Below are positions 1 to 43,005 of a DNA stretch of 43,005 nucleotides, one piece after another. The translations under genes and the position numbers were made by a program. The notes beneath the pieces were generated by a model, which worked only from the letters and a program-made list of their open reading frames with translations, was not told the origin of the DNA and searched no databases. Positions within the stretch are counted from its first letter, which is position 1; each line of letters begins with the position of its first letter. This DNA comes from an uncultured bacterium (lineage in GTDB: Bacteria > Desulfobacterota > Binatia > HRBIN30 > CADEER01). The stretch covers positions 1 through 43,005 of the forward strand of contig CADEER010000002.1 in assembly GCA_902826395.1 (NCBI GenBank), written 5' to 3'.

Positions 1-530
1 TGCTGCTGGGTGTCGCCGTGTGAGTACTGGTGCGGGTGTCCGTCCGAGTCGCCGTCGGCACCGCCGTCGGCGTTTCGCTCGGCGTCGACGTGGTCGTGTT
101 CGTCGGCGTCGTCGTCCGCGTCTCGGTCGGCGTCCGTGTTACAGATGGCGGCACAGTCTCGGTTGGAGACGGCGACGGGGAGTCCGTCGGTGTCCATGTC
201 GGGGTGCGAGTCGTGGTCGGGGCCAGCGTGGCCGTGCGGGTCGCCGTCTGAGTAGGGGTCGAGGTCGGGGTGCGGGTCTGCGTCGTCGTCGGCGTGGCGC
301 TCGGCGGTACGGGCGTCCATGTCTGCGTGGCGGTCGGCGGCGGCGCGGTCCAGGTCGGAGTCCAGCTCGGTGTCCAGGTCGGTGTTCGGGTTCTCGTGTA
401 GGTCGGTGTTGCGGTGCGCGTTGGAGTGCCTGTCGGTGTGCGGCTCGGCGTCGACGTGCGGGTGGTGGTAGGCGTCGAGGTCATCACCGTCGGAGTCGGT
501 GTGCGGGTCGGCGTCGCCGCTGGCGGCAGG
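1..530 (-). repeat. Low-complexity Thr/Pro-coding repeat
   Basis: Degenerate short units that on the minus strand encode TPT, TRTPT and TWTPT-type steps, forming the tail of the protease. The tract also opens long spurious plus-strand frames. Units vary in length and sequence, so this is coding low complexity, not a CRISPR or satellite. Confidence 0.85.
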
Positions 531-1738
531 CCGGAGGGGTACACGAAGCTGACCGCTTCGATGTCGTCTTGCCCGAGACGATTGCAACGTCCGTCGAAGT
601 AGGCGTGGTTGCGCATGATCGAGTCCGGGACCGGCGAGTGGCCGAAGCCGAGCGCATGGCCGATCTCGTGGGTGAGAACCTCGGTGAGCGCGCAGCGGTC
701 CCAATAGGGACAGCCGGCGAAGCCGTTGTTGATGGTCACCCTGCCGAGGGCGATGTTTCGAAACGATTGGCCATTGACGGTGACGCGGTCGAAGCCGGCG
801 CAGTAGCCGCCGACGGCGATTACTCCCGAACACCCAGACGGATCGGAGATCTCCGAGAATGGATCGTTGAAGACAATTCGGTTTTCGCCGGTGCAGCCGG
901 CAAAGGCCTGCGGCGCCGTCAGCGGTCCACCGTCGGCGAGGACCAAATTGGCACTGACGACATCGTTCCACGCCGACATCGCGTCGTGCACGGAGGCGAG
1001 CGACCCGCTGGCACCGACCCCGGCGTCACCGCTCGGATCGATCTTGAAAGCGACCGATAGGCCACTGTCCGGCTCGAACCAGCGGGCCGGGCTGGAGCTC
1101 GAGTACTGGAACTCTGCGGCGCTCTCGAAGGGGTCCCCGGCGGGAAGTCCTTCGACGAGCTCGGCATCGGAGACACACCCGGAACAGCCGAGCAGCGCGA
1201 GTGCTTCGGCGGCACCGATGACCCACGGTCCGCCCTCCTCGACGAGGCGCCCACTGATCGGATCGAACACCGCGACCCCCTCGCCCACGTCGCGAACCAG
1301 CAATGCGTGCGACGCTTCGTCGCGCACGACTCGGAAGGCGCCCATCGCCATCGCCACGGTACTCATGCCGCCGCCCGAGCGCTGCGCAAAGACGAGGACG
1401 CGCTCGCCACGCCGGTACTGCGGGCTGCCGAAGATTCTCTCCTCGAGATCGCCGACACGGCCGCCACGTTCCGCGAGCGTCAAGCTCGGGATCCAGTCGT
1501 CGGCGCGCAGCTCGTGCTCGACGGCGATCACCGTGTGCGTGTAGATCGACCCATCGGCCTGGATTACGGACCGGACGTCGGTGACGGTGCCGATGACGAT
1601 ACGGTCTGCGGAGGCAGCGAGGTCAGGGATCTCCTGGAGGACGAACGTACTACCGCTCGCCGCCAGCGGCGCGCACAGCGCAAGGCACATCGAAACCCAT
1701 ACGGCCCAAGGCCTTCGCCCGCACCCTGCACCGCCCAT
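1..1738 (-). CDS. Secreted matrixin-like zinc metalloprotease with Thr/Pro-rich tail (C-terminus beyond window edge)
   Basis: The frame is open from an ATG at 1738 to the left edge (at least 579 residues), so the protein is incomplete. Residues 1-30 look like a signal peptide (Arg near the start, hydrophobic core, small residues before STF). An N-terminal domain (about 30-160) is shared with the next gene. The catalytic domain carries [11 protein letters not shown] at 357-367, the HExxHxxGxxH zinc site of metzincins, followed by a Met-turn-like SIMRNH. From about residue 402 to the edge the chain is almost only Thr, Pro, Ser and Arg. The matrixin family cleaves proteins outside the cell; the substrate here is unknown. 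The start could also be the in-frame ATG at 1690, but that would cut the signal peptide short. It is a tandem paralogue of the gene at 2022-3611. Confidence 0.85.
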
Positions 1739-2021
1739 CGCGGGCGGACGAGGTGAGCGAGAGACGTGCCATCACTCGCCGTAGCATCAGCGAGGAGGAA
1801 ACGACGTGCGCGGCGGGAATCGCGGTGTCAGAGCCTCGTCACTTTCATCCGCTACGACAACTGACCTTTCTCGTGCGCCGGCTTCTGACACGAGGACTCG
1901 CCGGTCATGCGCGAGCACGAGGCAAACCCCGACAGTGGGAGAACCGATCCGGCGCGAACGCTTGAAGGCTTCTCACGGTGTGCGGCTCGCCATAGCCGAT
2001 GACCGACCATCTGCGGCCGCG

Positions 2022-3611
2022 TCAGTCGAAGAGCGACAGGAACACTTCGAGCATTCTGCGCAGAGCTCTCAAGAGCAACGAAATGAAGGGCTCCCCCTCC
2101 GGCCCTTCGCCCGGCGTGGGGGTGCTGGTCGAAGTCCTCGTCAGAGTCGCGGAGGGTGTAGCCGAAGGCGAGCGGCTGCCGGTGGGCGTGCGGGTCGCCA
2201 GCCTCGTATTCGTGGGAGTGCGCGTCCGCGTCGGCGTTCGTGTCCGCGTTTGCGTCTGAGTCGCCGTCGGCGGTCGCTGCGTGTGGGTAGGCGTCCCGCT
2301 CGCGGTCGACGTCAGCGTAGCCGTCGATGTCGGAGTGACGGTGGGTGTCGCGCTCACGGTATGTGTCGGCGTCATCGACGGCGGCGGCAGCGGATACATG
2401 AACGTCACACCCGCTTCGTCGTCCGGGCGCAACGAGGCGCAGCGCCCATCGAAATGCGCATTGAGCGCCATCGTCGCGTCTTCGTCTTCCGAGTGTCCGA
2501 GTCCGATGGTGTGGCCGATCTCGTGCGTGGCAATCTCGGCGATTCCGCACGCCGTCCAGATTGGGCACGAACCCCAACCATTGTTGAACGTGAGCTTGCC
2601 CGTGACGATGCGTTTGAACTGGACGCCGTTGACGGTGCGCGTTTCACCTGCGTCGCAGAATCCTCCCAGCGCGAGCACGCCTCGACAGTTCGACGGGTTC
2701 TGAATCTCGCCGAACGGATCGTTGAAGACGATGCGATTGTCGTCCGGGCAGCCGCTGAACGCAGCCGGCTCAGTGGGCCCGGCGCTATCGAGGACGATCG
2801 CCGACGTCTCGACGGCCGACCAGGCAGCGAACGCCTCCTCCACGGCACCGATCGAGATCTCCGGCCCGAGGAAGGAATCGCCGGTAGAATCGATGAAGTA
2901 TCGGATCGGAACGCCATCATCGGGTTCGAACCAGCGCGTCGGCACACCGAGAAACCTGAACTCAGCGCTGGTCTCTCCCACAGGCGGCTCCGAGAATCCG
3001 CGGCTGCGGCGCGGCGCCGTTGCAGCCGACCGTCGCGCCGCGCGCCGTGCCGCGGCGACTAGTTCCGACAGTCGCCACGCATCAGCCTGGGTAGCCGCCA
3101 ATCGGGCACCGCTGACCGGATCGACGGCTGTGACGCCAATCCCGAGATCGCGGCGCGCCATCGCCTGTCCACCCTGGTCGAACACCTCGTACTTGCCCAT
3201 GCTCATGCCGGTGGTGTGAAACAGGCCGCCTTCTCCATGGCGGAGAAAGACGAAAACGCGCTCACCCGCTTGGTAGAGGGGAGCTCCGAACACGACCTCG
3301 CGACGGTCGGCAACGCTGCCGCCGAGCTCGCGAATCACAATCGTGTCGTCGCGCGGCACGTCGCCGAACGCCACTTGCTCGACGGCGACGGTGGTGTCGG
3401 TGGCGATCGATCCATCGATTCGCAGCACCGATCGCGCTGCGATCACACGGCCGACAACCGCGGCGTCGGCGTCGCGCGACAGATCCGCGACGTCCATGAG
3501 AACGAAGGTGCTCGCCCGTACAGGCGTGGCCAACCACAGCAGGAACAGCAGCGCGCCGCCGGCGTCACGGCCGCATCTAGCGAGCTTGCGGCACGCGATA
3601 CCGAGTTGCAT
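2022..3611 (-). CDS. Secreted matrixin-like zinc metalloprotease with Thr/Pro tail and C-terminal amphipathic segment
   Basis: A 529-residue protein. Residues 1-34 form a signal peptide with a Leu-rich core ending near VRAS. The N-terminal domain (about 34-170) matches the paralogue downstream, including the STFVL start. The catalytic domain has HEIGHTIGLGH at 363-373 and a Met-turn-like ATMALNAHF. Cysteine pairs around 300-350 (SGCPD, SNCRG, GGFCD, GSCPIW, TACG) suggest disulfides, consistent with export. Residues about 408-500 are a Thr/Pro/Arg stalk, followed by an unusual hydrophobic, charged end (residues about 503-529, ending LEVFLSLFD). No LPxTG, PEP-CTERM or autotransporter signal is seen. 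A secreted or surface metalloprotease is well supported; its substrate is not known. Confidence 0.88.
   Translation of the reverse strand: MQLGIACRKLARCGRDAGGALLFLLWLATPVRASTFVLMDVADLSRDADAAVVGRVIAARSVLRIDGSIATDTTVAVEQVAFGDVPRDDTIVIRELGGSVADRREVVFGAPLYQAGERVFVFLRHGEGGLFHTTGMSMGKYEVFDQGGQAMARRDLGIGVTAVDPVSGARLAATQADAWRLSELVAAARRAARRSAATAPRRSRGFSEPPVGETSAEFRFLGVPTRWFEPDDGVPIRYFIDSTGDSFLGPEISIGAVEEAFAAWSAVETSAIVLDSAGPTEPAAFSGCPDDNRIVFNDPFGEIQNPSNCRGVLALGGFCDAGETRTVNGVQFKRIVTGKLTFNNGWGSCPIWTACGIAEIATHEIGHTIGLGHSEDEDATMALNAHFDGRCASLRPDDEAGVTFMYPLPPPSMTPTHTVSATPTVTPTSTATLTSTASGTPTHTQRPPTATQTQTRTRTPTRTRTPTNTRLATRTPTGSRSPSATPSATLTRTSTSTPTPGEGPEGEPFISLLLRALRRMLEVFLSLFD
2098..2385 (-). repeat. Low-complexity Thr/Pro-coding repeat
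   Basis: Degenerate units encoding TPT, TRTPT and TQTRT steps in the stalk of the second protease. The same type of tract is found in its neighbour, but the unit order differs, so the two stalks have diverged or expanded independently. Confidence 0.8.
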
Positions 3612-3629
3612 CCGAGATGGCTCGCCGTC

Positions 3630-4220
3630 CTAGAACTCCTCGAACGGCAGCGGCTCCTGCTTGTAGTACATGACGGCGATGACCTGCTTACCCGTGTTGG
3701 GATCGCGAGCGACGGTCATGTTGGTGATCATGCCGTCCTTCTCGAAAGACAGGAACGACTGATTGTTCTGCTCGTACTCCTGCTTCATGTCCCAGCCCTC
3801 GCTGCTCATCGAATCTTTGTAGAAGCTGAACACCTCAGGAACGTCACCGTCGGTGCGAAACAGGACATTCTTGGCGCCCGCCGCCAGCTTCTGCACGCCG
3901 AACACTTCAGCGTCCTTGAAGACAGGCACGCCGGTCGGGAAGTCCTCGGGAATCTCGACCTCTTGCGGCGGCGTCGGGTCGGCAGTCGGCAACCCCGTCG
4001 GGCGCGATCGCCGGGTGGGGATCTCGCGCTGGATCTGGCCGACTCTATCGCCAGGCCGATCGCGTCGCGGTGTGGGCAGCCCGCTCCACGCGCGATCCCC
4101 TTTCAGATGCGACGTGCGCTGCGGCGGCTCCGGCACGTCGCGCTGACAGGTACACGACGAAAAGGCCAGCGCGGTTGCCAGAATGGCCGCGAAAACGGAC
4201 GCGTTGAATCGCCTCATCAT
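3630..4220 (-). CDS. Putative lipoprotein of unknown function
   Basis: A 196-residue protein. I place the start at the ATG at 4220 because AGGAG lies 7 bases upstream; ATGs at 4226 and 4217 are too close or slightly far. Residues 1-22 are a signal sequence (MMRRF, then an Ala/Leu core) ending in FSSC, so Cys23 is a probable, slightly atypical lipobox cysteine. A Pro/Arg-rich linker follows. The C-terminal 100 residues form a compact domain that begins at IPEDFPTGVPV and contains FSFYKDSMSSEGW, a pattern typical of small alpha/beta domains in uncharacterised envelope proteins. It lies directly upstream of the proteases on the same strand (18-base gap) and may be co-transcribed with them. No function can be assigned. 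Confidence 0.75.
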   Translation of the reverse strand: MMRRFNASVFAAILATALAFSSCTCQRDVPEPPQRTSHLKGDRAWSGLPTPRRDRPGDRVGQIQREIPTRRSRPTGLPTADPTPPQEVEIPEDFPTGVPVFKDAEVFGVQKLAAGAKNVLFRTDGDVPEVFSFYKDSMSSEGWDMKQEYEQNNQSFLSFEKDGMITNMTVARDPNTGKQVIAVMYYKQEPLPFEEF

Positions 4221-4486
4221 GCTCATACTCCTACTCTGACCCCGCCGCCGCGCCGTCGGCAATCGCCGATCACGGCGAAAGCTAGCCGAAATGAACGAGC
4301 GGAGAAAGATCGCCGCCTTGTCGCAGTTCGACGTTCGACGCGCTCGACGATTCACCCAGATCGATCACCCAGCGGGCAAACATCTCGACCGCCCCCCCAG
4401 CCTGCTGGCCATCTCGTGCCCTGTCGGACCTTCTGTTAGGCTGCGGAACTCCCTCCCGCGCCCGCCATAACCCGCGAGATCCGAAC

Positions 4487-5629
4487 ATGACGACCCCCTC
4501 ACGATTCTGTCCGCAATGCGGCGTCGAAGCGCGCGCCAACGCCGCCTATTGCGTGGCCTGCGGCACGGCGTTGGGCACATCCACCAAAAGTGCGCCGCCC
4601 GCTTCGAGGGATGAACAGACGCGGCGCTTTGCGCCGCTGTTGGTAGTCGCCTTGCTGGTCGGCGTGTGTGGCCTCGCGGTGGGCATCGGCTATCGGAATC
4701 AGCCGCCGCCCAACCAGCCTCTGGCGCGCGACGGAGGCGGTGCGCCACCCGATGCGGGACAGCAATTGCCCAGCGAGCATCCGCCGATCGAAGTGCCGGA
4801 GAATGTCCGCAAAGTGATCGACCGAATGACGACCCTGGCCGCCGAGAACCCGGAGGACATGGAGGCGTGGAAGCAACTCGCCTTCGTTCAGTACAGAGCC
4901 GGACAGGTGGATCCGGGGTTCTTGGATGCCGCCGAGAAGTCGTACAACCACATTCTGTCGCGAGACGCGAAAGATCTCGACGCCCTGCGCGGCTTGGGCA
5001 ACATCGAGTACGACCGCAACGATCCGGCGACGGCGATGGGGTTCTACAAGCGCTTCCTGGAGATCGAGCCAGGCAACAAGGAAGTGCGGACGGACCTCGG
5101 CACGATGCTGCTCGCCTCGCAACAGCCCGACGAAGCGATCCGCATTTACCAAGGTGTGCTGCAGGAAGATCCGACCTTCTTCCAGGCGCAGTTCAACCTG
5201 GCGATCGCGTATCGTGCCGCGGCGCAGACGGATCTGGCGCTGGCAGCACTGCAGCGCGCCAAAGAGGTAGCCCCGGACGACGAGTCGCGCCAACGCGTCG
5301 GTGCGCTGCTGGCGCGCGTCGAAGGCGGCGAAGGCGCGGAAGCAGCGCCGCAGGGAACGCTGCGCGACGCGATCGAAGCCGTATTTCGATCGCATCCGAT
5401 CGTCGGCCCCCGAATCGACGCATTCCGCTGGGAATCAGACCAGAAAGCCCAGGTGTCGCTGCGGGAGTTTCCGATGCAGGGCATGCCGCCGATGGTACGC
5501 GAGAAGTTCGTCGAGCGGCTGACCTCGGGAATTCGCGAAAGCAAGAATCGCTTCCAGGCGACGGACCGCATCGCCATCGACATCGTCGATGCGGCCTCCG
5601 GCGATACCATGATCACAGTCGCCGACTAG
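4487..5629 (+). CDS. Zinc-ribbon, single-span membrane protein with TPR repeats
   Basis: A 380-residue protein in three parts. Residues 8-25 are a zinc ribbon (CPQC and CVAC at 8/11 and 22/25). Residues about 50-68 form one hydrophobic helix. Residues about 105-260 are TPR helices with the usual spacing of small and aromatic residues (for example [25 protein letters not shown]). With no cleavable signal, the zinc ribbon should be cytoplasmic and the TPR part periplasmic. The last 120 residues are an unrecognised domain. The gene lies 31 bases before the AAA+ gene in the same direction, so it is probably the first gene of that operon and could be a scaffold or membrane anchor. That role is inference. 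Confidence 0.8.
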
Positions 5630-5660
5630 CAAGCGCCGCAGCTCACGGAGGGCAAACGGA

Positions 5661-6464
5661 GTGACCGAGACACCCTACTACCTGCCGATCGGCGACGAGG
5701 CCGACATTTTCGAGGCAGCCCACGCCTGCCGTCTGCCCGTTCTGCTCAAGGGGCCTACCGGCTGCGGCAAGACGCGATTCGTCGAGTGGATGGCCTCTCG
5801 CCTCGCCAGTGGGAATTCCGGCGTCGACGGCAACTTGATCACGGTCGCCTGCCACGAGGACCTCACCGGCAGCGATCTCGTCGGCCGCTATCTGATCAAG
5901 GGCGACGAGACGATCTGGGTCGACGGGCCACTCACGCAAGCGGTACGCCGCGGCGCGTTCTGCTACCTCGACGAAGTCGTGGAGGCACGCAAGGACACTA
6001 CCGTCCTCATTCATCCGTTGACCGATCACCGCCGCATGCTGCCGATCGACAAGCGCGGCGAGATCATCGAAGCGCATCCCGATTTCCTGCTCGTGATCTC
6101 GTACAACCCCGGCTACCAGAGCGTACTGAAGGACCTCAAGCACTCGACTCGCCAGCGCTTCGTCACCATCGAGTTCGACTACCCTCCGCGCGACAAGGAA
6201 GCACAGATCGTCGCCCACGAGAGTGGCGTCGATCTCGACACGGCCATGGATCTCGCCAAGCTCGGCGAGAAAGTCCGCCACCTCAAGGCGAGCGGCCTCG
6301 AGGAGGGGGTGAGCACCCGCCTGCTGATCTACGCCGGGCAGTTGATCGGACGCGACATACCTCCGCGACGCGCCTGCGAGGTGGCGGTGAGCAAATCGCT
6401 CACCGATGACGGCGAGAGCCAGCGGGCCATCGACGAGGTCGTCTGCACGATCTTCGGCAACTGA
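5661..6464 (+). CDS. MoxR-group AAA+ ATPase, NorQ/CbbQ type
   Basis: A 267-residue protein starting at GTG, with GGAGG 9 bases upstream. Walker A is GPTGCGKT at 31-38 and Walker B ends in Asp104-Glu105 (CYLDEVVEA). Length and layout match NorQ/CbbQ/GpvN ATPases, which form rings and work with a VWA partner (NorD or CbbO) to insert metals or remodel enzymes such as nitric oxide reductase or Rubisco. A VWA partner follows after 32 bases, so the pair is intact. No norBC, cbbLS or other client gene is in the window, so the subfamily name says nothing certain about the client here. Confidence 0.9.
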
Positions 6465-6496
6465 TGTCCGCTCCTGCAGTCAGAAGGGCGTGACCA

Positions 6497-9400
6497 GTGG
6501 TTCGCAACCTCTGGCTCAGTCCACACCTGCTGAACAGCCCGGACGGCGCGGCGGCACACCGCGCCGCGGCGGACCTCGGTGCCGAAGTCCACGGCGAGAT
6601 TCTGCGCGTCGGCGACCGCCTCGCCGATTCGTCGGCCGTACTCGCGCAGCAGTACTACCAGAACGCCGCGGCGACCTGGCGGCGACTCGGCGGGGACGGA
6701 TTCTCCGAGTGGGTCGGACTGGGCGAGGGACTCGCCGGCACTGATCCGATCTCGCGCGAGGGCGCCAGCGCCTTCTTCTCGGTGCGCGTCGCAGAGCTGG
6801 GCGAGGAGCCGCTTGCCAAGTTGGCCGCGTGGTCCGGTTCGGCGATGCGCATAGCCGCGGAGTCGGGCAAGCTCGCGGGGCTCTTCCTGCGCCACACCGC
6901 CCCGCTCATGTCCGCCTCGATCTCGACAGCCAGCGTGGACACGTGGGCCGCGGCGGGCATCGGTCTGTACGGACAGCACGGCTGGCAGGGCGAGTTCCTC
7001 GCCCAGGCATTCTTCAACGCCACCGCGCGGGTCATGCCGGCCCTGTCGCCGAGCGCCTATCGGTTATGGGCGGGTGCGGGCAGCGCCTTGTTCCCGCAAG
7101 TGCGAGAACGCGAATTCTTCAATGCTTTCCCCGACGCGATCGGCGGCTGGGCTCCCGAGGATCAGGCCAATCTGATGCGCGTCGTCATCGCGCTCGCGCA
7201 TTCCGACCGGCGCCTCGCGCACGATGTCTATCGCCGGTTCCCGGACTCGCTGCGACCGGTTGCCGCCGCGGCACGCGGTAGTCTGCTGCGCGTGCTGACG
7301 ACATGCGGCCACAAACTGGGAAGCTCGATGGGCGACTTCGCGCCGGTTGCAGGAGCGATCTTGCGCCAGGTGCCCGCGGCGCGCCTGGCGTCGAATCTCG
7401 CTCAGGTCGAACGCGTCTCGCGCCGCGCTCCGCAGGCCGTGGTGAGCGCACTGCGCTCACTGCCGCGGGTGTGCGAAGACGCCGACGACGATCGAGTCGA
7501 GCAATGGTTCACCGCCGGGTTGCGCGTCGCCGCCGAGAACCCAGGCGCCGGTCTCGCCTACTTCGCACTCGAATCGCGCACCAGCGTCAACGTGTTGCAC
7601 CGCGGCTCGACGGCAGCATCGCTCGAGCAATCCCAGGGCCTGCTGCGCAAGTACTTGCAGATGATGAGCGGCAGCCCGGTCGGCATAAGGCCGATGGAGC
7701 GCTTCTCACTGCGACCCGACATCGAGGAGTTCCCCGGCGAGCGTGAAGTGTCCCTACCCTCGCGCATCGACCTGCTGCCATCGCACGAAGAAAATCTTCG
7801 CCTCTACCGATTGCTCGCCGCCCACCTCGCCGGCCGGCGATTGCTCGGCACGTATGCGACGCAAGATCTTCCGGTGGATCCGACGGATCCACCCGGACGA
7901 GCGCTCTTCCGCTATCTCACCGACGACGCTCGCCCCGCCCTGCTCGAGGATCTCTTCACTCTGGCCGAGGGCGTCCGCGTCCATTGCGCGATGAGCCGCC
8001 TCTATCGGGGCATCGCCAGCGAGGCGAACTGGGTCGCCGATCGCCTGCTGCGTATCTGGTGTGAGCAGCCGGCCGCGGCTCGTTCGCGGCGTCTAGACAC
8101 GCTCTTCATCCTGGCCCTGGTCGACGGCGAGACCGAGCATTGGCCGCGATGGCTCGATCGCGAGATCGGGACGACCCTGCTGGCGCTGCTGCGTCCGCTG
8201 CGTGGCGACGGCACTACCGTTATCGACGCGCTGCGCGCCGCCGAGGCCATCGCCGCCGCGTTGGACAACGCCGCGACGGGGATCGGCGGCGACCTCAGCG
8301 AGGCCGACGGCAGCTTCTACGACACCGTCGCCGGCGAGATGATCTACTACGATCTCTACGAAGACGAAGACGGCATGCCACCGCCGAACACCGACGGCGG
8401 CGCCGAGACACCGGCGGCCGAGCAATCACCCGTAACGCCGCGCGACCTGCAGCTCGAAGTCAGCGACGAAGCGAGCGACGACGGTGGCGGCACGCCGCTG
8501 TCGCCCGACGAGATCGAGCGCCTCCTGCAATCCGGGGCCGACCTGCGTATCCGTCAGGGCGGCAGCGAAGAAGGCGTCGAGGGATTGGGACTCTACGTCA
8601 CCGACCTGATCGGCAAAATGCCGAGCGAGCATCTGGACGAGCTGCGCCGGCTGCTCGGCGACCCAGAAGAGCAGAAGCGACGGCCGCCGCGACGCTGGCT
8701 CGAGCGCAGCAGCGACGGCACCTGCTATTGGTACGACGAGTGGGATTACCAGATCTCGGACTACCGGAGCCGTTGGTGTCAGCTGTACGAGATCGGGCTG
8801 GACGGCGACTCGGGTGAGTTCTTCCAAACGGCCCTCGGCGATCACGCCGATCTGCTCCCGGAGGTGCGCCGCCAGTTCCAGCGCATCCGCCCGGAGATGT
8901 ATCGCACCGTGCGCGGTCTCGAAGACGGCGAAGATTTCGACCTCAACGCCGCGGTCAGCGCGCGCATCGACGCGCGAGCCGGCATCGCCCCATCCAATCG
9001 TCTCTATGTCGCGCGCAAGCGCGAAGAGCGCGACGTCGCGACGCTGTTCCTCGTCGACATGAGCGCGTCGACCGACGAGCCGTTGGTCGAGCCGGCCGCT
9101 GACGGCCGGCGGCGAGACGGACGCCCACCACGGCGCATCATCGACGTCACCAAGGAAACGCTGGCGATCATGTCGCAGGCGCTCGAGGAGATCGGCGACG
9201 CGTTCGCCATCTACGGATTCTCCGGACACGGCCGTGAGCAGGTCGAAATGTACCGCGTCAAGTCGTTCGCTGAGGCGCTCACGCCGTCCGTCAAGGCAAG
9301 GCTCGGAGCGATCGAGCCCCGACGTTCGACCCGCATGGGGACGGCCCTCCGCCACGCCGTCGAGCGCATGGCATCAGTCAGCGCCCGATCCAAGCATCTC

Positions 9401-9661
9401 ATCCTGCTGAGCGACGGGTTTCCCCAGGACTTCGACTACGGTCAGGACCGCCGCAGCAACCTCTACGGGATTCGCGACACTGCCGTAGCGCTTCAAGAAG
9501 CGGAGCTGGCAGGAGTCACTCCCTTCTGCATCACCGTCGACAAGGCGGGTCATGACTATCTGCGGGAGATGTGCGATGAAAACCGCTACATGGTCATCGA
9601 CGACATCACCGCGTTGCCGCGCGAGCTGCCGAAGATCTATCAGCGCGTCGTGCGGAGCTGA
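6497..9661 (+). CDS. NorD/CbbO-type VWA-domain protein, unusually long
   Basis: A 1054-residue protein starting at GTG, with AGAAGG about 9 bases upstream. The C-terminal 200 residues are a VWA domain with a complete MIDAS: DMSAST at 854-859, Thr945 (TRMGTAL) and Asp973 (LLSDG). Features around it (YGFSGHGREQ, GVTPFCITVD) are those of NorD. The first 600 residues are alpha-helical, Ala/Arg/Leu-rich and without a recognised motif. An acidic, low-complexity linker lies at about 615-680. NorD and CbbO proteins as I know them are roughly 600-800 residues, so this one has a large N-terminal extension. It is the probable partner of the AAA+ ATPase: VWA proteins of this type bind the ATPase ring and the client enzyme. 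Confidence 0.88.
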   Translation: MVRNLWLSPHLLNSPDGAAAHRAAADLGAEVHGEILRVGDRLADSSAVLAQQYYQNAAATWRRLGGDGFSEWVGLGEGLAGTDPISREGASAFFSVRVAELGEEPLAKLAAWSGSAMRIAAESGKLAGLFLRHTAPLMSASISTASVDTWAAAGIGLYGQHGWQGEFLAQAFFNATARVMPALSPSAYRLWAGAGSALFPQVREREFFNAFPDAIGGWAPEDQANLMRVVIALAHSDRRLAHDVYRRFPDSLRPVAAAARGSLLRVLTTCGHKLGSSMGDFAPVAGAILRQVPAARLASNLAQVERVSRRAPQAVVSALRSLPRVCEDADDDRVEQWFTAGLRVAAENPGAGLAYFALESRTSVNVLHRGSTAASLEQSQGLLRKYLQMMSGSPVGIRPMERFSLRPDIEEFPGEREVSLPSRIDLLPSHEENLRLYRLLAAHLAGRRLLGTYATQDLPVDPTDPPGRALFRYLTDDARPALLEDLFTLAEGVRVHCAMSRLYRGIASEANWVADRLLRIWCEQPAAARSRRLDTLFILALVDGETEHWPRWLDREIGTTLLALLRPLRGDGTTVIDALRAAEAIAAALDNAATGIGGDLSEADGSFYDTVAGEMIYYDLYEDEDGMPPPNTDGGAETPAAEQSPVTPRDLQLEVSDEASDDGGGTPLSPDEIERLLQSGADLRIRQGGSEEGVEGLGLYVTDLIGKMPSEHLDELRRLLGDPEEQKRRPPRRWLERSSDGTCYWYDEWDYQISDYRSRWCQLYEIGLDGDSGEFFQTALGDHADLLPEVRRQFQRIRPEMYRTVRGLEDGEDFDLNAAVSARIDARAGIAPSNRLYVARKREERDVATLFLVDMSASTDEPLVEPAADGRRRDGRPPRRIIDVTKETLAIMSQALEEIGDAFAIYGFSGHGREQVEMYRVKSFAEALTPSVKARLGAIEPRRSTRMGTALRHAVERMASVSARSKHLILLSDGFPQDFDYGQDRRSNLYGIRDTAVALQEAELAGVTPFCITVDKAGHDYLREMCDENRYMVIDDITALPRELPKIYQRVVRS

Positions 9662-9858
9662 CGCGGCGCGCGCCGTCGTCGGGGTTCTCGAGCACCGCAA
9701 GTGCGGCAGGGGAAATGTCACAGATCCAAAGCTACCCGAGCGCCAGAGCCAAGATCGCGCACGCGCTCCACGATGCGGCGCCTCTGTCCGCGGGCCCTGC
9801 ATTGGGCGGCCGCACCGAGCGGCGCGCGAGCACTGGCCGTCCCGGCATTCCCTGAGGC

Positions 9859-12339
9859 GTGACCGAGAGGCGCGACGTCGACGCGGCGAAACACGGTGCC
9901 GGCGCAGCCGGCGCGACCGTCGCACGCGTCGTCCTGGTGCCACCCTCGGGTCGTCTCGGCGAGCTCGATTATCGCATCCCCCCGTCGTTGCGCGGCCTGC
10001 GAGCGGGCGCGCGAGTGGTCGTGCCGCTCGGCACACGGCGTTGCATGGGCGTCGTCACCGCCGTGGCAGATCACGCCACGCTGAAAGACGTTCGTCTGCG
10101 CGATGTGATCGACACTCTCGATGCCGAGCCCATCCTGGCGGGCGCCCTGCTCCGCCTCGCGATGTGGATGGCAGAGTACTACCTCGCCACCCCCGGCGAC
10201 GCCCTGGCAACGGCACTACCGGGCGTACTCCGCATCGAGACGGAGAAGGTCGTCGAGTGTATCGATGGCGGCAATGCCGGGGCGCACGCACCGAAGGTCG
10301 ATCAGCTCGACGCCGCCATTCTAGAAACGTTGCGGCGCGAGGGCACGCTATCGGTGACAGCGCTCTGCGAGCGGCTCGAGGTCGAGACCGATGCGGCGAT
10401 TCGCCGCCTGCAGAGGCGCCGCTGGGTGCGTGTCAGCGAGCGCTTCGTCCGAGAAGTCGCTCCCACCCGATACGAGCTCTCGTACTCGGCGAATACCGGT
10501 GACACGACGGCGCTGAACCGGCGCCCGGCGCTGCGGGCTATGTACGAGTACCTGCGCGATCACCCGCAGGGGCGGGCTGCGATCCGCGAGTTGCGGGGAT
10601 CGTTTGCAAACCCGGCCGCGAAGGTCCGCCAGCTCCGCGACCTCGGCCTCGTCCGCGAGCATCGGCGCGAGGTCTACCGCACCGTCGCCGAGGAGCAGCA
10701 GCTCACCGACCGGCGCGTGTCGCTCAATGCGGCACAGAGTGCAGCCGTGGAGCGCATCGTCAGTGCTCTCGGCGACGGCTTCCAACCGTTTCTCCTCCTC
10801 GGAGTCACCGGCAGCGGCAAGACCGAGGTCTACCTGCGCGTGATCGCGGAGGTACTCGAACGCGGGCGCAACGTGTTGATTCTGGTTCCCGAGATCTCGC
10901 TGACGCACCAGGTGGTGGGCCGGGTGCGCGCTCGCCTGATCGGCAGCGGCATCGACGTCGCCGTCTTGCACAGCGGTCTCGGCCCCGGCGAGCGCTGGGA
11001 CGAGTGGCGACGCCTGGCGCGTGGCGAGGCGCGCATCGCGATCGGAGCCCGGTCGGCGGTCTTCGCGCCGCTGCCGAACCTCGGCGTCATCATCGTCGAC
11101 GAGGAGCACGACGGCGCCTACAAGCAAGCGGACGGGCTGCGCTACCACGGTCGCGATGTCGCGGTAATGCGCGCGAAACTGGAGAACTGCCCGTTGGTGC
11201 TCGGTTCGGCAACGGCGTCGATGGAGAGTCTCCACAACGCCAGGATGGGTCGGTATGCGCTGCTCGAGCTGCCGGCTCGCGTCGAGAGCCGCGCGTTGCC
11301 CGATGTCGAGCTCCTCGATTTACGCGGTCGCGCGATGCAGTCGCCCCTCAGTCCACCGCTGGCAGCAGCCATCGAGGCCAATTTCGCCGCCGGCGGCCAG
11401 ACTTTGTTGTTCCTCAACCGACGCGGCTTCGCCAACGCACTGCAGTGCCGCGCGTGCGGCGACACCGTTTCATGTCCGAACTGCAGCATCTCGCTCACGT
11501 GGCACCAGCGGGATGCTGCGCTGCGCTGCCACTACTGCGATTTTGCTCGCGTCCGCCCGCCGCGGTGCGAGGTGTGCGGCGAGGCGGCGCTCGACACGTG
11601 GGGATGGGGCACCGAACGGCTCGAAGGCTTCCTGCGCGAGACACTGCCCGGAGCGCGAATCGCGCGCATGGACCGCGACACCACAGCGCGGAAGGGTAGT
11701 CTCGCCAACCTTCTGCACGCCTGGAATACCGCGAAGCTGGACGTCCTTATCGGCACGCAGATGGTGACCAAGGGACATGATGTAGCTGGCGTCACACTGG
11801 TCGGTGTCGTCATGGCCGATCTCGTCCTTCACCTGCCCGATTTCCGTTCAGCCGAGAAGGCGTTCCAGCAGCTCGTGCAAGTCGCGGGACGCGCCGGTCG
11901 CGGAGATCGCCCAGGGCGAGTTCTGATCCAGACCCTGCAACCGGAGCACCACGTTCTGCGGGCCGTCGTCACTCACGACTTCGCCAGCTTCGCCGAGAAC
12001 GAGCTGAACCAGCGCGAGGAGCTCGGGTACCCGCCATTCGGCCGCCTGGTGCTGATGCGCTTCGAGGGCGGCGACATGCAAGCCGTGAAGGCCGTCGCCG
12101 AGCAATGCGCCGAGCGGCTGCGACACAGCGCGCAGAGCGGCGCGAGGGGGGTCGCCGTCCTCGGGCCGGCCCCGGCGCCGCTCGCCCGTCTGCGCGGCCG
12201 CCACCGCTGGCAGATCCTGCTGCGCGGCAAGAGCGGCGCGACACTGCGACGGCTCGCAATCGACGCGACGCAATCCAGAGTAAAACGCCCTGGGGACCTG
12301 CGCATTCTAGTCGACGTCGACCCGCAGAGCTTATTGTAG
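9859..12339 (+). CDS. priA: Primosomal replication restart helicase PriA
   Basis: An 826-residue protein, GTG start. PriA unwinds and reloads the replisome at stalled forks. The N-terminal DNA-binding part begins ARVVLVPPSGRLGELDYRIP (residues about 21-40). The helicase core has Walker A GVTGSGKT at 315-322 and the DEEH box at 414-417. A block of paired cysteines between about 530 and 572 (CRAC, CPNC, CHYC, CEVC) is the zinc-binding insertion diagnostic of PriA. The length is slightly above the E. coli enzyme. It heads the priA-def-fmt-rsmB-rpe series, an arrangement common in deltaproteobacterial-type genomes. The preceding 197 bases contain no clear promoter. Confidence 0.96.
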   Translation: MTERRDVDAAKHGAGAAGATVARVVLVPPSGRLGELDYRIPPSLRGLRAGARVVVPLGTRRCMGVVTAVADHATLKDVRLRDVIDTLDAEPILAGALLRLAMWMAEYYLATPGDALATALPGVLRIETEKVVECIDGGNAGAHAPKVDQLDAAILETLRREGTLSVTALCERLEVETDAAIRRLQRRRWVRVSERFVREVAPTRYELSYSANTGDTTALNRRPALRAMYEYLRDHPQGRAAIRELRGSFANPAAKVRQLRDLGLVREHRREVYRTVAEEQQLTDRRVSLNAAQSAAVERIVSALGDGFQPFLLLGVTGSGKTEVYLRVIAEVLERGRNVLILVPEISLTHQVVGRVRARLIGSGIDVAVLHSGLGPGERWDEWRRLARGEARIAIGARSAVFAPLPNLGVIIVDEEHDGAYKQADGLRYHGRDVAVMRAKLENCPLVLGSATASMESLHNARMGRYALLELPARVESRALPDVELLDLRGRAMQSPLSPPLAAAIEANFAAGGQTLLFLNRRGFANALQCRACGDTVSCPNCSISLTWHQRDAALRCHYCDFARVRPPRCEVCGEAALDTWGWGTERLEGFLRETLPGARIARMDRDTTARKGSLANLLHAWNTAKLDVLIGTQMVTKGHDVAGVTLVGVVMADLVLHLPDFRSAEKAFQQLVQVAGRAGRGDRPGRVLIQTLQPEHHVLRAVVTHDFASFAENELNQREELGYPPFGRLVLMRFEGGDMQAVKAVAEQCAERLRHSAQSGARGVAVLGPAPAPLARLRGRHRWQILLRGKSGATLRRLAIDATQSRVKRPGDLRILVDVDPQSLL

Positions 12340-12461
12340 CCCGGCGCCCCTTCGTCCTGGCTCGTGGTCACCTCGAGATTCCGCGGAGCGCCCGATCGAG
12401 ACATTGCCGGGAGTGTCCTCCCCGCATGGACCGCCGGAAGGCAGCCGGCTAAGGTAGGCCC

Positions 12462-13004
12462 ATGGCGTTGCGCGAGATTCTCACCTATCCGTCGCCGCAG
12501 TTGAAAGCGACGGCGACCGACATTGCCAACATCGACGGGCGAGTTGATCAACTCGCTACCGACATGGTCGAGACGATGTATGCAGCCCCCGGAGTCGGCC
12601 TGGCAGCGCCGCAAGTGGGTGTCAGCGAGCGCCTGATCGTCCTCGACGTGAACAGCGAAGAACCGGGGAAAGATATCCTGAAGTTGATCAACCCCGTGAT
12701 CGTCGAGCGGCGAGGGTCGATCCTCTGGGAAGAGGGTTGTCTGAGCGTGGTCGACTACACCGCGGAGGTGAAACGCAGCGCCGAGATCCTGGTGCGAGCG
12801 TGGACGCCTGATCAGAAGGAGATCGAGATCGAAGCCGATGGACTCCTCGCCGTCGCCTTGCAACACGAGATCGACCATCTGGACGGCAAACTCTTCATCG
12901 ACCGATTGAGCTCGCTAAAGCGGGACCTCTACAAACGCAAGCTGAAGAAAACCCTGCGCGACGGGCCGCCGCCAAAGGACGGCCAACGCGCATCCGGCAT
13001 CTGA
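12462..13004 (+). CDS. def: Peptide deformylase
   Basis: A 180-residue enzyme that removes the formyl group from the N-terminal Met of new proteins. All three family motifs are present: GVGLAAPQVG at 44-53, EEGCLS at 90-95 (Cys93 binds the metal) and HEIDH at 135-139 (two metal His and the catalytic Glu). The tail is Lys/Arg-rich. It is followed after 35 bases by fmt, the enzyme that adds the formyl group to initiator tRNA, the classical pairing. Confidence 0.97.
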   Translation: MALREILTYPSPQLKATATDIANIDGRVDQLATDMVETMYAAPGVGLAAPQVGVSERLIVLDVNSEEPGKDILKLINPVIVERRGSILWEEGCLSVVDYTAEVKRSAEILVRAWTPDQKEIEIEADGLLAVALQHEIDHLDGKLFIDRLSSLKRDLYKRKLKKTLRDGPPPKDGQRASGI

Positions 13005-13039
13005 CGCGCTGACGTGGAGTCGGCGAGAGAGCAGCTTCC

Positions 13040-13990
13040 ATGAGGTTTCGGGTCGTGTTCTTCGGCACGCCCGAGTTCGCTGTCCCGTCGCTGGCGGCGC
13101 TCGTCGACGGGCCTGACGACGTAGTCGGCGTCGTCTGCCAGGCCGATCGGCCGGCCGGGCGTGGTCAGAAGCTGCGCTCACCGGCGGTGAAAGATCTGGC
13201 AGTCGCGCGTCGAATTCCGGTCGAGCAGCCGGTGAAGATTCGCAATAGCGCTTTCGAAGACCTGCTGCGCGCGTGGGCGCCCGACGTCATCGTCGTCGCG
13301 GCGTTCGGGCGTATCCTACCGGTGAACATCCTCGAATTGCCGCGGCTCGGGTGCATCAACGTACATGCCTCCCTGCTGCCGAAGTACCGCGGCGCGGCAC
13401 CGATCCAATGGGCGATCGCACGCGGCGAGAGCGAGACCGGCGTGACGATCATGCAGATGAGCGAAGGCATGGACGAAGGCGACATCTTGCTGAGCCGATC
13501 GACGCCGATTGGCGAGACTGAAACCGCGGGGGAGCTCAGCGAGCGTCTGTCGCATCTCGGCGCCGGCGCACTCTGCGATGCGTTGACAGCCCTCGATCGC
13601 GGCGAGCTGAAACCGGTGCCGCAGGACGATGCGGCCGCGACTCTGGCACCCATCATCGCGAAGAGCGACGGTGAGATCGACTGGACTCGCAGCGCCGATG
13701 AGATTTCACGGCGCTGCCGTGCGTTCTCGCCGTGGCCCTCCACCTTCACGCATCTCGACGGCAAGCTGCTCAAGATCCATCGCGCCCGGGCGATGTGGAG
13801 CTCCACCCACCGGCCGCCCGGCACGGTGATTGCGTTACCGGCTGGCGGCGACACCATCGATATCGCCACGGGCGATGGCGTTCTGGCTATCCAGGAGCTG
13901 CAGCTGGAGGGACGCAAGAGGCTAACGGCGCGCGAGTTCGCCGGCGGCGGGCTGTTGATCGGAGATCGCCTTGGCCGCGAGCCGAGCTGA
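13040..13990 (+). CDS. fmt: Methionyl-tRNA formyltransferase
   Basis: A 316-residue enzyme that transfers a formyl group from 10-formyl-tetrahydrofolate to Met-tRNA(fMet). The N-terminal Rossmann-like domain begins RVVFFGTPEFAVPSL. The folate-binding and catalytic segment includes INVHASLLPKYRGAAPIQWA, with the Asn-His pair, and the downstream VTIMQMSEGMDEGDIL. The C-terminal 100 residues form the tRNA-binding OB-like domain. The 3' end overlaps the next gene by 20 bases, so the two are translationally coupled. Confidence 0.97.
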   Translation: MRFRVVFFGTPEFAVPSLAALVDGPDDVVGVVCQADRPAGRGQKLRSPAVKDLAVARRIPVEQPVKIRNSAFEDLLRAWAPDVIVVAAFGRILPVNILELPRLGCINVHASLLPKYRGAAPIQWAIARGESETGVTIMQMSEGMDEGDILLSRSTPIGETETAGELSERLSHLGAGALCDALTALDRGELKPVPQDDAAATLAPIIAKSDGEIDWTRSADEISRRCRAFSPWPSTFTHLDGKLLKIHRARAMWSSTHRPPGTVIALPAGGDTIDIATGDGVLAIQELQLEGRKRLTAREFAGGGLLIGDRLGREPS

Positions 13991-15302
13991 TCCTCGCTTG
14001 GTCGCGTGGAATGCGTTGCGCGCCGTCGAGGATGGCGCCTTTGCCGACGCCGCGCTCTCTCGTCAACTCGAGGACAACCGACTCGATGAGCGCGATCGCG
14101 GTCTCGCGACACAGCTCGTATACGGCACCATTGCCTGGCAGGGATTGAGTGATCACGTTCTCGCCTCGCTCGGCCGGCCACCCGAAAGACTCGATGCCGC
14201 CGTACGAACGCTGCTTCGAATGGCATTCTTTCAAGCCATCAAGCTGGAGCGCGTGCCGGACTTCGCGGTCGTCGACACCGCGGTCGAGCTCGCCAAGCGG
14301 CACAACCGCGGCGCCGCTGGATTGGTGAACGCACTGCTGCGCGCGCTCCTGCGATCGGGCAAAGACCTGCACCTTCCCGTCGCCAGTGACATCGTCCAGC
14401 ATCTTGCAATCTCCGGCTCGCACCCGCCTTGGCTCGTCGAACGCTGGCTGGCTGCCCTCGGCGCGGCCGAGACCGAAGCCTTGCTTACTGCCGACAATCG
14501 CGCGGCACCGACAGTTCTACGCGTCAATCCTCGGCGCGCCGACCGGGCCGCGGCACTGGCCGCGCTTGCGGCGGAGGGATACGCGGCTCGGCCGACGCGC
14601 TACGCCGCCGACGCTATCGAGATCGACCTGCGCAGTGGCATGGGCAAGCTAAATGCCTTCCGCACCGGCTTGGTGACGCCGCAGGGAGAAGCCTCTCAGC
14701 TCGTAGGCGCGATGATTCCCGTCGCCGCGCGGACAGTGCTCGATGTTTGTGCCGCGCCTGGCGGCAAGGCGATCCAGATCGCCGAGCGTGCGGATGCCGC
14801 GGTGGTCGCCGTCGACCGCGCTCGCGCCGGCGTGGTTGCTATCGCGCGACAGGCATCGCGCGTCGGCGTTGCAGTCGGGATCCTGCGCGCCGACGCGCGC
14901 GAGCTACCGCTTCGCAATACGGCACTTTTCGACGCCGTTCTCGTCGATGCCCCGTGCTCTGGTCTCGGAACGCTGCGCCAGCACCCAGAGATACGCTGGC
15001 GACGACGGCCCGAGGACGTTGCTCGCCTCGCTGCGCTACAGGGTGAGATCCTGCGCGCTGCGGCGACGCGGGTGCAGCCGGGCGGCATCCTGGTTTACGC
15101 CACGTGCACGCTCCTGGCGGAAGAGAACGAAGAGCGCATCGCCGCCTTTCTCGCCGACCAGCCGCACTTCGCGATCGACGATCCCCGCACTGATCTGCCA
15201 GAGGCGGCCCGCGAACTGGTCGACGGCGACGCATTTCTACGCACGTATCCGCACCGGCACGGGTTAGACGGGTTCTTTGCAGCCCGTCTCAAGCGGCGCT
15301 GA
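13971..15302 (+). CDS. rsmB: 16S rRNA (cytosine-967-C5)-methyltransferase RsmB
   Basis: A 443-residue protein. The TTG start at 13971 is chosen because GGAG lies 6 bases upstream and the protein begins as family members do (ADPRLVAWNALRAVEDGAFAD). Residues about 1-150 are the NusB-like RNA-binding domain. The remainder is a Rossmann SAM-methyltransferase with the SAM loop LDVCAAPGGKAIQIAE, the motif IV cysteine in DAPCSGLGTLRQHPEIRW and the second catalytic cysteine in VYATCTLLAEENE. It methylates C967 of 16S rRNA using SAM. Coupled to fmt by overlap; rpe follows. Confidence 0.95.
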   Translation: MAASRADPRLVAWNALRAVEDGAFADAALSRQLEDNRLDERDRGLATQLVYGTIAWQGLSDHVLASLGRPPERLDAAVRTLLRMAFFQAIKLERVPDFAVVDTAVELAKRHNRGAAGLVNALLRALLRSGKDLHLPVASDIVQHLAISGSHPPWLVERWLAALGAAETEALLTADNRAAPTVLRVNPRRADRAAALAALAAEGYAARPTRYAADAIEIDLRSGMGKLNAFRTGLVTPQGEASQLVGAMIPVAARTVLDVCAAPGGKAIQIAERADAAVVAVDRARAGVVAIARQASRVGVAVGILRADARELPLRNTALFDAVLVDAPCSGLGTLRQHPEIRWRRRPEDVARLAALQGEILRAAATRVQPGGILVYATCTLLAEENEERIAAFLADQPHFAIDDPRTDLPEAARELVDGDAFLRTYPHRHGLDGFFAARLKRR

Positions 15303-15351
15303 CGACACGCGCCCCATTTCCCGCCTTCCTTTCGCTTGTTATGGTCGCGCC

Positions 15352-16035
15352 GTGATCAAGATCGCCCCATCGATTCTCGCCGCCGACTTCGGGCGGCTGC
15401 GCGAGGAGCTCGAGGCCGTGGACCGTGCCGGCGCCGATTGGATTCACGTCGACGTGATGGACGGGCACTTCGTGCCGAACCTCACGATCGGTCCGCCGGT
15501 CATCAAGGCGCTGCGCCCGTACACCGCTCTGCCCTTCGATGTGCATCTCATGATCACCAATCCCGAGCACTATATCGGGGCGTATGCGGAGGCCGGGGCG
15601 AATCACATTTTGGTTCACCAGGAGACCTGTCCACACCTGCACGCGGTGTTGCAGGAGATCCGCAAGCACGGGGCGCGCCCCGGCGTCGTACTCAACCCCG
15701 GGACGCCGTTCGATCTGATCGAGCCGATCCTGTCCGAGATCGACATCCTGCTGATCATGTCCGTCAATCCGGGTTTCGGCGGGCAACAGTTCATCGAATC
15801 TGCTCTCGCCAAGATCCGGCGCGCCCGCGAGCGCCGTGGTGAGCTCGGGCTCCAGTTTTTGATCGAGGTCGATGGGGGCGTCAAAGTCGGCAACGCCAAA
15901 CGCGTCTGTGAAGCTGGGGCGGATGTCCTGGTAGTAGGCACCGGCCTCTTTTCGACGACCGACTATGCCGCGACGATCGCCGAGCTCCGGCGCATCGGCG
16001 ACCCACCGCCGGCCGACCCGGGGCTTGTTACCTAA
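15352..16035 (+). CDS. rpe: Ribulose-phosphate 3-epimerase
   Basis: A 227-residue TIM-barrel enzyme interconverting ribulose 5-phosphate and xylulose 5-phosphate in the pentose phosphate pathway. The GTG at 15352 gives the standard N-terminus (IKIAPSILAADFGRL); longer frames reaching back to 15277 overlap rsmB and are not conserved. Conserved metal and catalytic segments are seen: HVDVMDGHFVPNLTIGP, DVHLMITNPE, IMSVNPGFGGQ and IEVDGGV. No strong ribosome-binding site is visible, so it probably relies on the upstream operon. Confidence 0.96.
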   Translation: MIKIAPSILAADFGRLREELEAVDRAGADWIHVDVMDGHFVPNLTIGPPVIKALRPYTALPFDVHLMITNPEHYIGAYAEAGANHILVHQETCPHLHAVLQEIRKHGARPGVVLNPGTPFDLIEPILSEIDILLIMSVNPGFGGQQFIESALAKIRRARERRGELGLQFLIEVDGGVKVGNAKRVCEAGADVLVVGTGLFSTTDYAATIAELRRIGDPPPADPGLVT

Positions 16036-16108
16036 CCAACTGATTCGACGAGTGTTTCGCATGCGGCAACGGTACGCGTAGAGAGTGCCGTCGAGTCACC
16101 GAGCGCGG

Positions 16109-16137
16109 TTGCAATTCGCGTCGACGGGGTTTACTAC
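16109..16137 (+). promoter_or_regulatory. Possible sigma-70 promoter for tRNA-Pro
   Basis: TTGCAA at 16109-16114 and TACTAC at 16132-16137 are separated by 17 bases. The expected transcription start (about 16144) lies roughly 40 bases before the tRNA. The match is only moderate. Confidence 0.3.
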
Positions 16138-16181
16138 TTCCCGCTCTCGGCCCCGTGCGTGTCGAGAAACGCAAGGGAAAA

Positions 16182-16258
16182 CGGGGTGTAGCTCAGTTTG
16201 GTAGAGCGCACGGTTCGGGACCGTGAGGTCGCTGGTTCAAATCCAGTCACCCCGACCA
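16182..16258 (+). tRNA. tRNA-Pro, anticodon CGG
   Basis: A 77-base cloverleaf with encoded CCA. The acceptor stem CGGGGTG (16182-16188) pairs with CACCCCG (16248-16254), with A73 at 16255 and CCA at 16256-16258. The D arm reads AGCTCAGTTTGGTAGAGC. The anticodon stem CACGG/CCGTG closes a 7-base loop TTCGGGA with anticodon CGG, which reads the Pro codon CCG. The T loop TTCAAAT is standard. Confidence 0.96.
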
Positions 16259-16452
16259 TCTTCGTCAGCCGCCAAGACGGATCTCCCCGGGAGACTCCGG
16301 CGAAGCGGCGTGAAGAACAACGATCGGGAGTCGGTTGTCGCACCGGCATGAGTGGCCAGCGGATGGGGTGGGTGATTCGGCAGAATGACGCGCTGGTGCT
16401 GCGCGCCAATGCCAGGCGGACATCTGATCCCCGGACTCGATCGTCAGGATCG

Positions 16453-17085
16453 ATGCGCGGCGGATGGATCCTCCTCACTACTCTTCTCCTCTTGACGCTC
16501 GTACCGCGTGGCATGGCTCAGCCGCAGCCCGGCCCTGGGCGCGTAGAAGGAGCGGAAGCGCTCAATGTCCGCTCCGCTCCCGGCCTCGACAGCGACACGG
16601 TGGGCTCGTTGCGCCGCGGCGAAGCAGTCGAAGTACGTGCGGTCGAGGGCAAGTGGGCTAGAATCAAATACCGCGACGGCGAGGGGTGGGTATTTGCTCG
16701 GTTCATTGCCTCGCAAGAGGGCGCGCCGGACGTCCTGAGCCCCACCCCCAACGCCACCGCCGCCGCCACCGCCGTGCCCGGCATCGACGACGCGGCTCAA
16801 CCCCCGACAGCCAGCATCACGGCAGCAGACGCGGCGACCGCGAGCGCCGAGGCAGTCGGCGCGATCCGCGCCGATGTCGACCGCATCCTGACCCTCACCG
16901 AAGCGATGCATCACGAGCTCGAGCGGCAGCGCAACTCACCGCCATCCGCGTCATCGGGAGAGGACGGCATCAGCTTTCAGAGCGGCTTTGGGCTCCTCGC
17001 TCTTGGAGCCGTCGTCGGGTTCCTGATCGGCACCATCCTAGGCCGCCAGCAAGAGCGCCGTGGCCGTCCGAGAGTCCGGCTCTAG
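16453..17085 (+). CDS. Exported SH3-domain protein with C-terminal membrane helix
   Basis: A 210-residue protein. The ATG at 16453 is the first start that leaves the tRNA intact and gives a signal peptide (MRGG, then a Leu-rich core ending GMAQ near residue 23). A bacterial SH3 (SH3b) domain follows at about 30-82, with the typical LNVRSAPGLDSDTVGSLRRGE and GEGWVFARFI. A Pro/Ala/Thr-rich linker, a short helical stretch (IRADVDRILTLTEAMHHEL) and a C-terminal hydrophobic helix (FGLLALGAVVGFLIGTILG) come next, ending in Arg-rich residues that should be cytoplasmic. The layout resembles the YgiM/TIGR04211 type of membrane SH3 protein. SH3b domains often bind cell-wall peptides; the ligand here is unknown. 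Confidence 0.8.
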   Translation: MRGGWILLTTLLLLTLVPRGMAQPQPGPGRVEGAEALNVRSAPGLDSDTVGSLRRGEAVEVRAVEGKWARIKYRDGEGWVFARFIASQEGAPDVLSPTPNATAAATAVPGIDDAAQPPTASITAADAATASAEAVGAIRADVDRILTLTEAMHHELERQRNSPPSASSGEDGISFQSGFGLLALGAVVGFLIGTILGRQQERRGRPRVRL

Positions 17086-17164
17086 GCCGCCTGGTCACGC
17101 CAAACGACTGGGGCGAGTCCAGCGGAATCGCGCCCTCGCCTGAAGCCTGCCTAACTCCTACGCA

Positions 17165-17187
17165 CCCTGCTTAATCCGCAGGCAGGG
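17165..17187 (+). other. Small inverted repeat upstream of the amt promoter
   Basis: CCCTGC (17165-17170) and GCAGGG (17182-17187) form an inverted repeat about 50 bases upstream of the sigma-54-like element. It could be a hairpin after the SH3 gene or a regulator site. It does not match the usual NtrC consensus. Confidence 0.25.
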
Positions 17188-17235
17188 CCGACTTGTTACT
17201 CGTCCCCAACAGCATTCCTGTTCTGCCCGCCAACC

Positions 17236-17253
17236 TCGGCACCGCATTTGCTT
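17236..17253 (+). promoter_or_regulatory. Sigma-54-type (-24/-12) promoter of amt-glnB
   Basis: The element GGCACCGCATTTGC at 17238-17251 has GG and GC separated by exactly 10 bases, with CAC after GG and TT before GC, as in the RpoN consensus TGGCAC-N5-TTGC. The only clear deviation is C for T before the first GG. It lies 132 bases before the amt start. Sigma-54 control of amtB-glnK is well known in Proteobacteria, so the context supports it. Confidence 0.6.
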
Positions 17254-17383
17254 TACGTACCGCCCATTGGAACCGGATTTTAAGCTCGACCGGGGCAGGC
17301 GAACGAGAATATGGATCGCTGCTCTCGGAAGTGGGCTTGGGGCGAACTTGCGAGTGGGTCAGGTACAGCGAGAGGAGAGATCG

Positions 17384-18673
17384 ATGCGTCAAGGAAGAAT
17401 TGCGGCTGCGGCCGCGGTAGTGCTGGCAACACCAGCCTACGCCCAGGAGTCGACGATCAGCTCGGGCGACACTGCGTGGATTCTAGCTTCTTCGGCTCTG
17501 GTGTTGTTCATGACGCCGGGGCTGGCCCTCTTCTACGGGGGTATGACACGCCAGAAGAACATCCTGTCCACGCTGATGCACAGCATCTTCATGATCGGAA
17601 TCATCACCATTCAATGGGTGTTGATCGGCTACACTTTGTCATTCGGCAGTGACATTGGTCAGTTCGTCGGCGGTCTCGACTACCTCTTTCTCAACGGCGT
17701 CGGGCAGGATGCCGCACCGCTGGCGGCCAACCTGCCCCACATCCTGTTCATGATGTTCCAGGGAATGTTCGCCATCATCACGCCGGCCCTGATCACGGGC
17801 GCCTTCGCGGAGCGGATTCGCTTCGTACCCTTCGCGATCTTTTCGGTACTGTGGGCCACCCTCGTCTACGATCCGATCTGCCATTGGGTCTGGGGCGGCG
17901 GTTGGATCCAGGCAAACTGGAAAGCCTTGGACTTCGCTGGCGGGACAGTGGTGCACATCAGCTCTGGAACCGCCGCGCTTGCCGCAGCCGTCGTACTCGG
18001 CCGCAGGCTCGGCTGGCCACACGAGCCCATGCCGCCCAACAACCTGCCGTTGACCGTTCTCGGGGCTGGTATCCTGTGGTTCGGGTGGTTCGGCTTCAAC
18101 GCCGGCAGCGCCTTGGCAGCGAACGGACTTGCCGCCAATGCCTTCGTCACGACTCACGTCGCTGCCGCTACGGCTACAGTGACGTGGGCCATGGCCGAGT
18201 TCACGCATCGCGGCAAGGCGAGCGTGCTGGGCGCGGCGTCGGGAGCAGTTGCCGGACTCGTCGCGATCACCCCGGGCGCCGGTTTCGTCGGCCCTATTGC
18301 ATCCGTGATCATCGGCGGTATCGCCGGCGTTTTGTGCTATTCCGCGGTCAGCTGGAAATTCGCGCTTGGCTACGACGATTCGCTTGACGTGGTCGGAGTC
18401 CACGGAGTCGGGGGTACCTGGGGAGCACTGGCAACCGGAATTTTCGCGAGCACGGCGGTGAACCCTGCCGGCGCAGATGGTCTACTCGCCGGCAACCCGT
18501 CTCTGCTGGTCGCGCAGTTCGTCTCCGTGATCGCGACTATCGCCTACTCGCTGATAGTCACCTTCGTCCTGCTGAAGGTCGTCGATGCGCTCTTCGGATT
18601 GCGCGCCGTTCAAGACGACGAAATTCTGGGGCTGGACCTCTCGCAACATGGCGAGCGGGCTTACAACACTTGA
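17384..18673 (+). CDS. amtB: Ammonium transporter (Amt/MEP/Rh family)
   Basis: A 429-residue inner-membrane channel for ammonium. The ATG at 17384 is preferred: GGAGAG lies about 6 bases upstream and the protein then begins with a cleavable signal peptide (MRQGR, Ala/Val core, AYAQE). About 11 membrane helices follow. Family signatures include FMTPGLALFYGGM, the first pore His in GGTVVHISSG and the second in GVHGVGGTWGALATG, plus the WFGWFGFNAGSAL stretch. The C-terminus (DDEILGLDLSQHGERAY) is the cytoplasmic tail that meets PII. It is followed 205 bases later by a PII gene, the typical amtB-glnK pairing. Confidence 0.96.
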   Translation: MRQGRIAAAAAVVLATPAYAQESTISSGDTAWILASSALVLFMTPGLALFYGGMTRQKNILSTLMHSIFMIGIITIQWVLIGYTLSFGSDIGQFVGGLDYLFLNGVGQDAAPLAANLPHILFMMFQGMFAIITPALITGAFAERIRFVPFAIFSVLWATLVYDPICHWVWGGGWIQANWKALDFAGGTVVHISSGTAALAAAVVLGRRLGWPHEPMPPNNLPLTVLGAGILWFGWFGFNAGSALAANGLAANAFVTTHVAAATATVTWAMAEFTHRGKASVLGAASGAVAGLVAITPGAGFVGPIASVIIGGIAGVLCYSAVSWKFALGYDDSLDVVGVHGVGGTWGALATGIFASTAVNPAGADGLLAGNPSLLVAQFVSVIATIAYSLIVTFVLLKVVDALFGLRAVQDDEILGLDLSQHGERAYNT

Positions 18674-18782
18674 GCCAGGAGACCGTGAGTCTACCGTGAA
18701 ACTCGTTGCGGAGAGCTACCCAGTCGGCCTTGTCAGGGAAGGTCCGACAGCGGCTTTACAGACGAATCCTCGTGGAATAGAA

Positions 18783-18809
18783 GTCCGCCACCGAAAATCC
18801 TTGGCGGAC
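18783..18809 (+). other. Perfect 8-bp inverted repeat between amt and the PII gene
   Basis: GTCCGCCA (18783-18790) and TGGCGGAC (18802-18809) flank an 11-base loop. There is no T tract, so it is not a classical terminator. It may be an RNA hairpin that sets relative amt and PII expression or protects an mRNA end. Confidence 0.5.
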
Positions 18810-18869
18810 CGGTTCATCGGAGGCGCCAACGGCCGGTGCGCCGACGACCTCGCGAACAGCGCGGCCTAG

Positions 18870-19217
<348 letters not shown>

Positions 19218-19234
19218 CAACGAACGCATCAACC

Positions 19235-19283
19235 GGGCGCGACCACGGGGATCCCAGCGGATGCCCTCGGTCGCGCCCTTTTT
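19235..19283 (+). terminator. Rho-independent terminator after the PII gene
   Basis: A 10-bp perfect stem, GGGCGCGACC (19235-19244) with GGTCGCGCCC (19269-19278), is followed at once by five T. It sits 18 bases after the PII stop and 127 bases before glnA. Confidence 0.85.
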
Positions 19284-19409
19284 CAGTTCCAACATAGAAG
19301 AATCAGTCAGGAAGCGTTGAAGATGGGCGGACGAATTTCTAGTCGCGTAGCCGGAGGTGCGACAACCGCGGCGCGCACGGGCAATGTCACAGAAGGGAGA
19401 ACCAACGGA

Positions 19410-20822
19410 ATGGATGGGAAGCAAGTACTGAAGCTCGCCAAGGACAAGAAGGCCGTGTGCGTCGACGTACGGTTTTGCGACTTCTTCGGATCTTGGCAGC
19501 ACTTCACCGTACCAATGACGGAGATGAGCGAAGACGTTTTCAGCGAGGGCTTCGGCTTCGACGGCTCCTCGATTCGCGGATGGCAGGCGATCAACGCCTC
19601 GGACATGCTGGTAGTCCCGGATCCGACGACGGCCGTCATGGATCCGTTCACCCAGCACCCGACTTTGGTTTTGGTCGGCAACATCATCGACCCGATCACC
19701 AAGGAAGAGTACTCCCGTGATCCTCGCAACATTGCGATGAAGGCCGAGGCCTACCTGAAGTCGACCGGCATCGGCGACACCGCGTACTTCGGCCCCGAGC
19801 CGGAGTTCTTCGTCTTCGACGACGTTCGCTACGACTGCAACGAGCATTCGGCCTACTACCTTCTCGATTCGAACGAGGCGATCTGGAACAGCGGCCGCGA
19901 CGAGGAGCCCAACCTCGGCTACAAGATCCGACACAAAGAAGGTTACGTTCCCTGCCCTCCGTCGGACGCACAGCAGGACATCCGGCAGGAAATGGTGCTG
20001 ACCATGGAACAGGTCGGCATCCAAATCGAGCGTCAGCACCACGAGGTCGCGACCGCCGGGCAGGCCGAGATCGATATGCGGTTCGACTCGCTCGTGAAGA
20101 TGGGCGACAAGCTGAATTGGTACAAGTACATCGTCAAGAACGTCGCCCGTCGCCACGGCATGACTGCCACTTTCATGCCGAAGCCGATCTTCGGCGACAA
20201 CGGCAGCGGCATGCACTGCCACCAGAGCATCTGGAAGAGCAGTAAGCCGCTCTTCGCCGGCAAGGGCTACGCCGGCATGAGCGATATGGCGATGCACTAC
20301 ATCGCCGGCATTCTCAAGCACGCCACTGCGATCGCAGCGTTCACCAATCCGACGAACAACAGCTATCGGCGCCTGGTGCCGGGATTCGAGGCGCCGGTCA
20401 ACCTCGCGTACTCGAGCCGCAATCGCTCTGCCTCAGTGCGCATTCCGATGTACTCGGAAAGCCCCAAGGCGAAACGCATCGAGGTTCGTTTCCCCGATCC
20501 TTCCGCCAACGGATATCTGGCGTTCTCCGCAATGTTGATGGCGGGCTTGGACGGCATCCAGAACAAGCTTGATCCGGGAGATCCGCTCGACAAGAACATC
20601 TACTCGCTCACTCCGGAGGAGCTGGCGCATGTTCCCAGCATGCCGGGCTCACTCGAGGAAGCGCTCGGCGCTCTTCAGGACGATCACGAGTTCCTTCTCA
20701 AGGGCGACGTCTTCACCAAGGACGTGATCGATACGTGGATCGAGTACAAGATGGAGAACGAGATCAGCGCGCAACGTCTGCGTCCGCACCCGTACGAGTT
20801 CTTCCTCTACTACGACTGCTGA
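19410..20822 (+). CDS. glnA: Glutamine synthetase type I (beta)
   Basis: A 470-residue enzyme making glutamine from glutamate, ammonia and ATP; a dodecamer in the cytoplasm. The ATG at 19410 (purine-rich AGAAGGGAG upstream) gives the standard start; the in-frame TTG at 19317 would add 31 unconserved residues. Signatures include [53 protein letters not shown] and [11 protein letters not shown]. Tyr398, in [10 protein letters not shown], matches the adenylylation site (Tyr397 in E. coli), so regulation by GlnE is expected. It is separated from the PII gene by a strong terminator, so it may have its own promoter, which I did not find. Confidence 0.97.
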
Positions 20823-20845
20823 CCGAGCAGCCTCTCGCGGTGCTT

Positions 20846-20889
20846 ACGAAGCCGGCGCTCCTTCAGGGGCGTCGGCTTCGTTCGTTTCG
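20846..20889 (+). terminator. Long hairpin terminator between convergent glnA and lspA
   Basis: A near-perfect 16-bp stem (arms 20846-20861 and 20866-20881, two G-T wobbles) closed by a TTCA tetraloop, followed by TCGTTTC on the plus strand. It lies 24 bases after the glnA stop and 41 bases from the lspA stop, so it may work in both directions. The T tract is weak. Confidence 0.65.
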
Positions 20890-20922
20890 GGGTCTTTGCC
20901 GCCGATCCAGCGGCATACAACG

Positions 20923-21405
20923 TCAGCTCGGTTCGTCGGCAAAGAACAGGGAGTGCACAATCAGAATCGCGACTCCCACCGAGATGAACGAATCGGCAAC
21001 ATTGAACGAAGGCCAGTGGTACGCACCCCAGTACACGTCTAGAAAGTCCGTTACCTGGCCCAGGGATGCCCGATCGATGAAGTTGCCGATTGCCCCGCCG
21101 AGCACACCAGCCACCGCGAAGAGCAACACCTTCTGATGCGGGTGAATCTCACGCAGGAAATAGAACAGTGCCGCAACCGCCACCACGGTCATCACGAGAA
21201 AGAACGGCAGCCGGAAAGACTCGTTGCTGCTCGCCAGGAGATTGAATGCCCCCCCTGGATTGCGGACGTGCGTCAGATTGAACAAGGACGGGATCACTTC
21301 GACGGTCGCGTGAAGCGGGATCGCATCGCGAATCAACACCTTCGTAAGCTGGTCTGCGGCGACCACGGCCACGACGACCACCGCGACAAACGGCCATTTC
21401 GTCAT
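20923..21405 (-). CDS. lspA: Lipoprotein signal peptidase (signal peptidase II)
   Basis: A 160-residue inner-membrane aspartyl protease that cuts prolipoproteins before the lipid-modified Cys. Four hydrophobic segments are seen. The two catalytic Asp are Asp111 (GNFIDR) and Asp138 (FNVADS), and the conserved VRNPGGAF stretch is present. Its ATG overlaps the ileS stop by 4 bases (ATGA), so the two genes are translationally coupled, a widespread ileS-lspA pair. Confidence 0.97.
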   Translation of the reverse strand: MTKWPFVAVVVVAVVAADQLTKVLIRDAIPLHATVEVIPSLFNLTHVRNPGGAFNLLASSNESFRLPFFLVMTVVAVAALFYFLREIHPHQKVLLFAVAGVLGGAIGNFIDRASLGQVTDFLDVYWGAYHWPSFNVADSFISVGVAILIVHSLFFADEPS

Positions 21406-24212
21406 TGCCGCGATTCGCCTGCCCCTTCGTTCTCAGCGAGCACGTCGACGCATCGATCACAGATCTCCGGATGGCGCGCATCCGCGCCGACCGCTTCCGA
21501 GAAGTTCCAACAGCGGGCACATTTCGCCCCGCGCGCCGACTCGATCACAACTTCCGGTGAGCCGCCGTCGCCGCGTTGAAGATCAACTTGGGAGACGATG
21601 AACAGGCTCGGCAAATCAAGCCGGCGCGCTGCCAGGAGATCATAGGAAGCTTCGCCCGCTCGCAGCACCACGCGCGCGTCGAGCGGATGGCCGATGTCGC
21701 CGGATTTTCGCGCCTCCTCGAGTGCCTTCATTACGGTCGAACGGATTGCGAGCAACTTCTCCCAATCGCGCATCAAATCGTCGCTCGCCGCCACCTCTCG
21801 CGTCGGCAAGCCCGCTTCGAAGACCGTCGCGGCCCGAGTTCCCGGCAGGTACGCCCAGATTTCATCCGCCGTGAAAGAAAGGATCGGCGCGATGAGGCGC
21901 GTCAGCATGTCGACCAGATTCCAACAGACCGTTTGCGCAGCACGGCGGTCGACGCCGCGCGCCGACGAGCAATAGAGGCGATCCTTGGCGATATCGAGAT
22001 AGAGCGAACTGAGATCGACGGCGCAAAAGGACACGACTGCCTGGATAATCTGATGAAAAGCGAACGCGTCGTAGGCGGCGAGCGATCGCTGCAATACGAG
22101 TCGTCCCCGTTCGAGGATCCAGCGATCCATCTCGGGCATGTCTCCTATCGCCACTGCATCCGTTCGTGGATCGAAGCCGTCGATGTTGCCAAGCAGGAAT
22201 CGGCACGTGTTGCGGATGCGCCGGTAGGTCTCGAGCAACGGTTTGACCAGATCCTGCGAGAAAGCCGTGTCGTTCGTGAAATCGACGGATGCGAACAAGA
22301 GCCGCAGAACGTCGGCTCCGTATTTGGCGACGATCTCCTCTGGCGCAATCGCGTTTCCGAGCGACTTCGACATCTTCTTCTTGCCGGCATCGAGAATGAG
22401 ACCGTGCGTCAAGACACTGCGGTAGGGAGCCATGCCACGCGTCGCCGCCGCGGTGATGAGAGACACCTGGAACCAACCCCGATGCTGATCGACCGCTTCG
22501 ACATAGAGGTCAGCGGGGACACCCAACCCACGCGGTTCCAGCACGGCTTCATGCGAGCAGCCGGAATCGAACCAGACATCGAGGATGTTCTCGTCTTGGG
22601 TAAACGTGGTACCACCACAGGAGCAGCGATAACCGGGCGGAAGCAGCTCACTCGCGCTCGATTCGTACCATGCATCGGAACCACGTTCGGCGAAGATCTT
22701 CTCGACTCGCTCCACGACGATCGGGTCGGCGTGATGTACTCCGCACGCGTCACAGCGAAAGGCGGGGATCGGCACCCCCCAGACACGCTGGCGCGAGAGA
22801 CACCAATCAGGGCGCGTCTCCATCATGTGATAGATGCGATCGCGGCCCCACTTCGGAACCCAACGGACCTTGTCGATCTCGCGCAATGCCACGCCGCGCA
22901 GGTCAGCCTGGTCGACCCGCAGAAACCACTGCTCTGTGGCGCGAAAGATCAACGGGTTCTTGCAACGCCAGCAGTGCGGATACTGATGCGAGAAGCTCTC
23001 GCCGTGCAGAAGAGCCTCGCGGTCGCGCAGGCGGTCAACGATCTCGTCGTTGGTCTCGAGAACTTTGCGACCCACATACTCGCCGGCCTCCGGCGTGAAC
23101 CGACCGCGCGCATCTACAGGCGTCAATACTTCGAGCCCGTACTGTTGCCCGACCTGAAAATCGTCGTAGCCGTGCCCCGGTGCCGTGTGTACGCACCCCG
23201 TACCGACTTCAGCAGTGACGTGGCTACCGAAGATCAGTTTCGCGGGGCGATCGATGAAGGGATGCTGAAACACGTCGAGCCCGTCGAGAGCCGCGAGATC
23301 GACCGGCACCATGCGAACGCCGGACGCTTCGATACCCGCAGCAGCGAGAACCGATTCTGCTAGACGGCGCGCCACCAGCAGATACTCATCACCGACCTTC
23401 AAAGCGACGTAATCCAGGTGAGGGTTCAGGCAGATCGCCAGGTTGGCCGGTAGCGTCCACGGCGTCGTCGTCCAGATCACTGCTGAGAGGGCTTGATGCG
23501 CGGCCGCGAGCTCATCGCGATCTTCCTCGTTGCGCGCCATCGCCGCAGCCAGCTCGGCTGTGCCACGAAACCGGAAGCGAACGTAGATCGACGGCGAGAC
23601 GTGCTCAGCGTACTCCACCTCGGCCTCGGCCAGAGCCGTGCCGCAGGTCGAACACCAGTGAACGGGACGCAAGCCTCGATAGATGTAGTCGCCCTCGACG
23701 AGTCGGCGGAAGGTGCGAACGATGCCCGCTTCATATTCCGGCGACATGGTCAGATAAGGGTTCTGCCAATCGCCGATGACGCCGAGACGCTGGAACTGCT
23801 CGCGTTGCACGTCGACGTACTTTTCGGCGAACTCGCGGCACTGTCGCCGGATCTCGAGCTGCGTCATCTCGCGAGCCTTGCTGCCCAGCTTGCGCAGTAC
23901 CTGATGCTCAATGGGCATTCCGTGGCAGTCCCATCCCGGTACATACGGCGCACGCCGTCCTGCCATCAGATGGCGCTTGACGATGACATCCTTGATGATC
24001 TTGTTCAGCGCCGTGCCCAGGTGAACGTCGCCGTTCGCATAGGGTGGCCCGTCGTGCAGGACGTAGGGCTCGCCGCCGGTATTCTGCTCGAGCAACCGGC
24101 TATAGAGGCCTTCCTCGCGCCACCGCTGCACGACGCCCGGCTCACGCTGAGCCAGATTGGCGCGCATCGGAAATTCCGTATTCGGGAGGTTCAGTGTGTC
24201 CTTGTAATCCAT
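21402..24212 (-). CDS. ileS: Isoleucyl-tRNA synthetase
   Basis: A 936-residue class I aminoacyl-tRNA synthetase. The HIGH-type motif is HLGT at 64-67, within DGPPYANGDVHLGTALNK. The KMSKS loop lies at 613-617 (GKKKMSKSLGN). The CP1 editing domain lies between them (GTGCVHTAPGHGYDD). The C-terminus carries the zinc-binding pairs CARC and CDRC near 895-920, as in the bacterial IleS1 type. The length is that of E. coli IleS. No T-box leader is visible upstream. Confidence 0.97.
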   Translation of the reverse strand: MDYKDTLNLPNTEFPMRANLAQREPGVVQRWREEGLYSRLLEQNTGGEPYVLHDGPPYANGDVHLGTALNKIIKDVIVKRHLMAGRRAPYVPGWDCHGMPIEHQVLRKLGSKAREMTQLEIRRQCREFAEKYVDVQREQFQRLGVIGDWQNPYLTMSPEYEAGIVRTFRRLVEGDYIYRGLRPVHWCSTCGTALAEAEVEYAEHVSPSIYVRFRFRGTAELAAAMARNEEDRDELAAAHQALSAVIWTTTPWTLPANLAICLNPHLDYVALKVGDEYLLVARRLAESVLAAAGIEASGVRMVPVDLAALDGLDVFQHPFIDRPAKLIFGSHVTAEVGTGCVHTAPGHGYDDFQVGQQYGLEVLTPVDARGRFTPEAGEYVGRKVLETNDEIVDRLRDREALLHGESFSHQYPHCWRCKNPLIFRATEQWFLRVDQADLRGVALREIDKVRWVPKWGRDRIYHMMETRPDWCLSRQRVWGVPIPAFRCDACGVHHADPIVVERVEKIFAERGSDAWYESSASELLPPGYRCSCGGTTFTQDENILDVWFDSGCSHEAVLEPRGLGVPADLYVEAVDQHRGWFQVSLITAAATRGMAPYRSVLTHGLILDAGKKKMSKSLGNAIAPEEIVAKYGADVLRLLFASVDFTNDTAFSQDLVKPLLETYRRIRNTCRFLLGNIDGFDPRTDAVAIGDMPEMDRWILERGRLVLQRSLAAYDAFAFHQIIQAVVSFCAVDLSSLYLDIAKDRLYCSSARGVDRRAAQTVCWNLVDMLTRLIAPILSFTADEIWAYLPGTRAATVFEAGLPTREVAASDDLMRDWEKLLAIRSTVMKALEEARKSGDIGHPLDARVVLRAGEASYDLLAARRLDLPSLFIVSQVDLQRGDGGSPEVVIESARGAKCARCWNFSEAVGADARHPEICDRCVDVLAENEGAGESRQ

Positions 24213-24363
24213 CCGCCTGGCCTAGCTCCCGAGTCGGTACTGCGCCGCAGCCCACGAAACGGGAGGGGAATCGAGCACGCCGCCAAGGCGCACCCGCGCG
24301 CCCGCGTTTCTTACCAGCCGCTCATGGGCACTTCAATTCGGCCTGACACTCTCTCCACTCCCG

Positions 24364-24392
24364 TTGGCACGTCAAAGCGTTTGCTCTACTAT
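24364..24392 (+). promoter_or_regulatory. Sigma-70-type promoter for the 24414 gene and pgeF
   Basis: TTGGCA (24364-24369), a 17-base spacer and TACTAT (24387-24392). The predicted start near 24399 would leave a short leader carrying CAGGAG before the ATG at 24414. Confidence 0.6.
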
Positions 24393-24413
24393 CGCCCATC
24401 CAGGAGCCTCGTA

Positions 24414-24641
24414 ATGGCAAAGCGAATGGTGTCGAACTTCTCGCGGGCAGGGTACCCGAGCTACCAGATCGTCGACGACGACGACCAAGCCAAGCCCTGC
24501 GTGCTCGGCGTTCCATGGGTCAATCCGGACACACTGCGCACCCTCAAGCGACATGGGGGCACCCGCACGGGACCAAAGGGGGAGCCGTTCGAGGGCATCG
24601 CCCCGGCGGACCGCGACACCGGTGCCAAGCCGCAGCGCTGA
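24414..24641 (+). CDS. Small hypothetical protein, 75 residues
   Basis: The ATG at 24414 has AGGAG 8 bases upstream and a good promoter just before it, so this short gene is likely real. It encodes a soluble, charged protein with SYQIVDDDDQAK near the middle, VPWVNPDTLRTLKRHGG after it and a Lys/Pro-rich end. No membrane helix, cysteine pair or known motif is seen beyond a single Cys. It overlaps the start of the PgeF-family gene, which suggests coupling. I do not recognise the family. Confidence 0.6.
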   Translation: MAKRMVSNFSRAGYPSYQIVDDDDQAKPCVLGVPWVNPDTLRTLKRHGGTRTGPKGEPFEGIAPADRDTGAKPQR

Positions 24642-25428
24642 ATCGCTCGAGCCGAGCGTCTCGCCGCTCGACGCACCGCCGCGCGAGACGGTCGCCGCGT
24701 GGAGCTCGATCGACGGCCTGGTGCACGCGTTTTTCGGTCGCAACGGGGGGCAAAGCGGCGAGCCTTGGGATTCCCTGAATCTCTCCGAGAGCGTCGGCGA
24801 CTCACCCGCCGCCGTAGGACGCAATTGGACTCGGGTCGCGAGATCGATCGGCACCCTCGAGGTCGCGCGCATGACACAGGTGCATGGCAACCAAGTCGCC
24901 GAGGTCGCTAAACATCGCCTCTATCCGGGAGAGTGCGACGGTCTGATGACCCGAGAGACGGGCATCGCCCTGAGCGTCATGACCGCCGATTGTGTGCCGA
25001 TCTTGATGGTGGCCCCGGCACACCGGGCCGTGATGGCCTTACACGCCGGCTGGCGGGGAACCGTCGCCGGCATTGCAGCTTCCGGTCTGCAGTCCGCCAG
25101 AAGTTCGTTCGGGATCGATGCGGCGGAATGGCAAGTCGCCTTGGGACCTTCGATTGGCGGCTGTTGTTATGAGGTGAGCTCGGAGATCGCCGACGATCTG
25201 CAGCAACGCTGGGGGACCATGCCTGAGGCCTGGCAGCCGTCCGGGCGCCGCGGCCAGCTCGATTTGCGGCGGGCCAACGAACAGATCTTGATCCGCAGCG
25301 GGGTCCCGCACGAGGCAGTCAGCTTTATTGGGCCTTGCACGGCATGTGCGCATCGGCAGTACTTTTCGCACCGCCAATCTGGCGGAGTCACCGGCCGGCA
25401 AGCGTCTTTGATCGGGTTCCGGCGTTAA
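24622..25428 (+). CDS. pgeF: PgeF/YfiH (LACC1) family purine nucleoside phosphorylase-like protein
   Basis: About 268 residues from the GTG at 24622; an ATG at 24553 would add 23 Arg-rich residues. Neither start has a clear ribosome-binding site, so the 5' end is uncertain. The family binds zinc through one Cys and two His and acts on purine nucleosides; PgeF is also linked to peptidoglycan fidelity. Conserved segments are QVHGN, TADCVPIL, HAGWRGTVAGI, LGPSIGGCCYEV and the end FSHRQSGGVTGRQASLIG. It overlaps the small gene before it. Confidence 0.88.
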   Translation: MPSRSAESLEPSVSPLDAPPRETVAAWSSIDGLVHAFFGRNGGQSGEPWDSLNLSESVGDSPAAVGRNWTRVARSIGTLEVARMTQVHGNQVAEVAKHRLYPGECDGLMTRETGIALSVMTADCVPILMVAPAHRAVMALHAGWRGTVAGIAASGLQSARSSFGIDAAEWQVALGPSIGGCCYEVSSEIADDLQQRWGTMPEAWQPSGRRGQLDLRRANEQILIRSGVPHEAVSFIGPCTACAHRQYFSHRQSGGVTGRQASLIGFRR

Positions 25429-25435
25429 TTCGCCG

Positions 25436-25464
25436 TTGTCACGCCTCGAGACCAGGGGTAAAGT
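25436..25464 (+). promoter_or_regulatory. Sigma-70-type promoter for the small exported protein
   Basis: TTGTCA (25436-25441) and TAAAGT (25459-25464) are spaced by 17 bases. The predicted start is about 65 bases before the ATG at 25538. Confidence 0.5.
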
Positions 25465-25537
25465 CTGGTGTCGAGAAGCTATGAAACCGCGTCTTCCCTC
25501 ACGTAGAGGAATGAATCGCAGATCAGGAGATGGCAGG

Positions 25538-25825
25538 ATGAAGAAGCTGATTGCGGCAGGTCTCATTGCTGGCAGCCTTTGCATGGGCGTGCCGGCGTCG
25601 GCGCATGAGCCGGCGGTGAACGACACCTACGATGACGGCGTCATGCATCCGCTCCGGTTGGCTTATTATCTGGCCCATCCGATCGGCTTCACGGCGGAGT
25701 GGCTCATCGGTAGGCCCTTCCAGTACGTGATCTCGCGCGAAGGGCTGCGCAACGTATTCGGCTGGCGTCCAATCGAAGAAGATGCCGCCTACCGCGGAGG
25801 CATCAGCACGACGGAAGGCATGTAG
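25538..25825 (+). CDS. Small exported protein of unknown function
   Basis: A 95-residue protein. The ATG at 25538 is chosen because it starts a textbook signal peptide (MKK, hydrophobic core, ASA-H cleavage near residue 24) and has AGGAG about 9 bases upstream. The mature part is about 70 residues, aromatic-rich, with HPLRLAYYLAHPIGFTAEWLI and FGWRPIEEDAAYRG. The amphipathic middle could touch a membrane. No cysteines remain in the mature part. It has its own promoter and is followed by a hairpin, so it may be a single-gene unit. Function unknown. Confidence 0.7.
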   Translation: MKKLIAAGLIAGSLCMGVPASAHEPAVNDTYDDGVMHPLRLAYYLAHPIGFTAEWLIGRPFQYVISREGLRNVFGWRPIEEDAAYRGGISTTEGM

Positions 25826-25849
25826 TCGGAGGGCTAGCGTCGCCTCCGA
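25826..25849. terminator. Hairpin between convergent genes
   Basis: TCGGAGG (25826-25832) pairs with CCTCCGA (25843-25849), directly after the stop of the plus-strand gene and 6 bases from the ddl stop. There is no T tract, so termination is only suggested by its position. Confidence 0.4.
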
Positions 25850-25854
25850 GCCGG

Positions 25855-26931
25855 TCACCCTCCCGGACGCAGTCGGTAACGCTCCAAGGCAAGCTCGATC
25901 AGCTCGGCGATCAGCGCTGTATATGGGAGACCCGAGATCTCCCACATTTTCGGATACATGCTGATCGACGTGAACCCGGGCAGCGTGTTCGGCTCGTTGA
26001 CGAAGACCTTGCCTGTGCCGCGCTCGACGAAGAAGTCGACCCGGGCCATCCCTTGGAGCTCGAGCACTCTGCAAACTCGCAGGGCCAACTCGCGAATGTG
26101 CTCGCGCATCGCGTCTTCCAGCGGCGCGGGAATCATCAACTGCGCCTTGCTTCTCGCGGAGTACTTGTCTGCGTACGAGTAGAACTCCTCTCCGGGGACG
26201 ATCTCTCCGGGTAAGGAGGCGCGCCGCTCCTCGTTCCCCAGAACGGCGCACTCGACTTCCCGCGCATCGACGGCCCGCTCGACGATGACTTTGCGATCGT
26301 AGAGGAGCGCCAGTTCGATCGCGGCGGCGAGGGAAGAGCGGTCGCGAACTTTCGTGATGCCGACGGATGATCCCAAATTCGCAGGTTTGACAAAAACGAC
26401 TTCGCCTAGCTCCTCAAGCCGCTCGATCACCGCCGTGGGCGCGGCTTTCCACTCGTCAGCGCGCAATACCTCGAACGGCACCACCGGGATACCGGCGTCC
26501 CGCATCAATCGCTTGTGGACGTCTTTGTCCATGCCGATCGCCGACCCGAGCACGCCCGCGCCGACGTAGGGAACATCCAGGACCTCAAACAAGCCCTGCA
26601 CGGTTCCGTCCTCGCCGAAGGGACCGTGGAGGACTGGAAAAATCACGTCCGCCTCAGTCACCGGCACTCCAGAAGTGGCATCGTGAAAACGACAAGTCCC
26701 ACCGGTGCCGCGGGCTGGGATCACCTCAGGCCCCTGTCCTGAGTGCACCGCCTCCGCAGCTGGGACCTCCTCTCTGCCCGTCCAATACCACCGACCTTCG
26801 CGGCTGATTCCGATCAAGAACGGCTCGTATCGCTCTCGATCGAGTTGATCGACAACCGATCGCGCCGAACGGACTGAAACTTCGTGTTCTCCTGAACGGC
26901 CCCCATACACCAGTCCGATTCGCTTCCTGCT
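25855..26931 (-). CDS. ddl: D-alanine--D-alanine ligase
   Basis: A 358-residue ATP-grasp enzyme that makes the D-Ala-D-Ala end of peptidoglycan precursors. I choose the GTG at 26931 because GGAGG lies 8 bases upstream; the ATG at 26955 would bury that site in the coding region. The start KRIGLVYGGRSGEHEVSVRS is typical. Other conserved parts are VLHGPFGEDGT, YVGAGVLGSAIGMDK, FVKPANLGSSVGI, ARVDFF and NEPNTLPGFTSISMYPKM. The YSYADKY region is that of D-Ala-D-Ala rather than D-Ala-D-Lac enzymes, as far as can be judged by eye. Confidence 0.95.
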   Translation of the reverse strand, partial: SRKRIGLVYGGRSGEHEVSVRSARSVVDQLDRERYEPFLIGISREGRWYWTGREEVPAAEAVHSGQGPEVIPARGTGGTCRFHDATSGVPVTEADVIFPVLHGPFGEDGTVQGLFEVLDVPYVGAGVLGSAIGMDKDVHKRLMRDAGIPVVPFEVLRADEWKAAPTAVIERLEELGEVVFVKPANLGSSVGITKVRDRSSLAAAIELALLYDRKVIVERAVDAREVECAVLGNEERRASLPGEIVPGEEFYSYADKYSARSKAQLMIPAPLEDAMREHIRELALRVCRVLELQGMARVDFFVERGTGKVFVNEPNTLPGFTSISMYPKMWEISGLPYTALIAELIELALERYRLRPGG

Positions 26932-27107
26932 CACGAAAAAGCCCTCCGTTTTCATGCGCTTCGCACGCCTCTATACACTACGTACGCGCCCCGGGCACGG
27001 TACGGGTATCCGCGCGTTCTACGCTCGTGAGAAAGGCAGCCTTGCATAGCTGATGTGACTGTGGCTTAAAGGCCAACATCATTAATCAGGACTTCCCGGA
27101 GCAACCA

Positions 27108-27284
27108 ATGCACCTCGCCATCGCTTCCAAAGACCACGCCGCCGGCCATCAGGCCGCGCGCAACTTCGCGTGGTGCTCGCCGGCGATGGCGCCGGGCGCT
27201 TTCCTCGTGCCGACTTCGACCTGCACGAAGAAGATCCGCCCGGTAGGGGCAGCCGGTGGTCCTTCCGAGGGAGGCAGCTTTTAA
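27108..27284 (+). CDS. Possible small protein, 58 residues, with its own terminator
   Basis: The ATG at 27108 has GGAG 6 bases upstream; the frame closes with TAA at 27282, 24 bases before a very strong terminator. Third codon positions are mostly G or C, as in the neighbouring genes. The peptide starts MHLAIASKDHAAGHQAARNF, has two Cys and a Gly/Ser-rich end, and shows no signal peptide or membrane helix. I do not recognise it. The alternative is that the terminator ends a small RNA covering this stretch. Confidence 0.45.
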   Translation: MHLAIASKDHAAGHQAARNFAWCSPAMAPGAFLVPTSTCTKKIRPVGAAGGPSEGGSF

Positions 27285-27308
27285 AGCACCTCTCCTTCTC
27301 GAGACGAG

Positions 27309-27345
27309 AAAGGGCCACCGGAGAAACCGGTGGCCCTTTTTTTTT
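27309..27345 (+). terminator. Strong Rho-independent terminator
   Basis: A perfect 13-bp stem (27309-27321 with 27327-27339), an AGAAA loop and a run of nine T (27337-27345). It is the strongest terminator in the window, and proves that something upstream on the plus strand is transcribed or was recently. Confidence 0.95.
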
Positions 27346-27435
27346 GGCGAAATGGCCGATGCCGGTAGTCGGATCGACGATCCCCGAGACGAAGATGTTC
27401 AGACGACTCAACAGCCAACAAAGCGGAGGAAAAAG

Positions 27436-27720
27436 ATGACACAGCTCGACGCCAGGGTAGTGGCAGACCGACTCAGAGAGGTCGTCGCCGACGAGCCGAA
27501 GGCATTCGCCTACGACATCGGCGTGAGCCTCTCGGCAATCTACAATTACATGAACGGCCGCATCCCCTCGACCGAGGTGCTCTACCGCATCTCGCGCTAC
27601 ACGGGACGCCCGATGGAATGGTTCCTCGACGGAGCCGAGGTGGCCGAGGCGAGTGCGGGCGACGTCCAAGCCAGACCGGCGCAGCAGGACGCTGTCAGTG
27701 GAGTGAGAGTGGCTGCGTAA
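27436..27720 (+). CDS. Small helix-turn-helix (XRE-like) DNA-binding protein
   Basis: A 94-residue protein. The ATG at 27436 has GGAGG 6 bases upstream. Residues about 10-60 fold like a lambda-repressor-type HTH: helices around VVADRLREVV and AFAYDIGVSLSAIYNYMNGR, then STEVLYRISRYTGRPMEWFL, which is the usual third and fourth helix of XRE domains. The rest is an Ala/Gln-rich tail. Probably a transcription regulator. Its targets are unknown; the small membrane protein 56 bases downstream may share its transcript. Confidence 0.75.
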   Translation: MTQLDARVVADRLREVVADEPKAFAYDIGVSLSAIYNYMNGRIPSTEVLYRISRYTGRPMEWFLDGAEVAEASAGDVQARPAQQDAVSGVRVAA

Positions 27721-27776
27721 TTCAGGGGAACACGATTTCGCCTCGCGTTCCTCAGTGGGAAAGATCGAGGTGAATC

Positions 27777-27986
27777 ATGTTCTTCTTGCAGGTCGTAGGA
27801 TCCATCTCTCAGGAAATTGCCAAGAGCATCCAGCCCGGAATGGCAGGCGCTGTTTATTGGGCGATCGTATTCGGCGCGACTTCGCTGGCCGTAACCATTT
27901 TGTATGAGAGCCTCGTCGGAGCAGAGGACCCGGGCTCTCTCGCCGAGGACTCCAACGAGGATCAGGTCCTGAAACAGGCTGCTTGA
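27777..27986 (+). CDS. Small single-helix membrane protein, 69 residues
   Basis: The ATG at 27777 has GAGGTG 4 bases upstream. Residues about 22-46 form a hydrophobic helix (AGAVYWAIVFGATSLAVTILY), followed by an acidic tail (LVGAEDPGSLAEDSNEDQ). The first 20 residues are mildly amphipathic. No known family is recognised. It follows the HTH gene and is closed by a GC-rich hairpin. Confidence 0.6.
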   Translation: MFFLQVVGSISQEIAKSIQPGMAGAVYWAIVFGATSLAVTILYESLVGAEDPGSLAEDSNEDQVLKQAA

Positions 27987-27992
27987 TCCTCC

Positions 27993-28025
27993 GGAAGGAG
28001 GGACGCCCCCCCCGTCCCTCCTTCC
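27993..28025 (+). terminator. Perfect 12-bp hairpin with a C-rich loop
   Basis: GGAAGGAGGGAC (27993-28004) pairs with GTCCCTCCTTCC (28014-28025) around a loop of G plus eight C. No T tract follows, so it may be a terminator of a non-standard kind or an mRNA 3' end stabiliser. It begins 6 bases after the stop codon of the membrane protein gene. Confidence 0.5.
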
Positions 28026-28097
28026 GTCCCTCCCTTCGGCGTAGAGGCTCTCAGTGCCTCTCCCGATCGCGCGGGCAGGAAGATAGAGTGGAGCCAA

Positions 28098-28484
28098 ATG
28101 GGCGATCCGTCACCAGCTGATGTAACGCGCATCGACAAGTGGTTGTGGGCCGCGCGCGCTTTCCGGACACGATCGATCGCTGCAGCAGCCTGCGACGGCG
28201 GGAAGGTGTCGGTAAACGATCACAGCGCCAAGCCGCATAAATTGGTTCGGCCTGGTGACGTGGTACGCTTCCGCATGGGAGATCTGCAAAGGATCTGGAG
28301 GGTCGTTGCAATCGATGAGCGCCGCGGCCCAGCTAGCGTCGCAATGAGGCTCTACGAAGATCTCGCCCCGCCAGCACCCCGGACCGAGACGCCGTCAGAC
28401 GGCGCATGGAGATACACCCCGCCCGCCGCGCGGCGCCCCAACAAGAGGGAGCGTCGACAACTGGGGCGCCTCAAGCGTGGTTAG
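28098..28484 (+). CDS. hslR: S4-domain RNA-binding protein, HSP15 type
   Basis: A 128-residue protein with GTGGAG just upstream of its ATG. Residues about 10-60 are an S4 domain (RIDKWLWAARAFRTRSIAAAAC, then GKVSVNDHSAKPHKLVRPGDVVRF). The C-terminal part is basic and ends RRPNKRERRQLGRLKRG. In E. coli, Hsp15 binds the free 50S subunit with a stuck nascent chain and helps recycle it. The layout matches well, so the assignment is firm at family level. Confidence 0.88.
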   Translation: MGDPSPADVTRIDKWLWAARAFRTRSIAAAACDGGKVSVNDHSAKPHKLVRPGDVVRFRMGDLQRIWRVVAIDERRGPASVAMRLYEDLAPPAPRTETPSDGAWRYTPPAARRPNKRERRQLGRLKRG

Positions 28485-28602
28485 CATCCGGAAACTCCCG
28501 GACTTCGGCCGACCACCTTTCGTCGCTGAATCATCTGCGCTACCTCTCGAACGGCTCACCCCCAAGTACGGTGGTGACCTCGCCCAAAGTCCTCCTCCAC
28601 TG

Positions 28603-29295
28603 ATGCCTGCTAGCGCCCCTCCACTTTCGACCTCAGAGCCGTTGACCGAGATACTCTTCGTCCGGCACGGCCGTACTGCTCAGAACAGTGCCAAGCGCTT
28701 TCAGGGTCACTCTGATACCGAACTCGACGACACCGGCCATTGGCAAGCTTCTCGACTAGCACGGCGGCTCGCGTTCGAAGACATCGCCGCAATCTACAGC
28801 TCGGATCTGGTGAGGGCGCGCCAAACCGCCCAACCACTCGCGGAACACCTGGCGATCTCTGTTGAACCTCGCTTCGATTTGCGGGAGATCGACGTAGGCG
28901 AAGCGGTTGGTCTCACCAAGGAGGAGTTGCGACGTAACCATCCAGCCCTCTTTGGGCGAGGCTGGCAGCACGTCGCCTTTCCGGGTGGAGAATCGTACGA
29001 CCAAGCAACGACACGGATGACGGCCGCCGTTCAAGAGATTTGCACCGTGCATCCGCGGCAACGTGTTGTGGTTGTCACACATGGAGGAGCGATCCGGGCC
29101 GCGGTCGCCGGTTTGACCGGCATACCGATTGAGAGTCTTGCTGGGCTCTTCGTCGCAAACACGTCGATCACCTGCATCAACGTAGACAACCAACGACACG
29201 GCCGGTTGCTCACTCTCAACGACGGGGCCCATCTTGAATCGTGGGCAAGTCTTGCGCTTGGAGAATCGGCGGCCATCCCGTCAAGAGAACGTTGA
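28603..29295 (+). CDS. Histidine phosphatase (phosphoglycerate mutase-like) family protein
   Basis: About 230 residues from the ATG at 28603; a GTG at 28477 overlapping hslR would add 42 poorly structured residues, and neither start has a good ribosome-binding site. The RHG motif (FVRHGRTAQN) provides the phospho-accepting His. The second His is in VTHGGAIRA, and FPGGESYD is typical. Relatives include alpha-ribazole phosphatase (CobC), phosphoglycerate mutases and the metal-independent phosphoserine phosphatases described in Hydrogenobacter. With serA and a class V aminotransferase close by, phosphoserine is an attractive substrate, but this is inference. Confidence 0.85.
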   Translation: MPASAPPLSTSEPLTEILFVRHGRTAQNSAKRFQGHSDTELDDTGHWQASRLARRLAFEDIAAIYSSDLVRARQTAQPLAEHLAISVEPRFDLREIDVGEAVGLTKEELRRNHPALFGRGWQHVAFPGGESYDQATTRMTAAVQEICTVHPRQRVVVVTHGGAIRAAVAGLTGIPIESLAGLFVANTSITCINVDNQRHGRLLTLNDGAHLESWASLALGESAAIPSRER

Positions 29296-29454
29296 TCGCG
29301 TCATAGGCCCTCACCTGAGCGACCGACGCAACGCCGGATAGCCTCGTCTGAAACGCCAAAAGATTCCGCCCCCAACGGTAGGAGTCTGTCTCCTTCGTCG
29401 GGTGTTGGTAGCTCTGACGGAACGCCTACTGTTGAGGCATTTCGACAATCACGC

Positions 29455-32347
<2,893 letters not shown>

Positions 32348-32364
32348 CGCACAATCCTCCCGGC

Positions 32365-33513
32365 TCAGTCCGGCAGCGCCGACATGAGGATCCGCTGCGC
32401 CGCTCCGACGCCTCGGCCAAATTCCAAAGGATGACCGAAATGGCTCAACGCCATCTCGACTGCCGCGATCCCATTAATTGTGTCGAACGCTCCCATGTAT
32501 CCAATGTGAGCGAGACGGAGGATTTTCCCTTTGAGATGATCTTGCCCGCCCGCGAACGCGACTCCCATCCGATCGCGGAGATACGCATGGAGCACCTTGC
32601 CATCCACTCCGTCTGGTACGAAGATCCCCGTCGCCGCGGGGCTCGGATCATCGGGCGCCAAGAGTCGCAAACCCAATGCCTCCGCTCCGGCTCGCGTTGC
32701 CCGAGCACATCGATCGTGGCGGGCATAAACCTGAGCGAAGCCCTCTTCGCGCATCATCGACAACGCCTCATCGAGTCCAAAGACGAGCGAGATCGCCGGC
32801 GTCCAGGCTGTAGTGTTCTTCGTTTGGTTCGCTTGCTCCCGAGCGAGGTCAAAGTAGAAGCGCGGCTGCCGCACGGTCTTCGCTCGGTCCCACGCCCGTT
32901 CGCTGAGAGCGATGAAGGCGAGACCTGGAGGGAGCATCAGCGCTTTTTGAGATCCGGTGACCAAGACGTCAATTCCCCATCGGTCCATCGGAACGTCGTA
33001 GACGCCAACCGCGGTAATTCCGTCGACCACGAGCAGCACATCACGCTGTCGCGTGACCTTGGCAATTGCCTCGACGGGGTGACAGGCGGTGGTCGACGTT
33101 TCACTCGCCTGGACCAGAACACCCCTAACGTCGGGGTGCTCGGCGAGCGCCGCTTCGACTTCCTCAGCGCGAATCCCGCGCCCCCAATCAACGCGAAGCT
33201 CGATTGGAGCTAGACCAAACACCTGGGCCAGTTTGAACCAGCGCTCGCCAAACTTGCCCCCGTTGACCACCAAAACCTTGTCGCCGGGCGAGAAACAATT
33301 GACGATTGCGGATTCCATCGCCCCGGTCCCCGATGCAGATAGGATCAGGACATCGCCCGCTGTGCCAAAGAGCTCGCGTAAGCCCTGACGAGCACGCCCG
33401 AAGATCTCGCTGAACTGTGGAGTGCGATGATGGATGATCGGACGGGCGATCGCGGCGCGTACGCGGGCGGGAACTGGCGTTGGGCCAGGGGCCAAAAGCA
33501 ATTGCTTGATCAC
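32365..33513 (-). CDS. Class V aminotransferase (serine/alanine-glyoxylate type), possible SerC substitute
   Basis: A 382-residue PLP enzyme. I place the start at the GTG at 33513 (GAGG 5 bases upstream); the ATG at 33600 would run through the terminator. The start LLLAPGPTPVPARV is typical of the family. SGTGAMESA and the PLP Lys190 in TGSQKALMLPPGLAF are intact. Relatives act as alanine-glyoxylate or serine-glyoxylate aminotransferases. Members next to serA in organisms without SerC are thought to make phosphoserine. It is the first gene of the aminotransferase-serA-purA operon (17 bases to serA), supporting a serine role. Confidence 0.92.
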   Translation of the reverse strand: MIKQLLLAPGPTPVPARVRAAIARPIIHHRTPQFSEIFGRARQGLRELFGTAGDVLILSASGTGAMESAIVNCFSPGDKVLVVNGGKFGERWFKLAQVFGLAPIELRVDWGRGIRAEEVEAALAEHPDVRGVLVQASETSTTACHPVEAIAKVTRQRDVLLVVDGITAVGVYDVPMDRWGIDVLVTGSQKALMLPPGLAFIALSERAWDRAKTVRQPRFYFDLAREQANQTKNTTAWTPAISLVFGLDEALSMMREEGFAQVYARHDRCARATRAGAEALGLRLLAPDDPSPAATGIFVPDGVDGKVLHAYLRDRMGVAFAGGQDHLKGKILRLAHIGYMGAFDTINGIAAVEMALSHFGHPLEFGRGVGAAQRILMSALPD

Positions 33514-33537
33514 GACTACCTCACGCAAAAAGAGGGC

Positions 33538-33576
33538 AAAAAAAAGCCTGGACCCCTCCGCAACAGAGGCCCAGGC
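33538..33576 (-). terminator. Intrinsic terminator/attenuator 24 bases before the aminotransferase start
   Basis: On the minus strand GCCTGG (33576-33571) pairs with CCAGGC (33551-33546); wobble and GC pairs extend the stem inwards. Eight T follow (33545-33538). It could simply end folE, but only 24 bases separate it from the GTG at 33513, too few for a promoter, so operon transcription must pass through it. Confidence 0.8.
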
Positions 33577-33662
33577 GGACGGCCTTCTGGACGTCAGCAC
33601 TCCCTCGCGGTTCGGTCCGCGTAGCGCCAGTCGTGCAGAGCCTGATTCAATTGTCGACTTTC
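33577..33662 (-). promoter_or_regulatory. Structured leader of the aminotransferase-serA-purA operon
   Basis: Two more hairpins precede the terminator. CGCGG/CCGCG (33621-33617 with 33610-33606) has a 6-base loop. AGGCC (about 33588-33584) can pair with GGCCT inside the 5' arm of the terminator, so it would compete with it, as an antiterminator does. No known riboswitch class is recognised. Confidence 0.4.
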
Positions 33663-33668
33663 GCCCCG

Positions 33669-33695
33669 AGTATCCGAAGCGATCGGGCGTGTCAA
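33669..33695 (-). promoter_or_regulatory. Possible promoter of the aminotransferase operon leader
   Basis: A perfect TTGACA at 33695-33690 is followed by GATACT at 33674-33669. The 15-base spacing is short for sigma-70, so this is tentative. It lies between folE and the attenuator, where a leader promoter is required. Confidence 0.35.
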
Positions 33696-33727
33696 TCTAT
33701 GGTGAGCTGACGAACGTGGACTCGCTC

Positions 33728-34294
33728 TCAGCGACGTAGTCCGTTGTGGACGAGACTCATGAACTCTTCGCGCGTTTCCTGACTGCTGCGGAAGACCCCC
33801 AGTACGGCGCTGCTGACGACGATCGAGTTCTGCTTTTCGACGCCACGCATACGCATGCACAGATGTTCCGCTTCGACGACTACGGCAACACCCGCCGGCA
33901 CAAGCTGCTCCATCATGGTTTGAGCGATCTGCTTAGTGAGTCGTTCTTGTACCTGCAGGCGACGGGCATAGACCTCGACCAGCCTCGCGATCTTGGAAAT
34001 TCCAACGATGCGACCGTCCGGGATGTAAGCCACGTGGGCTTTCCCGAAGAACGGCAGGAGGTGATGCTCACAGAGGGAGAAGAAATCGATGTCCTTCATG
34101 ACGATCATTTCTTCGTAGGCCTCAGTGAAGAGTGCATCCCCGATGATCTTGGCGGGATCCTCGGCATACCCTTTGGTGAGGAAACGCATGGCGCGCGCAA
34201 CGCGGCCCGGCGTCTTGACGAGTCCTTCGCGCTCGGGGTCTTCCCCGAGTTCTCGAAGCATGACCCCGACTGCAGGTTCGATCTTGTCGCTCAT
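33728..34294 (-). CDS. folE: GTP cyclohydrolase I
   Basis: A 188-residue enzyme converting GTP to dihydroneopterin triphosphate, the entry to folate and to 7-deazaguanine (queuosine) synthesis. Zinc ligands are visible in FFSLCEHH and in [11 protein letters not shown]. Other conserved stretches are [13 protein letters not shown] and [21 protein letters not shown]. The length is that of bacterial type IA. No good ribosome-binding site is seen before the ATG. Confidence 0.97.
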
Positions 34295-34425
34295 GACAAC
34301 AGGCGTGCTTTTGCAGGTCCTTCGCTGTTCGTATCCGGGGCGTTCTGCACACCAAGCCCCGTGCTGTATCGCGCTTGAGGCAAGCGTCCGCGGTGCGCGC
34401 TGGCGATTCGGAGGGTGCGTACCCT

Positions 34426-35514
34426 TCAGCGGCTGCGCCGCTCGACCGCCTTCACTTTCTGGTACTTGCGATAGTCGTACCCGGTGGCCATCGCCATGAG
34501 CATCGACTCCATGCCGCCGTCCTTCTCGCGCCGTAGAATCAAGAGCCGCTCATAGAAGTCCTGAACGTCCCTGTTGATCTGTTGTCGCGCGTCACCCGAA
34601 GCCGCAAAAAAGTCATTCAATCGCGCGATGGTAAAACGAAATGCAGAAAAGCGGAGCTCATTCGGAAACGCGTCCCACTCGGCAAGGGAAAGCGTGCGTA
34701 GAGACTCGTATCCAGCAATCAGGGCCTCGAACCGCTTGAGGTCGTACTGCCCCTCCGCAAAACACAAGGCATTGACCGCAGTAGCAAGGTCCAAAATGAA
34801 CTTCCCTCGGCCCGCGATATCGAAATTGAGCAGTGCGACAACTTTGTCGCCTTTCACGAGAAGCCGCGAGGGTCGTACGTCCCCGTGGATCGTTCCCTTT
34901 GGCAGCTTCATCTCGAGGTAATTGCCGAGGTACTCCAACTCCTCATCCAGCGTGCGGACGATCTTCTTCATGTAAGAAGGTAGGCGACCGCGCACCGAAT
35001 CATAAAGCTCTGCGACGCGGTCAAAACTGAAGTGGTTTTCCCCACCCTTCTTGTACGCCTTGGTTACTAGATGAAGGTCAGCAATGACGTGGCCAACATT
35101 CTCCAGCAGGCTTCCAACAACAGAATCAGGATTCAGCTCATGTCCATCGATGCGTCGATAAACCGAGAGAAGACGGCCTGCGAACTCATGGAAATGCCGT
35201 CCACGACGATCCGCCAGTGGCGCTCGACAGGGATACCCATGCTTGCGCAAGAAAAGCACCAAGTCTTGTTCGCGCTTGAGCTCCAACTCACTCTTGCGTT
35301 CGTCGAGGTCGACTACGAACTTGCCGCGCGTAGTCTCGAGGAGAAACTGGAGTTGCTCCGACTCCGGCTCAACATCCAATTGTTTGACCCCAACTACTTT
35401 AGGAAGCCCATACTCGGCCGCAATCGCGTTGGCGTCTTTCTTAATGAACTCTGACTTTGCCACGACTTGTCCGTTCGCGTTGGTTCCGACCCCCGGGAAG
35501 CTGCCCCTTCTCAA
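34426..35514 (-). CDS. APH/homoserine-kinase-II fold protein with degenerate metal site
   Basis: About 362 residues from a TTG at 35514 with GGAG 4 bases upstream; a GTG about 16 codons later is an alternative. The fold is that of ThrB-II and aminoglycoside phosphotransferases: N-lobe strands ([24 protein letters not shown]), then the catalytic loop HGDVRPSR at 210-217 and [10 protein letters not shown] at 228-237. The catalytic Asp212 is kept, but the metal-binding Asn is Arg217, and the Asp of the DxD/IDF motif is Asn230 (an Asp follows at 232). It may have altered chemistry or be a pseudokinase. It lies between queE and folE on the same strand. Confidence 0.75.
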
Positions 35515-35671
35515 ATTACTCCAAATTTATAACACAATACCGGAATGGGTACACTACGAGCATAAGAAATGTCAATGAAAAGTTCCTTGCTGCGAGGGCA
35601 TCTGCGCCACGCGGCAGACCTCCATCACGGATCAGAACGCGGTTTCCAAAAGAGCCGGACATCCCGGGCTG

Positions 35672-36403
35672 TCAAAGGACCTGCAGCATCTTGTGCGTCT
35701 GAGGTACAACGCGAACATCCTGGAGTGCTGTGCGAGCAATGCCAAACAAGGTCGCGAGCCGCTTCGGGCAAATTGCAGTGCGATTGCGCCGGTCGGTGAT
35801 GGGCTGCAGAAACACTGGTATCCGGTTGCCTGCCGCCTGCACGATCGACGTTGCTCGATACATCTCATCTTCCAACGTTTGTTCGTCGACCAGGATCTTC
35901 ACGTAGGCCTTATCGGCAGCCAATTTCAGGAATCCCTCGTGCTCCTCCCAAAACTGGGTCTCGCCAGTATTAGATGGCAGCTTCAAGTCCATACTGACGA
36001 CGTCAATGTAGGACAGGATCCGGGATAGCTCGTCGGTCAGAACGCCCGCAGTTTCTAGCAACCGCGGCCTTGGCAACACGCCCGAGAGCAGCAAAGTCTC
36101 CAAAAAATCCACTTGGGACAACGGCTCTCCACCCGTCAAGGCCACACCATCCACAGCCCCCATTCGGATATCCAGCAGCTCGGTAGCTCTTTGCACCTCC
36201 CGGAGGCCGACCGGGTTTGGCAGTATCACGGGTTCATCAGCGTGCACCACGAAGTGGTTCGTGCGCACCAAGCTCTCTGGCGTATCACAATATCGACACC
36301 GCAGGGGGCATCCGGCGAACCGTAGAAACAGTTGGCGCCGGCCGACATGCAACCCCTCCCCTTGGAAAGAGACGAATGCCTCGGAGAGGTAACCTTTCTC
36401 CAT
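35672..36403 (-). CDS. queE: 7-carboxy-7-deazaguanine synthase (radical SAM)
   Basis: A 243-residue radical-SAM enzyme that converts 6-carboxytetrahydropterin to 7-carboxy-7-deazaguanine in queuosine synthesis. The ATG at 36403 gives the standard start (YLSEAFVSFQGEGLHVGRRQ); the open frame continues upstream only as a shadow of the glycerate kinase gene. The cluster motif CPLRCRYC has CX3CX2C spacing, followed by DTPESL. GVALTGGEPLSQ and MDLKLPSNTGE are also typical. No clear ribosome-binding site. FolE, which makes the pathway's first intermediate, is two genes downstream. Confidence 0.92.
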   Translation of the reverse strand: MEKGYLSEAFVSFQGEGLHVGRRQLFLRFAGCPLRCRYCDTPESLVRTNHFVVHADEPVILPNPVGLREVQRATELLDIRMGAVDGVALTGGEPLSQVDFLETLLLSGVLPRPRLLETAGVLTDELSRILSYIDVVSMDLKLPSNTGETQFWEEHEGFLKLAADKAYVKILVDEQTLEDEMYRATSIVQAAGNRIPVFLQPITDRRNRTAICPKRLATLFGIARTALQDVRVVPQTHKMLQVL

Positions 36404-36426
36404 GAACGAACGGCTACCACGGGACC

Positions 36427-37791
36427 TCAATCGGCGGAAGGTGCTCCAATGAGAGCAATCTTCAGATCCATTACGTTCGTCCCGGTCGGACCGGTGATAA
36501 AAAGGTCTCCAAGTTGTTCGAAGAACCGAAATGAGTCGTTGTTGCGAAGATATTCCTCGACGTGCAGGCCCAGTCGCGTTGCTCGTCGTTCCGTTGATCC
36601 GTTCACAAAGGCGCCGGCTGCTTCGGTTGGGCCGTCCAGTCCATCTGTGCCAGCGCTCAGGACCGCAAAATTCAACCCGGCCGCCATTCTCGAGAGAGCC
36701 AAGGCAAACTCTTGATTGCGACCCCCCTTTCCATTGCCACGTACCCGGACGGTCGTCTCTCCCCCCGCAATCCAGCACCAAGGTCGATCCCGTGGTCCCG
36801 AGCGCATCAGGTCGCGGAACCACGCTTGGGCACATTCCGTAGTATCGCCCTCAAGGGGCTCCGGCCGAACCTCCACCGCATATCCGAGCCGCCGTGCCGC
36901 TGCGGCAGCCCCCGCACAGGCTACCGCGTTCGAGCCGATGACAATCGGAATCGCCAATCCCGCCTCAATACTTTGCGGGCGCACTGTCTCCGGGATATCG
37001 CCCCGCCGGCCACGTTCGAGAACCTCCCGAACTGCCGCAGGACACTCCTCGAGTACTGCTCGCGAACGCAGGACATCCATTGCTTGCTCATACGTCGTGG
37101 AGTCGGGCACGGCCGGACCCGATCCGATCGTCGCTGGATCGTCGCGCACCACATCGGACAGGATGAGCGAAACAACTGTTCGACCCTCAGCCCTGGACAA
37201 GAGCCGGCCGCCCTTTACGTTCGACAAATGCTTACGAACGCAGTTGATCTCGTCGATCGAGGCCCCACTGGCCAGCAGCAACCGCGTGACGGTCTGCTTA
37301 TCGGCGAGAGTCATCGGAGGAATCGGTGATACCAGCAGGCTAGAGGCTCCTCCCGAGAGCAGGCAAACGAAGGTCGCTATCCGGCGGTTCTCCAAGGATG
37401 CGAGCAGCCGCGCGGAACTGGCCTCACTAAGGGGACCGGGGATCGGATGCTCTCCCGTGACCACGGCTATCCTGCGACTCCGATCGCTGTGAACGTCCAG
37501 TTGGCTGGAAGGCGCGATGACGAGGCCGGAAACAGCTATGTCGGTACCGCAGAGCCCGTCAAATGCCCCGGCCATACCGGCAGCGGCCTTTCCCGCCCCA
37601 ACTACGCCGATCGGCCCGCGCAGAGCGAGACCCTCGGGATGCGACCGAACATTCGAAGTCAACTCGAGTCGGTCGCCGCGGCGCGTTAGGACCGACTCCA
37701 TCAGCCGCGTCGGATCGACGGCTGCTAGCGCCGCCTCGAAAATGGTGCGCAGGTCAGCCTGGAGCAACTTCCCTCGGCTACTCAGGTGCAC
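36427..37791 (-). CDS. Glycerate 2-kinase (MOFRL/GckA family)
   Basis: A 454-residue enzyme phosphorylating D-glycerate to 2-phosphoglycerate. Family segments include VVGAGKAAAGMA, VVTGEHPIPGPLSEASSARLL, FVCLLSGGASSLL, SGASIDEINCVRKHLSNVKGGRL, LSDVVRDDPATIGSGP and, in the C-terminal MOFRL part, GGRNQEFALAL and SAGTDGLDGPTEAAGA. The start is uncertain: GTG at 37791 has GGAG almost adjacent, while an in-frame TTG about 9 codons later has GAGGG three bases upstream. The gene is 23 bases before queE. It may recover glycerate for the serine/glycolysis node encoded nearby. Confidence 0.92.
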   Translation of the reverse strand: MHLSSRGKLLQADLRTIFEAALAAVDPTRLMESVLTRRGDRLELTSNVRSHPEGLALRGPIGVVGAGKAAAGMAGAFDGLCGTDIAVSGLVIAPSSQLDVHSDRSRRIAVVTGEHPIPGPLSEASSARLLASLENRRIATFVCLLSGGASSLLVSPIPPMTLADKQTVTRLLLASGASIDEINCVRKHLSNVKGGRLLSRAEGRTVVSLILSDVVRDDPATIGSGPAVPDSTTYEQAMDVLRSRAVLEECPAAVREVLERGRRGDIPETVRPQSIEAGLAIPIVIGSNAVACAGAAAAARRLGYAVEVRPEPLEGDTTECAQAWFRDLMRSGPRDRPWCWIAGGETTVRVRGNGKGGRNQEFALALSRMAAGLNFAVLSAGTDGLDGPTEAAGAFVNGSTERRATRLGLHVEEYLRNNDSFRFFEQLGDLFITGPTGTNVMDLKIALIGAPSAD

Positions 37792-37838
37792 TCCGACCGA
37801 ACGAAGCTCTCGCCGGTGAGCCGTCCTGGTTCAGAATG

Positions 37839-38264
37839 TCAGGCGCTATCCTCGTCCACTTCGGTCGTGGCGAGGCGGCGATAGGCGCGTTCGTCGTCGA
37901 ACCGGCGCTGCGAACGAGCCTCTTTCTCCTGTTCTGCCTGGCAGCTAACGCACAACCTCGAGAACGGCATAGCGTCGAGGCGTGCAGGCGCTATTTCGGA
38001 CTCACAGTTCTCGCAGATTCCGTAAGATCCGTCCTCGATTCGTGAAAGTGCACTTTCGATTGACTGGAGCTTTTCACGCTCTCGATCGCCCAAGATGAAG
38101 TTGATCTCACGATCGCGCTCTTCGCTGGCGAGATCATAGGTGTCCATCCCGTCTTCTTTGGCTCCCTCACGGCCTTGGCGTAGATCATCCTTGATCTCGC
38201 GCAACAGCCCCCGCCGCATATCCTCCAAACGGGTCTTTGCATTCTTGAGTGCAGTTTTTCTCAT
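37839..38264 (-). CDS. DksA/TraR-family zinc-finger protein
   Basis: A 141-residue protein with a long N-terminal coiled-coil helix pair (residues about 1-80, rich in Arg/Glu/Asp), then a C4 zinc finger: CENC and CVSC about 20 residues apart (YGICENCESEI, FSRLCVSC), and a short Arg-rich end. DksA proteins enter the RNA polymerase secondary channel and work with ppGpp. The tip acidic pair typical of DksA could be DGMDTYD here. A TTGACA promoter lies 30-55 bases upstream. Confidence 0.88.
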   Translation of the reverse strand: MRKTALKNAKTRLEDMRRGLLREIKDDLRQGREGAKEDGMDTYDLASEERDREINFILGDREREKLQSIESALSRIEDGSYGICENCESEIAPARLDAMPFSRLCVSCQAEQEKEARSQRRFDDERAYRRLATTEVDEDSA

Positions 38265-38291
38265 AGTTCAGGGCCCTCTCAGGGGGGCCGG

Positions 38292-38320
38292 AGCTTAAAC
38301 GCGGCCCACAGCAGTGTCAA
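38292..38320 (-). promoter_or_regulatory. Sigma-70-type promoter of the DksA-like gene
   Basis: TTGACA (38320-38315) and TAAGCT (38297-38292) with a 17-base spacer; the ATG follows at 38264. The -35 box sits within an imperfect hairpin sequence (38319-38354). Confidence 0.5.
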
Positions 38321-38352
38321 CGGGCTTTTTGCTGAATATCGCAAGAAAGCCG

Positions 38353-38381
38353 TTGCGGAGCCGATTACGAGAAGCTATAAG
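38353..38381 (+). promoter_or_regulatory. Sigma-70-type promoter of the 38429 gene
   Basis: TTGCGG (38353-38358), 17-base spacer and TATAAG (38376-38381, 5 of 6 matches). It is back to back with the promoter of the DksA-like gene. Confidence 0.5.
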
Positions 38382-38428
38382 CGTGCCTAAGGGCTTTCCC
38401 TGATCGAAGGTTGGGCGGTAGAGAGTGT

Positions 38429-38974
38429 GTGCGGGACCAGGGCTTTTGGTCCTTCGACTACACACTCATGAATCGGCAGTCCAAACACCTGAAAGCTCGA
38501 ACCGTTATCGCCCAAAAGCTGGCCGCGATGGGTTTGGACGTCCAGGATGTCCCGCGGGCGAAAGGGTACGACCTTCTCGTCGAGGGAGAGATTCGAGTGG
38601 CTCTCCGAGTCGCGTTTCCCGGGAAGTACGCCCATACGGTGACGGTCGGAGGGAAACGCTACACGTATAACTACCGCTCTTGGAGTTTTAACTTTCATCG
38701 CCACGGTCGCTGGGATCGGAAGTACTGCGACGTTTTCGTGTGCATCGCGAAGCGCAGAAGCGGAACCGACGAGATCTTCGTCATCCCCGCCTCTGCCATC
38801 TCGGGGCCTACGTTCAGCTTGCACGGAGCCGGCACGAAACCATACCGCGGAAGGTACGCTAGATATCGAGACCGGTGGAGCATCTTTTCTCAAGGCGGCC
38901 AAGAACTGCGCGAACGAGATGATGGTGGCGGTTCGGGCGCCAGAGACGACGACAACGCAACCGCTGTCGCCTGA
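38429..38974 (+). CDS. Hypothetical protein, possible nuclease-like fold
   Basis: About 181 residues from a GTG at 38429; TTG at 38411 and ATG at 38468 are alternatives and none has a strong ribosome-binding site. The first 70 residues after NRQSKHLKART show an alpha-beta-beta order (IAQKLAAMGLDV, YDLLVEGEIRVALRVAF) like the core of PD-(D/E)XK nuclease-fold proteins, but the expected ExK is replaced (VALRVA). An aromatic and basic middle follows (YTYNYRSWSFNFHRHGRW, YCDVFVCIAKR). The end is Gly/Asp-rich. This is my tentative reading of the pattern; the family is not recognised. It stands alone between the DksA-like gene and yajQ on the opposite strand. Confidence 0.65.
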   Translation: MRDQGFWSFDYTLMNRQSKHLKARTVIAQKLAAMGLDVQDVPRAKGYDLLVEGEIRVALRVAFPGKYAHTVTVGGKRYTYNYRSWSFNFHRHGRWDRKYCDVFVCIAKRRSGTDEIFVIPASAISGPTFSLHGAGTKPYRGRYARYRDRWSIFSQGGQELRERDDGGGSGARDDDNATAVA

Positions 38975-39005
38975 CTCAGTAGCGCACCAGGGTCCACACG
39001 CGTCC

Positions 39006-39042
39006 CCGGCTTTGTGATCTCACGGCCGACCAGATAAGCCGG
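39006..39042. terminator. Possible hairpin between convergent genes
   Basis: CCGGCTT (39006-39012) and AAGCCGG (39036-39042) form a 7-bp stem with a 23-base loop. It lies between the stops of the 38429 gene and yajQ, where a terminator is expected, but there is no T tract. Confidence 0.25.
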
Positions 39043-39073
39043 ATTCTGCGGTCCCTAGGTGCGGGATCGAGGG

Positions 39074-39559
39074 TCAGTCGCGCATGTTAATGAACTGAAG
39101 CGGTAGCTCAAAGTCCGAATTTTTTAGAACTTGGATAGCTGCTTGTAGATCATCGCGTTTCTTGCCGCTTATGCGGACCTGATCTTCTTGGATCTGGGCC
39201 TGGACCTTCAACTTTGCGTCCTTGATAGACTTTACGATGGCTCTGCCCTTCTCGTTCGAGATCCCGCGCTGAATCTCGAGTCTCTGTTTCGAACGGCCAC
39301 CTGCCGCCGGCTCGACGGCGCCACGTACGATCGACTTCAGCGAGATCCCCCGCTTGGCGAGTTTCGACTCGATGACTTCAACGGCGGCTCTTACCTTGTA
39401 GTCGTCTGACGAAACGACGCGGATTTCGGCTTCGTCGAGATCGATCTCCGTGTCGGCTCCTTTGAAATCGTATCTCTGGCCAATCTCTTTTCGAGCTTGG
39501 TTTACAGCGTTGTCGACCTCCTGCAAATCGACCTGCGAGACAACATCGAAAGAAGGCAT
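39074..39559 (-). CDS. yajQ: YajQ-family nucleotide-binding protein
   Basis: A 161-residue protein of exact family length with the typical ends: MPSFDVVSQVDLQEVDNAVNQ and SDFELPLQFINMRD. Conserved GQRYDFKGADTEI, KRGISLKS and KVQAQIQEDQVRISGKKRDDLQ are present. YajQ has two ferredoxin-like domains. Some members bind cyclic di-GMP and modulate a regulator; others bind nucleotides or RNA. Which applies here cannot be seen. Confidence 0.95.
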   Translation of the reverse strand: MPSFDVVSQVDLQEVDNAVNQARKEIGQRYDFKGADTEIDLDEAEIRVVSSDDYKVRAAVEVIESKLAKRGISLKSIVRGAVEPAAGGRSKQRLEIQRGISNEKGRAIVKSIKDAKLKVQAQIQEDQVRISGKKRDDLQAAIQVLKNSDFELPLQFINMRD

Positions 39560-39602
39560 GGAGCGCCTGTATTACCTAAACGCGGGATCGAAAAGCCAGG
39601 GA

Positions 39603-40292
39603 TTAGTACCCAAGCGGAGCTTCGACCACATCTACACCAGCCGGCACGACGAAGCTGAACCGCTCGTCCGGGATCCCAGTGTTCCGTTCAACGTTCGAAA
39701 ACTCGAGGCGGGTCACGTTACCGACAGGATCGATCACCTTGGCCTCCCGGACGTCGAACGAAGCACGCTCGACGACGAGTTCTAGTCGACCGAGATCACC
39801 GTTCGAATGCTTTGGGTTAAGTTCTAGCGCAAACGCCTCAGGCGTTGCCTCCTTAACAGTCGCATCAAAGTCGTCCGCAATTCGCCCAACCCCCATCAGA
39901 AACGACACCGGCGTGCTAGATCGGAATACGGCTTCGAGCTTTGCTTTGAGGACCTGCTCATCAGCCGGCTGATAGAACCAGAGATGTTCGCCGTCGGCGA
40001 CGATCACTTGTGATTCTTCACCGCGCAGGTCCCATGTCATCCTTCCCGGCTTCTTGAACAATACCGTACCGACCATCGACTCGGAGCGACCAAGCGAGGC
40101 GAGAAAAACCTCCTGCTTGACGTCCGCGCGCATGTCGACCATCCCATCAAACCGGGCTTGCACGCGTGCAACGATCCAACCCGCATCGACCTGCGGCACC
40201 GGGGTCGGCGCTGCAGGCGCAAGGCGGGCTGCCAGAGCAATCCCCATCGCACAAGCAGTCAATGCATCGAACAACCGCAAGCGACGTGACAT
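39603..40292 (-). CDS. lolA: Outer-membrane lipoprotein carrier protein LolA
   Basis: A 229-residue periplasmic chaperone that carries lipoproteins from the LolCDE complex to the outer membrane. The ATG at 40292 follows the ftsK stop by three bases. Residues 1-28 are a signal peptide ending APA. The mature part has the half-barrel pattern of LolA: MRADVKQEVF, GTVLFKKPGRMTWDL, HLWFYQPADEQV and LEFSNVERNTGIPDERFSFVVP. Its presence shows a diderm envelope. Confidence 0.93.
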   Translation of the reverse strand: MSRRLRLFDALTACAMGIALAARLAPAAPTPVPQVDAGWIVARVQARFDGMVDMRADVKQEVFLASLGRSESMVGTVLFKKPGRMTWDLRGEESQVIVADGEHLWFYQPADEQVLKAKLEAVFRSSTPVSFLMGVGRIADDFDATVKEATPEAFALELNPKHSNGDLGRLELVVERASFDVREAKVIDPVGNVTRLEFSNVERNTGIPDERFSFVVPAGVDVVEAPLGY

Positions 40293-40295
40293 CAA

Positions 40296-42626
40296 TCAGT
40301 CCGTGGCGATCGGCGGAGCTAGAACCTCGCGAGGGCGGCTTCCGTCGCTCGCGGAAACAACGCCTTCGCGCTCCATCCGCTCGATCATCCTCGCCGCGCG
40401 GTTGTAACCGACCCGGAGGCGACGCTGCACCCACGAAATCGATGCCTGGCGGCTATCGGTAACCAACTGCACAGCCTGGTCATAGAGGACGTCGCTGAGA
40501 TCCTCGTCGAAGTTCGCTTCCTCTTCATCGTCCGCGGCCTCCAGGAGATCAAATGCATAGTGCGGTTTGCCCTGACGCTTGATGTAGCGAACGACTTTGG
40601 GAATCTCCTCTTCGGTGACTAGGGGGCCGTGCAGCCTCTGAATGAACGCACTGCCGGGTGGCATGTACAGCATGTCACCGCGCCCGAGTAGGCGTTCGGC
40701 ACCGATCTGGTCAAGGATCGTACGCGAGTCGACACGAGCCGTCGTCTGGAACGCGATACGGGAGGGGAAGTTCGCCTTGATCAGGCCCGTGATCACGTCG
40801 ACGGATGGCCTCTGGGTGGCGAGAATCAGATGAATACCCGCGGCTCTCGCCTTTTGAGCGAGGCGGGTAATCGGCTCTTCGACCTTTCGCCCCATGGTCA
40901 TCATCAGATCTGCAAGCTCATCGATGATGACGACGACCTTCGGCAAGCGCTCCGGAGTAACTGCTGCCGTGACAACCTCCTCGTCCGCGGCATCAGTCGC
41001 GACGTCTCTCAGCTCGAGCACATCACCGTCAGAAGATTGCTCGCCGATCAACTTGTTGTACCCGTCGATGTTGCGGACACCCGACTTCTTCATCAACCGA
41101 TACCGGTCGTCCATCAGCTCGACGATGTTGCTGAGAACGGCAACAGATGTCCTCGGATCGGTAACTACCGGAACGAGCAAATGAGGAATGTCCTCGTACA
41201 CCGAAAGTTCGAGCATCTTGAGGTCGATCATCACGAAGCGAACGTCCCGCGGTGACGCCTTGTGAAGGATCGACATCACCATCGTGTTGACGCAAACCGA
41301 TTTGCCACTCCCTGTCGCACCCGCGACCAACAGATGCGGCATTTTGGCCAGATCGCCGATCACCGGCTGGCCGGCAGTATCCTTGCCGAGCGCGACCGTG
41401 AGCAAGGAGCGCGATCGTACGTATATCTCTGACTCGACCAGCTCACGCAGAACGACGGTCTCACGTCGAGGGTTGGCAACTTCTATCCCAACGACAGCCT
41501 TCCCGGGAACCGGCGCCAGAATGCGCACGCCGGTGACGCGCAACGCCATCGCAAGATCATCCGCCAGACTGACGATTCGGTTGACCTTCACACCCGGAGC
41601 AGGCTCGACGTCGAAAGTAGTTATGACCGGCCCCGGACGAACCTCGACGACCTTGGCCGCGATTCCAAAATCAGCGAGCTTGGCCTCCAGAATCTGAGAG
41701 TTCTTGTGAAGCGCGTTCTCGTCGATCTCGACCTCCGATGCCGGCGGCTCATCGAGGAGGTGGGTCGGAGGCAGTTGATATCGACCGTCATCGGCAAAGG
41801 GCAGCTCTTCCTGAACGACGCGTGTCTTGCGCAAAGCCTTGGGGTCATCGCGGCCGGCGCGTACGATAAGTGGCGCCGGGCGCACCTCCGCCTCATGAGC
41901 AGAGCCATCACGTCGAACATTGGCTCTGACCGGCGACGGCACAATCTGCAAGGCAACGTCTCTAGCCGGCCTCGACACCGACGCTGCCGCCTTCTTGACG
42001 CCTGATGCGGCGCCGGCCGCGGTGGCTGAGGCGATACGCCCCAAGGAGATCCGCGTCACAACCAGAAACGAAAGGATGCATAGCGCCGACACGATCAATA
42101 GGGCACCCGGCGTGCCGAACGCCTGGCGCAACACTTGTGCAAACAGGCCCCCGACCCAACCTCCACAAAGCGACACCGGGCGGTCCGCTGGTGACACTAG
42201 CGCCACGAGCACGGCGCAGCATACCATCAACACCCCTGCCCCGAACGACCGCATGGCGGTAATCTCGCGACCGGCCTGTCGAAACAACAGGTAGGCACCG
42301 ACAGCAAGAAACAAGGGACCCAGATAGGCAGCGAAGCCAAACGCCTGCACGAGCGCGTCGGCCAACACCTCGCCCACCCGGCCAGCTAGATTCAGCCCCG
42401 AAGATCCGCGCTGGTAGGCTACGAAGCTGAGCACGGTGAAGACCGCACCCGTAAAGACGACCACGGCGACGACCTCGTCGAGCAGGCGCGACTCGTCGAG
42501 CAGACCTCCGCCCGGCGCACTCTCGTCGTCCGGCGTCCTACGCCGTCGCGCCGCGACCTCCGCATCCACCGTCTTCGCCAACTTTTTCTTTGGGGGTTCT
42601 TTCGCCTTTTTCGCAGTGCGCGCCAC
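40296..42626 (-). CDS. ftsK: DNA translocase FtsK/SpoIIIE
   Basis: A 776-residue division-site DNA pump. GTG start, placed directly after the rnj stop (TGA-GTG) with GGAG 6 bases upstream. A basic N-terminus is followed by four membrane helices (about 50-200), a short linker, then the motor: Walker A GATGSGKS (Lys442) and Walker B VVIIDELADLMM. The C-terminal 65 residues are the gamma winged helix that reads polar DNA sequences (AVQLVTDSRQASISWVQRRL). The linker is short compared with E. coli FtsK. LolA follows at once. Confidence 0.96.
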   Translation of the reverse strand: MARTAKKAKEPPKKKLAKTVDAEVAARRRRTPDDESAPGGGLLDESRLLDEVVAVVVFTGAVFTVLSFVAYQRGSSGLNLAGRVGEVLADALVQAFGFAAYLGPLFLAVGAYLLFRQAGREITAMRSFGAGVLMVCCAVLVALVSPADRPVSLCGGWVGGLFAQVLRQAFGTPGALLIVSALCILSFLVVTRISLGRIASATAAGAASGVKKAAASVSRPARDVALQIVPSPVRANVRRDGSAHEAEVRPAPLIVRAGRDDPKALRKTRVVQEELPFADDGRYQLPPTHLLDEPPASEVEIDENALHKNSQILEAKLADFGIAAKVVEVRPGPVITTFDVEPAPGVKVNRIVSLADDLAMALRVTGVRILAPVPGKAVVGIEVANPRRETVVLRELVESEIYVRSRSLLTVALGKDTAGQPVIGDLAKMPHLLVAGATGSGKSVCVNTMVMSILHKASPRDVRFVMIDLKMLELSVYEDIPHLLVPVVTDPRTSVAVLSNIVELMDDRYRLMKKSGVRNIDGYNKLIGEQSSDGDVLELRDVATDAADEEVVTAAVTPERLPKVVVIIDELADLMMTMGRKVEEPITRLAQKARAAGIHLILATQRPSVDVITGLIKANFPSRIAFQTTARVDSRTILDQIGAERLLGRGDMLYMPPGSAFIQRLHGPLVTEEEIPKVVRYIKRQGKPHYAFDLLEAADDEEEANFDEDLSDVLYDQAVQLVTDSRQASISWVQRRLRVGYNRAARMIERMEREGVVSASDGSRPREVLAPPIATD

Positions 42627-43005
42627 TCACATCTCCATCACGTACGGCAGGACCACGGGACGGCGTGCCAAAGTGCGACTCAGGTACCGGCGCAGAGCTC
42701 GCCGAACTTCCTCTGAGACTTCACCAGCGTCGGTGCGCGACTCGGGCGTGATTGCGGCCAGTGCATCGGTAACGATCGTCCGCGCTGCCTCGAAATACTG
42801 TGCCTCTTCGCCCTGCTCGAATACGCCTCGCGACACGAAATCGGGCCCGGAGATCAGGTCTCCCGTATGCTGATCGACAGTCAAAATTGCTAGCAACAAT
42901 CCGTCCCGAGATAGATGCCGGCGATCACGGAAAAACAAATCGCCGACATCCCCAATTCCCTTGCCGTCGACAAAGACGCGACCGGCCCGAACGATTTCAC
43001 CTCGT
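42627..43005 (-). CDS. rnj: Ribonuclease J, C-terminal part (start beyond window)
   Basis: About 125 residues at the right edge, in frame from the edge to a TGA at 42627-42629. The stretch RVFVDGKGIGDVGDLFFRDR and the following HLSRDGLLLAILTVD are the linker and start of the C-terminal domain of RNase J, a metallo-beta-lactamase 5'-exonuclease and endonuclease for mRNA and rRNA. The end has the usual helical Arg-rich part (VRRALRRYLSRTLARRPVVLPYVMEM). The catalytic domain lies outside the window. It abuts ftsK, an arrangement known from deltaproteobacterial-type genomes. Confidence 0.93.
   Translation of the reverse strand, partial: RGEIVRAGRVFVDGKGIGDVGDLFFRDRRHLSRDGLLLAILTVDQHTGDLISGPDFVSRGVFEQGEEAQYFEAARTIVTDALAAITPESRTDAGEVSEEVRRALRRYLSRTLARRPVVLPYVMEM

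Follow-up and report, generated by a model that had tools for sequence, protein, structure and literature searches.

A ZMP/ZTP riboswitch in the leader of an aminotransferase-serA-purA operon of an uncultured Binatia bacterium

The window analyzed, a 43,005-nucleotide stretch of an uncultured Binatia genome (assembly GCA_902826395.1, contig CADEER010000002.1, positions 1 to 43,005), contained an operon of three genes on the minus strand: a class-V aminotransferase of the SPT/AGXT type (32365-33513; Pfam PF00266), serA, encoding phosphoglycerate dehydrogenase (30749-32347; TIGR01327, 657 bits, cutoff 454), and purA, encoding adenylosuccinate synthase (29455-30747; NF002223, 631.6 bits, cutoff 402). 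The start codon of the first gene, a GTG at 33513, was supported by relatives, and a GAGG Shine-Dalgarno sequence (33519-33522, minus strand) was found 5 bases 5' of it. The upstream neighbor, folE (GTP cyclohydrolase I; 33728-34294; TIGR00063, 257.6 bits, cutoff 181.6), is encoded on the same strand as the operon but is not in the regulated transcript. Just upstream of folE, also on the minus strand, was a gene for an APH/homoserine-kinase-like family kinase (34426-35514), which scored below the thrB_alt cutoff.

The nearest named relatives were Candidatus Binatia and other Deltaproteobacteria MAGs. The best NCBIfam match of the aminotransferase, BhcA, was far under cutoff. A model search of the 6.09 Mb genome found no serC above the curated cutoff, and the sole weak match to the serC model was the class-V aminotransferase of this operon. 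The gene adjoining serA therefore likely encodes the phosphoserine aminotransferase that these bacteria would otherwise lack.

The leader of the operon matched the ZMP/ZTP riboswitch aptamer (RF01750, the pfl RNA motif) at 33562-33644 on the minus strand. The match scored 57 bits against the curated covariance model cutoff of 39 that defines membership, covered the model completely (positions 1-86 of 86) and had an E-value of 8.7e-7 when the whole window was compared with Rfam 15; it was the only copy in the genome. The sequence-only reading had stated that the leader matches no known riboswitch class and that its signal may be new. Both statements were wrong: the leader is an ordinary, well-formed ZMP/ZTP (pfl-type) riboswitch, a class already known. 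The features of that class found here were a P1-J-P2 subdomain and a P3 hairpin with covariation, a pseudoknot joining the P1/P2 junction to the P3 loop, an expression platform overlapping P3, and purine or one-carbon genes downstream (serA and purA here, glyA at seven sister sites). The folding energy of the whole leader was not significant versus chance (z = -0.89) and alone would not have revealed it; that the leader is beyond chance follows from the Rfam E-value, the conservation in the class and the covariation.

The P1 helix region, with P2 inside it, spans 33591-33642. According to the Rfam alignment, the P1 core pairs 33636-33633 with 33600-33597 and P2 pairs 33620-33617 with 33610-33607, while pairing in the outer part of P1, about half of the helix, is poor here. 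The 5' strand of the pseudoknot, GGCG (33625-33628), pairs with CGCC (33577-33574); this pairing was present in 30 of 30 aptamers, with invariant letters in the Binatia. In a second lineage the pseudoknot was GACG:CGTC, so that both sides had changed and the pairing was kept, as read off the sequences without a formal count. The motifs ACTGGCG, ACC and CGNNCGCCTGGG of the core were invariant in all 30 copies, including those linked to glyA. P3 and its extension, the antiterminator, occupy 33564-33589. P3 itself pairs AGGCC (33585-33581) with GGCCT (33571-33567), and beyond a one-base bulge it exceeds the Rfam model in length by a CAG:CTG-type segment (33589-33587 with 33566-33564).

Alignment of leaders from related genomes, proposed earlier as a check, showed compensatory changes in P1, P2 and extended P3. 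Across the 30 aptamers, 88.4% of the helix cells were paired, compared with 36-48% in slid versions, and there were 43 double-change cells versus 19.4 in shuffles. One pair of the P3 extension occurred as CG, AT, TA and TG among 47 distinct leaders, and covaried as CG/AT/TA. Extended P3 had 31 double-change cells versus 17.4 in shuffles, a value reached by none of 1,000 shuffles, though kinship among sequences can by itself exceed such shuffles; pairing was 74%, and 37-53% in slid registers.

An intrinsic terminator hairpin of 12 pairs (-22.7 kcal/mol) lies at 33546-33576, with arms at 33576-33565 and 33557-33546 on the minus strand, followed by a U8 tract (33538-33545) that is kept in relatives and ends 24 bases (33537-33514) before the GTG. 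These positions agree with the earlier description of a terminator with eight T 24 bases before the start. Six terminator-like sites were found in 12 kb, which is not above shuffles (9.8); the stem of this one was by far the longest of the six. In 23 leaders, 97.8% of the terminator cells were paired. Changes in the terminator helix alone were one-sided, with none two-sided, because the aptamer fixes its 5' arm. That arm contains the 3' strand of P3, so the AGGCC arm reported earlier as able to pair with the 5' side of the terminator can indeed do so, and is the 5' strand of P3. Since the terminator uses both the P3 3' strand and the pseudoknot, the two structures exclude each other. Minimum free energy folds of the growing transcript, computed without pseudoknot and without ligand, contained P3 in transcripts of at most about 94 bases and the terminator in those of 98 bases or more. 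The earlier proposal that the leader can adopt either a terminator or an antiterminator fold is thus supported by exclusive folds, conservation and covariation.

The aptamer was found in 63 of the 148 genomes of the class. Fifty-eight of the 68 aptamer sites were before the same aminotransferase, one before serA and seven before glyA; two were unassigned, one at a contig end and one under the Rfam cutoff. The aminotransferase was usually followed by serA and often by purA, and the full three-gene order was common in the class. Most copies in the class kept the same terminator, and the U tract was retained at 51 of the 58 aminotransferase-linked sites. Twelve more, independent RF01750 matches (57-68 bits) stood upstream of aminotransferase-serA in another set of MAGs, a second group labelled Deltaproteobacteria. 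Six of the loci at which the aptamer stands directly 5' of glyA (L125, L126, L127, L128, L130, L131) belonged to the same order or class. A weak match under cutoff (L129:923-1008 in G020; 37.6 bits) had no recognised target and is perhaps a chance hit or a divergent copy.

Variant aptamers with altered ligands occur in other riboswitch classes, and it is conceivable that in this lineage a ZTP-like aptamer has come to recognize a different ligand. This is very unlikely, since the core was invariant in the 30 copies, glyA-linked ones among them, and the Rfam consensus fits well. Even less credence can be given to a new riboswitch, or an attenuator responding to an amino acid or protein, with a signal yet to be named: the aminotransferase, serA and purA are indeed outside the five commonest ZTP targets, which are purH, fhs, pfl, glyA and folD (PMC2864571), but the RF01750 match, complete with pseudoknot and conserved core, speaks against a new class, and in sister genomes this aptamer also stands before glyA.

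A putative leader promoter was identified upstream of the aptamer. The TTGACA box noted earlier was present on the minus strand (33695-33690) as a putative -35 box, with TTGAC kept in genus and family sisters; a putative -10 box, GATACT (33669-33674), is a weak match that follows a 15-base spacer, and TTCGGATA was kept in the genus. Because a simple sigma-70 promoter scan gave no match in the leader region, this promoter is proposed from conservation only. The separate upstream hairpin of the earlier reading, CGCCCGA with TCGGGGCG, can be drawn; it was rejected as a part of the switch because its arms run across the putative promoter and four sister genomes do not conserve it. It is very unlikely that the hairpin before the operon is a plain folE terminator followed by an independent operon promoter. 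A terminator does follow folE on that gene's strand, but the 24 bases from T tract to start codon contain no -10-like sequence and, as noted earlier, leave no room for a promoter, the terminator-to-start distance is also short in relatives from the order, the conserved aptamer shares sequence with an arm of the hairpin, and copies are also found at sites without folE.

We put the probability that the leader is a transcriptional ZMP/ZTP riboswitch working as an ON-switch at about 0.95. ZTP is a signal of 10-formyl-tetrahydrofolate deficiency (reviewed in PMC7266159). The ZTP riboswitches of Fusobacterium ulcerans and Clostridium beijerinckii (pfl) are transcriptional ON-switches: when ligand is absent, a 3' arm invades the aptamer, P3 and the pseudoknot give way and a terminator forms, whereas ZMP blocks this so that transcription continues (PMC10085676, PMC7484762). 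The paper that first described the motif already noted terminators that overlap its 3' part (PMC2864571), and a recent covariation model covers both aptamer and platform (PMC13273304). Here, transcription would begin near 33660, from the putative promoter between folE and the aptamer; by analogy, without ligand the 3' arm (33557-33546) would displace P3 and the pseudoknot strand, so that the terminator forms and transcription ends ahead of the aminotransferase gene. In a shortage of 10-formyl-tetrahydrofolate, ZMP or ZTP would accumulate, bind and stabilize P3 and the pseudoknot, the terminator would not form, and the aminotransferase, serA and purA would be transcribed. The leader resembles the two characterized switches in being a predicted transcriptional ON-switch with P3 and pseudoknot displaced by a 3' arm, but it differs in host phylum, in target gene and in the covarying segment that extends P3.

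The leader should therefore sense ZMP/ZTP, the alarm for 10-formyl-folate shortage, which answers the question of its signal. It shares with the RF01750 class its aptamer sequence and structure, pseudoknot, overlapping terminator and one-carbon/purine theme, and differs in its operon; what is new is one more member of the class and perhaps also this target. The modest gain is that a single alarm would govern purA together with the synthesis of serine, the usual one-carbon donor. Extra serine might feed the one-carbon pool by way of GlyA, whose gene is also a ZTP target in sister genomes, and flux from IMP to AMP might rise; why purA belongs to the operon is less clear than why the serine genes do. 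No link of ZTP riboswitches to serA, serine or phosphoglycerate dehydrogenase was found in the literature searched, which did not cover Kim et al. 2015.

At eight loci of the second lineage (L051, L057, L069, L077, L079, L080, L084 and L104), the distance from the terminator to the gene was well above 100 bases, and a promoter-like sequence, TTGACT...TTAGCTT, recurred in this interval. In these genomes the riboswitch may supplement a second promoter.

The U tract was missing in family f11 (G041, G021, G034, G047, G027, G054, G104) and in G004. Loci L016, L017, L022 and L028 of this family, together with L021, lacked the U tract but had the same aptamer and operon. The hairpin in G041 and G021 covers AGGTG, a likely Shine-Dalgarno sequence, just before the start codon, which suggests translational control, so that the platform may have moved away from termination. 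This likely change in f11 and the consistent association with serine synthesis are mildly interesting. We consider it an evenly balanced proposal that in the Binatia and the second Deltaproteobacteria MAG group the ZTP alarmone mainly controls de novo serine synthesis (aminotransferase-serA, often purA) as the one-carbon entry, and that f11 swapped the terminator for ribosome-site sequestration at the same operon. If true, the ZTP regulon would have a serine branch, one undescribed in the literature searched.

At one of the f11 sites (L137:1172-1315, in G021), the aminotransferase gene was absent between the riboswitch and serA. A 48-codon frame there (VIKKYRLAPRPTPV...) resembled the first residues of the aminotransferase, with a tblastn match that was not significant, and only distant homologues (34% identity) were left in that genome.
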